Shown here piece by piece: positions 1-64,000 of a DNA stretch of 64,000 nucleotides. Every line of letters starts with the position of its first letter. The stretch's first letter is position 1. The translations under genes and the position numbers were made by a program. The stretch is from Synechococcales cyanobacterium bin59.metabat.ball.084 (GTDB lineage: Bacteria > Cyanobacteriota > Cyanobacteriia > Cyanobacteriales > Chamaesiphonaceae). The stretch spans positions 1 to 64,000 of the forward strand of contig JAAFHZ010000002.1 of the NCBI GenBank assembly GCA_013297675.1, given 5' to 3'. The notes beneath the pieces are model-generated. The model made no database searches and was not told the origin of the DNA. It saw only the letters and a program-made list of their open reading frames with translations.

Positions 1-2
1 CG

Positions 3-329
3 ATGGAATCGGTAATTTACGGCGGCGGTGGTACCGGTAAAGAAGCGGCGATCGGGCGACCAGCAGCAGGTAAGACCGGTACAACTTCTTCGGAGCGCGA
101 TGTATGGTTTGTGGGCTTTGTGCCTCAACTCTCTGCCGCAGTGTGGATTGGTAAAGATAATTACAAGCCTCTGGGTAAAGGGGTGAGTGGTGGTACTTAT
201 GCTGCACCTATTTGGCGCAGGTTTATGAACCAAGCGTTAGTCGGAGTCCCGGAAGAAAACTTCCAGCCCGCCAGCAAGTTTAAGCGTCCTGGTGTGAGCA
301 AAAATCAAAAAGATGAGGCTGTGGAGTAA
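3..329 (+). CDS. Class A penicillin-binding protein, C-terminal end (partial)
   Basis: This is the 3' end of a gene that enters from the left edge, so the Met at position 3 is internal. The visible 108 residues hold the KTGTT box (residues 24-28), the third conserved motif of the penicillin-binding transpeptidase fold. It is followed by a strand resembling DVWFVGFVP and by the AAPIW segment typical of bifunctional class A PBPs (PBP1a family). Such enzymes polymerise and cross-link peptidoglycan from the periplasmic face of the inner membrane. The glycosyltransferase domain and catalytic Ser lie outside the window. The last 50 bases overlap cobK, which converges on the opposite strand. The family call is secure; the subfamily is less so. 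Confidence 0.88.
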   Translation: MESVIYGGGGTGKEAAIGRPAAGKTGTTSSERDVWFVGFVPQLSAAVWIGKDNYKPLGKGVSGGTYAAPIWRRFMNQALVGVPEENFQPASKFKRPGVSKNQKDEAVE

Positions 330-1062
330 GCTGGCTGTGTAGCCACTCGATCGCCTGCTCAATATTATCTACCCGCTCTCCAGCGGGTGTTTTGGGTCTT
401 TGGAGCATGACTACCGGCAAACCCAGTTCTCTGGCCGCTAAGATTTTGGCATAGGTGGCCTGACCGCCGCTGTTTTTGCTGACAATTGCCTGAATTTGAT
501 ATTTTTGCAACAGTTCTAGTTCAGCCTTCAGGTCAAAAGGCCCCTTGGCCAACAACATTTCACCGGGGGGAATGATCGGTAGATCTGGGGGATCGATCGA
601 TCTCATTAAAAACCACAGATCTTGTAAATGAGCATAGAAGCCCAATTCTTGCCTCCCGATCGTCAAAAAAATTCGCTGCCCCAATGATGGCAGTAGCTCA
701 GCAGCGGACTGATGATCAGCTACTTCCAACCAATGATCATGAGGTTTGGGCAGCCAAGCCGATCGCTCTAAAACCAAAAATGGCAGTCCTAAAACCGCCA
801 CCGCTGCCGCCGCATTTACTGAAATCTGCCGCGCAAAAGGATGAGTGGCATCGATTACTAAATCAATTTGATGATCGCGTAAATAATCAATCAATCCTTG
901 CTCACCGCCAAAGCCACCTACACGCACCTGACTATTGGGCAAAACTGGCTGCTGCGTTCGCCCAGCTAGCGAAGAAATTACTGTCAACCCAGAGATTTGC
1001 TGAGTTGCAGTGGCCAATTGGTGAGCATCGCCGGTTCCCCCTAAAATTAATAATTTTTTCAT
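280..1062 (-). CDS. cobK: Precorrin-6A reductase CobK/CbiJ
   Basis: This 260-residue protein has the usual length and order of motifs of precorrin-6A/cobalt-precorrin-6A reductase, an NAD(P)H-dependent enzyme of corrin-ring (cobalamin) synthesis. Visible features are an N-terminal nucleotide-binding LILGGTGDA loop (residues 5-13), the family signature DATHPFA about residue 71, a TIGRQEL segment in the middle, and a VSKNSGG stretch before the C-terminal helix. No other corrin gene lies next to it, so it is not part of a visible cob operon here. The stop codon lies inside the 3' end of the converging PBP gene, giving a 50-base antisense overlap. No cobalamin riboswitch was recognised upstream. 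Confidence 0.88.
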   Translation of the reverse strand: MKKLLILGGTGDAHQLATATQQISGLTVISSLAGRTQQPVLPNSQVRVGGFGGEQGLIDYLRDHQIDLVIDATHPFARQISVNAAAAVAVLGLPFLVLERSAWLPKPHDHWLEVADHQSAAELLPSLGQRIFLTIGRQELGFYAHLQDLWFLMRSIDPPDLPIIPPGEMLLAKGPFDLKAELELLQKYQIQAIVSKNSGGQATYAKILAARELGLPVVMLQRPKTPAGERVDNIEQAIEWLHSQLTPQPHLFDFCSHQDA

Positions 1063-1136
1063 GAGATTTTGCTCGGGATAGTCCCGATCTGGCTCGGTCT
1101 GTGACCGCTGATGAACGGAATATTACTGCCTCTACT

Positions 1137-1898
1137 CTAGGAATCCAAAGAGCCAAAGCGAGCCTTATAAGCAGCCAATTGAGTAGCCAGCTCGATCGCT
1201 TCTTGTTGTGCAGATGCGGCCTCTTGTTTAGAAAGTAGAGCTTCTTGCTGTGCAGATATAGCCTCTTGCTCAGCGATACTCGCTTTAGTTAGCAGTTCTA
1301 CTGGCCACAGCAGCTTTTCTCCAGTATCTAATCGATAGAAAGCAATGAGAGCTGTGGGCGAACTTACCAGACTGTTATCTACTTCTAACCTCAATTGCAA
1401 AACCGTGCTGATGTTGTTGTTAATTTGTTGGTATTGACCATTGTTTAATTGATAACCGCGCAGTTGTTCTGTAATCCACTCACCCTTGGGGTCAAACTGC
1501 CAATATTCTTGTACTCCAATCTGGGCATAGAGTTGCTTCTTTGGTCCATCGTCTTCCTTTTTGGTACTAGGAGATGTCATCTCAAAAGTAACGCTGGGAA
1601 CTGAGCCTTCTTCCCAGATTTTGTAATTATCTCGGCCACCTGGCTCTACATCAAAAATGACAAATACATCGGGAGCGACACGTTTGTTTGAGTTGCCTTG
1701 TTCATAGTACAAATACTGGTTGCCCAAAACTGTTGCCTGTTGCCCCTGTAAATATAGGCGGAGCACTTCGATCGTCATTAAAATAGCATATAAATGGGCA
1801 AAGGTTTCAGCCACGGGCTGTCCGTCTCCGGTAGGGTAATTAATGGCCGTATTAGTAGCAACCGTCATAGGCCACCTCTTAAGGATTTGGTAATTCAT
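1137..1898 (-). CDS. Uma2 family (DUF820) putative nuclease with C-terminal coiled coil
   Basis: A member of the Uma2/DUF820 family, a PD-(D/E)XK-fold group greatly expanded in cyanobacteria and of largely unknown role. Visible core: VAPDVFVIF (the Asp), then FEMTSPST (the acidic residue), a Lys-rich KKQLY helix and the family EYWQFDP strand. After the nuclease-like core, about residues 205-245 form a repetitive Ala/Gln/Glu segment (EQEA, AQQEA, KQEA units) predicted as a coiled coil. The start at 1898 is the longest option; Met11 (about 1868) is equally possible. It is a close paralogue of the gene at 54816-55616, sharing the GQQATVL, GGRDNYKIWEEG and EYWQFDP blocks. Confidence 0.85.
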   Translation of the reverse strand: MNYQILKRWPMTVATNTAINYPTGDGQPVAETFAHLYAILMTIEVLRLYLQGQQATVLGNQYLYYEQGNSNKRVAPDVFVIFDVEPGGRDNYKIWEEGSVPSVTFEMTSPSTKKEDDGPKKQLYAQIGVQEYWQFDPKGEWITEQLRGYQLNNGQYQQINNNISTVLQLRLEVDNSLVSSPTALIAFYRLDTGEKLLWPVELLTKASIAEQEAISAQQEALLSKQEAASAQQEAIELATQLAAYKARFGSLDS

Positions 1899-2258
1899 TT
1901 TAACTCGTTAGGATGTATTGTCAGCAATACAAAGATCAGAAAAGTTCAGGGAATGGATAAAGAAGGAGATTTTCCAGAAACAGGAGCTTTCCACTCGGCC
2001 AGGGTAAGCTTTTGACTGCTCAATGCATCTAGTAGTTAGCTAGCAGATTTTACTCTCGAAAAGATAACGGGAAAAGTCAGGTTGATTGTCGGAAGCCTGC
2101 TGCTAGTTGTTTTAAATACATTTGTGGCTATTTATCTAGCTGCTAGTAATGACTTGAATCTGTATCTATCTAGGAGAAAAGTGAGATATTAGAGAAATAT
2201 CTGTTGAACCAGAAAAAAGAGCGCATATTCTGCGCCCCTTAAAATACTCACATAATTT
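1899..2258. other. 360-base gap without a supported gene
   Basis: Between the Uma2 gene and the end of glgP. It holds the upstream region of the Uma2 gene and, at the right end, the glgP terminator. A short hydrophobic frame on the plus strand (2082-2192) is present but lacks support as a gene. No repeats or RNA genes were recognised. Confidence 0.6.
2211..2236 (-). terminator. Rho-independent terminator of glgP
   Basis: Read on the minus strand just after the glgP stop, GCGCA and TGCGC pair around a five-base loop (2221-2235) and are followed at once by TCTTTTTTCT. This is a classic intrinsic terminator at the expected place. Confidence 0.8.
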
Positions 2259-4790
2259 TTAAGACATTAATGTTTTCAACTCCACCTTAACTGGCTCAAT
2301 ATTCCAGATATCTCGGCAATAGTCGCTGATAGATCGATCAGAAGAGAACTTGCCCATCCGCGCCACATTCAAGATCGCCATTTTTGTCCAGTGTTCTTGA
2401 TCGCGGTAAGCCTGACTGGCCTTGTGCTGACAGTCAATATAAGACTGATAATCGGCAAACAAGAAGTAAGGATCATATTTCATCAAGACATCCAGCAAGG
2501 GCTTAAATAGCTCCTTGTCACCATGGGAAAAGAATCCCGAAGCAAGACGATCGATCGCCAGCTTTAGCTCCAAATTAGAATTGTAGTACTTCATGGGCGA
2601 ATAGCCTTGAGCACTCATTTTCTGTACCTCTTGCTCCGTCAAACCAAACAAGAAGAAATTCTCAGCTCCTACTTCCTCGCGGATTTCGATGTTGGCACCA
2701 TCTAAAGTCCCGATCGTCAGTGCGCCGTTCATGGCAAACTTCATGTTGCCAGTCCCCGAGGCTTCCTTACCGGCGGTAGAGATTTGCTCCGATAAATCTG
2801 CTGCTGGATAAACATTTTGGGCAAATTTAACACTGTAGTCTTTCAAGAAAACCACTTTAATTCGATCGCGCACATCGGGGTCACGGTTAACTACATCGGC
2901 TACAGAGTTGATTAATTTAATCATCAGCTTAGCCATGAAGTAACCTGGAGCCGCCTTGCCCGCAAACAGGAAGGTCTGAGGGGTAATATCAATATCAGGA
3001 TTAGCTTTGATCCGGTTGTAGAGAGTAATAATGTACAGCACATTCAAATGTTGACGCTTATACTCATGAATCCGTTTGGCCTGAATATCAAACAACGAAT
3101 GAGGATTAACCTTGACACCATATTGCTCTCCAATATGGGTGGCCAAACTAGTTTTCAGGCCAAGTTTGATTTGCTGCCACTCTTGATGAAACGCTTTATC
3201 GTCAGCGAAGACTTCTAGTTTCTTGAGGTCTTCGAGATTTTTAATCCAGTTGTCGCCAATTTTACTGGTAATTAAATTGGTTAAATTGGGGTTACTCAAC
3301 ACCACAAACCGGCGGGGAGTCACACCATTGGTTTTGTTGCTAAATTTCTCGGGGTAGATTTCGTAGAAATCTCTCAACACATCTTGCTTCAGCAACTCAG
3401 TATGCAGGGCAGCTACACCGTTAATGGCAAAGCTCCCTACGCAAGCTAAGTGTGCCATGCGCACATAGCGACCATTACTTTCATCGATTAGTGACATTCT
3501 GCTGAGTCGATCGGCATCGTCGGGAAATTTCATCCGCACATCAGCCATGAAGTGGTGATTGATTTCATAGATAATTTCCATGTGTCGAGGCAACAGATTG
3601 CCAAACAGCGAAATTGGCCATCTCTCTAATGCTTCTGGCAGAATTGTGTGATTGGTATAAGCAAAAGTCTTTTGGGTAATCGCCCAAGCCTGATCCCACT
3701 TCATGTAGTTCTCATCGATCAGCAGCCGCATGAGTTCAGCGATCGAAACGGCGGGGTGAGTATCGTTTAACTGAATCACGAATTTTTCGTGAAATTGCTC
3801 TAAGGGAATACTTTGGACTTTCATCACTCGGATCATGTCTTGCAATGAACAAGAGACGAAGAAGATCTGCTGAGTGAGGCGTAGCCGCTTGCCCTGATCG
3901 CTGTCGTCGTTGGGGTACAGCACCTTAGAGATATTTTCAGAAACCATCTTTTTATGGACGGCTCCGGCATAGTTACCCGCATTAAAAGCCCCAAAATCAA
4001 AGGACTCGGGTGCTTCTGCCGTCCATAGTCTGAGGGTGTTGGCGGTGTTGGTTTTATAGCCCAAAATTGGGTTGTCGTAGGGTACACCCTTAATTAATTC
4101 AAAGGGAATCCATCTGGCTCGATACTGCCCCTGATCGTCGGTGTAATGGTCAACGTGGCCGCCTAGTTTAACTTCTACCGCCCATTCTGGACGGGCAATT
4201 TCCCAGGGGTTGCCAAATCGTAACCATTTATCGGTACGTTCTACCTGCCAGCCATCGCGGATATCTTGCTCGAAGATCCCAAACTCGTAGCGAATGCCGT
4301 AGCCGATCGAAGGAATTTCGAGGGTCGCCATAGAATCTAGGTAACAGGCTGCCAATCGACCCAAGCCACCATTGCCTAAGCCTGGTTCTTCTTCTTGTTC
4401 CAATAGGGCATCGAGACTTAGCCCCAGGTCAGAGACTGCTGCTTTGGCTTGGTCATAAATACCCAGATTGATCAGGTTATTGCCGAGCTGTGGGCCCATT
4501 AAAAACTCGGCAGAGAGGTAGCAAACTGTCCGGGAGCCGGAGTCGGTGTAGGTAGTCGCAGAACTAATCCAACGCTCTAGCAGTCGATCGCGCACGGTGT
4601 AAGACAATGCCATATAGTAATCGTTGAGGCTGGCTAAAGCTGGAAACTTACCTTGCACGTAGAACAGCTTATTTAGGAAGTCGCGCTTGAGTTCTGCCAC
4701 ACTCGATCCATTGAGAGCATTTGCCGATTGTTTTTGAATTTCTTGGGTTTGCATTGGTCGGTGTTCAACAGAATGGGACAAGGTCATCAC
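2259..4790 (-). CDS. glgP: Glycogen phosphorylase
   Basis: An 843-residue glycogen/starch/maltodextrin phosphorylase, full length for the GT35 family. It releases glucose-1-phosphate from the non-reducing ends of storage glycogen in the cytoplasm. The pyridoxal-phosphate site is intact (EASGTGNMKFAMNGA, with the cofactor-binding Lys), as are the GNGGLGRLAACYLDS block near residue 140 and the KRIHEYKRQ block. The start MMTLSHS gives an N-terminus of ordinary length; there is no signal peptide. It stands alone, with a strong terminator directly downstream and about 250 bases of empty upstream DNA that presumably holds its promoter. No other glycogen gene is adjacent. Confidence 0.97.
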   Translation of the reverse strand: MMTLSHSVEHRPMQTQEIQKQSANALNGSSVAELKRDFLNKLFYVQGKFPALASLNDYYMALSYTVRDRLLERWISSATTYTDSGSRTVCYLSAEFLMGPQLGNNLINLGIYDQAKAAVSDLGLSLDALLEQEEEPGLGNGGLGRLAACYLDSMATLEIPSIGYGIRYEFGIFEQDIRDGWQVERTDKWLRFGNPWEIARPEWAVEVKLGGHVDHYTDDQGQYRARWIPFELIKGVPYDNPILGYKTNTANTLRLWTAEAPESFDFGAFNAGNYAGAVHKKMVSENISKVLYPNDDSDQGKRLRLTQQIFFVSCSLQDMIRVMKVQSIPLEQFHEKFVIQLNDTHPAVSIAELMRLLIDENYMKWDQAWAITQKTFAYTNHTILPEALERWPISLFGNLLPRHMEIIYEINHHFMADVRMKFPDDADRLSRMSLIDESNGRYVRMAHLACVGSFAINGVAALHTELLKQDVLRDFYEIYPEKFSNKTNGVTPRRFVVLSNPNLTNLITSKIGDNWIKNLEDLKKLEVFADDKAFHQEWQQIKLGLKTSLATHIGEQYGVKVNPHSLFDIQAKRIHEYKRQHLNVLYIITLYNRIKANPDIDITPQTFLFAGKAAPGYFMAKLMIKLINSVADVVNRDPDVRDRIKVVFLKDYSVKFAQNVYPAADLSEQISTAGKEASGTGNMKFAMNGALTIGTLDGANIEIREEVGAENFFLFGLTEQEVQKMSAQGYSPMKYYNSNLELKLAIDRLASGFFSHGDKELFKPLLDVLMKYDPYFLFADYQSYIDCQHKASQAYRDQEHWTKMAILNVARMGKFSSDRSISDYCRDIWNIEPVKVELKTLMS

Positions 4791-5036
4791 TACTCGCTAG
4801 AGTCGGTGATACCATCAAGGGTCTCTAAAATTGCATTTTAGTGATTTTAGAAATCCCGACTTTCCATTCTAGGCACATCTGGACAGATGGAAGGTTTTCT
4901 ACACTACTATTTACAAAACGTATGGTTAATTATCAGATCTACAAAGTGTCGGTAAAGTGTCAGGGCGAGCCTTGGTCTGATCAGGCTACTGCCCGATGAT
5001 TGCCGTGGGATAGCACTTTGTGAACGAGATCAGCAC

Positions 5037-5732
5037 CTATGAGATCAGCACCGATGAGACAGACCGCTGAAAAGCAGTAAACTCCGCGCTGGCCATTCCT
5101 GACCGTAGACCGGCCAATACTCCTGTCGTATTCCAGGCCAACACATCGGCCACCGATAGCCACAAACCTGGAAATAATCGACTGCGGATTAGGCCGTCAT
5201 CATCGATCGGCAGCAGCACATAATCTTCTTCTACCAGACAAAACCAATCTATAGCTTGATCGATTACCCGCCAAACCAAATATTCTTGCACTCCATGCTT
5301 GCGATAGGTCTCTTTTTTCTCATGTAAATCATAAGAAGCCGTACTTGCCGCAATCTCCACTACTAATTCTGGCGCACCTTCAATATAGTCATCATCAGAA
5401 ACGCCAGATTGACCACCAAACTCTGCTGCTATCCGTAAACAGCAATCTGGCTGTGGTTCATTATCTTGATCTAGCCGCACCGTAGCATTATCCAACAACT
5501 CCAATCCCGGTAGCTGCGATTGATAAATGTACAGCCAACCCATCATTTCACTATGAGGTTTACCATGTTTTCTGGCGCGTACCGGTGATGCCATATAAAC
5601 TCTTCCCTCAATCAACTCAGCTTTTTTGCAATCGGGCATTGCCAAATAACGTCGCTCAAACTCCAAGCGAGTTAATCGATCGCCACCCTCTAACAAAGGA
5701 ATTACACTAACTATATCTTGGGCAAGAGTCAT
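5037..5732 (-). CDS. Uma2 family (DUF820) putative nuclease
   Basis: A 231-residue Uma2/DUF820 protein of a different subgroup from the one at 1137. It has the N-terminal LTRLEFERRY and AELIEGRVYMASPV blocks, then PQPDCCLRI (Asp), the ELVVEIAAST strand (Glu), and HEKKETYRKHGVQEYLVWRV, which completes the PD-(D/E)XK-like core. The C-terminal half ends with FPGLWLSVADVLAW, a conserved tail of this subgroup. Biochemical role unknown; the family is often found singly and in many copies in cyanobacteria. It shares no operon with its neighbours: glgP upstream on the map has its own terminator, and the next gene ends 115 bases away. Confidence 0.86.
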   Translation of the reverse strand: MTLAQDIVSVIPLLEGGDRLTRLEFERRYLAMPDCKKAELIEGRVYMASPVRARKHGKPHSEMMGWLYIYQSQLPGLELLDNATVRLDQDNEPQPDCCLRIAAEFGGQSGVSDDDYIEGAPELVVEIAASTASYDLHEKKETYRKHGVQEYLVWRVIDQAIDWFCLVEEDYVLLPIDDDGLIRSRLFPGLWLSVADVLAWNTTGVLAGLRSGMASAEFTAFQRSVSSVLIS

Positions 5733-5846
5733 ATTTCATCTCCCAAATAAATGTATCTAGATTGTATCGGCATCAAAGACGAATAGTACTACCTACATCC
5801 GCACCACTGTTGCCTACCGCTGTAAGTAACGGCGACCTCAAAAGAT

Positions 5847-6947
5847 TCAACAAGAAACTGTGGATTGAGATGCTGTTGTAGTCGAAACCAGAGCCATTAA
5901 TAGTTGCTCTGAAGTAACCACAAAAGGCAGGCGATGAATATCAGATTGGGGTTGGCAGGCAATTTCACAAGCCTGCTGCAAATCAGCCACCGTTGCTCCA
6001 GCTAACCCCAGATCGGTCAAGCTACAAGGTAAACCAATTTTTTGATAGAACTCCAAAAGCTGTTGGCGTGAGGATGCGGCAAGCTGATTGCCCGCCACCA
6101 TTTCTTCGAGGCGCAACTGCACCAAGATTCCGAAAGCCACTTTCTCGCCGTGGAGCATATCGTGACAAGCCGGGAGGTGGGTGAGACCATTATGGACAGC
6201 ATGGGCAGCCACTGTGCGACATTGAGCACCGCCTAAACCACCGATTACTCCTGCTAGTAGCACATTGGCATCTACCACATCCCGCCAGACTGGACTGCCT
6301 ACTTCAGCTAGGGCAGCGGCAGATTTTTGGAATAATAGATCGCGGAGGACTCGGGCCTGTTGGACAGCAGAGATGATCAGGGTTCGATCGGAGGCACCAC
6401 TACTCACCGAAGCCTCATACCACTTGGCGATCGAATCTCCAATGCCAGCTACTAATGTTCGCTGAGGAGCTGTAGCTATAATCCCATAATCCAAAATCAA
6501 TAAATTAGGGCAGAGAGCCAGAGACACATCATATAAAAAAGCCCCGGCAGGAGAATAAATATTGGAGAGTGCCGTCCAGGCTGCACAAGTAGCCGCTGTG
6601 GTAGGAATAGTCACTATAGGCAATTGATTTTGATGGGCTAACAGCTTGGCTAAATCTAAACATTTACCACCACCCACTCCAATCACCACGTTAGCCCGAT
6701 GAGCTTGCAGCGATGCGGTCAGGTTTCTTAGACTATCTTCGCAGCAGTCGGGATGATAATTGGCGGTCTCGATCTGCAATCTGGGATCAGTCAGCAGACC
6801 AGTCAATTGAGACAACCCCAGACTGCGATCGCCACCAATAATTAGGGGTCGATCGCCGAGTTGAAAAATTTGGTCTAAAGATTCCCCTAAAGCCTGCTCT
6901 CCGCGCACCACTGCTGCGGGAGCCACTATCAAAGTTAAAGATTCCAT
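5847..6947 (-). CDS. Iron-containing alcohol dehydrogenase family protein (GldA-like)
   Basis: A 366-residue member of the group III metal-dependent dehydrogenases, closest in layout to glycerol dehydrogenase GldA. The NAD-binding part shows GVGGGKCLDLAKLLA (near residue 90) and the TIPTTAATCAAWTALS block. The metal ligands are in place: Asp in GIGDSIAKW, His in AAHAVHNGL and His in MLHGEKVAFG, the same Asp-His-His arrangement as GldA. The substrate cannot be read from the sequence; glycerol or a related polyol or aldehyde is a family-based guess. It lies just downstream of the chemotaxis operon on the same strand, 55 bases after the CheW-like gene, but nothing ties it to taxis. Confidence 0.86.
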   Translation of the reverse strand: MESLTLIVAPAAVVRGEQALGESLDQIFQLGDRPLIIGGDRSLGLSQLTGLLTDPRLQIETANYHPDCCEDSLRNLTASLQAHRANVVIGVGGGKCLDLAKLLAHQNQLPIVTIPTTAATCAAWTALSNIYSPAGAFLYDVSLALCPNLLILDYGIIATAPQRTLVAGIGDSIAKWYEASVSSGASDRTLIISAVQQARVLRDLLFQKSAAALAEVGSPVWRDVVDANVLLAGVIGGLGGAQCRTVAAHAVHNGLTHLPACHDMLHGEKVAFGILVQLRLEEMVAGNQLAASSRQQLLEFYQKIGLPCSLTDLGLAGATVADLQQACEIACQPQSDIHRLPFVVTSEQLLMALVSTTTASQSTVSC

Positions 6948-7002
6948 GATTATTCCGCCCTCTAAAAATCTGCTATCAGAAAGATAGTTGGGGCAAAACT
7001 GG

Positions 7003-7572
7003 CTAGTTGCGCCCCGCCATTAATTCTAGCTGTTTTTCTTCACTTGGTATCGACATTAACTTTTCAGCAATCAAATAATTCATGCCAATCAAAAATACCT
7101 GAAGTGGGGCTTCGCCAGCTTCACGATCGATCACTGCCATGTGGCTAGCAAAGTTCATATCATTTACCTGCCGATAGGCTGCGGGAATCGGTCGGACAGT
7201 GGCGATCGGCATATCCAACAGCAGCGGAAAATTAGCGGTAGGGATCGCGCAAGCTTCGTTCATCGTGGTTTGGACAAAGATTAAAAACTGTCGATCGGCA
7301 GTCGTGATCGCTCGATCGGGCATAACGCGGTAACAGAGATCTACCACTGTGATCATGTCTTGCCCAATATTGAGCATAGTAATGCCATGGTTGAAATTAC
7401 CCAAGTTTGGGGGAGCTGGAGCCACTCGGATGATCGACTCGGCGGGTAACGCAAAGAAATAGTTGGGGGCAGATGCTTGAGGTTGACATACCGAAAACAT
7501 CATCACCCGCAAAAAATCTTCACTATTAGCGGTGCTAGAAAGGCGCTGTTGGGGCAAATCAGTAAGAAGCAT
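7003..7572 (-). CDS. CheW-like coupling domain protein
   Basis: A 189-residue protein with a divergent CheW fold. It has the FFALPAESIIRV strand, TMLNIGQDMITVVDLCYRV (the ITVVDL motif of CheW), a LIFVQTT strand and the LLLDMPIATV segment corresponding to LVVD...V. CheW proteins link receptors to the CheA kinase. It is the last gene of the six-gene operon that runs from 16732 down to here, 21 bases after the CheA stop, so it is probably a second or accessory adaptor for the same signalling array. The N-terminal 25 residues and the GEAPLQVFLIGMNYLIAEK tail are not typical of minimal CheW. Whether it couples or acts as a sink is unknown. Confidence 0.75.
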   Translation of the reverse strand: MLLTDLPQQRLSSTANSEDFLRVMMFSVCQPQASAPNYFFALPAESIIRVAPAPPNLGNFNHGITMLNIGQDMITVVDLCYRVMPDRAITTADRQFLIFVQTTMNEACAIPTANFPLLLDMPIATVRPIPAAYRQVNDMNFASHMAVIDREAGEAPLQVFLIGMNYLIAEKLMSIPSEEKQLELMAGRN

Positions 7573-7593
7573 GGCAGTAGGGTGGGGTGAAGA

Positions 7594-10500
7594 TTAAACT
7601 AAAGCAGGGGTTTTGAGCATATTTTCAACAGCAGTCAGCAGCTCTTGATCGGCATGGGGTTTAGTGGTGTAAGCCTTAGCTCCGAGGGCGAGGGCAAGCT
7701 GACGATGCTTTGCACCGCTGCGAGTAGTGAGCATAATGGTCGGAATCTGGGAGAGACGAGCATCTTGACGACAGTAGCTCAAAAACTCAAAGCCGTTCAT
7801 GTAGGGCATTTCGATATCGCAGACCACTACTTGCACTTCATGGTGCTGATTAAGCTGTGCGAGGGCTTCTTGACCATTGGCTGCTTGCAGTACTTGGTAG
7901 CCAGCACCAGACAGAGTGCGCAGTAACCCTTGGCGCTGTACCAAAGAATCATCCACAATCAGGACTGTAATTTGGTTATTACCGGCGTTGTAAGGCAACA
8001 GTTCTGCTTCGACTACTGTTTCTTCCACCGGTAGAGCAAGCTGTGCTTTTGCCGAGGTATCTCTAGCCCTCATCGAAACTGGGCGACTGCCGGTTTCATC
8101 GAGTAACGCTACCGGATCGATCGCCAGGGTCAAACTACCATCACCGAGGGTGCTAGAACCCTGGACAAAGGTGGGCGTGGCGAAAACATTACCAACAGGA
8201 GTAATCACCAGCTCTTGCTCACTCACAATTTTGTCGATCGCCAGACAGCGAAGGCCATTGGCAGCCTGTACCATAATCAACAAACCTGGAGAAACCTCTG
8301 GTCGCCCAGATGTTACGGGACAGTTGTAGCTCACCAGATCAGCTAAATTTTGCACTGCAATCAGCTCTTCACGCACACCATTTTTGTAGCGATAGAGAGT
8401 TTGCCCACCGGGTTTTTCTTGTAGCTGTGTGGGTAGTGGAATAATAATTTGTTGTACAGAATCAGAAAGCAAGGCGTAGGTCTTACCTTGAGATTTGCAA
8501 ATCAGCAGTCGAGCAGTGGTAAAGCTGAGGGGAATTTGCAGGCTAAAAGTAGTGCCTTGGCCGACTATGGATTTTACTGAAATCGAACCTTGTAGCGCTT
8601 CAATTTGGGTGCGCACTACATCTAAGCCAATCCCGCGACCGGAGAGTTCACTAACTTTATCAGCAGTCGAAAATCCTGGGTGGAAAAGCAATTCAGCCAA
8701 TTCTGTTTCATTGGCAACAGCAGCTTGATCGGCAGAAATCAGATTTTGTTCTACTGCTTTTTGTCGAATTCTGGCAAAATTCAAGCCGCCACCATTGTCT
8801 TTGACTTCAATGGTTGTGCGGTTGCCGTGGTGGTGAGCGCTAATGGTAATTTGACCACTATTATTTTTACCTTGAGCCGCCCGAACTTCAGGGTTTTCTA
8901 AGCCGTGATCGTAGGAGTTGCGAATTAGGTGAAGCAGAGGATCGTAGAGCTTTTCAGCAGTAGATTTATCCACCAAAACGCTAGTGCCAGCCAAAATTAA
9001 CTCAGCCGGTTTTTTGTGCTTAGTGACCATTTGTTGCACCAGGCGCGGGAATCGATCGAACACAGTAGAAATTGGTTCCATCCGAGATTGCAGCAGTTCA
9101 TCTTGAGCAACTGCAAAAATCTGCTGGCGCTTGTTTTGACTATTGCGCAGTCGTTGACTAGAGATTTCTAGATTTTCTAGTTTTTCACCCAACAGATCCA
9201 TGTGATCAGAGAGTTTTTGAATCAGCATGTGTAGATCACTATACACATCCATTTCTAGCATATCGAAGCTGGGTTGATTAGCACTCGGTGCCTCAATCCA
9301 GACTACTTTGGTTGAATCTTCGGGTGTGACTGGTCGGCGATCTTCTGCACGGCGGCTGCGAGATTTATCGACGTGCAGCAAGTTTTTGTCTGACCAGTGA
9401 CGAATTGCTCCAAGCTGGTTGTGGGCACGACCGAGTTCTTCGATCGCTTCTTTGACAATTTGATAGATATTTTCGGTGCGGTTGTTTTGCTGACTTTCAT
9501 CGACCAACAGTTCGCTGACCGCATGACTAAGCCGATCTAAACGCTCGATCGCCACCCGAATAGTAGGAGCATTGCTGTTAATAGTGGCCGCAGCCGGGGG
9601 CGCTTGGGGCGGAAGAGCTTCGGGTAACTCGGTAGAGATAGAATGCAGAATTCGATCGATCGCCGCAAAGGGGCTGGATAATTGACCGGAGAAAGCACTG
9701 GTAGTTAAGTCTGTCGATCGAGCATCTGAATTTGGTGCAACCATTGCCAGCGAGTTACTAGCAGTTGGTTGATGATCAGTAAATACTACTTCGTCTGGTT
9801 CATCGATCAACGATCCACTAGATTCGACCAACGGAATGAAGCCAGAGATATCGCCACTATTATCGATCAATTCTACCGATTCATATTCTTCATCTTCTCC
9901 CAATTCTAATAAATCATTAGTACGAGCATCTGGATTCGTTTCTACCGACATACCCAACAGATCGAACAAATCATGATTATTGGAGCCAGCCGCCGCCACA
10001 TCGAATAGTTCGAGCAAATCGTTATTGCTATGGTCGGCAGTTGCTGTGGTCAGATCTAATAGATCTGCTAAGCCACTGCTGTTATTAGCCGGTTCTGCGT
10101 CCACATCAAACAGATCAAACAGTTCCTGGTTATTGCTCACGATTTCTGCGTCATCTGTGCCCAGAAAATCTAAGAACTCGCTAACGTCCTCGCTGTGAGC
10201 ATGAAAATCATCAGCGTCCAGCAACCCTGAGAAATCATCAGCATTATCACTATTCTCTGTCCGATCAGTAATCGCCAAGGGATTAGCTACTACTGATTGT
10301 TCTTCGCCAGCCTGCGGTGTGGTAGCAATTAAACATTGAGTTAGTGCCGCCGATACAGTGCCACCATTTGCTCGATCGCCTGCCAAAATTTCGGTGCGGG
10401 CGGCTTCAAAGTTAGCCAGAGCTGCTTGCCCAATGGTAATAATCAGGTGAGGATTTAGCTCGATCGCCCGCAGAGTTGCTGCGGCAATTTGACTAATTCC

Positions 10501-11166
10501 AGGCAGGCTATAAGAAGCACCCAATTCTAAAAAGAAATTAGCTTGGGTTTTTAATAGTTCAGTAATTTGTGGTTTATTACCAGTAGCCAAAGATGCTCTG
10601 ATGTTATTTAAGTCTTCGGGTACGCTGTCACCAAAAATTAGGCCAACTATATCAAATCCTAAATCTTCAGCGGTAGGCAGCGGTGCCTCCCGCCCAAAAA
10701 AGTCACCTAGCTTAGCTTGTAGACGAGCAAACAAATCAGCAGTTTGCTCTAAAATTTGCTCTTCATCGCACTCATAGCCGCTCAAAATTGCGGATAGCGG
10801 AGTATAGAGCACTTCGTAGCCCTCTAAGAGCAAAGCTCCTAGCTCATCATCTATAACTAGTTCTTCTGGGTATAGCGCCTGAAAAACATCTTCTAAATGG
10901 TGGGCAATAGTTTCGATCGTCTTTAAACCGCAGTTGGCCGCGCCACCTTTAATTGTATGCGCCGCCCGCATGAGAGTATGGACGCGCTCGATGTTTTTTT
11001 CTTCCAATAGAGCGATTAGGGTCTGCTCAATGGTTTGAATCAGTTCTGCCGATTCGATCGCAAAGTATTGATCAAGTGATTCGGTCATCTGAGGTTCGGT
11101 CATGGGAGATGGGGTTGGGGGGTGGCGTGGGCAACGCGAACGGTCAAAATGCGTGTCAGGGTTCAA
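7594..11166 (-). CDS. Hybrid chemotaxis histidine kinase CheA (HmpE/PilL-type)
   Basis: A 1190-residue CheA-family kinase fused to a receiver. In order: an Hpt domain with phospho-acceptor His70 in AAHTIKGGA; a second helical Hpt-like stretch to about 290; an acidic Asn/Asp-rich linker (about 300-440) with repeated DLLELFDV/DLFDL motifs; a dimerisation region; an ATPase with HLIRNSYDHG (N box), DNGGG (G1) and GRGIGL (G2); a CheW-like domain; and a C-terminal receiver with Asp in VVCDIEMP and Lys in YTTKPH. Met22 (MTEPQMTES) is a likelier start than residue 1. It belongs to a PatA-CheY-CheW-MCP-CheA operon like the cyanobacterial hmp/tax loci, which control type IV pilus motility. Confidence 0.92.
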   Translation of the reverse strand: MNPDTHFDRSRCPRHPPTPSPMTEPQMTESLDQYFAIESAELIQTIEQTLIALLEEKNIERVHTLMRAAHTIKGGAANCGLKTIETIAHHLEDVFQALYPEELVIDDELGALLLEGYEVLYTPLSAILSGYECDEEQILEQTADLFARLQAKLGDFFGREAPLPTAEDLGFDIVGLIFGDSVPEDLNNIRASLATGNKPQITELLKTQANFFLELGASYSLPGISQIAAATLRAIELNPHLIITIGQAALANFEAARTEILAGDRANGGTVSAALTQCLIATTPQAGEEQSVVANPLAITDRTENSDNADDFSGLLDADDFHAHSEDVSEFLDFLGTDDAEIVSNNQELFDLFDVDAEPANNSSGLADLLDLTTATADHSNNDLLELFDVAAAGSNNHDLFDLLGMSVETNPDARTNDLLELGEDEEYESVELIDNSGDISGFIPLVESSGSLIDEPDEVVFTDHQPTASNSLAMVAPNSDARSTDLTTSAFSGQLSSPFAAIDRILHSISTELPEALPPQAPPAAATINSNAPTIRVAIERLDRLSHAVSELLVDESQQNNRTENIYQIVKEAIEELGRAHNQLGAIRHWSDKNLLHVDKSRSRRAEDRRPVTPEDSTKVVWIEAPSANQPSFDMLEMDVYSDLHMLIQKLSDHMDLLGEKLENLEISSQRLRNSQNKRQQIFAVAQDELLQSRMEPISTVFDRFPRLVQQMVTKHKKPAELILAGTSVLVDKSTAEKLYDPLLHLIRNSYDHGLENPEVRAAQGKNNSGQITISAHHHGNRTTIEVKDNGGGLNFARIRQKAVEQNLISADQAAVANETELAELLFHPGFSTADKVSELSGRGIGLDVVRTQIEALQGSISVKSIVGQGTTFSLQIPLSFTTARLLICKSQGKTYALLSDSVQQIIIPLPTQLQEKPGGQTLYRYKNGVREELIAVQNLADLVSYNCPVTSGRPEVSPGLLIMVQAANGLRCLAIDKIVSEQELVITPVGNVFATPTFVQGSSTLGDGSLTLAIDPVALLDETGSRPVSMRARDTSAKAQLALPVEETVVEAELLPYNAGNNQITVLIVDDSLVQRQGLLRTLSGAGYQVLQAANGQEALAQLNQHHEVQVVVCDIEMPYMNGFEFLSYCRQDARLSQIPTIMLTTRSGAKHRQLALALGAKAYTTKPHADQELLTAVENMLKTPALV

Positions 11167-11210
11167 TGTGGCAATAGATAGGGATATTCCCTACCATTGC
11201 CCAAAAAATC

Positions 11211-14200
11211 CTAGTCAACTTTAAAGCGGCTCACGCTGGTTTGGAGATTGTCTGAAGTAGTTAGCAGATCTTTAAAGGACGACGAGAGCTGAGTAGCGCT
11301 GTCGGCAGTTTTGATCACGATTTCTGCTACGTCGTTCATTACTATAGTTAGCTTTTGAGACTCTTGATTTTGGTTGTTAGCCGCCTGAGAAATCGACTGC
11401 ACCAGGCCGCCAATTTCGCTAGTAGCAATTACGATTTCGCTGAGAGTTTGGCGAGTTTCGTTTACCAATTGAGTACCCTGCACCACCTGAGCAATCCCTA
11501 CTTCCATCGCTTCGGTAACTTCGTTAGTACCACTGCGAATTTCGTCTACCAAGCGGCTGATTTCGGTAGTGGCATTGGCCGATTGATAGGCCAAAGACCG
11601 GACTTCATCGGCTACCACGGCGAAACCCTTGCCATATTCACCGGCTCTAGTTGCTTCGATCGAAGCGTTTAAGGCCAACAAGTTGGTTTGAGTAGCAAAG
11701 TTTTCAACCAAGCTGACCACCTTAGAAATCTTCTGAAAGGTTTCACCCAAACGCTTCACCTTTTTGCCAGTTTCTGACACCGTAGAGCGGATTTCTAGAA
11801 TCTCGTTTACAGTGCATTCAATCAAGCGATCGCCGTTTTGGACGGTGCTATTGGCCGCATTTACAGCCCGATCGATCTGCATGGCAAACTCCGCGACTTC
11901 GGCAGAAGAAGTTTCCAATAGTTTTACTTGGCTCATCGCAGAGTCGAGGCGATCGATTTCACCTTGGGCTTGGCTAGATAGACCTTCTACTAACACGTTG
12001 TTCAGGCTAGAGTTTTCGCTCATGCTCTTGGCTGCTACCTGGACTTGACGCACCAAAGAGCGCAAGCTTTGAATAGTGGTGTTGTAACCATCGGCAATGG
12101 TGCCAATTTCAGTTTCAGATAGAGGAGCACGGATAGTAAGATCGCCTCGGAAAGATGGTTCCAACGCTTTCAAGACGCGCATCGCTTCTTGCTCTAAACT
12201 TTCTCTAGCTCCACGTTCCCGCCCCAGAGACTCAGCCAATTCTTTTTCTTGGGTTTGAATTTGAGCTACATAGCTAGTGAGCTGTAGTGCTACGGCCAAC
12301 TGATTGGCGATCTGAGTGACCAATTCGCTATCATTTTCTTGCCACTTGCGAGGCGCATCATTTTGATAGACTGCTACTAGGCCCCAGAGCTTATCACCTT
12401 GGAAAACAGGAGCAATAATGTAGGCTTTAGCCTGATATTTTTCCAGAGAATTTAGGTAGCATTCTGGGAAGTTTTTGCTATAAATATCATCTACAACGGT
12501 AACTTTTTTACCCTTAGAATAACGACCACCAGCAGTTTCTTGGAGGTAAGTATCAGTCTGCGTGTTATCGCTAGTGTTCCATTTGCGCACTACGCACTGG
12601 TCACTTTGAGTCCGGTTGCCCGACAAAACTGCATCCTTGCCCTGCTCTACCAACAGCGACATCCAGCCGCTAGTTACCGCTTCAGCTACTACTTGACCAC
12701 TCCAATCGGCGTTGAATTGGTAAATGACCGCTCGATCGGCATTCATCGCAGTGCGCAGCTCCTGGGTGACATTTTGGAACACCGCGTCAATTTCTAAAGT
12801 TTGACGAATTCGATCGGTGATTTTAGCTAGAGTTTGCTGTTGCTCCGAACGAATCCGCAATTTATTCAAGTAGCCGATTTGCTCCATGGCGATTCCCACC
12901 TGCAAACCGATTTGGCGCAGAGTTTCGATCTCGTCATCTTGCCATTTACGGGCTTTATCGTTCTGGTACATGGCAATTAAGCCCCAGAGATGCTTATCAG
13001 CGCCAAAAACCGAGGCGATCGCATAGGCCCGAGCTTCAAACTGCTCTAGCAATTCCATATGGCAAGCTTGGTGCCCAGATAGATAGATGTCATCAATCGC
13101 CAAAGTACCACCATCTTTGTAGCGACCGCCTTCATTGCGCTGCAAGAAGGTATCAGCCACCATTGGTACCGAGGTCATTAAGCTATTCCAGCCTGCTGTG
13201 ACCGATTCAGCCACAAAGTTGCCGCTCCAGTCATCGTTAAAGCGGTATACCGCTACCCGATTCACGCCCAACAGCTTACGGCTTTCTTGAGTAGCAATTT
13301 GCAGCACAGCTTCTTCGGTTTTGGCGCTCCGAATGCGTTCCTGCATTTTAGCTAAGCCTTTTTCCCGCTGGTATTGGGCAGTCATGCGCTGGTTTTGGAA
13401 CTGCTGATGACGTTGGTAAAGGGTCTGTTGCAAGGGCTGGCTGAATTTGCCTGCAAATCCTTGGAGTACTTCTAGTTCGCCTTTTTGCCAGTTGCGCGGG
13501 CCAGAGTTTTGGTAGGCACCCAGCATTCCCAAGAGCTGATCGTTGTAGACAATCGGCACTACTAAGTAAGCGCGAATTTGATAAGAATCTAAAATTTCTA
13601 CCAGGCAGCGGCTCAGATTCTTGGTCTGAATATCATTAACAGCATAGTACTGCTTATAGTTTTCATTGTTGATCGAGTAGTCAAAATCAAATCTGTCACC
13701 AGCTTTGACCCAGTTTACATCTACCGATTCCGTGAGCACTTTACCGCTCCAGTCAGGGTTATAAGCAAAAACCATGACCCGATCGACTTTTAAGCTGTTG
13801 CGGACAGTCTCGGTCAAGTTTTGCAGTAAGCCTTGAGCTTCGAGGTTAATGGCGTTAATAGGGTCGCGGTTTTGCACCAGTTGCAGCAGCGGCAAGCTGG
13901 GCTGAATTGCCAAGGTAAGCTCTAAGGTTATTTGAGCCAGCAGATTGATTTCGCCATCAGTCCAGCGATGAGCGCGACTACATTGCTGTAGTACCAGTAA
14001 GCCCCAGACTTTTTGCAGACCATAGCTATTAGTATCATTGGCGTAGTCGTTCAATAAGACGGGAATAGTAATCTGTGAACGAACTTGCAGCGTTTCTAGC
14101 ACCTGTTTTTGATGAGGAGAAGCTGAAACAATATCTAATTCTACATAACGCTGGTTTTGGTAGTCAGCAGTATAGTCAGCACCAAAAGCAATGAGGGGTA

Positions 14201-14534
14201 GCTCTGTACCCAAAGCAGGACTAAAACCATTATTAACAGCTTCGGAGATGATCTTCACCTGGTTGTTGTCATTAACCTGACCAACCAATACTCGATCGAT
14301 GCTCAAGATATTTTGCAATTCGCTGGTGGCCATGGCCAAAGCTACTTCGCTGTTTTTGGCTTGGCGAATCTTGGTCGCAATACCATGAATGCGCTGTTGA
14401 TCACTTTTGCTCGCGCCGGTAGGAGCAGTCTTGGCAGGCGGCACTGAGCGATCGTACTCGGGTTCTATTTGCAGTTTGGTGTTGTCTATTTTCATAGTGG
14501 TTTCTGGTTGGTCGGCACTTCTGCTTTTAAACAT
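11211..14534 (-). CDS. Soluble methyl-accepting chemotaxis protein with four GAF domains (HmpD/PilJ-type)
   Basis: A 1107-residue receptor without convincing membrane segments. Four GAF-like modules span about 50-210, 230-380, 395-560 and 575-760; modules 2-4 share the DRV(M/A)V...DWSGKV and PRKWQ...E pattern. A HAMP-like linker (about 790-850) is followed by the MCP signalling hairpin, with its tip in TNLLALNASIEA(T)RAGE...GFAVVADEVRSLA. GAF 3 has ACHMELLEQF, where Cys-His sits at the bilin-attachment position of cyanobacteriochromes; GAF 2 has RCLVEIL and GAF 4 ECYLNSL there. Chromophore binding is therefore possible for GAF 3 but not shown. It sits between CheW and CheA in the operon and presumably feeds their signalling array. 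Confidence 0.92.
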   Translation of the reverse strand: MFKSRSADQPETTMKIDNTKLQIEPEYDRSVPPAKTAPTGASKSDQQRIHGIATKIRQAKNSEVALAMATSELQNILSIDRVLVGQVNDNNQVKIISEAVNNGFSPALGTELPLIAFGADYTADYQNQRYVELDIVSASPHQKQVLETLQVRSQITIPVLLNDYANDTNSYGLQKVWGLLVLQQCSRAHRWTDGEINLLAQITLELTLAIQPSLPLLQLVQNRDPINAINLEAQGLLQNLTETVRNSLKVDRVMVFAYNPDWSGKVLTESVDVNWVKAGDRFDFDYSINNENYKQYYAVNDIQTKNLSRCLVEILDSYQIRAYLVVPIVYNDQLLGMLGAYQNSGPRNWQKGELEVLQGFAGKFSQPLQQTLYQRHQQFQNQRMTAQYQREKGLAKMQERIRSAKTEEAVLQIATQESRKLLGVNRVAVYRFNDDWSGNFVAESVTAGWNSLMTSVPMVADTFLQRNEGGRYKDGGTLAIDDIYLSGHQACHMELLEQFEARAYAIASVFGADKHLWGLIAMYQNDKARKWQDDEIETLRQIGLQVGIAMEQIGYLNKLRIRSEQQQTLAKITDRIRQTLEIDAVFQNVTQELRTAMNADRAVIYQFNADWSGQVVAEAVTSGWMSLLVEQGKDAVLSGNRTQSDQCVVRKWNTSDNTQTDTYLQETAGGRYSKGKKVTVVDDIYSKNFPECYLNSLEKYQAKAYIIAPVFQGDKLWGLVAVYQNDAPRKWQENDSELVTQIANQLAVALQLTSYVAQIQTQEKELAESLGRERGARESLEQEAMRVLKALEPSFRGDLTIRAPLSETEIGTIADGYNTTIQSLRSLVRQVQVAAKSMSENSSLNNVLVEGLSSQAQGEIDRLDSAMSQVKLLETSSAEVAEFAMQIDRAVNAANSTVQNGDRLIECTVNEILEIRSTVSETGKKVKRLGETFQKISKVVSLVENFATQTNLLALNASIEATRAGEYGKGFAVVADEVRSLAYQSANATTEISRLVDEIRSGTNEVTEAMEVGIAQVVQGTQLVNETRQTLSEIVIATSEIGGLVQSISQAANNQNQESQKLTIVMNDVAEIVIKTADSATQLSSSFKDLLTTSDNLQTSVSRFKVD

Positions 14535-14607
14535 GGAACTGAGTCTCCAATTTGGTGGGGTGGTTAGGGTCTAGCGAAAAATAAGTTGGAAAATTAAATT
14601 TTGGTTG

Positions 14608-15141
14608 TTATAAATTCATTGCTTGAAAAATACGGGGCAAGTCAATTAGCAGCCACAGGAGGTCTGCCTGGTCTAGAAAGTAGCCAGCCAAAAAACGGCG
14701 CATTTTGGCAGCTATAAAATTGTCACTAATCGGAATCGCTAAGGCCGGATCGTAAGTCATGACCGAGATCGTGCGATCGACCATCAGGCCGATGGTGGTT
14801 GATCCCACCTGTACCATTAGCACCGTGGCCTTGGTGGCTTGGGGGCAGCGCTGACTGTAGTACTCACCGCCCATAAACTGCGCTAAATCGGCAACCCAGG
14901 TAGATTTGCCCCGCCAATTGACAATGCCTAATAAATAGGGAGCCATTTGAGGGACTGGTAAAATCTCGCTCACGGGTAGCTCGATCGCTCCTTGTAAATT
15001 GTGCAAAGAAAGCAATGCCTGAGTATCGGGCTGAATGCTAAAGCCCAAGAACCTTTCTTCTGTTGCGCCAATCGTTAAATCTGTAGACCGACCAAATGCT
15101 CTGCCCGCAGAGGCGTTGGCTAATTGAATTGCTGAAACCAT
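14608..15141 (-). CDS. CheW-like chemotaxis adaptor (HmpC/PilI-type)
   Basis: A 177-residue CheW protein. Typical CheW landmarks are visible: PVSEILPVPQMAPYLLGIVNWRG (split here by position, residues about 56-80), followed by TWVADLAQFMG, a MVQVGSTTIGLMVDRTISVMTY strand pair corresponding to V..G...G..VD.V, and a C-terminal hydrophobic YFLDQADLLWLLIDLPRIF. It links the GAF receptor to the CheA kinase, whose genes lie immediately downstream. It begins seven bases after the CheY stop, which indicates co-transcription. The same gene position is held by CheW in the hmp and tax1 clusters of other cyanobacteria. Confidence 0.88.
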   Translation of the reverse strand: MVSAIQLANASAGRAFGRSTDLTIGATEERFLGFSIQPDTQALLSLHNLQGAIELPVSEILPVPQMAPYLLGIVNWRGKSTWVADLAQFMGGEYYSQRCPQATKATVLMVQVGSTTIGLMVDRTISVMTYDPALAIPISDNFIAAKMRRFLAGYFLDQADLLWLLIDLPRIFQAMNL

Positions 15142-15148
15142 AACAACC

Positions 15149-15511
15149 CTAGTTCATTAACTGACTGACGGTTTGAATCAATGTTTGCTCATCTACCGAT
15201 TTACTCAGGTAAGCATCGGCACCGCTCATGTTGCCCCAAGTGCGATCCATTTCCTTGTCTTTGGTGGAGTAAATAACTACCGGAATTGACTTGGTGTTGG
15301 GGTCATCTTTCAGCTTGCGGCATAGCTCAAAGCCACTTTCTCCCGGCAAGATCACGTCGAGTAAAATCAACGATGGTCTTTGTTGTTTGACTCGAATTTC
15401 GGCTTCTTCACCGCTAGTGACACCTAAAACTGTGTAGCCGCTACCTTCTAAGCAGCGCTTCAGCTTTTCCATTTCGGTCTTGCTATCTTCGACAATTAAA
15501 ACTTGACTCAT
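15149..15511 (-). CDS. CheY-like single-domain response regulator (HmpB/PilH-type)
   Basis: A 120-residue stand-alone receiver domain. Phospho-acceptor Asp52 sits in ILLDVILPGESGFE, the acidic pocket is VEDS (residues 7-10), the switch Ser/Thr is in VIYSTK, and the conserved Lys is in YLSKSVD. There is no output domain, so it works by protein contact, as in PilH or CheY. It follows the PatA-like regulator by only three bases and precedes CheW by seven, so the genes form one transcription unit. In pilus-type chemosensory systems this gene controls the extension or retraction motors or acts as a phosphate sink; which applies here cannot be told from sequence. Confidence 0.92.
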   Translation of the reverse strand: MSQVLIVEDSKTEMEKLKRCLEGSGYTVLGVTSGEEAEIRVKQQRPSLILLDVILPGESGFELCRKLKDDPNTKSIPVVIYSTKDKEMDRTWGNMSGADAYLSKSVDEQTLIQTVSQLMN

Positions 15512-15514
15512 GAT

Positions 15515-16732
15515 CTAACTCCTGACGGTAATGTGTTTTTCTAAGATTTTTAATACAGTTTCAGCAGAGACGGGCTTAGATAAGAAATCTGTAGAACCCA
15601 CCATTTTGGAACGCATTCGATCGACTAAGCCATCTTTGCCAGTTAAAATTACAACTGGAATATGTTTCAGGCTGGGAGTCTTGCGAATTTGGGCACAAAC
15701 TTCATAGCCGTTAATAATCGGCATTAACAAATCCAAGAAAATAAAATCTGGCCTGTTTTTAATCAACTGTGGCATAATTTTGAGCGGCTCTTGTACCCCG
15801 TAGCAGTCATAGCCGTGAGCTGTCAAAATTTGGCTCAGAGTCTGATAAACCAACGGGCTATCATCTATACAGGCCACCGTAATGCCTTTTTTAATGATTT
15901 TAGGAGCACGACTTTCGATCGAGCGGCTGGGTACCGCAGTTCTCGAAAGCCCGATCGAACCAGATTTCAGAAAGAATAAAATTGACTTAGCCAGCTCCGG
16001 CAAAGGATATTGATGCTCTGCGGCTAGATCTCGCATGGTTTTAGTGCCATCGATCGTCGAAAGCATGGTTTTTTCATGGGAGTCTGCGGGCAAAGAAGCA
16101 ATCAGGTCGGTTTTTTGAACTACCGGAAACAGGTTTGGTGAGAATGCCGTATTAAAATTGGTTTGCCATTCTTGCCAGTTCCTGACGGCTGTTTTTAAGA
16201 TGGGATCGGTTTCTAAGAGCGGTAAAAATAACGTGGATTTGGTAGCAGTACCGTCTTCATCGTCCTCATCCGATTTCTGCGGCTCATAGCTAAATAGCCT
16301 GAGATCAAATTTATCTTCAGTGGATTTACTGAACTGAATCAGATCAAAAAATACTTCGGTAGCTACCCCGATACTAATATTAGTTAGCTCTTGACGAGTA
16401 AGGGTATCCTCCACCATCAAATCCGCTAACCGTAGAGAGCTTTGTTGGGGCGTGTGCGGGTTAGAAATATTTTCTATCCACTCCACTGGAATCGGATTTT
16501 CTTGTTTAGCTAAATGCCGTTTCCAATATGATACAGGGTCACTATTAGACCCTAACCAGATCAACCGCCCCAGTCTAAAGACAAAGGCGAAACAAGTCTG
16601 TTTGTTGAGAGATTCAACTACTAGCTCTCCGCTAAAGTTTTGCTGTCTAAACTTTTGGATCTGAAGAATCACGTTCTTGAGATCTGTCTCCAAACTTTTG
16701 TGCTGGAGCGATTCTGTACTGGCTGTACTCAT
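15515..16732 (-). CDS. PatA/HmpA-like response regulator (DUF4388 + receiver)
   Basis: A 405-residue protein with an N-terminal PATAN/DUF4388-type domain (begins about residue 20, with FSGELVVESLNKQTCFAFVFRLGRL in two strands), a helical linker, and a C-terminal receiver from about residue 285. The receiver has CIDDSP, Asp in IFLDLLMP, Thr in VILTGKDG and Lys in LSKPVS. This is the PatA architecture of cyanobacteria, placed first in hmp, pix and tax operons; PatA-type regulators affect heterocyst pattern, phototaxis or pilus motor positioning. It heads the operon: 218 bases separate it from the divergently unrelated ABC gene, and the promoter should lie in that gap. Confidence 0.9.
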   Translation of the reverse strand: MSTASTESLQHKSLETDLKNVILQIQKFRQQNFSGELVVESLNKQTCFAFVFRLGRLIWLGSNSDPVSYWKRHLAKQENPIPVEWIENISNPHTPQQSSLRLADLMVEDTLTRQELTNISIGVATEVFFDLIQFSKSTEDKFDLRLFSYEPQKSDEDDEDGTATKSTLFLPLLETDPILKTAVRNWQEWQTNFNTAFSPNLFPVVQKTDLIASLPADSHEKTMLSTIDGTKTMRDLAAEHQYPLPELAKSILFFLKSGSIGLSRTAVPSRSIESRAPKIIKKGITVACIDDSPLVYQTLSQILTAHGYDCYGVQEPLKIMPQLIKNRPDFIFLDLLMPIINGYEVCAQIRKTPSLKHIPVVILTGKDGLVDRMRSKMVGSTDFLSKPVSAETVLKILEKHITVRS

Positions 16733-16950
16733 AGAGCACGTTCTCTTATTTATGACATGGCGTGGGCTAGCAACGGCAAGCTGTAAAGATTGCCTGAGGT
16801 TAACGTTCCCTATCCATGGTCAAAATCAAACAAATTGTTAAATTTTCTATTTCAGTGAAATAAAAATTTATACTATGTCGGTGTTGAATACCAAAGAGAT
16901 TAACTAGCTCTCATGTCCGGCTGAAGCCAATTAATCTTCCAGCATCAAAG

Positions 16951-17745
16951 TTAGCCAATTACCCGAATTGGTCCTTCGGTGCTGGCACTAAAAAACTGCC
17001 GAACTACCGGGTCTTGAGTGCTATCAATATCCGCAGTTCGACCATTCCATTGGACTTTGCCTTTGTGCAGAAAAATAATTCGATCGGTGGTGCGGCGAAT
17101 GGTGCTGTCTTGGTGTGTGACCATCACATGGGTTTCACAGCCACCTTTAACGGTCTGCAAATTCCGCACTAAGTCTTCGATTACCGTAGAGGCGATCGGG
17201 TCAAGTCCAGCAGTAGGCTCATCGTAAAGCAATACTTCCGGGTTATCCTGTGGTCGTTCGGGGTTAGACATAATCGCCCGAGCAAAGCTCACCCGCTTTT
17301 TCATCCCTCCCGAAAGCTGATCAGGATATCGATCAGCTACGCCTTTCATCCCCACTAGCGAGAGCTTGTCTTCTACCAAGCTGCGGATTTTTTGGCGGGA
17401 GAGCTTGCTCTGCTGAATCATCCTAAAGCCGACGTTTTCTTCTACAGTCAAAGAGTCAAACAAGGCCGCCTGTTGAAACACCATGCCAATATACAGCGGG
17501 TCTTGGGCATCTTCGATCGAACCCTGCCGCTTTTGTCCCAAAATATAAACGCTGCCGCTGTCAGGAGTTAACAGTCCGGCGATGATCCTCAAAATGGTCG
17601 ATTTCCCGGTGCCCGAAGGACCAATAATTCCTAGCCCTTCGCCTTTGTAGATATCTACATCTACCCCATCTAAGATCACATTCTCGCCAAATTTTTGGCA
17701 GACACCCCGAAGCTGAATGATCGGTTCACGCATATTAAGTCTCAA
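16951..17745 (-). CDS. ABC transporter ATP-binding protein, MlaF/TGD3-like
   Basis: A 264-residue ABC ATPase with every catalytic motif: Walker A GPSGTGKST (about residues 43-51), Q-loop VFQQAALF, signature LSGGM, Walker B VLLYDEPTAGLD and switch His in VTHQDS. The form LSGGMKKRV with FDSLTVEENV is typical of the lipid-transport branch (MlaF in bacteria, TGD3 in chloroplasts), which powers phospholipid movement between membranes with a permease and an MCE-domain protein. Neither partner is encoded here, so it presumably works with a permease encoded elsewhere. The membrane protein gene that precedes it ends six bases before its start, making a likely two-gene operon. Confidence 0.88.
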   Translation of the reverse strand: MRLNMREPIIQLRGVCQKFGENVILDGVDVDIYKGEGLGIIGPSGTGKSTILRIIAGLLTPDSGSVYILGQKRQGSIEDAQDPLYIGMVFQQAALFDSLTVEENVGFRMIQQSKLSRQKIRSLVEDKLSLVGMKGVADRYPDQLSGGMKKRVSFARAIMSNPERPQDNPEVLLYDEPTAGLDPIASTVIEDLVRNLQTVKGGCETHVMVTHQDSTIRRTTDRIIFLHKGKVQWNGRTADIDSTQDPVVRQFFSASTEGPIRVIG

Positions 17746-17751
17746 TAAAAA

Positions 17752-18276
17752 TTAGCTAGCCGCAGTTTTTTGCAGGTCAATTGTCAGCGCCTGCCCCCAT
17801 TTGATGGCGATGTCGCTGTCAGTAAAGGGAATTTTACAGTTCTCCTGATCTTCGCACAGGAGTTCTAGCTCAATTTTTTTGCCCGCTGGAGGATTAAGAG
17901 GGTCAGCAACTTCATCATTGACCAGCAACTGTACCGCGCTCACGGCAGAAAGCAAGATGCTTTGGGGATCTTTAATGCCTTGACGGCTAGGTTTACCCCA
18001 AGTAAGCTGCTGACCTTTTTGCCCCAAAATGGCGCGAATATCGTATTTTGCTCGATCGAAGTCTGCTGCCCACCGCTCATAAGCCTGGAGCTTCTGAAAT
18101 TCTTCCCAGCCCGCCCAAGCTAGGCCGATAAATATGGCTAAAAACACCAACCACGCTAGACCTCTAGCCATTTTATGCTCCCGAAAATCTGAAAATTGAA
18201 CATCACTTAATTGCCAAATTTTAGCGGTCAGTTGATAATTACCCTGAGCATTATTGCTTAGTCGCATGACGAGCAT
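17752..18276 (-). CDS. Conserved hypothetical membrane-anchored protein
   Basis: I do not recognise the family. The protein has up to 174 residues. From Met36 (about 18171) it reads as a typical one-span membrane protein: a short basic start, a hydrophobic segment LAWLVFLAIFIGLAWAG, and a soluble domain of about 110 residues. That Met is the likelier start, since the preceding 35 residues are polar and low in conservation signals. The soluble part has a Cys pair spaced five residues apart (LLCEDQENCKI), which may form a disulfide if it faces the periplasm. It lies six bases upstream of the MlaF-like ATPase, so a role in the same envelope lipid process is possible but only inferred from position. 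Confidence 0.7.
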   Translation of the reverse strand: MLVMRLSNNAQGNYQLTAKIWQLSDVQFSDFREHKMARGLAWLVFLAIFIGLAWAGWEEFQKLQAYERWAADFDRAKYDIRAILGQKGQQLTWGKPSRQGIKDPQSILLSAVSAVQLLVNDEVADPLNPPAGKKIELELLCEDQENCKIPFTDSDIAIKWGQALTIDLQKTAAS

Positions 18277-18406
18277 TATGGCTCAATGTAGAATGATAAA
18301 AGTAATCAGTTTATAGATGCGATTATACAATTTCTGGTAAACCAAACTAACCTTGGTCTAACCGGCCTCACCCATTCGCAACCAACGCTGTCTCCACCAG
18401 GAATAT

Positions 18407-20899
18407 ATGGAAATCCACTGCACGCGCATTGGCTGTGCTCGTCCCCTCAACATCTTCCCCGAACTAGAAGACAGTGCGCTGTTAAAAACAGTGCCCCAAC
18501 GCCATTGTCATCACTGTGGGATGCATCTAATTTTGGATGGCCGGTATATTCCTTTTCAGCGACTGCGCCAGGGTGGTTTTGGCTCGGTCTTTTTGGCCTA
18601 CGATCGACGCACACCCACCATGAAGCGTTGCATCGTCAAGCAACTGCAATTTAATATCAGCTTTACCAAAGATCAAATTGCTACGGCCACCACCCTATTT
18701 CATCGAGAAGCCGAGGTTTTGGAGTCTTTGGGTGAACATCCGCGCATTCCACGCTTTTTCGCCTTTTTAGAAATAGATGCCGAAGAGTTCAGCTCGGCAA
18801 CCCCCCAAAGGCTGCTGTATTTGGTTCAAGACTATATCGAAGGCCAAGACCTGCAACGGGAACTGCACAGTAAAGGAAAGCTCAGCCAAATAGAAGTACA
18901 GCAGGTTTTGCGAGAAGTATTAGAAATTTTAGACTTCATGCACAGTCGCAATGTCATTCATCGAGATATTAAGCCTTCTAACATCGTGCGCGATCTATCT
19001 GGCAAATTACACCTGATCGATTTTGGTGCGGTCAAACAAATTGTCAGCACCGCCACGACCATTGCCCAAATCCCGGCTCTGGGTGTTACCGGCATTTGTA
19101 CCCCCGAATATGCTCCCGCCGAACAGCGCCAATGTCACGCCATTTATCCTTCTTCTGATCTCTATGCTTTAGGTGTCACCTGTCTGCATTTACTCAGCGG
19201 TGAACATCCTCCCAACTTATTCGATTTTCGTAATCACACTTGGTTCTGGGACAAAATAGACATCAATCAGCAGAGCCAGCTTTTTATTGTCCTCCAGCGT
19301 ATGCTGAAGGAAGTTCCGGTCGATCGGTTCCAGTCTGCGCGGGAAGCCTTAGTCAGCTTAAATGGTGCCAATATCTCCCATGGACTGGGTAACAACAATG
19401 ATACAGTCATTCCTTTAGATACTCTTCCCCAGCAATCACCCAGCAGGTTTTTACTGCCCGTCAACCGCCGCTTAGTCGCAGCCGGAGTGGGAGTAACTGC
19501 TAGTTTGATGGCTACTGGCCTGTTGGCATTCAACTTCATGAAACCAACTGTAACGGGTAGTTTTGGCAACTACTCACTGTTAAAAGCAGAGGGCACTAAT
19601 AGTGCAGAGTTTCAGAAATTCAAAGCAGATGGCATTGCGGCTTTAGCCCAAAAGAATTATCCGGTGGCAGTACAAAATTTTCAGGCTGCGTTGACGAAAA
19701 ATCCCAATGCGCCTGAAACTCGGATCTTTTTAAACAATGCTTTGATTGGCAACGAACCCAGCCAAACAATCGCTGTTTCGGTGCCAATTAATGAAGAAGA
19801 AGACAATTACCGGGCGCTAGAAATGCTGCGAGGATTTGCCCATGCCCAGCGAAATTTGAATGCCAATAAAAAAGCCAAGATTAAAATCGAAATTTTTGAT
19901 GACAGTGATAAAAAAGAGCAAGCTGAGGGCATCGCTAAACAGTTAGTCGATCGATCGGATATTTTAGGGGTAGTGGGTCACAACAGCAGCGGTGTAAGCT
20001 TAGCCGCAGCGGAGATTTACAACAATCGCCAACTGCCCTTTATTACTCCGATGAGTATCAGCAGTCAGTTGACAGGCAATAGTAAACCATATATTTTTCG
20101 TACCAATGTGCGGGGCGAAATGGTCGCTCAAGAGCTGGCTAGCTTTATGCTGAATAAAAGTAAAAAAAAGAAAGCAGCAATTTTTTATGTGCCGAAAAGC
20201 CCTTACAGCGAAGAGTTGCAGGCGCAGTTTTCCCGTAAGTTAGTCTCGGCTGGCGGTGAAATAGTAGAATCTTTTGATCTGACTAATCCCGGCAATATCA
20301 ATAAAAACCTCAATCAGGCGATCGCCAAAAAAGCTGAAGTAATTGTATTATTTCCTAGCCATAAATATCGCAAAAATGCCTGGGCGGTGTTAAGAAATCG
20401 CCAAGAACAGCATCTCAACACGGTTGTATTTGGCGATATTGCCACGCTCTACAGCTTTGAAACCTTAAACGAGGCGCGGGGTGCCGCTCAGGGGATGACT
20501 TTGGGAGTTTCTTGGCATATTGACGAAAAAGACACGCCTTTCTCCCGAGAATCGCGCACCATTTGGCAGAGTAACGTAAACTGGGCCACTGCTACTTCTT
20601 ATAATGCTTTGCAGGCGATGGGTACAGCTATCCAATCTGATCCAAAGCCTGCTCGTAACACCGTGCGCGATCTCTTGGGCAGCATGAAGTTTGCTGGTGC
20701 TGCGGGTGATTTTCAGTTTTTTAATGGCGACCCCAATGACCGCGTTACCTTGGTCAAAGTCGAAAAGACTGGTGCAAATCGCCGCTATAGTTCTGGGACT
20801 GGCTATGACTTTGTGCCGATGAATCCGATAGTTAGCACTAATGTTTCTGTGCAGCCAGCTAAACAGCCGGTGCAACAATATAGTCGTGCTGCGTTCTAA
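18407..20899 (+). CDS. Ser/Thr protein kinase fused to a periplasmic type-1 ligand-binding domain
   Basis: An 830-residue one-polypeptide receptor kinase. Cys5, Cys10, Cys34 and Cys37 form a zinc-ribbon-like pair. The kinase (about 48-320) has the glycine loop RQGGFGSVF, Lys78, HRDIKPSN (185-192) and DFG (205-207), so it should be active. A single membrane segment lies at about 356-376. Outside the membrane come a TPR-like stretch (405-445) and a domain from about 453 to 800 resembling the Leu/Ile/Val-binding (LivK, receptor family ligand-binding) fold: IAVSVP, GVVGHNSSG, YIFRTN and AAIFYV strands. The design suggests direct sensing of an amino acid or similar solute. Its stop overlaps the next gene's start, so the two are probably co-translated. 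Confidence 0.9.
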   Translation: MEIHCTRIGCARPLNIFPELEDSALLKTVPQRHCHHCGMHLILDGRYIPFQRLRQGGFGSVFLAYDRRTPTMKRCIVKQLQFNISFTKDQIATATTLFHREAEVLESLGEHPRIPRFFAFLEIDAEEFSSATPQRLLYLVQDYIEGQDLQRELHSKGKLSQIEVQQVLREVLEILDFMHSRNVIHRDIKPSNIVRDLSGKLHLIDFGAVKQIVSTATTIAQIPALGVTGICTPEYAPAEQRQCHAIYPSSDLYALGVTCLHLLSGEHPPNLFDFRNHTWFWDKIDINQQSQLFIVLQRMLKEVPVDRFQSAREALVSLNGANISHGLGNNNDTVIPLDTLPQQSPSRFLLPVNRRLVAAGVGVTASLMATGLLAFNFMKPTVTGSFGNYSLLKAEGTNSAEFQKFKADGIAALAQKNYPVAVQNFQAALTKNPNAPETRIFLNNALIGNEPSQTIAVSVPINEEEDNYRALEMLRGFAHAQRNLNANKKAKIKIEIFDDSDKKEQAEGIAKQLVDRSDILGVVGHNSSGVSLAAAEIYNNRQLPFITPMSISSQLTGNSKPYIFRTNVRGEMVAQELASFMLNKSKKKKAAIFYVPKSPYSEELQAQFSRKLVSAGGEIVESFDLTNPGNINKNLNQAIAKKAEVIVLFPSHKYRKNAWAVLRNRQEQHLNTVVFGDIATLYSFETLNEARGAAQGMTLGVSWHIDEKDTPFSRESRTIWQSNVNWATATSYNALQAMGTAIQSDPKPARNTVRDLLGSMKFAGAAGDFQFFNGDPNDRVTLVKVEKTGANRRYSSGTGYDFVPMNPIVSTNVSVQPAKQPVQQYSRAAF

Positions 20900-22085
20900 A
20901 GCCTGCCGCCTGTTTTTTGGCGGACAATCTATTTCGTTGGTGGGTACTTGGATGACCCAAACCGCTGTCCTATGGCTGGTTTATCAATTAACTGGCTCCT
21001 CGGTGTATTTGGGTTTGATTGCTTTTTTAGAACAGATTCCTAACTTTTTTTTGGTGCCTATTACCGGCGGCATTATTGAGCACGGCGATCGACGTAAAAT
21101 TCTGCTCACTACTCAGGTGCTGTCGCTGTTTCATGCCTTGGCTTTGGCTCTGTTAGTTTTTAGTCATACGGTGCGAATCGAGTCTTTAATTATCCTCAGC
21201 CTGATTCGGGGGGCAATTAGTGCCTTCGATATTACCGCTCGCCAAGTATTTATTGCCGATATTGTGACCGATAAACCCGAGCTGCGATCGGCTATCAGCA
21301 TCAATGCTCTCATTATCAGCGCCGCCCGATTTGTCGGGCCAGGGATTGCCGGGTTACTAATTACCCGCAGCGGCTTAGGAGTTTGCTTTGCTATCGATAC
21401 TCTCAGCTACTTGGTGGTAATTGTTACGCTGCTGCGGATGCGGATCAGGACTCCCCGTGCAGCGGAGGCTGGGACTCCTTGGCAAAGATTTCGGGCTGGT
21501 TTGAACTATGTATCGGGCAATGCAGCTCTGCGATCGATCTTAATTTTGCTGGCTGCTATGGGTTTTTTGGGCGGCTCTTACCCCACTCTGATGCCAATTT
21601 TTGCCCGAGAAACTTTTCAGGGGGGTTCAGATACTTTGGGGTATTTGCTAGCAACGGCAGGGATTGGTTCTCTGGTGGGCAGTATTTATCTGAGTTGGCA
21701 GCAAGCAAAACGCTGCTTAGATCGATTGCTGCTGACTTCGGTAATGGGTTTGGGCTGCGGTTTAATTGGCTTTGCTCAATCTCATGTATTTGGACTATCG
21801 CTATTGATGATGTTTATAATTGGTCTGTGCTTGGTAATACAAGCAGCTATTTGTAATATGCTGCTACAGATCTTGGTGATCGATCGACACCGAGGAGTAG
21901 TCATGAGTTTATTTACGGTGGCCTATATGGGCATGACTCCTTTTGGTAATTTACTAATTGGCCGAGTTGCCGCATTAATTGGTGCTAGTAGTACTTTGAC
22001 TATTAATGGCGGACTATGTTTGTTAGGGTTTGCTTTAGCGGGCAAAATTGCCAAGGAGTTAGCAGGTGCTGATTTGGATGCTTAA
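20886..22085 (+). CDS. MFS transporter (EntS/DUF894-like exporter)
   Basis: About 400 residues with twelve hydrophobic segments and the N-terminal FFGGQSISLVGTWMTQTAVLWLVYQLT of the MFS branch that includes enterobactin exporter EntS and macrolide exporters. Other landmarks are EHGDRRKILL (the loop 2-3 motif) and RFVGPGIAGLLI. I take the GTG at 20886 as the start because it gives the standard short N-terminus; an ATG at 20841 in frame would add 15 residues lying wholly inside the kinase gene. The 14-base overlap with the kinase suggests translational coupling, so the exporter may act on a compound related to what the kinase senses. Substrate unknown. Confidence 0.88.
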   Translation: MLRSKACRLFFGGQSISLVGTWMTQTAVLWLVYQLTGSSVYLGLIAFLEQIPNFFLVPITGGIIEHGDRRKILLTTQVLSLFHALALALLVFSHTVRIESLIILSLIRGAISAFDITARQVFIADIVTDKPELRSAISINALIISAARFVGPGIAGLLITRSGLGVCFAIDTLSYLVVIVTLLRMRIRTPRAAEAGTPWQRFRAGLNYVSGNAALRSILILLAAMGFLGGSYPTLMPIFARETFQGGSDTLGYLLATAGIGSLVGSIYLSWQQAKRCLDRLLLTSVMGLGCGLIGFAQSHVFGLSLLMMFIIGLCLVIQAAICNMLLQILVIDRHRGVVMSLFTVAYMGMTPFGNLLIGRVAALIGASSTLTINGGLCLLGFALAGKIAKELAGADLDA

Positions 22086-22210
22086 CAGAAACATCACTGA
22101 TTGCCAATGAAGCACCTCAATCTACCGTCACTAATAGTTTGACTTTTTTTGGTGTGCAGTGGCAAAATCGAATGCTAAAATTGACACATGAAGCTTTTGG
22201 AGTAATTATC

Positions 22211-22432
22211 GTGACTTTTCAAGAGATTGTGGATTCTATTGATGGTTTGTCTACAGAAGAGCAGACCAGGCTTTTTGAATTTGTTTGTCAACGTCAGCAA
22301 CAAATAGAACTCGGCGATGAAACCGATTATCTACTTAGCTCTCCTGGTAATGCTCAGCATTTACAGCGATCGATCGAGCAACTAAGGCAGGGTAAAGTGG
22401 TTGAACATGAGCTTATGGTCACGACGTATTGA
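22211..22432 (+). pseudogene. Chimeric antitoxin: unrelated N-terminus joined to a YefM-like C-terminus
   Basis: A 73-residue frame from GTG 22211, with GGAG ten bases before. An ATG at 22139 would add 24 poor residues. Residues 1-34 (MTFQEIVDSIDGLSTEEQ...) look like the N-terminal helix of a different cyanobacterial antitoxin or regulatory family. Residues 36-67 match the C-terminal half of YefM: E. coli YefM has ETAYLLRSPANARRLMDSI where this protein has ETDYLLSSPGNAQHLQRSI. The last residues run past the normal YefM end into the toxin remnant that follows. It therefore looks like a scar of two antitoxin genes and is probably not a working module, because its toxin is destroyed. Confidence 0.65.
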
Positions 22433-22505
22433 TGAAGCTAACCGTATGGTTTATGAAATTAATGATGAATATTTGACTATTGTTGCCTGCCGATTTCACT
22501 ACTAA
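22407..22505 (+). pseudogene. YoeB/Txe toxin remnant (C-terminal 32 residues)
   Basis: Reading from ATG 22407 gives 32 residues ending in TAA at 22503-22505. They match the C-terminal third of YoeB: E. coli YoeB has FWSRRITEEHRLVY and IAACRYHY where this frame has LWSRRIDEANRMVY and IVACRFHY. The N-terminal two thirds of the RNase are missing, and the remnant begins inside the antitoxin's last codons in another frame. A deletion therefore fused the end of a yefM-like gene to the end of its yoeB partner. The terminal His-Tyr active-site residues are still present but cannot act alone. Confidence 0.75.
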
Positions 22506-22840
22506 AAATGCTCTGGTTGTTGATGGAATTTTTTAGGTATTGATCAGCCGAAGAGATCAGAGTTGGTCAGGGGCAATTCAGTGAATACTCGATCAGCAAC
22601 GTGATCTATCAAGATTGCTCTAACCCCACATTTTTAAAAAGACTTATTAAGATCTCATCAAACGCTATCGCTCAATTCGTTAGGATCTTTGCCGAATGCG
22701 AAGGAATCCCTGATGTCAAGGCGATTAACCAGTCATCGATCGCCCTTGGTACTAGCGGATCGACTGAAACACCCTAAGTTCTCTCAGGATCTGGGGAATT
22801 TGAAGGGCGGTGGTGGATTACTAGGGCTGTAGAGAGTTTG
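22506..22840. other. Gene-free stretch between two toxin-antitoxin loci
   Basis: About 335 bases with stops in all frames and no recognisable protein remnant, RNA gene or repeat. Its composition resembles nearby decayed intergenic DNA. It separates the destroyed YefM/YoeB module from the intact ParD/ParE-like one. Confidence 0.55.
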
Positions 22841-22841
22841 C

Positions 22842-22847
22842 TATAAT
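22842..22847 (+). promoter_or_regulatory. -10 box of the ParD/ParE-like operon
   Basis: A perfect TATAAT at 22842-22847 overlaps an upstream in-frame ATG at 22846. A transcript from it would start near 22854, so that ATG cannot be the start codon; the next in-frame ATG at 22891 is used instead. The -35 element is not clear. Confidence 0.5.
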
Positions 22848-22890
22848 GTCTCGTACCACTGACTTAACTAAAGATAATGGTCTGACGATT

Positions 22891-23166
22891 ATGACTCCTC
22901 AACTTGAATCATTGATGCAACAAGTAATTCAGCTCGATCGAGATGAAAGGTTGGAGCTAATCACTCACTTGGCTAATTCTCTGCATTCTAATGAAAGCCA
23001 TGACTCAGAATTGGTATTGACAGATTTGCAAAATGCTCAACTAAAGCAACTACAAGCAAAAATTGAGGCAGGCTTAGAGGACGTGAAAGAAGGCAGAATT
23101 CTTGATGGAGAAGCTGTTTTTGCTAATTTGCAGCAAAGAATTACTCGCCAGAGAGAAACAAAATAG
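22891..23166 (+). CDS. Antitoxin of a ParE-type module
   Basis: A 91-residue acidic protein in the addiction-module antitoxin style. The N-terminal two thirds are helical (LMQQVIQLDRDERLELITHLANSL), followed by a charged tail (LQAKIEAGLEDVKEGRILDGEAVFANLQQRI). The middle phrase GLEDVKEGRILDGEAVFANL, meaning a recently added antitoxin tail wrapping the toxin, recurs in RelB/ParD-like cyanobacterial antitoxins. I start it at ATG 22891 because the ATG at 22846 lies in the -10 box. The stop codon overlaps the GTG start of the toxin by one base, the usual coupling in such operons. DNA binding by the N-terminus would give autorepression, by analogy. Confidence 0.8.
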   Translation: MTPQLESLMQQVIQLDRDERLELITHLANSLHSNESHDSELVLTDLQNAQLKQLQAKIEAGLEDVKEGRILDGEAVFANLQQRITRQRETK

Positions 23167-23462
23167 TGGGTGCTTATTCTTTCACTGACAATGCGATCAG
23201 AGATTTGGATTCTATCTGCGACTTGATTGCGATCGATAATCCTGATGCGGCCAGTAACTTATTTGACGACATTAGAGAGCAATGTATGCGCGTTGCTCGA
23301 TTTCCGTTTAGTGGCAAGAAGTATGGCCAAATCAAGCCGAACTTGCGTGGCTTTATCGTCAAAAGCTACATTATATTTTATATGGTCGAAGGTGAAAATA
23401 TCTTAATCATTAGAGTAGTAAATGGTTACAGGGATTTGGCCGACGTTTTTGACGCTAACTAA
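23166..23462 (+). CDS. ParE/RelE superfamily toxin
   Basis: A 98-residue toxin of the ParE branch: YSFTDNAIRDLDSICDLIAIDNPDAA helix-strand opening, then FPFSGKKYGQIKPNLRGFIVKSYIIFYMVEGENILIIRVVNGYRDL, matching the ParE pattern R...P..G....LR.....Y.I.Y......I.I..V..G.RD. ParE toxins inhibit DNA gyrase; RelE relatives cut mRNA. The lack of the RelE catalytic Lys/Arg set favours the ParE type. The start is GTG, sharing one base with the antitoxin stop. It is full length and appears intact, unlike the module 700 bases upstream. Confidence 0.86.
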   Translation: MGAYSFTDNAIRDLDSICDLIAIDNPDAASNLFDDIREQCMRVARFPFSGKKYGQIKPNLRGFIVKSYIIFYMVEGENILIIRVVNGYRDLADVFDAN

Positions 23463-23661
23463 CTGTAATTTCAATACAGCTTGCTTAAAAGCACAATGGA
23501 AACCAAGGAAATTAATAAAGGGTGTTCCCCGAGCCGAGCCGATAGCGCAGATTTTTTGATAGCTTAAGCGAACCGTATTGGCTGGAATTTTGCTCAAAAC
23601 TACCAAAAAAAGTGGACTGCTATTCACAATCCACCCACAAAACCAGACTTAAATTTGTTTA

Positions 23662-24954
23662 CTACTGAGGACTACGAGCCAAACGCATTGCCTGCTCCAA
23701 ATTGTTTAAGGCATAGCGCAGATCTTCTGCTGGATCTACTGCTACCCAACCCTCTGCTGTAGGTAACTTGGTTTCAAAGTGCAAGTGTGGACCGCTAGAG
23801 GCACCAGTGCTGCCTACTTGACCAATCACAGTACCTTGCTTAATCTCTTGACCCTCTTGGACAAAAATTTCTGACATGTGACCGTAAAGAGTCTGCAATC
23901 TGCCATTGTGCTCGATGATTACAGCTTTACCATAGCCACCATGCCAGTTAGCCAATACCACGCGACCATTGGCAACGGCGACGATCGGAGTACCACTGGG
24001 TGCAGCCAAATCTTGACCCGCATGGAAACGACGATTGCCCGTGAGCGGGTGAATGCGCCAGCCGTAGGGTGAGCTAATCGGAGCTGGAGTGGCAAGAGGA
24101 TAAACAAAGTCAGAATTAACGCTGTAATTGGACAGAGCCAAGCTAGTAGGAGCGATCGAAGCGACCTGAGCTACCTGCACAGTAGGCAAGGGAGCAATTT
24201 TAGGAGCTGCTGGTCTAGATACCTTGGGAATCTCAGCGATCTGAGGAATAATATTGGACTGAGGTGGTGGCACGTACACCGGCACCGAGTCAGGAATAGC
24301 TGGCAGCGCTGTGGGTACTGACCAAGCGGCCAAAACTTGGGGCTTTTCTACCCGAACCTGCGGCTGTTTACGAGGCTGAGAAACAAATCTAGCGCGGACT
24401 GGAGCAACCGGTTTCGCAACTGCTGGCTGCACAACAGATGGCAGTGGAAACAATTCTGGAGCGGCATCGGGGCGGTACGATACTTGGCGAATTTGAGGCT
24501 GAACATTGCTCACCAAGCTGCTCACAAGCTGCCGATCGGGAGTTTTTAGCGTATTCTTATTAGCAGCTTTGCTAGCGGTTAAAATTCCAGGCTGAGCACG
24601 ATAGGTGCGCCGAAAGCTAGAGGTATTTTTTTGAACTGCTACGGTAAAATTATCAGCACCTAGTAGATCTTTGTGGAGCTTCTTGTACTTGTTGCTGCTC
24701 TCACTGCTAGATAATCTGCTGTTGTCAAGAGGAGTAGCTGAAGCAGCTTCTAACGATTGAAACAGTGTCGCATTGACTGATTGACGATTAGTTTCAACTG
24801 GCTTAATTTCTGCCCAAGAAACACTGGCGTTGGCCATGATGGTTAAGCTGCTTAACCAGGTTAGAGCCTTTAGCAATAACGGATGGCGAATCAGCATCGA
24901 CCAATGGTTGATGGAAGTGGACTGACTAGATGGGTTTTTTGCCTTAATTGTCAT
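23662..24954 (-). CDS. M23 family metallopeptidase (LytM-type murein hydrolase)
   Basis: A 430-residue exported protein. Residues about 22-48 hold a signal peptide or N-terminal anchor (LLLKALTWLSSLTIMANASVSWAE). A long Pro/Ala/Val-rich disordered region (about 100-280) leads to a complete M23 domain at about 290-415. The zinc and catalytic residues are visible: His in RRFHAGQDLAAP (with the Asp), His in LYGHMS, and HLHFE near the end. M23 enzymes cut peptide cross-links in peptidoglycan in the periplasm and in cyanobacteria often act in cell division. It is monocistronic, with AT-rich upstream DNA facing the K+ channel gene. Confidence 0.92.
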   Translation of the reverse strand: MTIKAKNPSSQSTSINHWSMLIRHPLLLKALTWLSSLTIMANASVSWAEIKPVETNRQSVNATLFQSLEAASATPLDNSRLSSSESSNKYKKLHKDLLGADNFTVAVQKNTSSFRRTYRAQPGILTASKAANKNTLKTPDRQLVSSLVSNVQPQIRQVSYRPDAAPELFPLPSVVQPAVAKPVAPVRARFVSQPRKQPQVRVEKPQVLAAWSVPTALPAIPDSVPVYVPPPQSNIIPQIAEIPKVSRPAAPKIAPLPTVQVAQVASIAPTSLALSNYSVNSDFVYPLATPAPISSPYGWRIHPLTGNRRFHAGQDLAAPSGTPIVAVANGRVVLANWHGGYGKAVIIEHNGRLQTLYGHMSEIFVQEGQEIKQGTVIGQVGSTGASSGPHLHFETKLPTAEGWVAVDPAEDLRYALNNLEQAMRLARSPQ

Positions 24955-25168
24955 GGTTTTGTTGTTTAGCGCGGTTTAGCCCAAGGCTTTTCCTGTGCGT
25001 TGGTATTCAATAAATACAGAATATATAGATCTGTGATTATTGCTTTACAAATTACTTACTTCACTAGGATGCCCACAATTCGACCGTTGGGCAACACTAA
25101 TGGTCACAAATAGTCGATTTTCGGCGATCTGGCGCATTGATTGAGATCACAGCATCCGACTTATGGCG

Positions 25169-26224
25169 CTATGGTTTATCAACCAATAGGGGATCTAAAA
25201 GGCGGTTAATTAGTCGTAACTGCTCAGCAGTGCCCATACAGATTAAGTTATCGCCACCAGTAATCTCTGTTTCGCCAGTTGGCCCCACGATCAGTTCGCC
25301 CCCATGGCGACGGATTGCCAACACTAGTGCCCCAGATTGCGATCGCAGTCGGGCTTCGCGCAGTGATAAACCGGCTACCGGACAAATATTTTGGTCAATT
25401 AAAAATTCTTCCATGTAAAACGCGCCGCTACTGCTGGTCATAATGCCATCGACAAAATCTAAGACTTGGGGGCGGAGAGCGGCAGCAGCCATCCGTTTGG
25501 CTCCGGTAATATAGGGAGAAATTACAGTGTTGGCTCCAGCCCGTTGCAGTTTTTGCACTGCTTCTTCGGTGCTGGCGCGGGCGATCGCCCTGATCAAAGG
25601 ATTCAAACTCTTGGCAGAAAGAATAATATATAAATTTTCGGCATCAGAAGGCAGAGCCGTTACCAGACAATTAGCCCGTTCTACTCCCAGCTCAATCAGG
25701 GTTTCATCTAAAGTAGCATCAGCTTGAATGGCCGTGTAGCCTAATTTTTGGGCAATTTCGATCTGCTCAGCGCTAGAATCGATCACCACAAAGGGGGCTT
25801 TTTCGGCAGCAAATTCATCGGCGATTTGTCGCCCAATGCGGCCAAAGCCACAAATTAGATAGTGTTGATTCAGAGATTTCACGAGTTTCCGGCGCAGACG
25901 CAGTTTACGCTCTTCTACAAAATAGCCGCCCAGCAGGGCATCAGTAAAGGTGTTGGCCGTATAGCCAATAGTCAAGACTCCTGAAGTAATTAGAGTCATG
26001 GTAAAAATTCGCCCTCGATCGCCCAAGGGGTGAGTTTCACCAAAGCCCACGGTCGAAAGAGTGATCATGGTCATATAGGCGGCATCCAGCCATTTCCACC
26101 CCTCTACAAAGTGATACCAGGCAGTGCCGCTGAGTAACAAAAAACTGATGGCCAGAGCAGCACGGCGCAGCTCTAGCCGAATTTCTTGAGATTTTTGCTC
26201 GGTTACAGAGTCCAATCTTTCCAC
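25169..26224 (-). CDS. Potassium channel protein with TrkA/RCK domains
   Basis: A 351-residue two-span channel with cytoplasmic regulatory domains. The first 100 residues hold two membrane helices around a pore loop with the selectivity filter TVGFGE (in TLSTVGFGETHP). A Rossmann-type TrkA-N domain follows (YLICGFGRIGRQIADEFA, about 117-240), then a TrkA-C domain to the end (EFLIDQNICPVAGLSL...GDNLICMGTAEQL). It should pass K+ across the inner membrane under control of a nucleotide ligand. The start is GTG at 26224. The filter GFG rather than GYG occurs in other bacterial K+ channels. No operon partner is evident. Confidence 0.92.
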   Translation of the reverse strand: MERLDSVTEQKSQEIRLELRRAALAISFLLLSGTAWYHFVEGWKWLDAAYMTMITLSTVGFGETHPLGDRGRIFTMTLITSGVLTIGYTANTFTDALLGGYFVEERKLRLRRKLVKSLNQHYLICGFGRIGRQIADEFAAEKAPFVVIDSSAEQIEIAQKLGYTAIQADATLDETLIELGVERANCLVTALPSDAENLYIILSAKSLNPLIRAIARASTEEAVQKLQRAGANTVISPYITGAKRMAAAALRPQVLDFVDGIMTSSSGAFYMEEFLIDQNICPVAGLSLREARLRSQSGALVLAIRRHGGELIVGPTGETEITGGDNLICMGTAEQLRLINRLLDPLLVDKP

Positions 26225-26346
26225 TGGAGCTATTTACGAATTCGGTCTATCAAAGATCTCAAACTGCTGCCACATCTGTTTTACGGTTTGGGCGGAGTCG
26301 TCTAAATACAAAAACACCCCAGGAAACGGCGGCGGTACCAGGATGT

Positions 26347-27033
26347 TTAGTTCTCCCCCAGCAATGCCACAAATTTTTGGCTGATGAGTTCCTTGAAAGT
26401 GTCGTAATCAGTAATCCAGTTATCAATAAAAGCTGCCATAGTAGGAATGCGCTTGGCAGCAGGCACGTCTTTTACGTCGTAGTTAAAGTTGCCAGAAAAT
26501 AGCAAAATCGGCAGCGGCTGTTGATCGGGCTGTTGAATACTAGCGGAGTTAATCGAAAGATTTAATTGGCCGCGCTCTAGGGTATAGAGCAAATTGAGGG
26601 CAGCGCGGACATTTTCTTTGCCATAAGTCTGCCACTCACCAGGAGCCAGCAGCTTGCTGCAAATATATTTATCGGCGGCATTGTTGTCGGTAGGGTAAGG
26701 TACATAGCTGCGAAAGTTGATGCCTACGGCTTGATAGTTTCCGGCTTTCATGATTTCCACATATCGACGAGCCACATCACCAATCACCACATTATCGGGT
26801 TCTTTGTCGCCGATCGCTTCCAAAAACATTAGTCGATCGGGCTGAGCTGCGATGCTACAGCCATTCTCGAAGGCTAACTGACTAAGTTGCTCACTGGTAA
26901 CGGGCTGGCGGCTAAGCGGCCAATCTTCGGGAATGATGCCGCTATATTTAAGTAAATCTTCTCGCAGCATGGCTGGAGACTGCTGAGCGGCAATAACGAT
27001 CGAGACTTCTTGGGTAATGAATGTAGAACTCAT
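26347..27033 (-). CDS. Conserved hypothetical protein
   Basis: A 228-residue soluble protein with no signal peptide and no domain I recognise. It opens with two strands (TFITQEVSIVIAAQQSPAM), has a central NVVIGDVARRYVEIMKAGNYQAVGINFRSYV segment and a C-terminal IPTMAAFIDNWITDYDTFKELISQKFVALL helix pair. The pattern of a cluster of short beta strands with a closing helix resembles cyanobacterial hypothetical proteins of similar length, but no function can be assigned. It lies between smtB and the channel gene on the same strand, with 76 and 122 bases of separation, so shared transcription is uncertain. Confidence 0.7.
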   Translation of the reverse strand: MSSTFITQEVSIVIAAQQSPAMLREDLLKYSGIIPEDWPLSRQPVTSEQLSQLAFENGCSIAAQPDRLMFLEAIGDKEPDNVVIGDVARRYVEIMKAGNYQAVGINFRSYVPYPTDNNAADKYICSKLLAPGEWQTYGKENVRAALNLLYTLERGQLNLSINSASIQQPDQQPLPILLFSGNFNYDVKDVPAAKRIPTMAAFIDNWITDYDTFKELISQKFVALLGEN

Positions 27034-27109
27034 GGATTTGCAGTATTAAGATGCTGACTGAGAAACAGAATAAGGTTTTTCGGTCTCTCTGGCAATTTTA
27101 AGGGCAATT

Positions 27110-27457
27110 TTAACGGCAATTGCGCTCTTGCAAATGCTCAGATACTAGTTGATAAATTTCAATGATGTGTCGATCGGCTAGCTTGTAAAAAACATGCCTG
27201 CCGCGTTTTTCGTGGGTGACAATCCGGTTCGATCGCAGGTGGCGCATTTGCTGTGAAACTGCGGCCTCGGTCATGCCGATCGCCGCCGCGATTTCATGGA
27301 CGCAGACTTCTTGGGCGGCCACTAGTTCTAATATGCGCAACCGGTTAGCATCGGCCAACAGGGCAAAAAACTCCGCCATCAACTGAGCTTGATCATGAGC
27401 ATGATTTGGGCTGTTGGGTTCGGAGTTTTTCTGTGTTGTCAATGGAGACTTTGGCAT
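27110..27457 (-). CDS. smtB: SmtB-type zinc-responsive ArsR repressor
   Basis: A 115-residue winged-helix repressor of the ArsR/SmtB family. Cys52 in EVCVHEIA matches Cys61 of Synechococcus SmtB, and the DNA-reading helix is GMTEAAVSQQMRHL. The alpha-5 zinc site is complete: Asp95, His97, His108 and Glu111, with the same spacing (2, 11, 3) as Asp104, His106, His117 and Glu120 of SmtB. N-terminal His19 and His21 could serve the alpha-3N site. Zinc binding should release it from DNA. Its gene begins three bases after smtA on the same strand, so it is probably the second gene of an autoregulated smtA-smtB operon. In Synechococcus the two genes are divergent. Confidence 0.92.
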   Translation of the reverse strand: MPKSPLTTQKNSEPNSPNHAHDQAQLMAEFFALLADANRLRILELVAAQEVCVHEIAAAIGMTEAAVSQQMRHLRSNRIVTHEKRGRHVFYKLADRHIIEIYQLVSEHLQERNCR

Positions 27458-27460
27458 TAA

Positions 27461-27628
27461 TTAGCTACCACAGCCACAGCCGTTTTGGGTGCAGCCTTTT
27501 TTGTCGGTGTGGCCAGAGGCACAGCCTTCGCTACAGTAGTTTTTGCCATCTTTCATGACGGCATCGGTCAGGGAGACGATGCAGAGGCAAGGTTCGCAGG
27601 CGCATTTCATGGAGGTAACGGTGGTCAT
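27461..27628 (-). CDS. smtA: Bacterial metallothionein SmtA
   Basis: A 55-residue protein easily missed because of its length. It has nine Cys (positions 9, 11, 14, 16, 32, 36, 46, 51, 53) and His40. The opening KCACEPCLC and the central YCSEGCASGH match Synechococcus SmtA (KCACEPCLC, YCSEACADGH) almost exactly. These residues build the four-zinc cluster and the treble-clef-like zinc finger of SmtA. The second cluster His of SmtA (His49) has no equivalent here; the sequence reads GCTQNGCGC. The protein sequesters zinc and other soft metals in the cytoplasm. It is the first gene of the operon, three bases before smtB. Confidence 0.95.
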   Translation of the reverse strand: MTTVTSMKCACEPCLCIVSLTDAVMKDGKNYCSEGCASGHTDKKGCTQNGCGCGS

Positions 27629-27652
27629 AGGACAAGTCCTGAATTCTTAAGG

Positions 27653-27680
27653 TTGAGTATATTTTAACATCTGATTGAGT
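27653..27680. promoter_or_regulatory. Possible SmtB operator/promoter region upstream of smtA
   Basis: An AT-rich stretch just upstream of smtA has two TTGAGT direct repeats at 27653-27658 and 27675-27680, 22 bases apart (two helical turns). A canonical 12-2-12 inverted repeat of SmtB sites is not obvious. Position, not motif, is the main support. Confidence 0.3.
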
Positions 27681-27790
27681 GATTGGATATTTTTATTTTC
27701 AACTTCGCTGCTATGGCTCGGAGTTGTTGATGAGACTTGTTTGGCAGAACAGGGAATACTAATTCTAGAGTTCAGCAAGCCCCTGTAATT

Positions 27791-28735
27791 ATGACCATCG
27801 CCCCTCCCGCCAAGCCCTACGCTAAAAACGCTAATCCTTTACAACAGCTCCAATCAGAACTCAGTCAGGTAGTCATTGGCAAAGAAAAGCCGATCGAACT
27901 CGTCCTCATTGCTTTATTAGCTGGCGGCCACGTTTTACTAGAAGACGTTCCAGGGGTAGGTAAAACCGTCTTAGCTAAATCCTTAGCCAAGCTCATCGAT
28001 GGTCGCTACCAGCGGATTCAATGTACCCCCGATCTATTGCCTACAGACATCACTGGCACCAACATTTGGAACCCCGGCAACCGAGAATTTGAGTTTCTGG
28101 CGGGTCCAATTTTTACGAACATTTTATTAGCCGATGAAGTAAACCGCGCTACTCCCCGCACCCAGTCAGCATTATTAGAAGTAATGGCCGAGCAGCAAGC
28201 AACGATCTATGGTCGCACCCACCCCATTGCCCGCCCTTTCTTTGTCGTAGCTACCCAAAACCCGGTGGAATATCAAGGGACTTTTCCGTTACCGGAAGCC
28301 CAAATGGATCGGTTTATGATTTGCTTAAGTCTGGGCTACCCTAACGCCGCCGAAGAAGTGCTGATGCTGCAAGGTATTAACCAACGGGAGTCTGGCAGAA
28401 GCATTGCACCTTGTTTAACCGCACACCGCTTAGCTGAACTTTCTGCCCAAGCCCGATCGATCAGGGTCGAAACGGTCTTACAGCAATATATTGTCAACCT
28501 AGTTCAAGCTACCCGTCGTCACCCCGATGTATTACTTGGAGTTAGCCCCCGTGGTTCGATCGCTCTCCATCAAGCGGTACAAGCTCGCGCCCTGATTCAG
28601 GGCCGAGACTACGCTACCCCAGATGATGTAAAGTTCTTGGCTCCCTATGTTTTGACCCACCGCATTGTGACCAACAGCAGCAAGCGCAGCAGCCAGATTG
28701 TAGATGCTGTTTTGCACGAAACTGCTGTGCCATAG
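27791..28735 (+). CDS. MoxR family AAA+ ATPase
   Basis: About 314 residues with the MoxR layout: IGKEKPIELVLIALLAGGHVLLEDVPGVGKT (Walker A GVGKT), Walker B LLADEVNRATPRTQSALLEVM, sensor VVATQNPVEYQGTFPLPEAQMDRF, and the C-terminal lid with GVSPRGSIALHQAVQARAL. I start it at ATG 27791; a TTG at 27737 would add 18 unremarkable residues. MoxR ATPases act as chaperones that load metal cofactors or activate partner complexes, usually with DUF58 and VWA-domain proteins. None of those partners is encoded nearby, so it is an orphan here. It runs away from smtA, which is transcribed in the opposite direction. Confidence 0.92.
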   Translation: MTIAPPAKPYAKNANPLQQLQSELSQVVIGKEKPIELVLIALLAGGHVLLEDVPGVGKTVLAKSLAKLIDGRYQRIQCTPDLLPTDITGTNIWNPGNREFEFLAGPIFTNILLADEVNRATPRTQSALLEVMAEQQATIYGRTHPIARPFFVVATQNPVEYQGTFPLPEAQMDRFMICLSLGYPNAAEEVLMLQGINQRESGRSIAPCLTAHRLAELSAQARSIRVETVLQQYIVNLVQATRRHPDVLLGVSPRGSIALHQAVQARALIQGRDYATPDDVKFLAPYVLTHRIVTNSSKRSSQIVDAVLHETAVP

Positions 28736-28799
28736 GGATTAGACATCTCCACACAGTTATCCAGAAGGATAAGCAGCAATTCCAGATTCGGAAAAACCC

Positions 28800-28876
28800 G
28801 GATGTGGGGGTCTTCCCCCCACGCCCCCGCAGTGGGGGACGAAACGCCTCCCCCACACCCCCTGCGTGAGGGTCGA
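28800..28876. repeat. GC-rich palindromic intergenic repeat
   Basis: A C/G-run-rich block between moxR and the acyltransferase gene. GTGGGGG pairs with CCCCCAC around a short loop at about 28803-28821, and TGGGGG pairs with TCCCCCA at about 28833-28856. Stacked palindromes of this kind are scattered through many filamentous cyanobacterial genomes. Its composition stands out sharply from the flanks. Confidence 0.6.
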
Positions 28877-28932
28877 TCTTGCTGAGTTGCCGCGTTGTCT
28901 TTATCAATCAAATTAAGTTAGGTCAACACCCC

Positions 28933-28984
28933 GTGCAGTGCAAGGCTCGCCGTTTCCAGGCGAGCAACACTTGCGCACTGCAAC
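28933..28984. other. Long imperfect hairpin of unknown identity
   Basis: A perfect inner stem GCTCGCC/GGCGAGC (28945-28951 with 28959-28965, seven-base loop) is enclosed by TGCAGTGCAAG on the left and CTTGCGCACTGCA on the right, which pair with a few bulges. The whole spans about 50 bases. It might be a structured RNA, a leader, or part of the adjacent repeat family. It matches no RNA family I can name. Confidence 0.4.
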
Positions 28985-29162
28985 TGCGCGACAACGCTGA
29001 ACGGTGCTTTTGAATTTGGAACTGCTGAAGCATAAGAGCCATCTCGATGCCAACTGAAGGTTTGTGTTAGAATCCGCCTAGCCTGGATTCCCCCGTAAAA
29101 ATCAGGCCAAGAAACCTGCTAAAACCTTTCGCCTGGGCTGACCTGACAGCAAAATCTATCTT

Positions 29163-30356
29163 ATGTCTAAGTATCAATTACAGTGGCTCGATCGCTTGCA
29201 GCAAGTTCCTCAATCGGCCTGGGATGCCCTCGCCCTACCACTAAAAACGCCGTTTCTAGAGTGGGAATGGTTAAATAATCTAGAAACCTCGGGCAGCGTG
29301 CGGGCCGAAACAGGCTGGCTACCTCGGCATTTGACCGTGTGGGCAGGCACCACATTAGTAGCGGCGGCACCACTGTATTTAAAGGGGCACAGCTACGGAG
29401 AGTTTGTCTTTGACCAACAGTGGGCAGATGTCTCTCAAAGATTAGGCATCCGGTACTATCCCAAGTTGGTGGGAATGACTCCGATTACCCCGGCGGAGGG
29501 CTATCGCTTTTTGCTGGCCGAGGGCATTGATGAACTAGAGATGACCGAGTTGATGATGGCGGAAATCGATAAGTTTTGCCTTGCTAATGGTATTTCTGGC
29601 TGTCACTTTTTGTATGTAGACCCTACTTGGCAAGGCGCGATCGAGCAACAGGGCTTCACTCCTTGGCTACATCATAACTATATTTGGCAGAACGATAGTC
29701 ATCAAGATTTTGATTGTTATTTAAAGAATTTCAATGCCAATCAGCGGCGTAATATTAAGCGCGAACGTAAGGCGGTTGCCGAGGCTGGACTTACGCTAAA
29801 GCCCCTGACTGGTGAAGAGTTGGGCGGCAAAATGTTGCCGTTGATGTATGAGTTTTATGCAGATACTTGCGATAAGTTTGGGTATTGGGGAAGTAAGTAT
29901 CTCACCCCGGAGTTTTTTGCATCGTTATATCCTAACTACCAACATCGGGTAATGTTGATGGCGGCTTTTCAAGAGGGCGTAGAAAATCCGGTGGGGATGT
30001 CTTTTTGCGTCTATAAAGATGATCGGCTATATGGGCGCTATTGGGGCAGTAAGCAAGAAATAGACTGTTTGCATTTTGATGCTTGTTACTATTCGCCTAT
30101 TGAGTGGTCGATCGGCAAAGGTATTCAAATGTTCGATCCGGGTGCTGGGGGTAGACACAAGAAGCGGCGGGGCTTTCCGGCTACGCCAAACTATAGTATG
30201 CACCGGTTTTACAGTCCTCGGTTGGCGCAAATTATTTTGCCCTATATTCGAGAGGTGAATAAAATGGAGCGCCAAGAAATCGAGGCGATCAATCAAGATC
30301 TGCCGTTTACGCCGAAAGAAGTGCAGTTTGCGGAGTTTGTTGGCTCTGTGCCATAA
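29163..30356 (+). CDS. FemAB-like / GNAT N-acyltransferase (COG3146)
   Basis: A 397-residue protein of the group long labelled peptidogalycan biosynthesis protein, with two tandem GNAT-like folds as in FemAB enzymes. Landmarks are LEWEWLNNLE near the N-terminus, the FVFDQQWADVSQRLGIRYYPKLVGMTPITPAEGYRFL block (residues about 80-117), FNANQRRNIKRERKAVAEAG, YGRYWGSKQEIDCLHFDACYY and FDPGAGGRHKKRRGF. The acyl donor and acceptor are unknown. It is common as a single gene in cyanobacteria and proteobacteria. A TAGAAT -10-like element at about 29067 may serve as its promoter. No operon partner. Confidence 0.87.
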   Translation: MSKYQLQWLDRLQQVPQSAWDALALPLKTPFLEWEWLNNLETSGSVRAETGWLPRHLTVWAGTTLVAAAPLYLKGHSYGEFVFDQQWADVSQRLGIRYYPKLVGMTPITPAEGYRFLLAEGIDELEMTELMMAEIDKFCLANGISGCHFLYVDPTWQGAIEQQGFTPWLHHNYIWQNDSHQDFDCYLKNFNANQRRNIKRERKAVAEAGLTLKPLTGEELGGKMLPLMYEFYADTCDKFGYWGSKYLTPEFFASLYPNYQHRVMLMAAFQEGVENPVGMSFCVYKDDRLYGRYWGSKQEIDCLHFDACYYSPIEWSIGKGIQMFDPGAGGRHKKRRGFPATPNYSMHRFYSPRLAQIILPYIREVNKMERQEIEAINQDLPFTPKEVQFAEFVGSVP

Positions 30357-30407
30357 TATAAATCGAATTTCCTAATAAATACGAGGAAGCTACTGTCATG
30401 GTGTAGG

Positions 30408-31121
30408 CTAAGCCAAGGCCATTCCAACTGGTTTAGTAGAAACACTGTAGACGGTCATCAAAGACTGAATTAAACCGGTGGCAGCTTTACCATATTCTTC
30501 TACATCATCTAACAACTCCACTGCTTCACTAAGGAGTTCTTCCACTTCCTGAATTCTGGGATACTTATTAATAAATTCAGTTAGCAAAGCATCCAGCAAA
30601 TGTTGATTTATTTTGCGCGGGTCTAGAAATTCTTCGGGATGTAAAATCATGTGCAGCATAGTCTTGACCCGCAGAGGATTAGAGTAGCTCATTACTTTTT
30701 GGCGCAGCTCAAAGGCATCAAATTCGATCGCTGTGGATTTTTTGACTTCAGGCACAGGCTCTGATGGTTGGGTTGCCCGCAGTTGCTGTGCGCCTAAATC
30801 ATTAGAATACAATCGATGAAAATCAGGGTAAATTTGGCCTAAGGCACTGTAAATGATTTTGGCAATGCTCACATATTCTTGCGGCTTATTCACACTCTTC
30901 AGCAGAGCAAATAGCTTTTCTTTGAGCTGTTCGTGAGTGTCAATTTCTTTGACTACATATTCAGCAAAATGATAACAATTAATCGAGTCTAAAAAATCTT
31001 TATTGCGTTCCCAGCGACCAGTACATAGGCAATAGAGCATCTTTTTGATTTTTAATGAATCATCGTGGTGCTCCAAGTAAGCTACTATTTGATCGAATAT
31101 ATCCCGATTAATGATGTTCAT
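30408..31121 (-). CDS. Conserved hypothetical protein, all-helical
   Basis: A 237-residue predicted all-alpha protein with no membrane segment and no catalytic motif that I recognise. Two similar halves can be seen: each has a segment of the type LKIKKMLYCLCTGRWE...LDS... (about 22-45) and LRVKTMLHMILHPEEFLDPRKINQHLLDALL (about 148-180), suggesting an internal duplication. The halves are joined by a Pro/Ala/Gln-rich linker near residues 112-130. It may be a protein-binding scaffold, but that is only a guess. It converges with the acyltransferase gene and is about 70 bases downstream of the UPF0182 gene's stop on the same strand orientation. Confidence 0.68.
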   Translation of the reverse strand: MNIINRDIFDQIVAYLEHHDDSLKIKKMLYCLCTGRWERNKDFLDSINCYHFAEYVVKEIDTHEQLKEKLFALLKSVNKPQEYVSIAKIIYSALGQIYPDFHRLYSNDLGAQQLRATQPSEPVPEVKKSTAIEFDAFELRQKVMSYSNPLRVKTMLHMILHPEEFLDPRKINQHLLDALLTEFINKYPRIQEVEELLSEAVELLDDVEEYGKAATGLIQSLMTVYSVSTKPVGMALA

Positions 31122-31190
31122 ACGAGCTGGGTATTGGCAGAAAATTAATAGCAGAATGCGAAAATAAAATGCAATTTAAGATTTAAAATC

Positions 31191-33944
31191 TTAAGATTTA
31201 GAACCAGTAGGAAAAATATTTTGCAGAGCTTGATTAAGAGTCTCGGCCATACTAATCCGATCGCGGTAGACCACAATTACTCTGCCTAGGGTAGGTAAAG
31301 AGTTTTGTTGGGCTTCCAGATATAAAGGCTCCACATATAGCAGCGAACTTTCAATCGGAATCACTAGCAGATTGCCTTTAACAGCGCTCATGCCCTGACG
31401 GTTCCACAGCCCAATTTGCTGAGAAATCGCTGGATCTTGGTCGATTAACGATTCGATTTGTTCGGTGCCATAGACGAGCTGCTGCTTAGGAAATTGGTAA
31501 AGCAATAGCCTTCCATATTGTTCCCCATCTGATCGCGCCGCTAACCAGGCAATTAAATTAGTTCGTTGGTTAGGAGTAAAAGGCGAGAGTAGCAAGAACT
31601 CTTCATCAGAAGCTGTCGGCAACTTCGTAATTACATAGTATGGCTGAACAGCTTGAGATTTACCTCCGTAAATTTCTTGAGGTATTTGCCACAGATCTTC
31701 GCGGTTATAAAAAACCTGTGGATCTTGCATGTGGTAAGTACGCAATCGATCGGACTGGACTTGAAACAGATCGGTGGCATAACGCAGATGTGAGCGCAGG
31801 CTGAGTGGCATATTCTTCATGGGCTGCCACATCTGAGGGCGGATTTTGCGCCAGGTTTTTAAAATGGGATCTTGCTCGTCGCTGACATAAAACTGCGCAC
31901 TGCCATCATAGGCATCGATCGATATTTTTACTGAATTACGAATGTAGTTGAATTGTCCTCTGCCAGGATCAGAATATGGGTAATGGTCACTAGTAGTGTA
32001 GCCATCTAAAATCCAATACAGATGGTTAGTCTTAGTTTGGGTCGATTTGGCGATTGCTAAATAGGGATCTTGATCTAAAAGTAACCAGGGAGCTAACTTT
32101 TGCACTCGATCGACAATAGACCTATGTAACAAAAGCTGGGTTTTAGGAGTGAAGTTTTTAGTAAACAATACCTCCCAATCTTGCAGGTAACGCGCTCCAA
32201 TCCAGCGTCGCCACCAGCTATCCATAGTAATTCCACCTTGGCCACTGTAAGAATTGTAAGTATTATCATTGCCTTGGGGATAGTCTAATTCTGGCACCGC
32301 TGAAGGAGCAAAAGTATAGTTGTCGGTAATCTCACCATAGTAAATTCGCGGTTCGGCTACCGAAATTGCTGGGGCAGGCACGGGGAGTTTGCTGTTGCCA
32401 ATGTCTTTAACTAGATAGTCGGGCAGTCCACCAGGAGCAGCGCGGTTGACGGGGCTGACGGTAAAACCATAGCCATGAGTGTAGACTAAGTGGCGGTTAA
32501 TCCAGGTTTGGGCTTTTTCGGTCAGGCTTTGACTATCAATTTCTCGGGCAGAGAGAATTACTTGCTGTAAATCGTTGTTAATGGGGTAGCGATCGATATC
32601 AGCATTAATAAATCTATAGTAAGGGCGAATTTGCTGGAGCTGTCGATTACTTTGTAGCAAAGGACGGGCATCCCACAGCCGAATATTTTTAATGGTGGCT
32701 TGATTATTGGCAATATCTGGAGCGGTCAATTTGCCGCTGGGATCAAAGGTTTTAATATCAATCTGATCTAAGGCAAAGGCTTGGCGAGTAAAGGCGATGT
32801 TGTGTTTAATGTAAGGTTTCTCGATCGCTAGCTCATTCGGAGAAACAATACCCCGCTGAATCAATAATGGCAGGCTGAGTAATAAAGACCCGCTACCTAG
32901 CAGTGGTAGCCAAAACCGCCGAGGAATTCTCCAAAAACCAGCGAGTCTTCCGGTTAATCGCCAAATGCCTAATGCCCAGAGCCAACAAATAATTCCAATA
33001 ATGCAGTTGACTACCAGCAGCAGATTATAAATTGGCAAATAGCCCCACAGATCGGCATAGCCTGCCCCATATACTGCGCCGCGCTGAGAATAGAGCAGTT
33101 GATAGCGTGCTAAAGAAAAATGCTGGGCGATCGACCAAGCCACCGCACCAGCCAAAAAAGCTAAGTGACGATGTTGATGTAAAGGCAGTTTGCCAATCCA
33201 GCCATCGCTAATGTGGGGACGCAGATAGATGAGGGTGGTGATCGCTAAAGCAGCCAAGGAGAGACTCAGAGCAAATTGATCAGCTAATTCTTGTAAAGGA
33301 AGCTGAAAAACATAGAAGCCAATATCTCGATCGAATACAGGCTCTCTTTGCTGAAAAGAAGTGGCGGCAAAAGCGGGTAAAACCTGCTGCCAATGATGTG
33401 CCCAGAAATACCCCCAACCCATGCTAGTAGCTACAATTAGGGGGGCAATAGCTGGTAATGGGCGAAGTATAGTGCCGATCGAACAACTGATCATTATCAC
33501 TGGCCAGAACCAAAAAATTTTGGGGAGTGGCCAGATTGCCCAAAGAGGATAGAGAGTAGCAGCAGCAGTGAAAATTCCAGTGGCGATCGATAAAGTTAGT
33601 AAGATCACCAGCCGTGACGGTGGTGGTTGTTGATCGGCCAAAGGTAATGCTGTTAATGGAACTCCCAGGGAGAGCGCTGGGTTCTCAGCTTGCCAGCGTT
33701 TGCTATAGATGTAGTTAGCTACCAGCCACAGACCAGACAAACTGCTACCCAGAATTGCCAACCAAGTTTTGGCTTGAATTTGACGCTGCCAATTTTGCAG
33801 ATACCCTAGGGAACTAAACCACCATTGATCAATTTGCAGGGTGGCGATCGATCGATCTAGTACTCCCAGTCCAATTAAGAACAAAATTATCCAGATAGGC
33901 CGTGCGCTGATTTTCCCTGGCAATAAACCTTTCAGTTGTTTCAT
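31191..33944 (-). CDS. UPF0182 family membrane protein
   Basis: A 917-residue member of UPF0182. The N-terminal third holds seven or so membrane spans (from IWIILFLIGLGVLDRSI to LLGSGSLLLSLPLLIQRG, about residues 17-365). The remaining 550 residues are the conserved soluble domain with NIRLWDARPLLQSN, VYTHGYGFTVSPVN, PRIYYGEIT, HLYWILDGYTTSDHYPYS and YVITKLP blocks. The function of the family is unknown, although it is widespread in cyanobacteria and actinobacteria. Its ATG overlaps the moaE stop by four bases (ATGA), so translation of the two is coupled. There is no evidence that it takes part in molybdopterin synthesis. Confidence 0.93.
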   Translation of the reverse strand: MKQLKGLLPGKISARPIWIILFLIGLGVLDRSIATLQIDQWWFSSLGYLQNWQRQIQAKTWLAILGSSLSGLWLVANYIYSKRWQAENPALSLGVPLTALPLADQQPPPSRLVILLTLSIATGIFTAAATLYPLWAIWPLPKIFWFWPVIMISCSIGTILRPLPAIAPLIVATSMGWGYFWAHHWQQVLPAFAATSFQQREPVFDRDIGFYVFQLPLQELADQFALSLSLAALAITTLIYLRPHISDGWIGKLPLHQHRHLAFLAGAVAWSIAQHFSLARYQLLYSQRGAVYGAGYADLWGYLPIYNLLLVVNCIIGIICWLWALGIWRLTGRLAGFWRIPRRFWLPLLGSGSLLLSLPLLIQRGIVSPNELAIEKPYIKHNIAFTRQAFALDQIDIKTFDPSGKLTAPDIANNQATIKNIRLWDARPLLQSNRQLQQIRPYYRFINADIDRYPINNDLQQVILSAREIDSQSLTEKAQTWINRHLVYTHGYGFTVSPVNRAAPGGLPDYLVKDIGNSKLPVPAPAISVAEPRIYYGEITDNYTFAPSAVPELDYPQGNDNTYNSYSGQGGITMDSWWRRWIGARYLQDWEVLFTKNFTPKTQLLLHRSIVDRVQKLAPWLLLDQDPYLAIAKSTQTKTNHLYWILDGYTTSDHYPYSDPGRGQFNYIRNSVKISIDAYDGSAQFYVSDEQDPILKTWRKIRPQMWQPMKNMPLSLRSHLRYATDLFQVQSDRLRTYHMQDPQVFYNREDLWQIPQEIYGGKSQAVQPYYVITKLPTASDEEFLLLSPFTPNQRTNLIAWLAARSDGEQYGRLLLYQFPKQQLVYGTEQIESLIDQDPAISQQIGLWNRQGMSAVKGNLLVIPIESSLLYVEPLYLEAQQNSLPTLGRVIVVYRDRISMAETLNQALQNIFPTGSKS

Positions 33945-34411
33945 GGCTGGTGCTGTTCCTCACAGGCTCCAATGCTTACCCAGCTACTGCTGCCGTCACT
34001 CCAATGTTCTTTTTTCCAGATGGGGGCTTGGTGTTTGAGGGTGTTGATCGTGTGTTGGCAAGCGGCGAAGGCTTCGCCTCGGTGGGGTGCTCCGACGGCA
34101 ATAAGGACGCTGATTTCGCCTACTCGCAGTTTACCGACCCGGTGATGAATGATGGTGCGGGTGACGATCGGCCATTTTTGGCTAACTTCGCTGGCGATTT
34201 GTTCAAATACTCTTAAGGCCATTGGTTCGTAGGCTTGATACTCTAGGTATTCTACTGGCCGCCCCTCTGTTTGGTTGCGTACCATGCCGCTCATTACGAC
34301 TACTGCTCCGTTGGCTCCATTGTCGGCCAGTTCATAGACTTCTTGCAGTTCGATCGGGGCAAAGCAAATTTTGAATTCAGCAGAGGCAATCATGGGCAGA
34401 TCCATTGGCAA
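33941..34411 (-). CDS. moaE: Molybdopterin synthase catalytic subunit MoaE
   Basis: A 156-residue MoaE. It joins sulfur carried by MoaD to precursor Z (cPMP), making molybdopterin in the cytoplasm. Conserved blocks are GANGAVVVMSGMVRNQTEGRPVEYLEYQAYEPMA (residues about 34-68), HRVGKLRVGEISVLIAV, and the active-site end HRGEAFAACQHTINTLKHQAPIWKKE, with the catalytic Lys residues. The first ten residues vary, and Met4 or Met9 are alternative starts. No MoaD, MoaA or MoaC gene is nearby. The stop overlaps the UPF0182 start in an ATGA junction. Confidence 0.94.
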   Translation of the reverse strand: MPMDLPMIASAEFKICFAPIELQEVYELADNGANGAVVVMSGMVRNQTEGRPVEYLEYQAYEPMALRVFEQIASEVSQKWPIVTRTIIHHRVGKLRVGEISVLIAVGAPHRGEAFAACQHTINTLKHQAPIWKKEHWSDGSSSWVSIGACEEQHQP

Positions 34412-34654
34412 TTTTCAGATCTTAGCCGATCAGTGTAGGTGCAAGCACAGCTATCGACTTTCTCCATACCGGTTAGTTGAGAATATTTCAGGAAGCATTC
34501 CTTGCAGATGTTTTCTGGGTAAGTTCTGAATTTCCAATGAAATTTTTGTATGGGTTAAGTATTTCGGAGATTGATTGACGACTCATAAATTTGTGGAATA
34601 TCTATGGGCACCGCGCAGGGCGAATTTTTATTTTTAGATCAAAAAATGTGGATG

Positions 34655-34682
34655 GATAAACCCGCCTTTGCAAGCGGGTTAT
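34655..34682 (-). terminator. Terminator of the 1473-residue surface protein gene
   Basis: Directly past the stop on the minus strand, AACCCGC and GCGGGTT pair (34659-34665 with 34674-34680) around an eight-base loop, followed by TTTATCC. A seven-base-pair GC-rich stem in the right place supports an intrinsic terminator. Confidence 0.65.
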
Positions 34683-34694
34683 ATGGATTTTTGG

Positions 34695-37600
34695 TTAATC
34701 AACTTGGGTTTGGAATCGGATGAATCCTTGGGATTGGTTGGTGGCTGTGGCATTGGCAGGGTCTGCTACATCCCCAATATCTACCACTACTGCTCCATTA
34801 TTATTAGGGGGAACATTACCATTGGGGAGTTTGCAGGAATTGGGTAATGCTTCGCCCGCTGGATAATATCGACCCGCATCACCATCGGCTAAGTTGGTGT
34901 AAGAGCGGGCTTGGCCATTTATCTGGGCGACAATGCCTCGATCGGCTCCTTTCATACCATTGGCCGCAGGCGTGATATTGGCCAACCCATTGGGCATAAA
35001 TGTTTGATGATCAGGCACCAAATCACAGATCGCTACATGATTGGCTGGTACATCGCCCGCTGACAGAAAATAGATCGTGTAGTCTAAAATGCTCTTGGGC
35101 TGGATATTGCCGCCATCGGTTACTCCCACCAAAAAAGAGCTGATGTTTGACCATTTATCAGTATCTGGCGGTGTGGGAGCAGGAGAATCTAGCACATTAT
35201 CATCGTAGGGATTGCTGGCTTCATCATAGTAATCAATCAAGCTTTGACCATTAGATGTATTAGTTTTGCTGTCGATCGAAGTAATGCGTTTCACCAGCAG
35301 CACATTTGGGCTGCCGCTGATTGTCACGGCGCTAAACTCTGAGGTGTTATTTAAACCATCGGTAGTAGTGGCCGTAATATTTCTGGCATTGGTCAGACCC
35401 AGCGTACCAGCATTGGGAAAAGTGCAATCAAACTTACCGTTGGCATCGGCCAAACAGAAGCCCAAATAAGTACGACCTTCCCCGTGGGAAACGGTTTTGC
35501 CGTCACCTAAAATAGCTTCGCCGTCTTGGTTAGCTGGGCTGTTGTCGGCGATAAAAAATTCTAAAGTTGTCCCGGCAAATATAGAATTACCGGCGGGCAG
35601 GTTGCCCACAAATCCTTTAACTCTGAGGGTGCCGCTAGTGAGATTAGTGGAGGTGATGATAGGGTAATCGAGATCTTGGTTGGCGATCGATCCATTTAAA
35701 CTACCATTGTTAGCATCCACTCCCAAAGAACCCAACAAATCAATGCCCAGAGCGCCATTTTGATAGAGTGAATTTTTGGTGATTTTGACATTAGCTTGGC
35801 CGCTCAAGCTAATTCCTTCGTAGTTCCCGCCATAGATTAGGTTCTGACCAACCGTTGAGCTTTGTGAACCGGTCATTAAAATCCCCATACCTTCGCTGGC
35901 ATTAGTACCATTAGTTAACCGACCACTATTAATGATCGTGTTGTTCATGATAGTGACAGATTGGCCATAGTTATTTTGAATTCCTTGGTTGCCATTGCTA
36001 TCTAATATATTTTGGGAAATGCTAGTGCCAATAAATCCCAGACTGCCTAATGTGTCTAGCTCAATCCCGGCTTGATGATGAGGATTATTGGGTTCCAAAC
36101 CATTGTTGCTAATGGTGTTACCACTAATTACCCCTCCATTCCAAGCAGCCCCATCAGTCACCCCAATGCCATAGTAGCTATGGAAGCCAATTAAGTTATG
36201 CAACACCTGGGTATTCAGCAGGTTAGCACTGTTGCTGCGAATCCCGGCTCCGCCGCTGCGCAGAGTGCCACCAGGATCGGTAAAGCTACTTGCTCCAGAT
36301 CCAATGAGGTTGTTGGTAATTAACGAATTTTGTCCTTGAGTGCCAACAAAGGCAATATCAGCTTGGTTAGAATAATCATTGCCAAAACCATAGATGGCAA
36401 TGCCTTGCACGATCGTCTGTTGAGCATCAATACCCAAACCATAAGAAAGCGATCGAACTCCGGTGATTTGTACTTCTGGTAAACTTACTGCGGCAATAGT
36501 TAAATCATCGGCTGTATTCGCCACTCCATCATTACCAGTACCCACTTTACCCACATAGCCCGCGCTACCAGCATTTAGATCTCCAATATTCGCAGTCTGA
36601 GTGCGGCCATCAATGCTAGTGCTGCTATCGGTAATTATTGGCAGCAATGTAGTTGGCGAAATCACGGCCACTCCATTGGTAAGTTGATCTACTAAGCCCG
36701 CTCTAAGTCCAGGATGAGCGGACTGGTTCGGAATCATAAAAATGCTTACTTCTCTACCCAGGGGCGGATCAAAAATGCTGTTGGCTACTTGATCTAAGGT
36801 GCCGTTCGGCAAGGCGTTACTGTTTAAAATAAACTGTGCTAAAGATCCTTGACCGCTGCTGCTGGTATTAACGACCGTATCGAAATTGTAGCCGAAGTCG
36901 ATGTTATTTACGTCAGTAGTAGCAATTTTGACTGGGGTGAGTGACTGCACTTCTTGATTGGTCAGGCTATTCAGATCGGCGAGAGTCTGGAGACTAGTGT
37001 TAGGAGCTGGATCTACTTCGTTGGGCTTTTCGCCACCTACTCGATCGAACAAGCTAGCTACGGTCGTATTCGCCCCAACCACAGTCCCAGCATTAGTTCT
37101 GAAAGTCTGGACTGGTAGAAGTCCAGCTACTACATTGCGGCTAGAAGTTACAGTGCTATTGACCACCCGCACTTGATAGTCACTGTTATCAGGCAAACCG
37201 GTAAAGGTATATTTACCATTAACATCAGTGGTGGTTGTGCGGATATAGCTACCTAAAGAATTATATAATTCAACGGTGGCATTGGGTCTTCCTACACCGC
37301 TGCTGGTAGTCTGACTGCGGCCAAGACCGCCCCCATAATTGACATCTTCAAATACCGTGCCAGAAATTGTGCGGGGCAAAAACACCACAGAAGCAGTATC
37401 AATGCTGCGCCGACTGCAAGTATCACCCACGACTACCCGCAGGTTACAAGTACTGCCAGTAGCCGGTGCTGTAAAAGTAGTAGCAGTGGCAGTGCTGTCT
37501 GCGAAGGTGCCACCACAGCTACTATACCATTTGTAGTTGTAAATACCTGAGCCACCAGTAACGCTGGTACTAATGTTGACGGTAGCACCACCGGGAATAT

Positions 37601-39116
37601 TGGCAGGAATGTTACTGGTAACATCTAATCGACTTTCGATTCCAGAGAGCAACACAAAGTTGAAAAATGCTCGTTGAGCAGCAACTTGTTCCGCAATTGT
37701 CCCAGAACTAATGTGGCTATGGCCACCTTCATACATCACCATTCCATTGCTAGGATTACCGAAACCACGACCATATGCGATTTTTACAGCTTCTCCTGGA
37801 GATAGTGCCGGGATGTCAGGATGGTCTGGGTCAACTACAGCTATTTTAGTCGAAGGTCGCCAGGTACTACCAATTTTGGGTAGATATACTTGCTCAGAAC
37901 CATTCTCAGTGGCACCATCTAATCTATTCAAAAACTGCATAATTGGATCGGCATCGGCAGTTGGCTTGTAGATATATGGTGACGCTGCATCAGCATGACT
38001 TCCAAAAGGAACTAAACCATTAGAACTAAGAAAATTCATGTTGGGTAAGGTGTCAGCATCTGCCGGATCATCGATGTTTTCTAAAACGCTCACTGCGTGA
38101 CAAGCTGCCCAAATAAAGCCTTTATTGTTATTGAAAGTCAGTAAGTTACTGTGAGTTGCCCAGGTAGGATCGGCGTGAGGCAATACAAATAAGTCGTCAC
38201 ATGTAGACAAAGAAGCTGGCATACCTATACGATAAGTATTAAAATTCCCATAAATACCCGTGCCAGTAGCAGGAATTTCGGCATTGGTAAAATAGGGAAG
38301 TACGAGTGATCCTCTCGCAGTATCTAATACTGACTTAGGGAAGCTGGTGATAGTGTCATAAATTGGTGCCGCAAAACTAGTGGCTAGCGGTCCATCTACT
38401 GTTACTCCTTTGGCACGCCAAAGAGTAATTGCGGTAGCGGCATCAGCCGCAAATTCTTTTGGAATAATAAAGGCACTGCCTGAATAATTTTTGCCGCCTG
38501 CTGCAAAATCTATGCCATTCTTAACTTTGCTGGGTTCGATCGCCCACCTCACCGGAATTCCCCGATTTACGGTCAATTCATACACTAAACCATAGGGCTT
38601 CAAGCCGCTAGCAACTGTTTGAGCCGGTTGTCCCATATCAATAATGTAGGCTCCGGCAGCAAAGTTTTCGGTGGCAGCCATCGCAGGTGCACTAAACCAC
38701 AGGTTAAACTGGAGATTTGTAACCAGCGTTAACAAAAAAATGCCGCTCAGTACCCAGCTTCTAAAGCCTCTATGTCCAGCGTGATTTAACAAGTCTACCG
38801 TAGCCGATCGAGCTGGCGATAAACTCCACAAAATCAGGCCCAATAAATTAAGCCAAACCATTCCTCCAGCGTGAATAGAAAGAGGTAGCCCGATCGCCAG
38901 CAACAATCCTTGAAGGGCACTCCAAACTTGGAAAACAAGATAAAGTCTTTTTCTGAATCGCCGCTTACTGGCATTCATCCCGATGGCTAAAACCAGGGAA
39001 ACTATGATGGATAGGCACAGCGAAGCTAGAGGCAGAAAATTCATACCAACCTGGAGAAATATTAGTGATTTAGGGTTTTTACTGGTTTGATAATTAAACC
39101 AATGCCAAAAAATCAT
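34695..39116 (-). CDS. Giant surface protein: membrane-anchored N-terminus, SdrD-B-like and beta-helix domains
   Basis: A 1473-residue exported protein. Four hydrophobic segments occupy the first 145 residues, the last ending in an AMAA signal-cleavage-like site; Met25 is an alternative start. About 150-500 is a globular domain with AGAYIIDMGQ and an alpha/beta core I cannot name. An Ig/PKD-like unit (about 510-580) is followed by an SdrD-B-like carrier (ISGTVFEDVNYGGG...VNGKYTFTGLP, about 590-670), then right-handed beta-helix repeats (about 860-1110, ISGNTISNNG, ITKNSLYQNGALGIDLLG), and a DUF11-like C-terminus (DYTIYFLSAGDVPANH). The design fits a cell-surface adhesin or envelope filament. 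It has no sorting motif that I can see. Confidence 0.85.
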   Translation of the reverse strand: MIFWHWFNYQTSKNPKSLIFLQVGMNFLPLASLCLSIIVSLVLAIGMNASKRRFRKRLYLVFQVWSALQGLLLAIGLPLSIHAGGMVWLNLLGLILWSLSPARSATVDLLNHAGHRGFRSWVLSGIFLLTLVTNLQFNLWFSAPAMAATENFAAGAYIIDMGQPAQTVASGLKPYGLVYELTVNRGIPVRWAIEPSKVKNGIDFAAGGKNYSGSAFIIPKEFAADAATAITLWRAKGVTVDGPLATSFAAPIYDTITSFPKSVLDTARGSLVLPYFTNAEIPATGTGIYGNFNTYRIGMPASLSTCDDLFVLPHADPTWATHSNLLTFNNNKGFIWAACHAVSVLENIDDPADADTLPNMNFLSSNGLVPFGSHADAASPYIYKPTADADPIMQFLNRLDGATENGSEQVYLPKIGSTWRPSTKIAVVDPDHPDIPALSPGEAVKIAYGRGFGNPSNGMVMYEGGHSHISSGTIAEQVAAQRAFFNFVLLSGIESRLDVTSNIPANIPGGATVNISTSVTGGSGIYNYKWYSSCGGTFADSTATATTFTAPATGSTCNLRVVVGDTCSRRSIDTASVVFLPRTISGTVFEDVNYGGGLGRSQTTSSGVGRPNATVELYNSLGSYIRTTTTDVNGKYTFTGLPDNSDYQVRVVNSTVTSSRNVVAGLLPVQTFRTNAGTVVGANTTVASLFDRVGGEKPNEVDPAPNTSLQTLADLNSLTNQEVQSLTPVKIATTDVNNIDFGYNFDTVVNTSSSGQGSLAQFILNSNALPNGTLDQVANSIFDPPLGREVSIFMIPNQSAHPGLRAGLVDQLTNGVAVISPTTLLPIITDSSTSIDGRTQTANIGDLNAGSAGYVGKVGTGNDGVANTADDLTIAAVSLPEVQITGVRSLSYGLGIDAQQTIVQGIAIYGFGNDYSNQADIAFVGTQGQNSLITNNLIGSGASSFTDPGGTLRSGGAGIRSNSANLLNTQVLHNLIGFHSYYGIGVTDGAAWNGGVISGNTISNNGLEPNNPHHQAGIELDTLGSLGFIGTSISQNILDSNGNQGIQNNYGQSVTIMNNTIINSGRLTNGTNASEGMGILMTGSQSSTVGQNLIYGGNYEGISLSGQANVKITKNSLYQNGALGIDLLGSLGVDANNGSLNGSIANQDLDYPIITSTNLTSGTLRVKGFVGNLPAGNSIFAGTTLEFFIADNSPANQDGEAILGDGKTVSHGEGRTYLGFCLADANGKFDCTFPNAGTLGLTNARNITATTTDGLNNTSEFSAVTISGSPNVLLVKRITSIDSKTNTSNGQSLIDYYDEASNPYDDNVLDSPAPTPPDTDKWSNISSFLVGVTDGGNIQPKSILDYTIYFLSAGDVPANHVAICDLVPDHQTFMPNGLANITPAANGMKGADRGIVAQINGQARSYTNLADGDAGRYYPAGEALPNSCKLPNGNVPPNNNGAVVVDIGDVADPANATATNQSQGFIRFQTQVD

Positions 39117-39225
39117 ATTTTTGACATAAATATTAGATGTATATTTGACAAAGATAATATTTTGGATTGACGAATCAAAATAGAGCTATTGATAGATTAA
39201 AGGCGTAAATATTGTAGAAAAGAGT

Positions 39226-39388
39226 AGCGTTAACGGCATTTTAAAATGCCAATGGCGCTAGCCAGACCTTTTATACGCTCTAGTTTCAGGAGTTAAATCA
39301 GCAGCATTAGCAGTAAAGCTGCTAATAAATTATCTGGGAAATTGATCTCAGATAAAGCAAAGCTATGATTATAATCATCGCTTTGCTT
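39226..39388. repeat. Cluster of four inverted repeats
   Basis: GGCATTTTAAAATGCC is a perfect 16-base palindrome at 39235-39250, enclosed by TAGCG/CGCTA arms. AGCAGC/GCTGCT pairs near 39300-39322. TTATCTG/CAGATAA pairs at 39330-39336 with 39349-39355. AAGCAAAGC/GCTTTGCTT pairs at 39355-39363 with 39380-39388 and encloses a further palindrome ATGATTATAATCAT. The last hairpin could end murD transcription; the others suggest a structured RNA. Confidence 0.55.
39355..39388 (-). terminator. Strong hairpin downstream of murD, possible terminator
   Basis: A 34-base hairpin with nine outer pairs, one mismatch and six or seven inner pairs. On the minus strand it is followed by TTTATCTG. It lies 250 bases past murD, so it could be a distal or bidirectional terminator. 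Confidence 0.4.
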
Positions 39389-39634
39389 AATTGTCACCTG
39401 TTTGCATTTCAGTTCTCTATACTCCCCATGTTACCCCAGATTTTTAAATAAAAATCACAAATAGCATTGATTATAAAAAATTCAGTAAAAATCACTAGTA
39501 GTTGTATATTTACCGAGGGTATTTACACTATAGTTAAATCAGCTTCAACACTTTCTGAGGAATAATAAAACAGTGAACATACGGACAGAATACTTAAGAT
39601 AGCAGCCACTAACAACTATTAAAATCAGATTTAT

Positions 39635-40981
39635 TTACTTCAGATTCTGCAAACAAAGCTGTCTAAAATCATCGCCCCGCTCCTCAAAACTACGATATTG
39701 ATCGAAGCTAGCGCAGGCCGGAGACAGTAAAACCACCTTAGCTTGATACTGCTGAGCCAACTCAGCCGATCGAGACACTGCCCTAGCCATAGTTTCTACA
39801 ATTTCAAATTGCTCAAATCCTACTGCCTTTAGCTGTTCTGCAAACTGCTCCGCCGCCACTCCAATCAATAGTACCGCTGCCGCTTTTTGTTTAATAACCT
39901 TCATCCAACCCTGATCATCACCTTCTTTAGGATCTCCACCAGCAATCAAAATTGCGGGTGCTTCCACTGCATTTAACCCCACTTCTGCTGCGTCATAATT
40001 GGTGGCCTTACTGTCATTGATGTACTTTACACCCCGATGAGTGCAGATATATTCCAGCCGGTGGCTAACTCCCGAAAAACTGCTGACGGCTCGTTGAATC
40101 GCTTCAGCTTCAACTCCAGCCAATCTGGCCGCAGCCACAGCCATTAATAGGTTTTGACGATTGTGATCTCCGGGCATTTGCAAATCTTTGAGGGGCATAA
40201 TTTGTTCCCCTTGCCACACCACCCAATCATTAGCAATCCAAGTGCCCCATTGGGGGTTAGCGGGCAATCGATCGACTCCTCCTACGCTTGTCCAATGTGC
40301 CTGAGGCCAATCTTTTACTCTGCTGGCTAAGTAAGGATCATCACCGTTTAAAATTTGGATTTCTGAATTTTGCAACAGCTTGGCTTTAATCTCGTAGTAG
40401 TTTTCTAAGGTTTTGTGACGAGCTAAATGATCCGCAGTAAAAGTAGTAAAAACTCCAATCCGGGGCTTTAGGGTACTAATCGACTCTATTTGATAGCTGC
40501 TGATTTCACCAATAATCCACTGGGGCTTTTCAGGCCGCAGGGCAATTTCGCAGGCAGCTAAGCCAATGTTGCCGCAGGCCGGGGCATCGAGTCCTGCTGC
40601 CTGAAAAATCGCGGCAGCGATCGAGGTGACGGTAGTTTTGCCGTTGGTGCCGGTGATGCCCACCCAAGGAATATCTTTTAGCTCTCGCCAAGCCAGCTCC
40701 AGTTCCCCGATCGTCTCGATGCCCATTTCCCGCGCTTTAACCAAGGCCGAAAGATCCCATGGGACACCGGGACTGACGACTACTAGCTGGGTATCGGAGT
40801 TAGGTTGAAAGCTGTCGCCGAGTTTGACGGTGATGTTCAGATCAGAGATTTGCTCCTTGAGCTTCAGGAGGCTCTCGCTTTGCCCTCGATCGCTGATGGT
40901 GACAGCATAGCCCTGCTTTTGTAAAATTTTGGCACCGGCAATGCCCGATCGACCCAGACCAATGATTGTAGAAGCTAGCAT
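39635..40981 (-). CDS. murD: UDP-N-acetylmuramoylalanine--D-glutamate ligase MurD
   Basis: A 448-residue Mur ligase that adds D-Glu to UDP-MurNAc-L-Ala in the cytoplasmic stage of peptidoglycan synthesis. I start it at ATG 40981 ([13 protein letters not shown]), which gives the normal N-terminal Rossmann loop; a GTG at 40990 would add three residues. Other landmarks are [11 protein letters not shown] (ATP loop), FTADHLARH (the Mur ligase Asp-His), SHRLEYI and NDSKATN, IAGGDPKEGD and LSPACASFDQY. The gene is intact. Its first 145 codons plus about 60 upstream bases recur at 48828-49318, so it forms the left arm of the direct repeat that brackets the VirB/TPR island. Confidence 0.95.
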   Translation of the reverse strand: MLASTIIGLGRSGIAGAKILQKQGYAVTISDRGQSESLLKLKEQISDLNITVKLGDSFQPNSDTQLVVVSPGVPWDLSALVKAREMGIETIGELELAWRELKDIPWVGITGTNGKTTVTSIAAAIFQAAGLDAPACGNIGLAACEIALRPEKPQWIIGEISSYQIESISTLKPRIGVFTTFTADHLARHKTLENYYEIKAKLLQNSEIQILNGDDPYLASRVKDWPQAHWTSVGGVDRLPANPQWGTWIANDWVVWQGEQIMPLKDLQMPGDHNRQNLLMAVAAARLAGVEAEAIQRAVSSFSGVSHRLEYICTHRGVKYINDSKATNYDAAEVGLNAVEAPAILIAGGDPKEGDDQGWMKVIKQKAAAVLLIGVAAEQFAEQLKAVGFEQFEIVETMARAVSRSAELAQQYQAKVVLLSPACASFDQYRSFEERGDDFRQLCLQNLK

Positions 40982-41043
40982 ATGCACCACGCGAAAAATA
41001 CCACAATTATCATAGCCGACGAGTTGCCTCTAACGGTAAGTAA
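40546..41043. repeat. Left direct repeat: murD 5' segment
   Basis: This 498-base segment covers the first 145 codons of murD and about 60 bases upstream. It matches 48828-49318 in the same orientation at roughly 96-97 percent by eye. Homology ends near GTAAGTAA at 41043. It marks the left border of the island. Confidence 0.85.
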
Positions 41044-41179
41044 ATAAAACTTTTGGTGGTATTAGATTTTTAAAGTGGAGACAATATGCGGAACCTAATG
41101 CTAATGGCTAAGGATATGATCATTACTGGTGGTGAATTTACTAAAACGACAAAGTTATTTAGTGTTTAGGAATTTTTTT

Positions 41180-41962
41180 ATGGAGTTTACGACGGTGAAA
41201 GATACTGAAAAAGTTAAAAAGTCCAGGAAATTTGGCAAAAGAACGGTGGTTACTACGGTAATGGTGTTGGGTTTTTCGGCGTTTGGGGCAACGAGTGCCA
41301 AAGCGGTAACGTTGCAAGATTTGCAAAAGTTGCTAAGCAATGTTGGAACTGTAATTAATGCAGTAAGCCAAATCACGACTATTGCGGAGAGTTTTTCTAA
41401 CATCATTACCAGTTTTTCTAATATTACTGATGTCAAAAGTCTTACGGGTGCTTTGGGGCAGTTTTCGCCGATTGAAACGATCGGTGCGGCTAATAAGCCT
41501 AGCCCCAATGATCTGGCCGGATTGACTACTGATGGCATTGCTGAAAAAACAATTGCCACTGTGGCATCAAATCAGGTTTTGAGCAAGCCAGCTCAGGAAA
41601 CAACTAAAAAGGTTAAAGATGAACTCCTAAACCTCGATCGAGCCGCAGCGAAGGTGTCTGACCAGGTTTTTGCTGATGCCCGAGATGCCCAAAAATCAAG
41701 TTCTAGTCAAGATGTCTTAAAGCTGATATCTTATCAGCTCAGTGGTCAGGCAGATATTCAGGCTGCTCAAGTAAGGCTACTGGGTTTGCAAAACAACACT
41801 AATCAGGAGCTGCTGACTCAGTTGGCGGCGGCAAATGCGGTGAATGCCAGCAGTGAGTCCCGCAAAATTGCTGAGGAAAGGATGAAGCTAGACCAAAAGA
41901 GGCAAGAGTTAAATTCGCTTATTAAGTCCATGAGTACGAGCTTTACGACGAGTTTCAACTAG
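41180..41962 (+). CDS. Exported protein, VirB5/TrbJ-like (tentative)
   Basis: About 260 residues from ATG 41180; an ATG at 41129 in frame is a less likely start. A basic n-region (KKSRKFGKR) precedes a hydrophobic core (VVTTVMVLGFSAFGATS) with an AKA cleavage site, a clear Sec signal peptide. The mature protein is helical with heptad-like Leu/Ile/Val spacing (LQDLQKLLSNVGTVINAVSQITTIAESF...), Asn/Ser-rich middle parts and a C-terminal coiled coil (RKIAEERMKLDQKRQELNSL). This resembles the minor-pilus VirB5/TrbJ proteins of type IV secretion, which is consistent with the VirB6-like gene that follows, but sequence similarity is weak. First gene of the island. Confidence 0.6.
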   Translation: MEFTTVKDTEKVKKSRKFGKRTVVTTVMVLGFSAFGATSAKAVTLQDLQKLLSNVGTVINAVSQITTIAESFSNIITSFSNITDVKSLTGALGQFSPIETIGAANKPSPNDLAGLTTDGIAEKTIATVASNQVLSKPAQETTKKVKDELLNLDRAAAKVSDQVFADARDAQKSSSSQDVLKLISYQLSGQADIQAAQVRLLGLQNNTNQELLTQLAAANAVNASSESRKIAEERMKLDQKRQELNSLIKSMSTSFTTSFN

Positions 41963-41975
41963 CTTATTTTGCTAT

Positions 41976-42014
41976 GGCAGGAGAGTTAAGCTTTAAAGAA
42001 GCAGCTCTCCTGTC
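41976..42014 (+). terminator. Hairpin after the VirB5-like gene
   Basis: GGCAGGAGAG pairs with CTCTCCTGTC (41976-41985 with 42005-42014; one G-U pair) around a 19-base loop, 14 bases after the stop. A weak T-rich stretch follows. It may terminate or attenuate transcription before the next genes. Confidence 0.5.
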
Positions 42015-42108
42015 GTAAAGTTTTACCCCATCCTAAATTGAGGCTTATTGGTGTTTTTGGAGCCTTATTAGGGCAATTTAGATATGTCGTTAGTGTAAGG
42101 TATATCCC

Positions 42109-42243
42109 ATGAACTCATTAATAAATCTTATAGATGCTACTACATCAGAAAAGATGACTTTGATAATGAGGCGGCTCAACATATTTTTCATAGTTTTTGG
42201 CATATTCATGTTTTGCTGGGCATGGATGCTCACCAGCCCGTAA
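42109..42243 (+). CDS. Small 44-residue single-span membrane protein
   Basis: A short gene between the VirB5-like and VirB6-like genes, on the same strand. ATG 42109 is preceded by an AAGG about nine bases upstream. The peptide has a charged N-terminal half (residues 1-22, with SEKMTLIMRRL) and a strongly hydrophobic C-terminal half (IFFIVFGIFMFCWAWML), ending in TAA at 42241. The layout fits a small one-span inner membrane protein with the N-terminus inside. Small hydrophobic subunits (VirB2, VirB3, VirB7 types) commonly sit among type IV secretion genes, but I see no specific family match. Coding status needs expression or comparative support. Confidence 0.5.
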   Translation: MNSLINLIDATTSEKMTLIMRRLNIFFIVFGIFMFCWAWMLTSP

Positions 42244-42353
42244 AGTCTTCCCACCAGTCTATTCTGACCAAAGCATGATTTTCTTGTCAGGTCGATGAGA
42301 GCAAATTTGATTACAGACTGCAACTAGGTGTACTACTATTTTTTGGAGATTTG

Positions 42354-43544
42354 ATGATGAATAACCATGTTTTATTGGCCTATGATTTTGGGGTGTTGGT
42401 CAGTGACTTATTTGCTCCGCCCAAGCCGCCGACTGACCCTGCACCAAAAGCGCTTCAGGAGCTGTGGTTGGTGGCGATGAATGGCAATTTGTATAAGTTA
42501 GTCATCAGTATTGGTATTTTAATCGCCGTCTTTGCCGTAGGATTTTGGTGTACAAAGTTTTATCTAGCGATCGAAGATGGTGGTTTGAGACCAGCTCTGA
42601 GAGAAACGGTGTTCCCACTAATTTTGGTGGTGCTGTTTGCTAACGGTGGCGGCAATATGCGCAATGTAACTTTGGGCGCTAGGGATATAATGAATAATGT
42701 CAATAGTTCGGTAAACAGTGTGATTGATGCAGATGTGAGCATTCGATCAGCTACCCAAGCCCTAAGCAATAATATTCTTTCTCAGAGTATTATCGGTGCT
42801 ATGTATCGACAATGTATGGCTTCGGCTGATCTCAATAAAATAAAGAGCTGCGCTGATGCGACCAGGATTCAGATTAATGCTTATACGGGTGGTGCTGCTC
42901 CGGCGCTGCAAGTGAGCAGTAATGAGAAGTACCAGGAGCAGTTGATAGAGTTTGCACAAAAAATGAAGGCGAGAAATGAAGCTCGGTATAAGCAGGTTGT
43001 CGATACGGCAAACGGAAGTAATCGACCAGACAACATAAATAATCCTATTTCAGCCAACCCATCAGAGAAAAAAGCAGATTCTAACATCAGTGTGCTAGAC
43101 TCCTCATATTTCGAGAATGACCAAGCTTTAGAAGGCATTACTAAGACAATCATGAGCTTCAGGATGGCTTTTATTTATATTGTGGAAATAATGATGATCA
43201 TCACTGCTTTGGTTGGTCCGATATTTTTAGGGCTTTCATTATTTCCGGTGGGTACTAAGCCGTTAATCGCTTGGGGAGTTTCATTTTTGTCTTTAGGGTT
43301 TTGTAAAATTTGTTATACGTTAATATCGGGGCTGTCCTCGATCGCCTTCGTCTATGCAGGCCCTGACAACATAGATGCTGCGACTGTAGCGGTTGTGTTA
43401 GGAATACTGTCACCAGTATTATCCTTTAGTATTGCTTCGGGTTCAGGAATTAATGCTTTAAATAATATTTCTCAATCCGCACAAAATGCTGGTATTAAAA
43501 ATGGTCTTGGTTACTACACCCCTAATAATTTTAATGATAAATGA
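42354..43544 (+). CDS. Polytopic membrane protein, VirB6/TrbL-like (tentative)
   Basis: A 396-residue protein, started at ATG 42354 because GGAG lies six bases upstream; a TTG at 42351 is too close to it. Two membrane segments (about residues 46-67 and 85-99) are followed by a large polar loop of about 165 residues with Cys154 and Cys166, then three more segments (272-298, 303-335, 342-362). The run of GPIFLGLSLFP followed by a conserved small-residue helix is typical of VirB6/TrbL inner-membrane channel subunits of type IV secretion. The last 105 residues are repeated as fragments at 44470, 46413 and 47637 and in part at 48788. It is the only full-length copy. Confidence 0.6.
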   Translation: MMNNHVLLAYDFGVLVSDLFAPPKPPTDPAPKALQELWLVAMNGNLYKLVISIGILIAVFAVGFWCTKFYLAIEDGGLRPALRETVFPLILVVLFANGGGNMRNVTLGARDIMNNVNSSVNSVIDADVSIRSATQALSNNILSQSIIGAMYRQCMASADLNKIKSCADATRIQINAYTGGAAPALQVSSNEKYQEQLIEFAQKMKARNEARYKQVVDTANGSNRPDNINNPISANPSEKKADSNISVLDSSYFENDQALEGITKTIMSFRMAFIYIVEIMMIITALVGPIFLGLSLFPVGTKPLIAWGVSFLSLGFCKICYTLISGLSSIAFVYAGPDNIDAATVAVVLGILSPVLSFSIASGSGINALNNISQSAQNAGIKNGLGYYTPNNFNDK

Positions 43545-44422
43545 TAATGCTTGTGATAAAATTAGGGTGCATGTGACTTTCTATAAAGGAAATCATATGC
43601 CTTGATTTTTCATTAATATTAACAAATAGATCTAATCTTTATTTTCAGAAAGATCATATCCACTCCAAACACGTAGCTTTTCAAAAACTTTTACCTTTAT
43701 AAATCTGATTCAAAATTATGCTGGAAACCAATTCACTTGTAATAGGACTAATGGTATTACTCTGTTCCTCTAACATGGCAGAAGCAGCAACTATCAACAC
43801 AAATTTGAATAAGAGTTCTGAAAAGATTTTATTAGCTCAATTTGGCACAACCCCCACTGATAATCAAAGACAACAGGAGACGTTTAATAGGGGTTTAGAC
43901 CACCATCAAAACTCTTTGCGTATCCAGAAACAACGGCAACAGCAAGCAGAATATAATCGGCAGCAAAACGAACTTGACAGACAGAGAAGAATTTTGGAAG
44001 CTCAAGAGGCGGCACTTAACTCAATACCAGATCTGGCAAGAAAAAAAGACTATTTAGCTCTTGGCAGAGCATGGCGCATCTTAGAAGTATGGGATAGAAG
44101 CTTAGACGCTGCTAATAAAGCCATTGCAGCTTATCCAGACATTGTGGGTGGATACCTTTTGCGAGCATCTTTAAGAGAAAGACTTAATGATATATCGGGT
44201 GCTATAGCTGATTACGATCAAGCAATCGAAATTGAGCCAGATCGTCATATTTATTATGAGTCCCGTGGCAGGTTGAAAAAGAGTTTTGACCGAAACGGGG
44301 CAATTCAAGATTTTAGAATGGCTATGAAAATAGTAAAAGTAGATAATCGATTTAATCTAATTAGAGATTCTGAGTTGAGAATTCTCGCCAAAGAGCTGAG
44401 ATCATTGGGGGCAACAGAATAA
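43222..44422. repeat. Cassette repeat unit I, copy 1 (virB6-like 3' end + spacer + TPR gene)
   Basis: About 1.2 kb that recurs at 46413-47614. The virB6-like 3' end, the entire noncoding spacer (starting TGATAATGCTTGTGATAAAAT after the stop) and the TPR gene (MLETNSLVIGL start) all match closely. A paralogous TPR gene alone would not explain the matching spacer. Confidence 0.85.
43718..44422 (+). CDS. Exported TPR protein, array member 1
   Basis: A 234-residue member of a family of five paralogues. It has a signal peptide (VIGLMVLLCSSNMAEA, cut after AEA) with a Cys that does not fit a standard lipobox. A Gln/Arg/Asn-rich stretch (residues 45-95) may be coiled coil. The C-terminal 130 residues contain three TPR-like helix pairs: [64 protein letters not shown] and [30 protein letters not shown] proteins bind other proteins; the partner is unknown. 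It directly follows the VirB6-like gene and is nearly identical to array member 4. Confidence 0.82.
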   Translation: MLETNSLVIGLMVLLCSSNMAEAATINTNLNKSSEKILLAQFGTTPTDNQRQQETFNRGLDHHQNSLRIQKQRQQQAEYNRQQNELDRQRRILEAQEAALNSIPDLARKKDYLALGRAWRILEVWDRSLDAANKAIAAYPDIVGGYLLRASLRERLNDISGAIADYDQAIEIEPDRHIYYESRGRLKKSFDRNGAIQDFRMAMKIVKVDNRFNLIRDSELRILAKELRSLGATE

Positions 44423-44469
44423 TCGATTAAGTGTTATGTTGATTCCGACGCTTCCGAGGATTCCGCTTT

Positions 44470-44768
44470 TTCTGGTCAGTACGAAACCTCTGATTGCCTG
44501 TGGTGTTTAATTTTTGTCTTTAGGGTTTTATAAGATTTGTTATACACTGATATCGGGTTTGTTCTCGATCGCCTTTGTATATGCAGGTCCAGACAACATA
44601 GATGCTTCAACTGTTGCAGTAGTTCTAGGATTGCTTTCACCAGTACTAGCTTTTAGCATTGCTTCAAGTTCAGGAATAAACGCCCTAAACAGTGCTATCG
44701 GGCCTGCGCAAGTTGGCGGTATTAATTTTGGACTGGGATATTCCTCACCAAATAATAATCAAAAGTAA
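44470..44768 (+). pseudogene. virB6-like 3' fragment A
   Basis: Homology to the last 100 codons of the VirB6-like gene starts near the codon for VGTKPL and runs to the stop. It has an in-frame TAA shortly after the start (GV*FLSLG), so only the downstream part (from about 44514) is open. It follows array member 1 by about 50 bases. The sequence is diverged: SSGINALNSAIGPAQVGG instead of SGINALNNISQSAQNAG. Confidence 0.8.
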
Positions 44769-44775
44769 TGATGTA

Positions 44776-44867
44776 TAGCAGTTCCGGCTCGGATAAAGTG
44801 GATTTATGCACCTAAAAATCTCTCTGAGCTAAAGATCACTTTTGCTTTATTCAACCCGGAACTGTTA
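44776..44867. mobile_element. MITE-like element with TA target duplication
   Basis: An 88-base element (44778-44865) begins GCAGTTCCGG and ends CCGGAACTGT, flanked on both sides by TA. The terminal inverted repeat extends about 20 bases with mismatches: CAGTTCCGG.T.G.ATAAAG on both arms. Small size, terminal repeats, TA flanks and no coding capacity fit a miniature element of the IS630/mariner type. The corresponding spacers after the full virB6-like gene and fragment B lack it. Confidence 0.6.
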
Positions 44868-44933
44868 CAATCAACTAATCATCCTGATTTGAACACAATT
44901 AGAAGGCCAACCGTAATATTCTTCAAATAAGCC

Positions 44934-45596
44934 ATGAAAGTAAAAATAAGCTCATTTGTTTGTGGACTAGTAGTATTAACCTCCTCCGTAGCACAAGCAA
45001 CGTCTATCAAATTAAAATCTGAGAGAGCAACAAATAATCTTTATGCTCAAAGAGGACACCATCAGCGCGAACAAGATTATATTGGATATCGTCGCTGGGA
45101 AGAAGCAGTCAGACAGCAGGCAGAATATAATCGACAACAAAATGAGCTAGCCAGACTGGAAAGAATTAGACAAGCTAGAGAATCAGCTCTCAACTCAATA
45201 CCAGAACTAGAAAACAAAAAAGACTATTTAGCTCTTGGTCAAGCGTGGCGCACTTTAGAAGAATGGGACAAAAGTTTAGATGCTGCCAATAAAGCCATTG
45301 CAGCTTATCCAAACGTTGTGGGTGGATACACTTTGCGAGCATCTTTGAGAAAAAGACTCAATGATATATTAGGTACTTTAGCTGATTATGATCGAGCAAT
45401 TGAAATTGAGCCAAATTTCCATGGCTATTACCAGCTACGCGGAGAACTAAAAAAAAGCTTTGATCGAAATGGAGCGATTCAAGATTTCCGCATGGCTATG
45501 AAGGTAATAAGAACTGACAATCGTTATAATCTCATTAGAGACAGAAGGTTAAATGAATTTGCTAAAGAGCTTCAGTCTCTTGGTGCAACAGAATAA
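44934..45596 (+). CDS. Exported TPR protein, array member 2
   Basis: A 220-residue paralogue with a signal peptide (ISSFVCGLVVLTSSVAQA, cut after AQA). After a short variable segment (res 22-55, with HHQREQDYIGYRRWEEAV) it has the family's [54 protein letters not shown] stretch and three TPR-like repeats up to ELQSLGATE. The Tyr-rich, charged N-terminal part differs from members 1 and 4, while the C-terminal 140 residues are almost the same in all members. Fragment A and a small mobile element separate it from member 1. Its neighbour member 3 begins 75 bases downstream with no virB6-like fragment between. Confidence 0.82.
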   Translation: MKVKISSFVCGLVVLTSSVAQATSIKLKSERATNNLYAQRGHHQREQDYIGYRRWEEAVRQQAEYNRQQNELARLERIRQARESALNSIPELENKKDYLALGQAWRTLEEWDKSLDAANKAIAAYPNVVGGYTLRASLRKRLNDILGTLADYDRAIEIEPNFHGYYQLRGELKKSFDRNGAIQDFRMAMKVIRTDNRYNLIRDRRLNEFAKELQSLGATE

Positions 45597-45671
45597 TCAG
45601 TAGTACTACAAAAATTATCTAGCCTAAATTTAAGAGTCGTAAAACGCAATCATAATATTTTTCAATAAACC

Positions 45672-46385
45672 ATGAAAGTAATAATTAGCTCATTCGCTTT
45701 TGGACTAGTGGTATTTACTTCCTCAACAACACAAGCAACGCCCATCAGATTAAAATCTGATGTAAATTTGTACAACAGCTTTAGAGAATTTTTACTAGTT
45801 CAATTTGGCACAACCCCCACATCTAATCAAAGACAACAAGAGGCGTTCAACAGAGATTCAAACAATTATCAAGGTTGGTTGTATTACCAGCAACAACAGA
45901 GGCAGCAAGCCGAATATAATCGTCAGCAGAACGAGCTAGCCAGACTGGAAAGAATTAGACAAGCTAGGGAGTCAGCTCTCAACTCAATACCAGAACTAGA
46001 AAGTAAAAAAGACTATTTAGCTCTTGGTCAAGCGTGGCGCACTTTAGAAGAATGGGACAGAAGTTTAAATGCTGCCAATAAAGCCATTGCAGCTTATCCA
46101 AACGTTGTAGGTGGATACACTCTTAGAGCATCCCTAAGAGCAAGACTTAATGATGTGACAGGTGCGATCACTGACTATAATCAAGCCATTGCAATTAAGC
46201 CATATTATTATGGATACTATCAACTTCGAGGCGAACTGAAAAAGAGCTTAGATCAAAATGGAGCAATTCAAGATTTTAGGACGGCTATGAAAGTTTTAAG
46301 AGTTGATAATCGTTATAACCTAATCAGAGACTCAGAGTTAAAAATTCTTGCCAAAGAACTACAATCCTTAGGAGCTACAGAGTAG
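45672..46385 (+). CDS. Exported TPR protein, array member 3
   Basis: A 237-residue paralogue. The signal peptide (ISSFAFGLVVFTSSTTQA) resembles that of member 2, but the following segment (VQFGTTPTSNQRQQEAFNRDSNN, about 42-64) resembles members 1 and 4. It thus looks like a mosaic of two family types. The C-terminal part has the family repeats: [64 protein letters not shown] and [28 protein letters not shown]. No virB6-like fragment precedes it. As with the others, the mature protein should lie in the periplasm or cell exterior; its ligand is unknown. Confidence 0.82.
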   Translation: MKVIISSFAFGLVVFTSSTTQATPIRLKSDVNLYNSFREFLLVQFGTTPTSNQRQQEAFNRDSNNYQGWLYYQQQQRQQAEYNRQQNELARLERIRQARESALNSIPELESKKDYLALGQAWRTLEEWDRSLNAANKAIAAYPNVVGGYTLRASLRARLNDVTGAITDYNQAIAIKPYYYGYYQLRGELKKSLDQNGAIQDFRTAMKVLRVDNRYNLIRDSELKILAKELQSLGATE

Positions 46386-46412
46386 TAGATTAAATATTTG
46401 ATTGATTTGATG

Positions 46413-46732
46413 TCTTAGGGCTTTCACTGTTTTCAGTGGGTACTAAACCGTTGATTGCTTGGGAAAGTTCATTTTTGTCTTTAGATTTTTGTAAGATTTG
46501 TTATACGTTGATATCGGGTTTGTCCTCGATCGCCTTCGTCTATGCAGGCCCCGATAACATAGATGCTGCGACTGTAGCAGTTGTGTTAGGAGTACTGTCA
46601 CCAGTATTATCCTTTAGCATTGCTTCGGGTTCAGGAATTAATGCTTTAAATAATATTTCTCAATCCGCACAAAATGCTGGTATTAAAAATGGTCTTGGTT
46701 ACTACACCCCTAATAATTTCAATGATAAATGA
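46413..46732 (+). pseudogene. virB6-like 3' fragment B
   Basis: The fragment begins near the codons for GLSLF and runs to the stop codon with the same ending as the full gene (GYYTPNNFNDK). Its last 85 residues differ from the full-length protein by about one residue, showing recent duplication or gene conversion. An ORF without an upstream stop is present from GTG 46436, but there is no N-terminal two thirds of the protein and no clear start signal. Confidence 0.82.
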
Positions 46733-46909
46733 TAATGCTTGTGATAAAATCAAGTAAAGGGTGCATGTGATTTTTTTTACAGAAAGTCACATGTCTTGAT
46801 TTTTCATTAAAATCAACAAATAGATCCGATCTTTATTTTCAGAAAGTCATATGCACTCCAAACACATAACTTTTTAAAACTTTTACCTTTGTAAATTTAA
46901 TTCAAAATT

Positions 46910-47614
46910 ATGCTAGAAACCAATTCACTTGTAATAGGACTAATAGTATTACTCTGTTCCTCTAATATGGCAGAAGCAGCAACTATCAACACAAATTTGA
47001 ATAAGGGTTCTGAAAAGATTTTATTAGCTCAATTTGGCACAACGCCCACTGATAATCAAAGACAACAGGAGACGTTTAATAGGGGTTTAGGCCACCATCA
47101 AAATTCTTTGCGTATCCAGAAACAACAGCAACAGCGAGCAGAATATAATCGGCTGCAAAATGAACTCGCCAGACTGGAAAGAATCAGGCAAGCTAAAGAG
47201 TCAGCCCTTAACTCAATACCAGAACTAGAGCAAAAAAAAGACTATTTAGCTCTTGGCCAAGCATGGCGTACTTTAGAAGAATGGGATAAAAGTTTAGATG
47301 CTGCCAATAAAGCCATAGCAGCTTATCCAAATGTTGTGGGCGGTTACACTTTACGAGCATCTTTGAGAAAAAGATTCAATGATATATTAGGTGCAATCTC
47401 TGATTATGATCAAGCAATCGCAATTGAGCCAAATTTTCATGGGTATTACCGGCTTCGCGGTAAACTAAAAAAGAGTTTTGACCGAAATGGTGCAATTCAA
47501 GATTTTAGGATGGCTATGAAAGTGATAAGAATTGATAATCGCTTTAATCTTATTAGAGAATCTGAACTAAAAATTTTCGCCCAGGAATTGAGATCTTTAG
47601 ACGCAACAGAATAG
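46910..47614 (+). CDS. Exported TPR protein, array member 4
   Basis: A 234-residue near-copy of member 1, with the same signal peptide (VIGLIVLLCSSNMAEA) and the same QFGTTPTDNQRQQETFNRGL segment. In its middle it diverges: member 1 reads NELDRQRRILEAQEAALNSIPDLARKKDY, while this one has the standard family stretch [29 protein letters not shown]. It seems that one of the two has undergone conversion with another member. Three TPR-like repeats follow. It ends ELRSLDATE instead of the usual SLGATE. Confidence 0.82.
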   Translation: MLETNSLVIGLIVLLCSSNMAEAATINTNLNKGSEKILLAQFGTTPTDNQRQQETFNRGLGHHQNSLRIQKQQQQRAEYNRLQNELARLERIRQAKESALNSIPELEQKKDYLALGQAWRTLEEWDKSLDAANKAIAAYPNVVGGYTLRASLRKRFNDILGAISDYDQAIAIEPNFHGYYRLRGKLKKSFDRNGAIQDFRMAMKVIRIDNRFNLIRESELKIFAQELRSLDATE

Positions 47615-47636
47615 CTAATTCAAAGTTTAGTTAATC

Positions 47637-47956
47637 CAATATCTTTGGGGCTTTCTCTATTTTTGCTGGGTATTAAACCTCTAATTGCTTAGGATGTTTC
47701 ATTTTTATCTTTAGGGTTTTGTAAGATTTGTTATATGCTGATATCGGGTTTGTCCTCGATCGCCTTCGTATACGCAGGTCCTGACAACATAGATGCTTCC
47801 ACTGTGGCTGTGGTATTAGGAATACTATCGCCGGTACTAGCTTTTAGTATTGCCGCTAATTCAGGTATAAATGCTTTGAACAGTGTTTCTCAATCTGCCC
47901 AGGCAGGTGGAATAGGAACTGGATTAATTCATTATGGCTCTAGGAACGGCCTATGA
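47637..47956 (+). pseudogene. virB6-like 3' fragment C
   Basis: Homology begins near the codons for PIFLGLSLF and runs to the end. The Trp codon of LIAWGVSF is a TAG stop here (LIA*DVSF), so only 47735-47956 could be read. The last 20 residues differ from other copies (SAQAGGIGTGLIHYGSRNGL). It is diverged from the intact gene and is not a recent copy. Confidence 0.8.
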
Positions 47957-48074
47957 AATTATTCACTTACTAAACGAAGAAGATAGGTTTTATGTAAAAT
48001 GGAGTAACTGATAGTTAGAAATTAAATATGGCATTTCCAAAGAAACAGAAATAACTCATTCATAGGTAATAGTA

Positions 48075-48719
48075 ATGTTTAAAGCTACTCACAATAATCT
48101 TTCATTGTTTTTCGGGTTATCAGTATATATGCTATTAGCCCCAAGCATTTCAATGGCAACTACTAAACTTTATCAGCAGTCAAAAGGAATTTTTTATGCC
48201 CAGTCATATCATGATCTTTGGTCGGAACTCAGAGAATTTAATCAGCGGCAACGGGAGCGGGAAAAGGAGCTTGCTAGACTGGAAAGAATTAGGCAGGCTA
48301 AAGAGTCAGCCATTAACTCAATACCAGAACTAGAAAGCAAAAAAGACTATTTAGCTCTTGGTCAAGCATGGCGCACATTAGAAGAATGGGACAAAAGTTT
48401 AGATGCTGCCAATAAAGCCATTGCAGCTTATCCAAACGTTGTAGGTGGATACACTTTACGAGCATCTTTGAGAAAAAGACTCAATGATATATCAGGTACT
48501 TTAGCTGATTATGATCGAGCAATTGAAATTGAGCCAAATTTTCATGGCTATTATGAGATTCGTGGTGTTTTGAAAAAAAGTTTTGACCGAAACGGGGCAA
48601 TTCAAGATTTTAGAATGGCTATGAAAATAGTAAGGGTTGATAATCGTTATAATCTGATTAGAGATTCAGAGTTAAAAAACCTTGCCAAAGAACTCCAATC
48701 TTTAGGAGCTACAGAGTAG
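48075..48719 (+). CDS. Exported TPR protein, array member 5
   Basis: A 214-residue paralogue and the last one in the array. Its signal peptide is the most diverged ([20 protein letters not shown]), and the spacer between signal and repeats is shortened ([44 protein letters not shown]). The three TPR-like repeats and the ELQSLGATE ending match the other members. It is followed within 70 bases by fragment D of the virB6-like gene and then by the truncated murD, so the array is cut off here. Confidence 0.82.
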
Positions 48720-48787
48720 TTGAGTTCAAATTAGAGACTCCAGAATCATGATTTAAGCCCATCATAAATATTTCGGAGATTCCGTTT

Positions 48788-48830
48788 TTTCTGGTGGGTA
48801 CGAAACCTCTGATTGCCGGTGTTTCATTTT
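48788..48830 (+). pseudogene. virB6-like fragment D joined to murD fragment
   Basis: Only the start of the repeated fragment is present, encoding VGTKPLIA and GVSF; then at about 48828 the sequence switches to murD (TTTCGCAGGCAGCT). The bases TTTC occur in both sources at the switch, so the junction shows microhomology. It marks the right border of the island. Confidence 0.75.
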
Positions 48831-49257
48831 CGCAGGCAGCTAAACCAATGTTGCCGCACGCCGGGGCATCGAGTCCCGCCGCCTGAAAAATCGCGGCAGC
48901 GATCGAGGTGACGGTAGTTTTGCCGTTGGTGCCAGTGATGCCCACCCAAGGAATATCTTTTAGCTCTCGCCAAGCCAGCTCCCCGATCGTCTCGATGCCC
49001 ATTTCCCGCGCTTTAACTAAGGCCGAAAGATCCCACGGGACACCGGGACTGACGACTACTAGTTGGATGTCCGGGCTAGGTTGAAAGCTGTCGCCGAGTT
49101 TGACGGTGATGTTCAAGTCAGAGATTTGCTCCTTGAGCTTCAGGAGGCTCTCGCTCTGTCCTCGATCGCTGATGGTGACGGCATAGCCCTGCTTTTGTAA
49201 AATTTTGGCACCGGCAATGCCCGATCGACCCAGACCAATGATTGTAGAAGCTAGCAC
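48828..49257 (-). pseudogene. Truncated murD duplicate (first ~143 codons)
   Basis: The N-terminal third of MurD, nearly identical to the intact gene, ends abruptly after GNIGLAACE at the junction with virB6-like fragment D. Differences include SPDI for NSDT, loss of two codons (ETIGELAW for ETIGELELAW), and GTG in place of the ATG start. It lacks the Asp-His and substrate domains, so it cannot be a working ligase. The reading frame remains open, showing that the duplication is recent. Confidence 0.9.
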
Positions 49258-49318
49258 ATGCACCACGCGAAAAATACCACAATTATCATAGCCGACGAGT
49301 TGCCTTTGGCAGTAAGTA
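48828..49318. repeat. Right direct repeat: murD 5' segment
   Basis: About 491 bases matching 40546-41043 in the same orientation. Homology includes the upstream sequence with GACGAGTTGCCT and ends near CAGTAAGTAA at 49318. Beyond it begins the fba upstream region, which probably used to lie next to the intact murD. Confidence 0.85.
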
Positions 49319-49509
49319 ATATGCCTAGCCTCAAATTTAGAATTGCTAGCCAAGCCCAAATAAGCGATCGACCAACTTCCAGCAGTAACCCGAGCATCTT
49401 GGCCGAGGTTCCATCAAAACAGCAAGATCTGACGTAAAGTTTGGTAAAGTATTCACAGGACAAAAGAGATTAAGTGAAATTACTCACATTACATAGTATA
49501 AAAAATTTT

Positions 49510-49515
49510 AGGAGG
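49510..49515 (+). promoter_or_regulatory. Strong ribosome binding site of fba
   Basis: AGGAGG lies eight bases before ATG 49524, a near-perfect Shine-Dalgarno sequence, uncommon among the genes here. A TATAAA at about 49497-49502 is a possible -10 box, but it would leave a very short leader. Confidence 0.6.
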
Positions 49516-49523
49516 ACTCTCTA

Positions 49524-50600
49524 ATGGCACTCGTCCCAATGCGGCTTTTACTAGACCACGCAGCAGAGCATGGTTACGGAATTCCTGCTTACAACGTGAA
49601 CAACATGGAGCAAATCCAGGCGATCATGCAGGCAGCGAACGAAACTAATAGCCCCGTTATCTTGCAAGCTTCTCGCGGTGCGCGTACCTATGCAGGCGAA
49701 GCATTCTTGCGTCACCTGATCTTGGCAGCGGTAGAAACCTACCCACATATTCCAATTTGTATGCACCAAGACCACGGTAACAGCGCGGCAACTTGCTACT
49801 CTGCAATGAAACAGGGCTTCACCAGCGTCATGATGGATGGCTCCTTACAAGCAGATGCCAAAACTCCTGCTAGCTTCGAGTATAACGTCAACGTTACTCG
49901 CCAAGTAGTAGAAGTTGCTCACGCGATCGGCGTAAGCGTAGAAGGCGAATTAGGCTGCTTGGGTTCTCTAGAAACCGGCATGGGCGAAGCTGAAGACGGT
50001 CACGGTTTTGAAGGTGCTTTATCTCACGACCAGCTCCTAACTGATCCAGAAGAAGCAGTGCAATTTGTAGAAACCACTGGCGTAGATGCTTTGGCTGTAG
50101 CCATTGGCACTAGCCACGGTGCTTACAAATTTACTCGCAAGCCTACTGGTGAAGTATTGGCCATTAGCCGCATCGAAGAAATTCACAACCGTCTACCCAA
50201 CACTCACTTGGTAATGCACGGTTCTTCTTCAGTTCCTGAAGATTTAATTGCTTTAATCAACAAGTTCGGCGGCAAGATCCCTGAAACTTACGGTGTACCT
50301 TTAGAAGAAATCCAAAAAGGCATCAAGTGCGGTGTACGCAAAGTTAACATCGACACCGACAACCGTTTGGCAATCACTGCGGCAGTGCGCGAAGCTTTGG
50401 CTGCTAAGCCCGAAGAATTCGATCCTCGCCACTTCTTGAAGCCATCGATTAAGTACATGCAGAAAGTATGTACCGAGCGCTACGAAGCTTTCTGGGCAGC
50501 CGGTAAAGCCAGCAGCATCAAGGCAGTTTCCTTGGATGACTTCGCTGTTAAGTACGCCAAAGGCGAAATCAAAGGTCCTAAAGTGACTGTTTCTGTCTAA
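49524..50600 (+). CDS. fbaA: Class II fructose-1,6-bisphosphate aldolase
   Basis: A 358-residue zinc-dependent class II aldolase that cleaves or forms fructose-1,6-bisphosphate (and sedoheptulose bisphosphate) in glycolysis and the Calvin cycle. Landmarks are [13 protein letters not shown], the zinc-site HQDHG segment (about residue 82), [24 protein letters not shown], the TSHGAYKF region with a zinc His, and [10 protein letters not shown] and [11 protein letters not shown] for phosphate binding. A strong RBS and a good terminator bracket it as a monocistronic unit. Highly expressed codons with few rare ones fit a central enzyme. It lies next to the right arm of the murD repeat, which borders its upstream region. 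Confidence 0.97.
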
Positions 50601-50620
50601 TTTTTAGACCTAATTTCGAT

Positions 50621-50648
50621 ACCCCCGGCTTGACTGGGGGTTTCTTTT
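50621..50648 (+). terminator. Terminator of fba
   Basis: ACCCCC (50621-50626) pairs with GGGGGT (about 50636-50641) around a nine-base loop, followed by TTCTTTT. It lies 20 bases past the fba stop. Confidence 0.8.
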
Positions 50649-50718
50649 GACTGTGATTGTATTAGACTTTCTTTATATTCCAACACATTTCTCTTCAAAC
50701 CTTATCTCTTTAAACCCT

Positions 50719-51243
50719 ATGTCATTCTTTCGTCCTCTAATTTCATTATTTTTAGTCTGTATTGCCGTGTTGGTGGTTAGCTGTAGCGACGGCAATGTGA
50801 AGGCTCCTACTTATTCGGCGGAAACCATCACCAGAATTCAACTGGCTAGTGCTGGGGTAGAAAAAATCAAAGAGCGCTTACCAGAACTGGAAAGCTATAT
50901 CGATAAGCAAGATTGGAACAACATTCGTTCCTTTATTCATGGCCCTTTGGGTGATTTGCGCACTCGGTTAGTGGGAATCTCTAAGGAGCTATTGCCTGCC
51001 GATCGCACCAAGTCTTTGGAGCTGGGCAAAGAAATATTTGGCCATTTAAACAAAATTGACACCGCAGCCGCCGACAACAATCAGGCGATCGCGGCAACCA
51101 ACTACACCGAAGCACTAAAAGACCTCGCTGCTTTTAATGACTTGTTACCTGAATTGCCCAAAGCTACTGCGGTCGAAACTCCTTCAGCAGAAACTGCTGA
51201 AGCAAGCGAATCTACAATGAAAGCTCCTGGCAGCATGATGTAA
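50719..51243 (+). CDS. psbQ: Photosystem II lipoprotein PsbQ (CyanoQ)
   Basis: A 174-residue lipoprotein, started at ATG 50719 (MSFFRPLIS); an upstream frame to 50647 is only leader. The signal peptide ends in the lipobox VVSC with Cys22, which should be lipidated on the lumenal side of thylakoids. The mature part has four helices with the CyanoQ landmarks: RLPELESYIDKQDWNNIRSFIHGPLGDLRTRL (residues about 56-87), LLPADR, EIFGHLNKID and AFNDLLPELP. CyanoQ stabilises the photosystem II oxygen-evolving complex together with PsbO, whose gene begins at the right end of this window. A tail of about 25 Ala/Glu/Ser residues extends beyond the usual end. Confidence 0.92.
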   Translation: MSFFRPLISLFLVCIAVLVVSCSDGNVKAPTYSAETITRIQLASAGVEKIKERLPELESYIDKQDWNNIRSFIHGPLGDLRTRLVGISKELLPADRTKSLELGKEIFGHLNKIDTAAADNNQAIAATNYTEALKDLAAFNDLLPELPKATAVETPSAETAEASESTMKAPGSMM

Positions 51244-51274
51244 ATCGCAGTAATTTGTATAAATGCTAGAATTT

Positions 51275-51311
51275 AAACTCTTGTTGTCAGCAGCAAGGGT
51301 TTATTTTTTAT
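51275..51311 (+). terminator. Terminator of psbQ
   Basis: AAACTCTTG pairs with CAAGGGTTT (51275-51283 with 51294-51302; one G-U pair), followed by ATTTTTTATT. It lies 32 bases past the psbQ stop and just before the ankyrin gene. Confidence 0.75.
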
Positions 51312-51318
51312 TGAACTG

Positions 51319-52527
51319 ATGAACGATATCAATAATCCAGTGACTCCGATTAGATTGAATGTGGGAAATGGCGGAGCTGGTGTCGAAACGCCTTTGATGC
51401 GATCGATCACCATGGGCACCGCTGCCGAAGTCCAGCAAGAACTTGCCGCTCAACCAAACCTATCTGCCCGCGATCGAGATGGTTGTACGCCTTGGTTGCT
51501 GAGTATCTATACCGGAGATATCGAAAAAGCTGAGATGCTGTGGGCAGCAGCGATCGATCCCACCGATCAGGGAAATGATGGCAAAACGGCTTTAATGCTG
51601 GCGATCGAAAGTGGCAATCTGGCGATGTTACAGTGGCTGCTGGCGAAAGGGTTTGATGTGGCGGAGGTCGATGACTCAGGAGAAACGGCCTTGATGTTTG
51701 CGATTCGGCGAGATGCGGTGGATTTTGTGGCGCTATTGTTGCAGGCTGGAGCCAAGCCAGATCAGAGCAGTATTTCCTGGGCAAAAAGTGTTGCGGTTGC
51801 GCGGATGTTGGCGGCTGCGGGAGCAGATTTTAATTGTGTCAGTCAACATGTGCGGCGGTTGTTGACTAATGCTTCTACAGATGTGAACCAAGTTTCATTG
51901 GAGCAGTATCGATCGGGCAAGCGTCAGCGTTTTGGTTTAACGAATCCCGAGTTGATGTCGGTGGATTTTTGGCGATCGATGGTTTGCAGCCGAAAGCCAG
52001 CCAGTGAAGCCAGAGCTGAGTTTAATGATTCAGAATATTTTGGTGATCCAATTTGGTCTTTTGATCGATCGGGCCAAAGCCTAACAGAGTTACTAGATGG
52101 TCGCATTATCGAAATTGGTGGTCAGCAAGATGGCAACTACGACCCAGATTTTTGTATTTACAATGACGTGGTAGTGCATGATGGCCAGGGCAATTTTCAG
52201 ATATTTGGCTATCCCCGAGCAGTCTTTCCACCCACCGATTTTCATACGGCTACTTTGGTTGGTGATTATATTTATATCATCGGCAGGCTGGGCTACTACC
52301 AAGGTCGCAACTATCAGCAAACTCCGGTTTATCGATTGGACTGTCACAATTATCAAATAGAGTCGGTGATCACTATTAATAGTCCCGGCTGGATCTATGG
52401 ACATCGGGCGGAGTATTTGGAATCAGGGGTGATTGTGATTTATGGGGGGTCGATCGAAGATGCTAAAGCAAGCAGAAATAATTTTCTACAATATCGCCTA
52501 AATCTGCAAGATCTGAGTTGGATATAG
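51319..52527 (+). CDS. Ankyrin-repeat protein with Kelch-like C-terminal half
   Basis: A 402-residue soluble protein without a signal peptide. Residues about 20-175 hold four to five ankyrin repeats (CTPWLLSIYTGDIEKAEMLWAA, KTALMLAIESGNLAMLQWLLAKGF, ETALMFAIRRDAVDFVALLLQAGA). The C-terminal half (about 255-402) has Kelch-type strands: DFHTATLVGDYIYIIGRLGY, GHRAEYLESGVIVIYGG and an initial DGRIIEIGGQQDGNYDP. Both parts are binding modules; no enzyme domain is visible. Ankyrin and Kelch together in one bacterial protein is unusual, and I cannot name a partner. The upstream psbQ terminator separates it from the photosystem gene. Confidence 0.85.
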   Translation: MNDINNPVTPIRLNVGNGGAGVETPLMRSITMGTAAEVQQELAAQPNLSARDRDGCTPWLLSIYTGDIEKAEMLWAAAIDPTDQGNDGKTALMLAIESGNLAMLQWLLAKGFDVAEVDDSGETALMFAIRRDAVDFVALLLQAGAKPDQSSISWAKSVAVARMLAAAGADFNCVSQHVRRLLTNASTDVNQVSLEQYRSGKRQRFGLTNPELMSVDFWRSMVCSRKPASEARAEFNDSEYFGDPIWSFDRSGQSLTELLDGRIIEIGGQQDGNYDPDFCIYNDVVVHDGQGNFQIFGYPRAVFPPTDFHTATLVGDYIYIIGRLGYYQGRNYQQTPVYRLDCHNYQIESVITINSPGWIYGHRAEYLESGVIVIYGGSIEDAKASRNNFLQYRLNLQDLSWI

Positions 52528-52546
52528 TCAATGTTCTCAGTGACCT

Positions 52547-54043
52547 TTAGATTGTTTTAGACTGCTCGATTCGTTTTGTAGGATAAATTACTTGCAACTC
52601 CAGTCTCAAAAAATCACTCACTTCTCTGCCTAACCACCAAAGTTCTTCTTGAGATAATCCTTCACCAATTTTATACTTAGTAGATCCACAAGAAATACAT
52701 AAATCCGGAGGTACTTTAGCTGCTTTTCTGCTCTCTAAAACGTCATTACCCGTATATTCTTCAACAACATATCCAGGGTTATAGGTGACAATCAAATTTG
52801 TTTCGGAATATTTGCTATTCAATATCTGTGGTGATTTCCTTTCTAAGCAATTAAATAATTTATTCCGAGGATATCTATAAGTATACTGAGAGATGTCATT
52901 ATTACCTATAACTAATTCATGATGTTGATTTATTCCTATGTCTTTAATGTCAGATAAAACTGCGCAAATCAAAACCAAAACAGATATGCCAACAACACAC
53001 AAACTCACAAAAAGGCTTATCATTACAATTATGTAAATAAATGAGCCTGGTGTTTGATGAAAAAATGCATAAAACAGTCCCAGAAATACAGCTCCGAAAA
53101 AGAGTAATGCTAAAAATGTCCCTCCAAGTTCAGAACTCAAATCTTTTGCAGGAAAAACTATTTTTAATTTATTTTGATCGCGGTATAAGTTCACCTTGCA
53201 GTTAGTGGGCTTAAGATGCAATAAATCTCCATAGCTACCATCTTCAGTTTTCAGTGACTTCTGTGAATTCATCGCTGAATTAAACCTTTTATCGAGATGA
53301 GGTTGAATCATTTTATCTAGCCATCTGCGGAATTGATTGCTAATTTCCGCCGTGAAACTAACTTGACCATTCATTTGAGGCAATTCAGCAGGATGGTTGC
53401 CTGTAACCAAATAGATCAAGGTCATACCCAAACTATATAAATCTGAGGCTGGCACTGTTTGGCCACCGAATTGCTCCAGAGGAATATATCCATAGCTACC
53501 CACGATTGTAATAGTGCCGCCTTCTTTGCTGGCTAAAGTTTGCACTGAACCAAAATCTACTAAATATATATCACCTACACTGTGAGCAGATCGATTATTA
53601 ATCAGAATATTGCTGGGTTTGATATCTCTATGAATAACTGGTGGCTGTTGCTCATGTAGATAAGTCAAAATTGATAGCAGTCGATCGGCTATTTCCATTA
53701 CTTCTGACTCTGAAAATTTTCGGCCATCTTTAATAACTGTTTCTAATGAAGGAGCATCGATATAAGTTTGTACTAAAGCAAATCCTTTGGTAGTAGGTTC
53801 TTCTACTTCAAAATATTCTAAGTATTTAGGAATAGCCGGATGATTAAGATTCCGTAGTGTAGTAGCTTCCCGCTCAAATAGCTTTAAATCATCCCACTGA
53901 AAATCAACATCGAAGCGCAGAATCTTGATAATTACTGGCTTTTGTGATTGCAAATCTTGGGCTAAAAATGTTCTTCGCCCAGCTTTTTTGCTCAGTTGTT
54001 CACGAATTTGATAGCGATTAGCTAAAATATCATCTGGTTTCAT
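52547..54043 (-). CDS. Ser/Thr protein kinase with degenerate glycine loop and two membrane spans
   Basis: A 498-residue eukaryotic-type kinase. The catalytic residues are present: Lys40 (VIIKIL), HRDIKPSN (138-145), DFG (163-165) and the APE-equivalent PLEQFGG. However, the glycine loop reads LSKKAGRRTF, lacking the usual GxGxxG, so ATP binding may be altered. Two membrane segments (about 305-330 and 335-372) follow, then a cytoplasmic C-terminal domain with a Cys pair (LCISCGST), resembling a zinc ribbon half-site. The family is common in cyanobacteria; the substrate is unknown. It converges with the ankyrin gene and is divergent from the Uma2 gene. Confidence 0.88.
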   Translation of the reverse strand: MKPDDILANRYQIREQLSKKAGRRTFLAQDLQSQKPVIIKILRFDVDFQWDDLKLFEREATTLRNLNHPAIPKYLEYFEVEEPTTKGFALVQTYIDAPSLETVIKDGRKFSESEVMEIADRLLSILTYLHEQQPPVIHRDIKPSNILINNRSAHSVGDIYLVDFGSVQTLASKEGGTITIVGSYGYIPLEQFGGQTVPASDLYSLGMTLIYLVTGNHPAELPQMNGQVSFTAEISNQFRRWLDKMIQPHLDKRFNSAMNSQKSLKTEDGSYGDLLHLKPTNCKVNLYRDQNKLKIVFPAKDLSSELGGTFLALLFFGAVFLGLFYAFFHQTPGSFIYIIVMISLFVSLCVVGISVLVLICAVLSDIKDIGINQHHELVIGNNDISQYTYRYPRNKLFNCLERKSPQILNSKYSETNLIVTYNPGYVVEEYTGNDVLESRKAAKVPPDLCISCGSTKYKIGEGLSQEELWWLGREVSDFLRLELQVIYPTKRIEQSKTI

Positions 54044-54153
54044 GTTTGTTCCGCCCAGCTCGTCACGCTTATTATAGCAATGGGTCGGAACATGAAAAAT
54101 GTGCGAACAACATTTTTCGTATCTATTAAGTTACAATTCAATCAGCAAAAATT

Positions 54154-54810
54154 ATGCCAACCATCATGGTTACAGCGATCGTCTCACCAGAAAAGCTCCA
54201 AGTGCCAGCAGGTGCTGTGATCATGATGCAGGCCACCTGGCAAGACTATCAACAATTAATGGAACAGCGAGGCGATGGATCTAATCCTCGTATCAAATAT
54301 CGTCAGGACTCAGTGCTACTCATGTCACCAATGGCTGCTCATGGTCGCGATGCCAACTTATTGGCCGATATAGCTAAAGCCCTTCTAGATTACCAAGGTC
54401 GTGAATATGACTCGTTCACACCCGTCACCATGGAACTACCCGAAGAAAGCGGCATCGAGCCAGATTATTGCTTTTACATCGATAACTGGACAGCCGTTTC
54501 TGGTAAACAGCGCATTGACTGGCAGCAAGATCCACCACCCGATTTAGTAATTGAGGTAGATGTCACCAGCTATACAGACATCACAGATTATTTGCCTTTC
54601 AAGGTGCCCGAAATTTGGCTGTGGAAAAAACAGCAGCTCAAAATCTATCAGTTACAGAGCGAAGAGTACATTTTGCAAGAGCGCAGCCGTTTTGCCCCTT
54701 CGATCAATCTAGCGGCAGTGATGGAAACTGCGGTGCAAGAGACTTATGATCGAAACTCCAGTTTCGCCATCCGCAATCTTCAAAGGCGTTTGATGACTGG
54801 AATGATATGA
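54154..54810 (+). CDS. Uma2 family (DUF820) putative nuclease
   Basis: A 218-residue Uma2/DUF820 protein of a third subgroup. The core reads MQATWQDYQQLMEQRG near the N-terminus, IKYRQDSVLLMSPMAAHGRD, GIEPDYCFYI (Asp), PDLVIEVDVTSYTDI (Glu), KVPEIWLWKKQQLKIYQL. The Lys-containing helix of the PD-(D/E)XK pattern is weaker than in the other copies. ATG 54154 or 54166 could be the start. It is convergent with the next Uma2 gene, and only five bases separate the two stop codons. The two belong to different subgroups, so they are not a simple tandem duplication. Confidence 0.83.
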   Translation: MPTIMVTAIVSPEKLQVPAGAVIMMQATWQDYQQLMEQRGDGSNPRIKYRQDSVLLMSPMAAHGRDANLLADIAKALLDYQGREYDSFTPVTMELPEESGIEPDYCFYIDNWTAVSGKQRIDWQQDPPPDLVIEVDVTSYTDITDYLPFKVPEIWLWKKQQLKIYQLQSEEYILQERSRFAPSINLAAVMETAVQETYDRNSSFAIRNLQRRLMTGMI

Positions 54811-54815
54811 ACCAT

Positions 54816-55616
54816 CTATTTATCAGCGGGTAATTCACCCAGTCGCTGCTGATACAATGCCACCTGCAATTCCAATTCCTTTACTCGTTCTGTCTCCTGA
54901 TCGGCTCGTGCCGCTTCCTCTCTGGCCTTTGCGGCTGCTAGCTCAGCTCTTTGATCTGCTTGAATGGTTAGTTCTTTTTGTTCTTCTAGAGCAATACTTT
55001 GTGCTTCTAACGCAACACTTTGTTCTTCTAGAGCAATATTTAATTCCTCCAATGGCAACAATCTTTCACCGTTATCCAATCGATAAAAAGCAATGATCTT
55101 ATTTTCCACCACCAATTGGAGTTGAAGAGATTCACTTTGATTATTGGCGATCGGAACATAAACTTGATCGCCCTGCAATCGATAGCCCCGCAGTTTTTCC
55201 GGAATCCATTCACCCCGAGGATCAAACTGCCAATACTCAGTAACACCAAGACCTTCATAGAGATTTTTCTTTTCCACATCGTCTTTAGTCTGAGTACCGG
55301 GTGAGGTCATTTCAAAGATCACAGAGGGTACTTGGCCTTCTTCCCAAATTTTATAGTTATCTCTTCCCCCAGGGGCAACATTAAAAATCACCATCACATC
55401 TGGAGCCACCCGTAGTCGCGGAAATCCTTGGGCATAATATAAAAACTGATCAGCCAAAACGGTTGCTTGCTGTCCTTTTAAGTGATGTAGCAGCATTGCT
55501 AGGGTGGTCATGATGACATATAGATGATCGTAAGATTCAGCCAAGGGTTCTCCATCGGAACTAGGGTAGATAATTTCGGGATGCGAAATCTGATTGATTA
55601 GTAATATGGCAGTCAT
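54816..55616 (-). CDS. Uma2 family (DUF820) putative nuclease with C-terminal coiled coil
   Basis: A 266-residue paralogue of the protein at 1137-1898. Shared blocks are GEPLAESYDHLYVIM, LKGQQATVLADQFLYYAQG, VAPDVMVIFNVAPGGRDNYKIWEEG, VIFEMTSPGTQTKDDVEKKNLYEGLGVTEYWQFDP (split as core Asp, Glu and Lys elements) and EKLRGYRL. The C-terminal 65 residues are a heptad-like EEQSVALEAQSIALEEQ repeat continuing as a Glu/Ala-rich coiled coil. Its coiled coil is longer than that of the other copy. Function unknown; the coiled coil suggests oligomers or partner binding. The gene for biotin carboxylase lies divergently, 187 bases away. Confidence 0.85.
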   Translation of the reverse strand: MTAILLINQISHPEIIYPSSDGEPLAESYDHLYVIMTTLAMLLHHLKGQQATVLADQFLYYAQGFPRLRVAPDVMVIFNVAPGGRDNYKIWEEGQVPSVIFEMTSPGTQTKDDVEKKNLYEGLGVTEYWQFDPRGEWIPEKLRGYRLQGDQVYVPIANNQSESLQLQLVVENKIIAFYRLDNGERLLPLEELNIALEEQSVALEAQSIALEEQKELTIQADQRAELAAAKAREEAARADQETERVKELELQVALYQQRLGELPADK

Positions 55617-55803
55617 AAAAAAGTTCTCTGCTATTAAGAATCGATCTTAGCAAATTTGCGCAGATCGACTAAACAAGTCACAATACACAGTCCAACCTAG
55701 GCTTTCACCCTTTTCGGGTAAGATTGACCATGGGCGCGATCGCTTTGCTTACACCTTTGGTGAGCACAACATCAGCGCCGACCAACCAGAGGCGCGAAGC
55801 ATA

Positions 55804-57183
55804 ATGTCCTTTTCTAAACTTTTAATAGCCAACCGGGGCGAAATTGCCCTCCGCATCGTGCGAGCCTGTAGCGAAATGGGCATCGCCTCAGTCGCCGTGC
55901 ATTCCACCGTCGATCGTCAGGCTCTCCACGTTCAACTGGCCGACGAAGCTGTTTGCATTGGCGAACCAATGAGCAGCAAAAGCTACCTAAACATCCCCAA
56001 CATTATTTCCGCCGCCATCACCCGCAACGCCGGTGCCATCCATCCCGGCTATGGATTTTTAGCCGAAAACGCCCGCTTCGCGGAAATCTGTGCCGACCAC
56101 CAACTTACCTTTGTTGGCCCCTCACCTTTGGCCATTCGATCGATGGGAGACAAATCCACCGCCAAAGACACCATGAAAAAAGTCGGTGTCCCCACCATTC
56201 CTGGCAGCGAAGGACTGTTGGCTGATGCCGATGAAGCTTTGGAGTTAGCTGATCAAATTGGTTATCCGGTAATGATCAAAGCTACCGCTGGCGGTGGTGG
56301 TCGGGGAATGCGGCTAGTCAGAGAACGCAATGATCTAATTAAGCTGTTCCATGCCGCCCAAGGCGAAGCCGAAGCGGCCTTTGGAAACGGTGGCTTATAT
56401 ATGGAGAAATTCGTGGAGCGGCCTCGCCATGTAGAAATCCAGATTTTGGCTGACAATTTCGGTAACGTGGTGCATTTGGGTGAAAGAGACTGCTCCATTC
56501 AACGTCGTCACCAAAAACTCTTAGAAGAATCTCCTAGTCCAGCAGTGACTCCCGAAATCCGCGCCAAAATGGGAGTGGCCGCGATCGCCGCTGCCAAATC
56601 TATTAACTATACCGGCGCAGGCACTGTGGAATTTTTATTCGATGCCCAGGGTAACTTTTACTTCATGGAAATGAATACCCGCATTCAGGTAGAACATCCC
56701 GTCACCGAGATGGTTACAGGCGTAGATTTAATTGCGGAGCAAATTCGGATTGCCCAAGGTTATCCTTTGTCTTTCACTCAGGATCAGGTGATGCTAAAAG
56801 GACATGCGATCGAATGTCGAATTAACGCCGAAGACCCGGCTCACAATTTCCGCCCCCATCCCGGCAAAATCAGCGGCTACTTAGCACCCGGTGGTCCGGG
56901 GGTAAGAATGGATTCGCATATTTATACTGACTACGAAATTCCGCCCTATTATGATTCTTTAATTGGCAAATTAATTGTGTGGGGAATCGATCGACCAACA
57001 GCGATCGCCCGGATGAAGCGGGCTTTACGGGAATGTGCGATTACCGGAGTGCCCACCACGATTGATTTTCATCAGCGGGTCTTAGAAAATCCTAATTTCT
57101 TAGCCGGTGAAGTCTATACCAATTTCATTGAAGAAATGATGGGCAAGGAAGCAGGGTTGGTTGGTAAAAGTGTCACATCTTAA
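55804..57183 (+). CDS. accC: Acetyl-CoA carboxylase biotin carboxylase subunit AccC
   Basis: A 459-residue biotin carboxylase that uses ATP and bicarbonate to carboxylate the biotin on AccB, the first half-reaction of fatty acid synthesis. Landmarks are [14 protein letters not shown] at the N-terminus, [16 protein letters not shown], the Gly-rich ATP-grasp loop GGGGRGMR (about residue 164), [34 protein letters not shown] and [12 protein letters not shown]. The usual length is about 447; the tail ([14 protein letters not shown]) adds a few residues. accB is not adjacent, as is common in cyanobacteria. An HIP1-like site precedes it. Confidence 0.97.
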
Positions 57184-57240
57184 ACCTGTAAGTGAATCCA
57201 ATAACTTGAAACATCCTAGAAATCGGGTAAAATTTAAGGT

Positions 57241-57534
57241 ATGAAATTTGAGTGGGATCAGCAAAAAAACCAGGCCAACATTGCCAATCATGAACTTGAT
57301 TTTGCTGATGCTTTTAGAATCTTTTCACTACCGCTTCGGGTTTCTTTAGATGAGCGACAAAATTATGGAGAGGATCGATGGATTGGACTTGGCATGTTGG
57401 ATGGACGTGTGATAGTGATAGTCTTTGCAGAACAAGATGAGCTGACAATTCGTATAATTTCACTTCGGAAAGCTTTACCTTATGAACGAAAAATCTATGA
57501 ACAGTATCTCCAAGACGAATTGGGAGAAAGTTGA
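57241..57534 (+). CDS. brnT: BrnT family toxin
   Basis: A 97-residue BrnT toxin, a RelE-fold ribonuclease. The opening KFEWDQQKNQANIANHELDFADAFRIF follows the BrnT pattern FEWD..K...N..KH...F.DA, and the end TIRIISLRKALPYERKIYEQY matches RIIS.RKA...E...Y. The Arg, His and Glu positions used for catalysis in Brucella BrnT appear present. An AAGGT lies just before the ATG and a TAAAAT box 15 bases upstream. It overlaps the antitoxin gene by 53 bases, which is long for this pair, though shorter starts of the antitoxin are possible. Confidence 0.9.
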   Translation: MKFEWDQQKNQANIANHELDFADAFRIFSLPLRVSLDERQNYGEDRWIGLGMLDGRVIVIVFAEQDELTIRIISLRKALPYERKIYEQYLQDELGES

Positions 57535-57745
57535 TTCTCTCTCGGAAGAGGACATCAACACTTCAGATATTCCACCTTTAACTGAAGAGTTTTTTAGCAA
57601 TTCTCGCTGGTGGAAATCGCAGGTTCCTTTGAAAGTGGTAGTTCAAGTTGATTCTGATACGCTAGCTTGGTTTCAGGCTCAGGGTGAAGATTCTGAACGC
57701 AAAATGGCTGCGGCGTTACGAATTTATGCCGCAGCTCACCAGTAA
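57482..57745 (+). CDS. brnA: BrnA family antitoxin
   Basis: An 87-residue BrnA antitoxin. The N-terminal 40 residues (LSEEDINTSDIPPLTEEFF) bind the toxin in this family, and the C-terminal part (RWWKSQVPLKVVVQVDSDTLAWFQAQGEDSERKMAAALRIYAAAH) is the ribbon-helix-helix DNA-binding domain, in the order strand, helix, helix. A start at Met6 (57497) would cut the overlap with brnT. It should bind BrnT and, as a complex, repress the brnTA promoter. The ribbon-helix-helix loop lacks the usual Gly-Gly-Tyr context but is otherwise normal. Confidence 0.88.
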   Translation: MNEKSMNSISKTNWEKVDSLSEEDINTSDIPPLTEEFFSNSRWWKSQVPLKVVVQVDSDTLAWFQAQGEDSERKMAAALRIYAAAHQ

Positions 57746-57838
57746 AGTCTAGCTCTGGCTATAAAAAGATTTCGGATGGTCTTAAAACAAAACAAATTAG
57801 TTGTATTTTGTTTGGAAAAAACTTCTACAAGAAAAGCA

Positions 57839-58630
57839 ATGCAAAATATTTGGGTGATCTATCGGCGCGAAATTAATAGTTATGCTCGATCGCCTTTTGC
57901 TTATGCGATCGCGGGCATCTTCTGGCTAGTATACGGCCTGCTATTTTTTAGTACCCTTTATGAAAATATTGATCAATCACGGCTGATTGATGTACGAAAA
58001 ATTCAAGGTGAACAGTTGCCCAGCTTTGATATGGCCTATGTATTTTTGCAGAGCTTTGTAGGCAGCATTTTAGGTTCCACCAGCCTCTTAATTTTACCCA
58101 TGCTTTCCATGGGGCTATACGCCGAAGAACGGAAACAGGGCACCTGGGAATTGTTAGTGACAGCCCCGATCGCCAATTGGCAAGTAGCAGTAGCTAAACT
58201 CAGCGGAGCCTTAACTATCTTTGCAATCATGGTCTTGCCATTTTTGGGACTAGAAGCCTACGCGGTCTATGGAGTTGTGCCACCGATTCCACCAGGGATA
58301 TTGTTAATGGGGCATTTTGGTCTACTGTTACAAGCCGCCGCCATTCTATCTTTGGGCATGTTTATTTCCGCTTGCAGCAATAATTCGATCGTCGCTGCCA
58401 TTCTCACCTTCTTTTTGGTTACAGCCTGGAACAACATTGATATTTTGGCCGATCGAATTCCTGGTATTCCTAGCCAGTTTTTGGCTAACTTTTCGGTAGT
58501 TAACCACTACCATCGCCTCAGCAGTGGGGTTTTAGATTCTGGCAGTATCGCCATTTTGATTAGCTATACTTTATTAGGAATTTACTTGACGGCTCAATCG
58601 ATCGAATTCAGTCGCGGTCATCGGTCATAA
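57839..58630 (+). CDS. ABC-2 type transporter permease (GldF-like)
   Basis: A 263-residue permease with six membrane segments, started at ATG 57839 (MQNIWVIYRREINSYARSPFAYAIAGIFW). The upstream frame to 57776 looks like leader. Typical family parts are ILPMLSMGLYAEERKQGTWELLVTAPI, VAVAKLSGAL and LSLGMFISACSNNSIVAAIL. With the GldG-like protein encoded 15 bases downstream, it should form an ABC-2 exporter. The ATPase (GldA-like) is not in this window's neighbourhood. In Bacteroidetes the GldAFG complex is needed for gliding; in cyanobacteria the role of the homologues is unclear, often linked to envelope or polysaccharide processes. Confidence 0.9.
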   Translation: MQNIWVIYRREINSYARSPFAYAIAGIFWLVYGLLFFSTLYENIDQSRLIDVRKIQGEQLPSFDMAYVFLQSFVGSILGSTSLLILPMLSMGLYAEERKQGTWELLVTAPIANWQVAVAKLSGALTIFAIMVLPFLGLEAYAVYGVVPPIPPGILLMGHFGLLLQAAAILSLGMFISACSNNSIVAAILTFFLVTAWNNIDILADRIPGIPSQFLANFSVVNHYHRLSSGVLDSGSIAILISYTLLGIYLTAQSIEFSRGHRS

Positions 58631-58645
58631 AGCCTGACCCTAATT

Positions 58646-60103
58646 ATGCAGCCAACTCTCAACTTTATCTTGAAATACCTCTACGTTCCCGGTGCCTTTT
58701 TGCTCTCCATGGGAGTAATGATCGGCTTGGTGAGTGAACAGTGGTGGCCGGTGCCGATGGTGACGATCGGGCTGGGGATTTTGGCGATCGGCAGTTGGAT
58801 CGGGCTGCTGATTCATCAACAAGGCTGGTGGCAGTCGATCGATCGGCGAATGCTGTTGCAGACCATGGGGGTCTGTGGCGCTTTGTTAATTTTGAATACC
58901 CTGATTGCCAGCTACTCTTGGCGCTGGGATTTGACCGAAAATCAGCTCTTTACCCTTTCGAGCCAGACTCAGCAAATCGTTAAATCTTTAACAGAACCCA
59001 TCAAAGTATGGGTGTTTACTGAGCAAAAAAATCTGGCCAATCAAGAAGTTTTGGATGCCTATCGGCGGCTGAACCCTAAGTTTAGCTTCGAGTTTGCCAA
59101 CTATGAATCAGCAACTGCCCAAAAACTTCAAGTTCAAGCCCCGGGGGAAGTGCATTTAACTAGTGGTGATAATAAGCAAGTTTTACCCTCATTGAATCCC
59201 GGCGGCAGCATTAGTGAAGTACAGCTTACTGCTGGCATTGAGCGACTGTTAGCTGGACGCAGACCCCTGTACTGGTTACAAGGACATGGAGAACCTGATT
59301 CGCAAACCTTTACCCAGACGGCGAAGCTATTGAGTGAGCGGAACTATTTAATTAAGCCGCTAGTGCTAGCTCAGGCTATTCCCAAAGATGCAGCGGTGCT
59401 GGCGATCGTTGGTAGCCAACAACCTTTATTAGCCGCCGAAGTCAGTGAACTGGAGCGATACCTTACCAGCGGTGGCCGCATTTTATTACTAGTAGATGCC
59501 AAAGTACAGATTGGCTTGGATGAATTGCTCAAAAAATGGGGCATTACTTTACAAAATCGCATTGTTCATAGTCAGATCAAAAGCGCCCAGGCCGAGGTAG
59601 GAGTGGTCATTAACTACGGAGAACACCCCATTACTCAGAGCTTCGGTCAAAATATTTCTCTCTATCCGGCAGCACGCCCTTTAACCTGGAAAAAAGCTCC
59701 AGATCTAGAAGGACAGAGTATTTTAAACACCAACGGCGATAGTTGGTCAGCACCTCCGGGCAATCAACGCCCCAAATTTGATCCACAGCTCGATCAGCGC
59801 GGGCCATTAACTTTAGGAGTAGCCGTCAGCTCAACCAAATCCCCAGGAAAACTGGTGGTTATCGGCAGTGCCAAATTTGTCCAGGATGGCCTGATTAGTC
59901 AATATATCAATAGCGATGTGTTACTAAACAGCTTGGGCTGGTTGGATGATCGATCGACTTTAGCGATCCGCCCCAAAGAAATTACTAACCGACGCATTAA
60001 CCCCTCTTTTTGGCAGACCCAGCTTTTGTTTTGGCTCCCGATCGGCGTTTTACCCTTACTTAGCTTTGTTGGGGCTGGGCGGCTGTGGTGGCGACAGCGT
60101 TAG
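58646..60103 (+). CDS. GldG-family ABC transporter auxiliary protein
   Basis: A 485-residue membrane protein. It has three N-terminal hydrophobic segments (about residues 11-27, 33-53 and 69-88) and one C-terminal span (about 456-478) around a large periplasmic domain. The landmarks are DLTENQLFTLSSQTQQIVKSL (about 94-114) and IERLLAGRRPLYWLQGHGEPD, both typical of GldG. It is the auxiliary subunit of an ABC-2 export system, together with the permease just upstream. The last 48 bases overlap the 3' end of a convergent gene. Confidence 0.9.
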   Translation: MQPTLNFILKYLYVPGAFLLSMGVMIGLVSEQWWPVPMVTIGLGILAIGSWIGLLIHQQGWWQSIDRRMLLQTMGVCGALLILNTLIASYSWRWDLTENQLFTLSSQTQQIVKSLTEPIKVWVFTEQKNLANQEVLDAYRRLNPKFSFEFANYESATAQKLQVQAPGEVHLTSGDNKQVLPSLNPGGSISEVQLTAGIERLLAGRRPLYWLQGHGEPDSQTFTQTAKLLSERNYLIKPLVLAQAIPKDAAVLAIVGSQQPLLAAEVSELERYLTSGGRILLLVDAKVQIGLDELLKKWGITLQNRIVHSQIKSAQAEVGVVINYGEHPITQSFGQNISLYPAARPLTWKKAPDLEGQSILNTNGDSWSAPPGNQRPKFDPQLDQRGPLTLGVAVSSTKSPGKLVVIGSAKFVQDGLISQYINSDVLLNSLGWLDDRSTLAIRPKEITNRRINPSFWQTQLLFWLPIGVLPLLSFVGAGRLWWRQR

Positions 60104-60505
60104 CTTTGCCAGACGTTGGCGCAGGTCGTTAGTTCTGGTTGCTACTGCTCCAGCCGCTCGGGGTAAAGGCACTTGAGTATTTGGCCAAGTAGGCAGATCC
60201 TGACAGGTACAGGATTGATTTTGAGGCAAACCGACAGCCGGTAAAGGAATCGGCATCGTGCAGCGAGCGCAGTCCACCACATCCCAGCGATCGGTCAAGA
60301 GTTCGGCAATGGTTTGGTCGGTGCCTTCTAAGTAAGCTTGAGGTTGATCAACGGTTCTTTGCCAGCAATCTTCAAACTCGATCGTGTAAGTGTTACCCTG
60401 CAACACTTTTTGGGTAAAAATACTCTCTCGATCGGGCACTCTTACCTTTTTACCCAATTGAAACCAATGTGCGAGATATTGCCGAACTTCCTGAGTTGAA
60501 GCCAT
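60056..60505 (-). CDS. Conserved hypothetical protein with a Cys-rich centre
   Basis: A 149-residue soluble protein. Residues about 1-75 form a compact domain (EVRQYLAHWFQLGKKVRV, YTIEFEDCWQRTVD, AELLTDRWDVVDCARC). Four cysteines in CARC and SCTC (about 78-103) could coordinate a metal such as zinc, and the last 40 residues are Pro- and Arg-rich. I recognise no named family, although the pattern seems conserved in cyanobacteria. It converges on gldG with a 48-base overlap of coding ends. Metal binding is inference from Cys spacing. Confidence 0.72.
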   Translation of the reverse strand: MASTQEVRQYLAHWFQLGKKVRVPDRESIFTQKVLQGNTYTIEFEDCWQRTVDQPQAYLEGTDQTIAELLTDRWDVVDCARCTMPIPLPAVGLPQNQSCTCQDLPTWPNTQVPLPRAAGAVATRTNDLRQRLAKLTLSPPQPPSPNKAK

Positions 60506-60772
60506 AGGTAGTTACCTGCGAATCAGCGCAGTATCGTTTGCCTCTCCCATTATCGCAACAATTTTTCACTGGAGGATAAACCGCCAGCTTTGTTTAACAA
60601 AGTTTACCAATTTGACACTAAGGTTTACGTATGTTTACGGAGTTAATCACTGCTGATAGATCATTAACCCCGCGTTTATCCGTAAAACTAAGGTTCCGTT
60701 TAATAAAAAGGAAATGCCACGATGTAATTGATAGGATTTTTTTCCTGTTGCATCCATTCACCTGCCTTTTTT

Positions 60773-62935
60773 ATGCTGCAACCTACTGGCCAAACCCAAG
60801 AATTACTCGAATTAGTCAATCGTCTACGGCAATCACCTCAAGCCGAGCTGAACTTATTGTTGAATTCTGGAGATCCCAAGATTGCGCAAGCTCTGCAACA
60901 GTTTGGAGTCGATCGAAATCTTTTGGCGCAGCAGTGGAGAGCCTTGTTGCCAGTAGCCCCATTAGCCTGGTCAGCAGAATTAACCGCTAGTGCAACCGGT
61001 CACAACCTGCAAATGATTGCTGCTGATACTCAATCGCACCAGTTACCCGGAGAAGCAAGTATTTTACAGCGAGCCATTAATGCTGGCTATGCTGGGAATC
61101 GAGTTGGAGAAAATATTTTTGCTTTTAGTGAATCAATTTTGTTTGGTCATGCTGCATTTGCGATCGATTGGGGCAATGATGCTACAAGCATTGGTGGTAT
61201 CCAAAACCCGGCTGGTCATAGAGAACTGTTGCTCTCAGGCAACTACCGAGAAATTGGTTTGGCTATTACCGCCGAAAATAATCCTCAAACTAACGTTGGT
61301 CCGCTGGTTATCACCCAAGATTTTGGCAATCGGACAGCTTTGGATAACCAAGCTTGGTTACTAGGCGTAGCTTTCCAAGATCTCAACAATAATGGTTTTT
61401 ATGAGGCGGGTGAAGGAGTCAGCGGTGTTAATGTAGAAGTGCGCGATACAAATCAGCCCAATAGCACTCCGGTCATTACCACCACTCTCGATGCTGGGGG
61501 ATATCAAACTTTACTGACTCCAGGACAGTATCAAGTGAGTTTTCTGAAGAGCGGTCAACTGCTCCAGAGCCAGACAGTAGCGATCGGGACAAACAATATT
61601 AAAGCCGATCTGAAATTAGCTGATCCCAGAATCTCGATTGACAATATCTCTTTCAGAGAAGGTGATTTGGGGAACAACACAACGTATAACTTTACGGTAA
61701 GTCTATCTAACCCTAGCCTCAAACTAGTAACAGTTGATTTTTCAACCGTCGGCCAAACAGCATCGATCGGAACTGATTTTTTAAACACCACCGGCACTTT
61801 AAGTTTTGCTCCCGGTGAAACTAGTAAAAATATTGTGGTGTCGGTATTAGGAGACACGATTATTGAGGATGATGAAACCTTTGCGGTGAATTTGACTGGG
61901 GCAATCAACAGTGCTGTGCTTACCCCACAGGGAATTGGCCGGATTCTCAATAATGACTTGCTGGCAGTATTGCCGCCAGCTCTCCCGCCGGTATTTACTG
62001 GTTTGCCTAGACTAGAGACGTTAGGCAGTAATTTATTGCAAGTAACCAATACGGTTGGGAATGTGACGCTGAAATTTACTCCCCTTCAGCGCTTTGGTAC
62101 CGGCTCAGATGACCTAGGAGTATTTGCGGTAGATGATGAGCAGGGCAAAATAGGCGCTCTGTTACCCGGTCAAGATGGTTATCTCCAGGCCGCGCTCGAT
62201 CGCTCTCAAACTATTTTCTCGACTTTAGGCGGAGCTTTCTTCGATCCCACTAGCAGCCGTCAGCTTACTTTCCAGGCTGGTCAACGCCTCCAATTCTTTG
62301 CCATCAAAGATGACACGATCGATGCGGCTAAAGCTACATTAGCCTTAGGCGGAACCATCAACAATGTCTTAATTGGCAACAGCAGTCTATTGCCCATCAC
62401 CGCTGTTGGGGACAAGATCAATCTAGCTTGGAATGGTACTAGTAGTAATCTATTGCTACAAGCAGAGCTATCGAACCAGGTGTTACCCGGTACTTTGCTA
62501 CAAGATAAAGTGGATGTAGTAAACCTGAGTAATCAAGCCGGTGCATTAGCTGCTACTTTTACCGTCCAAAGTGACGCAGCCTACAAAAATACCGTGGGAT
62601 TTTATACGGTTGATGATGCTCTAACTGGGAGAGTGGGCAATTTGTTGCCCAGTGACGCGGGCTATGCTCAAGCTGCTATTAGTCGGGCGGTAGCTTCGTT
62701 TAACAGCGTTAGTGGCAGTGCCGTAGTGAACAGTCAGAACTTAGCTGGGGGCGCAATTTTGGCTCCATATATTATTGCCAATGGGGCGGCCACCTATTTT
62801 GCCTATATTGGGGCTAACTCCGACAAGGTAGACCATATCAAGCTCTTGGGTGATAACCGCTTCGGTTTTGAAGACTTGGCAGGTGGCGGCGATCGAGATT
62901 ACAACGATGTGGTTTTAGGGGTGAAGTTCAACTAA
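60773..62935 (+). CDS. CAP-domain protein with SdrD-B-like, Calx-beta and DUF4114 domains
   Basis: About 720 residues. I prefer ATG 60773 (MLQPTGQTQELLELVNRLR); an ATG at 60728 would add 15 hydrophobic residues. In order: a CAP/SCP domain (about 1-190: LAWSAELTASATGHNLQMIAADT, VGENIF, PAGHRELLLSGNYREIGLAI), an SdrD-B-like carrier (FQDLNNNGFYEAGEGVSGVNVEVRDT), a Calx-beta domain (about 290-400, GTLSFAPGETSKNIVVSVLGDT...EDDETF), and a C-terminal DUF4114 unit (FEDLAGGGDRDYNDVVLG). It has no classical signal peptide, but carries Asp-rich RTX-like elements and is likely secreted by type I transport. Confidence 0.85.
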   Translation: MLQPTGQTQELLELVNRLRQSPQAELNLLLNSGDPKIAQALQQFGVDRNLLAQQWRALLPVAPLAWSAELTASATGHNLQMIAADTQSHQLPGEASILQRAINAGYAGNRVGENIFAFSESILFGHAAFAIDWGNDATSIGGIQNPAGHRELLLSGNYREIGLAITAENNPQTNVGPLVITQDFGNRTALDNQAWLLGVAFQDLNNNGFYEAGEGVSGVNVEVRDTNQPNSTPVITTTLDAGGYQTLLTPGQYQVSFLKSGQLLQSQTVAIGTNNIKADLKLADPRISIDNISFREGDLGNNTTYNFTVSLSNPSLKLVTVDFSTVGQTASIGTDFLNTTGTLSFAPGETSKNIVVSVLGDTIIEDDETFAVNLTGAINSAVLTPQGIGRILNNDLLAVLPPALPPVFTGLPRLETLGSNLLQVTNTVGNVTLKFTPLQRFGTGSDDLGVFAVDDEQGKIGALLPGQDGYLQAALDRSQTIFSTLGGAFFDPTSSRQLTFQAGQRLQFFAIKDDTIDAAKATLALGGTINNVLIGNSSLLPITAVGDKINLAWNGTSSNLLLQAELSNQVLPGTLLQDKVDVVNLSNQAGALAATFTVQSDAAYKNTVGFYTVDDALTGRVGNLLPSDAGYAQAAISRAVASFNSVSGSAVVNSQNLAGGAILAPYIIANGAATYFAYIGANSDKVDHIKLLGDNRFGFEDLAGGGDRDYNDVVLGVKFN

Positions 62936-62953
62936 CAGCCCCAAAATCTGAAC

Positions 62954-62988
62954 AGAGATTCCATTTTGTACTGGAATCTCTTTTTTTA
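62954..62988 (+). terminator. Strong terminator after the CAP-domain gene
   Basis: AGAGATTCCA pairs perfectly with TGGAATCTCT (62954-62963 with 62972-62981), followed by TTTTTTTATT. It sits 19 bases past the stop and could also end the convergent gene from the right. Confidence 0.9.
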
Positions 62989-62995
62989 TTGGCAA

Positions 62996-63469
62996 TTAGT
63001 CTGTTGCAGTCTCATCTGGCGTATCGGCGACCATCGCCTGCAACAAATCTTGGAGACGCATTCTTTCGATGTATGGCCAGCCCCCCTGAGATTCGATTTC
63101 CATCAACAGTGAATAGAGACTGTGACGGCTTTGGGGTAAGGCTGGTTGAAAAAAGTCTTCGCGAATATGGCGATGCAGTTCTTCAAGGGTGCGCAAAATT
63201 GCCAGCAGCTCATCGGTTTGCTGCTGATGATCAACTGCCAACCGTAAACCGATCGCGCTAATCTGCTGTAAGCGCTCGGTCAGTGCAGCCTTAGACTGGC
63301 CATCTTCTGCTTGAGAAGTGCCAGCTCGAATCGGGGTGTTTTCTGTCTCCATTTCCATAGCAGCGGTTTTGTCAACCAAAATGTTACTTAAATTTACTTG
63401 TGCCAAATCGCGGCCAGATCGGGTAAGCGGGCGCAAAACTGCGGGCAATGCACTGTAATTAGACATCAA
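62996..63469 (-). CDS. Conserved hypothetical helical protein
   Basis: A 157-residue protein, mainly helical from residue 60 on (ALTERLQQISAIGLRLAVDHQQQTDELLAILRTLEELHRHIREDFF). The N-terminal 60 residues are polar and probably disordered. The C-terminal part (HSLYSLLMEIESQGGWPYIERMRLQDLLQAM) ends in a compact helical unit. No enzymatic motif is seen. Its position beside psbO may reflect chance. It is divergent from psbO, with about 210 bases between the starts. Confidence 0.7.
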   Translation of the reverse strand: MMSNYSALPAVLRPLTRSGRDLAQVNLSNILVDKTAAMEMETENTPIRAGTSQAEDGQSKAALTERLQQISAIGLRLAVDHQQQTDELLAILRTLEELHRHIREDFFQPALPQSRHSLYSLLMEIESQGGWPYIERMRLQDLLQAMVADTPDETATD

Positions 63470-63682
63470 AGCGCATGGGTAAGTGTACCACTCAGAGCCA
63501 CTTTGTGATAAATAGATTAACTAGATATGGACTCAGGAAAATAACTGGGGAAATCTGTTCAGAGTTGAGTCTCTCAGATTTTCTCCTGTATGATTAAACC
63601 TATTTGCTCGCTGCAACTGCGACCAGCATTAACATAATCGTCCAGATATATAATATTAATTTTCTCAGATTTGAGGTTAAAG

Positions 63683-64000
63683 ATGAAATTCCGTGGATTA
63701 ATTGCGGCGCTAATGGCCGTATGTATTGGTTTTTTGACCGCTTGCAGCGACAGCCCTGCCAATGCGACTAGCAGTGTGCCCCTGACCTATGAACAAATTC
63801 GGAACACTGGTTTGGCGAACAATTGCCCTACTATTTCTGATATTAGTCGGGGTTCGATCGACCTCGATTCCAACAAAAAGTATCAGTTCGTAGATATGTG
63901 CTTGCAGCCCACTGAGTACTTCGTCGAAGAAGAACCCGCCAACAAACGCCAAAAGGCTGAGTTTGTCAAAGGTAAAGTGGTAACTCGTGCCACATCTAGC
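63683..64000 (+). CDS. psbO: Photosystem II manganese-stabilising protein PsbO (5' part)
   Basis: The first 106 codons of psbO, cut by the right edge. The signal peptide (KFRGLIAALMAVCIGFLTAC) ends in a lipobox-like LTAC, which is unusual in that the mature PsbO is typically produced by cleavage near here. The mature start has the PsbO landmarks LTYEQIRNTGLANNCPTISDISRGSIDLD, YQFVDMCLQPTEYFVEEEPANKR and FVKGKVVTR. The Cys pair (CPT and MCLQ) forms the conserved disulfide. PsbO caps the lumenal manganese cluster of photosystem II. An RBS GAGG lies about seven bases before the ATG; the AT-rich TATATAATATT near 63645 may be the -10 region. Confidence 0.95.
   Translation, partial: MKFRGLIAALMAVCIGFLTACSDSPANATSSVPLTYEQIRNTGLANNCPTISDISRGSIDLDSNKKYQFVDMCLQPTEYFVEEEPANKRQKAEFVKGKVVTRATSS

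Follow-up and report, generated by a model that had tools for sequence, protein, structure and literature searches.

Orphan arrays of 3' cassettes with partner genes are already known from toxin systems; here we describe one on a T4SS channel protein. In the CDI orphan cdiA-CT/cdiI modules and in Neisseria mafB-CT/mafI, as in the present array, an intact gene is followed by start-less 3' fragments with intact small partner genes (PMC3150448, PMC4287609); the fragments start near a conserved motif, and recombination carries the partner along. The differences lie in what is stored. In the present array, the end that varies is a tail on the inner-membrane channel protein of a T4SS rather than a toxin domain. 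Its partner is exported, the tails are related whereas those of CDI and Maf are unrelated sequences, and no toxic activity would be expected.

Exclusion genes beside virB6, trbL or traG (EexN of R388/IncN, TrbK of RP4, TraS-TraG of F) offer a second comparison, in that a small or exported accessory gene sits next to a channel gene and is missing from many related systems. R388 has the order virB5-eexN-virB6-virB8, with its exclusion gene beside virB6. As a rule, known exclusion genes lie next to their donor target (PMC8923210), and the target of TraS is the VirB6-type protein TraG (PMC12624023). Our array differs in its many copies, in lacking sequence similarity and a lipobox (unlike TrbK and EexN), and in duplicating the donor-side determinant as 3' fragments. 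No exclusion locus organised as an array of cassettes is known to us, and a literature search found none. The IncI shufflon (pilV, Rci) likewise keeps alternative 3' ends for a conjugation gene next to that gene, but it works with inverted segments plus a site-specific recombinase and lacks a partner gene. In Bartonella Trw (trwL and trwJ-trwI-trwH), genes of the virB5/virB6 region are multiplied, diversified and recombined; there, however, whole genes are repeated within the operon, and scattered chromosomal 3' virB6 fragments with matched partners are not described (PMC2883598).

The array and its T4SS setting

The array lies on the forward strand of the window, the whole 64,000-nucleotide stretch of cyanobacterial DNA that was analysed. 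It opens with intact genes for a virB5-like exported protein (41129..41962, likely ATG start near 41180) and a 397-aa virB6-like protein (42351..43544), the sole complete virB6 of this array. Five intact genes for exported TPR proteins follow, interspersed with virB6 pieces: TPR1 (43718..44422), the partner of the current VirB6 tail; 3' fragment F1 (44454..44771; one stop; tail NSAIGPAQVGGINFGLGYSSPNNNQK); TPR2 (44934..45596) and TPR3 (45672..46385); F2 (46415..46732), which is open and ends in the same tail as the intact gene; TPR4 (46910..47614), whose N-terminal half matches TPR1 and whose TPR domain matches TPR2 and TPR5; F3 (47645..47956; two stops; tail NSVSQSAQAGGIGTGLIHYGSRNGL); TPR5 (48075..48719); and a remnant, F4 (48771..48821). 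The first-pass annotation had listed a complete virB6-like gene and five TPR genes, all of which we found as open reading frames at the starts it gave. Of its four interspersed virB6 3' fragments, three, of ~300 nt each, stand as described; the fourth is only 51 nt long and is joined to a truncated murD, and no fragment lies between TPR2 and TPR3.

Self-comparison placed these sequences in repeat families D1, D2 and D8, with the TPR gene present in five copies (82-88%) and the virB6 3' end at 43227 (in the intact gene), 44454, 46415, 47645 and 48771. The array is real: chance and artefact are ruled out by the E-values of the three long virB6 fragments (4e-59, 9e-46 and 2e-39) and by recurrence in other contigs and a congener. 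All repeats are in direct order, with no inverted repeats of at least 40 nt in the array and no recombinase among the open reading frames scanned around it (29-58 kb), which rules out a shufflon.

The virB5-like protein, which belongs to no Pfam family, shares 37% identity with the protein at the virB5 position on contig C108, which is encoded between a virB4 3' end and virB6, and 34% with its counterpart on C68. Homologues of the virB6-like gene sit between a virB5-like gene and virB8 in ~30 other cyanobacterial T4SS loci, where virB8 directly follows virB6 with no gene between. There and in genome G001 the virB5-virB6-virB8 order occurs with virB4, virB10 and virD4, the G001 loci L041/L042 reading virB2-B3-B4-B5-B6 and virB8-B10-B9-D4. 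The VirB6-like protein of the window has no Pfam match, TrbL (PF04610) included, and no PDB relative; one plasmid homologue matches TrbL at E=0.022, hhalign aligned the TM core with that of R388 TrwI at only 2% probability, and the AlphaFold model (pLDDT 38) is unusable. The only T4SS neighbour of this virB6 copy is the virB5-like gene, and the array lies apart from the remaining T4SS genes (virB8-virD4 on contig C46). We count that distance, and the presence of the cassette system in only two genomes, against the reading favoured below.

The first-pass annotation had looked to homologous loci elsewhere for support, and the unit of virB6 3' end plus exported gene does recur at other loci of the same genome and in one congener (scans of genome contigs yielded two loci only). 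At these loci the partner comes from another family, of unrelated ~100-aa proteins, and the arrays have other unit numbers. The plan is that of an orphan array: a single full gene precedes 3' fragments that lack a start, and every fragment is paired with an intact partner gene.

Constraint on fragments and partner genes

A rival origin for this plan would be simple tandem duplication, in which a unit was joined once illegitimately and then amplified through unequal crossing over, with the virB6 pieces as passive by-products and selection acting on extra TPR dosage only, or on nothing. Such a history would explain why the spacers from TPR stop to fragment are short and alike in units 1, 3 and 4, why the repeats are direct only and why fragments share a start codon, as from one founding junction. 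Dead copies, however, should drift towards a pN/pS of 1, whereas fragment pairs give 0.12-0.13 downstream of their stops (p<1e-7, pS ~0.5) and are as constrained as the functional genes compared (0.14-0.34). As judged from substitution patterns, these values show purifying selection on the virB6 fragments after their stops. Since tails also vary from cassette to cassette and agree with partner class between loci and between species, and since a second, unrelated partner occurs in this same layout, we consider tandem duplication unlikely.

Fragment decay is not random, and with homologous arrays present elsewhere, neither outcome that would have refuted the cassette proposal was obtained; beside the low pN/pS, starts recur at the same virB6 codon. 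F2, F3 and the fragment at 7947 of L036 start within a few nucleotides of the codon for L(A/G)LS.FP.G, the L042 fragment starts at the adjacent codon, and F1 and F4 diverge at this boundary; the fragments of C87 and C68f start further upstream. The virB6 fragments thereby have a conserved boundary like that of CDI/Maf orphan arrays. Recurrent breakpoints raised the idea of site-specific recombination at LALSMFPVG, for which we find no support, since the L041 case is a MITE insertion and the rest fit a founding join plus homologous recombination. We also rejected translation of the fragments as mini-proteins, having seen no convincing start signal by eye and promoter matches no more frequent than chance.

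The downstream TPR genes seem not to be silent: all are complete and have signal peptides (read by eye), as the first-pass annotation had stated of the latter, and they are under purifying selection. Its description of nearly identical C-terminal repeats holds at the protein level (dN ~0.1) but not at dS (0.6-1.06), so the copies date far back and have been maintained by selection; the mosaic N-terminal segments that it reported agree with the TPR1/TPR4 breakpoint analysis below. In a tally over loci, partner genes are intact in 18 of 18 cases and fragments are mostly broken. A likeness had been drawn to both polymorphic-toxin and pilin loci. Since the TPR genes are complete and constrained, CDI/Maf orphan modules are the better analogy and silent pilin copies the poorer one.

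The TPR proteins have no Pfam or NCBIfam match beyond TPR, and the small ~100-aa partners have no Pfam match; the model of the latter (pLDDT 60) has no PDB match below E=1. One could suppose that the partner is immunity to a toxic T4SS cargo, or that cargo itself, with the VirB6 tail hitch-hiking as a recombination arm. The architecture is indeed that of CDI/Maf orphan modules (PMC3150448; PMC4287609), and linkage alone could yield a tail-partner match. Yet Pfam holds no toxin family for virB6, the TPR proteins or the small proteins, and what varies is only a VirB6 tail of 25-45 aa rather than a toxin domain, so we regard a toxic cargo as improbable.

Linked exchange and a possible role in entry exclusion

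The virB6 3' end and TPR1 share 92-98% coding identity with fragment 2 and TPR4 up to ~43962, falling to ~80% inside the TPR domain. Identity profile and max-chi2 analysis (breakpoint 43962, p<=0.0002; spacer identity within the block ~87%) delimit an exchange block (43300..43962) common with unit 4 (about 46490-47155). It runs from codon ~310 of virB6 through the tail and spacer into TPR1, where it takes in the signal peptide and the variable N-terminal part, and it stops sharply at the conserved TPR domain. This block is close to the exchanged unit first proposed, the VirB6 C-terminal part plus its TPR partner, and it bears out the idea of cassettes recombined in as past exchange only, not as present-day switching.

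When nine units are grouped by VirB6 tail and by partner, the two groupings are identical 5-cluster partitions (chance 1/840, post hoc), and VirB6 bodies do not track these classes. The class match is a stronger statement than our Mantel tests, but post hoc; those tests gave r=0.40 (p=0.001) for the 20-aa tail core, a weak r=0.30 (p=0.03) for the full-length tail and a non-significant partial result on six full-length units (p=0.09). The bodies of C75A and C75B differ by just 0.02, yet their tails and partners differ, and the tail and partner of C75B match those of the other species, whose body is 0.39 away. At the level of sequence comparison, this shows that tail and partner were exchanged jointly as one unit, as in bacterial toxin-and-immunity arrays.

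We give an even chance to the reading that this is a CDI/Maf-like array of specificity cassettes for a T4SS channel, whose partner is probably an entry-exclusion protein matched to the tail. Each cassette would consist of a virB6 3' end (last TM region plus variable ~25-45 aa tail) and the gene for a matched exported partner. Homologous recombination within the conserved TM region of virB6 would bring in new cassettes, the conserved TPR domain also serving as a recombination site in the TPR family; with each entry the intact virB6 would acquire a different tail and partner, and the older virB6 3' end would be left downstream without a start. Displaced partner genes would stay complete and keep the cell protected against old specificities, and the partner, expressed in the recipient envelope, would block a T4SS whose VirB6 bears the matching tail, presumably through direct recognition. 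Somewhat short of even, and put forward tentatively, is the fuller proposal that entry exclusion here is modular and may still be switchable, with VirB6 tail and cognate exclusion protein exchanged from a cassette library whose old members form an immunity stockpile.

For exclusion speaks the position of the exported partner gene directly after virB6 3' ends, and for cassettes the fact that independent loci contain the unit with partners from two families unrelated to each other. Because ~30 cyanobacterial T4SS lack the insert, the partner is an accessory rather than a core part. On the other side, neither partner family has an obvious lipobox or matches a known exclusion protein (EexN, TrbK and TraS families) by sequence or fold, and adjacency alone produces tail-partner co-inheritance. 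The tail would be cytoplasmic in classical VirB6 topology and the partner is exported, so direct contact between them is not obvious.

The partner might instead be a variable machine part (adhesin, pilus-tip or VirB7-like) that fits the VirB6 tail, the array serving antigenic or receptor variation. Its slot between virB6 and virB8 is the virB7 position, its gene can overlap or abut virB6 (4367 against a stop at 4374 in L038), and Bartonella Trw amplifies virB2 and virB5-virB6-virB7 genes (PMC2883598), although as whole genes rather than 3' fragments. We assign this a low probability, given the ~30 related T4SS without any such gene and the several intact partners per tail (TPR2 and TPR3, two in L039, two in L041), which fit stockpiled immunity better than one matched subunit.

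The array suggests that swappable tail/partner pairs recognise conjugation partners, not only toxins, and hence a system for altering who may exchange DNA with whom. The exclusion reading yields a concrete, testable claim about which part of VirB6 determines exclusion specificity; this matter is still debated for T4SS, and the TraG-TraS mechanism is said to need further analysis (PMC12624023). Two exported protein families of unknown function also gain a defined genetic partner.

Flanks of the array

The first-pass annotation saw the array but missed that, beyond the extent it gave, a duplicated murD 5' end lies on both sides (94% over 501 bp, including upstream sequence). Intact murD (39635..40990, reverse strand) forms the left flank. 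On the right, a truncated second copy of its 5' end, murD' (48825..49266, reverse strand; 149 codons), is 96% identical to intact murD, and its junction severs F4. A phage origin was rejected after scans of viral contigs found no relative. In an empty-site comparison, the congener carries a different gene upstream of murD.

An array of virB6 ends and exported partners

Using ORF and repeat scans, we reproduced the array that the first-pass annotation had described in this stretch, part of contig C112 in a cyanobacterial draft genome of 4.64 Mb (G000), and its existence is confirmed: a virB5-like gene and one intact virB6-like gene occur with five ORFs for exported TPR proteins (TPR1–TPR5), TPR2 leading directly into TPR3 with no virB6 fragment in between. 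Three of the four virB6 3' fragments claimed are long copies (F1–F3, at 44454, 46415 and 47645), and the fourth (F4, at 48771) is only a 51-nt remnant. TPR was the sole family that the partner proteins matched in Pfam and NCBIfam, where the virB5-like and virB6-like proteins matched no family. The latter we name VirB6-like by position; sequence matches pointing directly to TrbL/VirB6 are weak (a Pfam TrbL match of one homologue at E=0.022; an hhalign alignment of the TM core with R388 TrwI at 2% probability). Its homologues are present in 92 plasmid records from cyanobacteria (48 typed as conjugative) as well as in chromosomal or contig loci, with a gene in virB5 position upstream and virB8 downstream, after which come TrbI/VirB10 and VirD4.

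On either side of the array lies one copy of a direct duplication that takes in the 5' end of murD plus upstream sequence (94% over 501 bp; window 40543–41035 and 48825–49310). The left murD copy is complete, and the right copy ends after 149 codons, fused to the virB6 remnant with only a few nucleotides of microhomology; therefore, the array reached its present place through a rearrangement that copied murD 5' DNA. The murD of G001 ('Synechococcales cyanobacterium GL140_1', JANYHM01), the closest relative and sole congener among the genomes compared, is about equally distant from each copy (88–89%).

Within the array, F2 and F3 start no more than a few nucleotides from the codon of an L(A/G)LS.FP.G motif, as does a fragment on contig C68 (L036:7947); a G001 fragment (locus L042) starts one codon away, this point is where F1 and F4 diverge, and the C87 and C68f fragments start further upstream. 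The spacers of the window fragments resemble one another, which would fit a single founding join with homologous exchange afterwards. One apparent G001 breakpoint was rejected as a MITE insertion into a virB6 fragment (L041 ~32–141). This MITE, ~110 bp long and ending in 18-bp terminal inverted repeats (GGGTGCGTGTGACTTTCT), also has degenerate copies at window 43565–43673 and 46759–46862; 20 terminal matches in the genome correspond to about 11–12 copies.

Recurrence in the genus

When homologues in the same arrangement were sought in other genomes and loci, the unit of virB6 3' end and exported partner gene was found again in both G000 and G001, with another partner family. Five more virB6-like genes of G000, on contigs C75 (two), C108, C87 and C68/C82, have no TPR genes behind them; in their place come members of an exported family of ~100 aa (13 counted across both genomes, 11 aligned), which has no Pfam match, no match in the plasmids searched and is limited to this genus within two samples (order and phylum). 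On C87, C68 and C75, virB6 3' fragments again adjoin small exported genes, before or after. In G001 the unit adjoins the T4SS genes themselves, with the order virB2-B3-B4-B5-B6-small-small-fragment on contig C82 and tail fragment-small-fragment-virB8-B10-B9-...-virD4 on C48, which is probably its neighbor. In about 30 other cyanobacterial loci, virB8 follows virB6 at 0–160 bp without an exported gene or fragment between; thus, the array is an addition to the 3' end of virB6 that is specific to the genus and draws on two unrelated partner families. The window TPR partners have no close relative in G001 or elsewhere in G000.

Exchange and selection

Unit 1 (the intact virB6 3' end and TPR1) and unit 4 (F2 and TPR4) share 92–98% identity from ~43300 through the variable C-terminal tail and again through the TPR signal peptide and variable N-terminus, with ~87% in the spacer. 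Identity drops at 43962 to ~80%, the level common to all TPR domains (max-chi2 p<=0.0002), and downstream TPR4 is closer to TPR2/TPR5. N-terminal dN is 0.03 for TPR1/TPR4 versus 0.40–1.13 for other pairs, and TPR-domain dN is 0.09–0.17 for all pairs. Nine tail/small-protein units fall into the same clusters whether grouped by tail core or by partner ({C75A, C75f, C108}, {C75B, G1, G1f} and three singletons), one of 840 labelings, in a post hoc test of a grouping first seen by eye. C75A and C75B differ in body, the rest of VirB6, by a distance of only 0.02, yet have different tails and partners; the tail and partner of C75B group with those of G001, at a body distance of 0.39. So tail and partner travel jointly, independent of the body. 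The cassette swap proposed earlier is supported as history; its function stays conjectural.

By hand tally, partner ORFs are intact in 18 of 18 cases and most virB6 fragments carry stops, frameshifts or truncation (the test took nine fragments). Downstream of their stops, F1–F3 have pN/pS of 0.12–0.13 among themselves (p<1e-7), with looser first 22 codons (0.28–0.43); pairs of functional genes give 0.14–0.34 over the same 3' stretch, and TPR domains have dN/dS of 0.10–0.28. This pattern is unlike that of dead duplicates: either the long fragments served as expressed 3' ends until a short time ago, or recombination still carries their 3' parts through the expressed gene.

Possible role and neighboring genes

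In its start-less 3' fragments, conserved boundary and intact partner genes, the array has the layout of CDI/Maf orphan arrays (PMC3150448, PMC4287609), but here the variable end is part of a secretion channel and a toxin domain is absent. Exclusion genes commonly adjoin their donor-side target (PMC8923210), R388 has the order virB5-eexN-virB6-virB8, and the target of TraS is the VirB6-type TraG (PMC12624023). From these analogies we propose that the partner, which does not resemble known exclusion proteins, is an entry-exclusion protein fitted to the VirB6 tail; cassettes would swap specificity, and older partners would stay as immunity.

Elsewhere in G000, virB4 pieces lie at both ends of C108 (L039), and a truncated virB4 5' end follows a small exported gene on C84 (L094), which suggests tandem or partial duplication of a virB4-virB5-virB6 block, with the assembly breaking at repeats. 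Between virB4 and virB5, L039 4491–4922 (−) encodes a 143-aa protein whose likeness is to the VirB6 N-terminal TM part only (27%). A virB8-virB10-virB9-virD4 block lies apart from virB6 on C46 (L102), where a divergent helicase gene precedes virB8, and a second virD4, along with a 3' fragment of virB10, is on C151 (L104). At L095 4940–6271, a lone small exported family member and an unrelated exported TPR gene lie in convergent orientation, and no virB6 piece was found there. The window also carries two adjacent Uma2-type (PF05685) nuclease-like genes on opposite strands (54154–55616).
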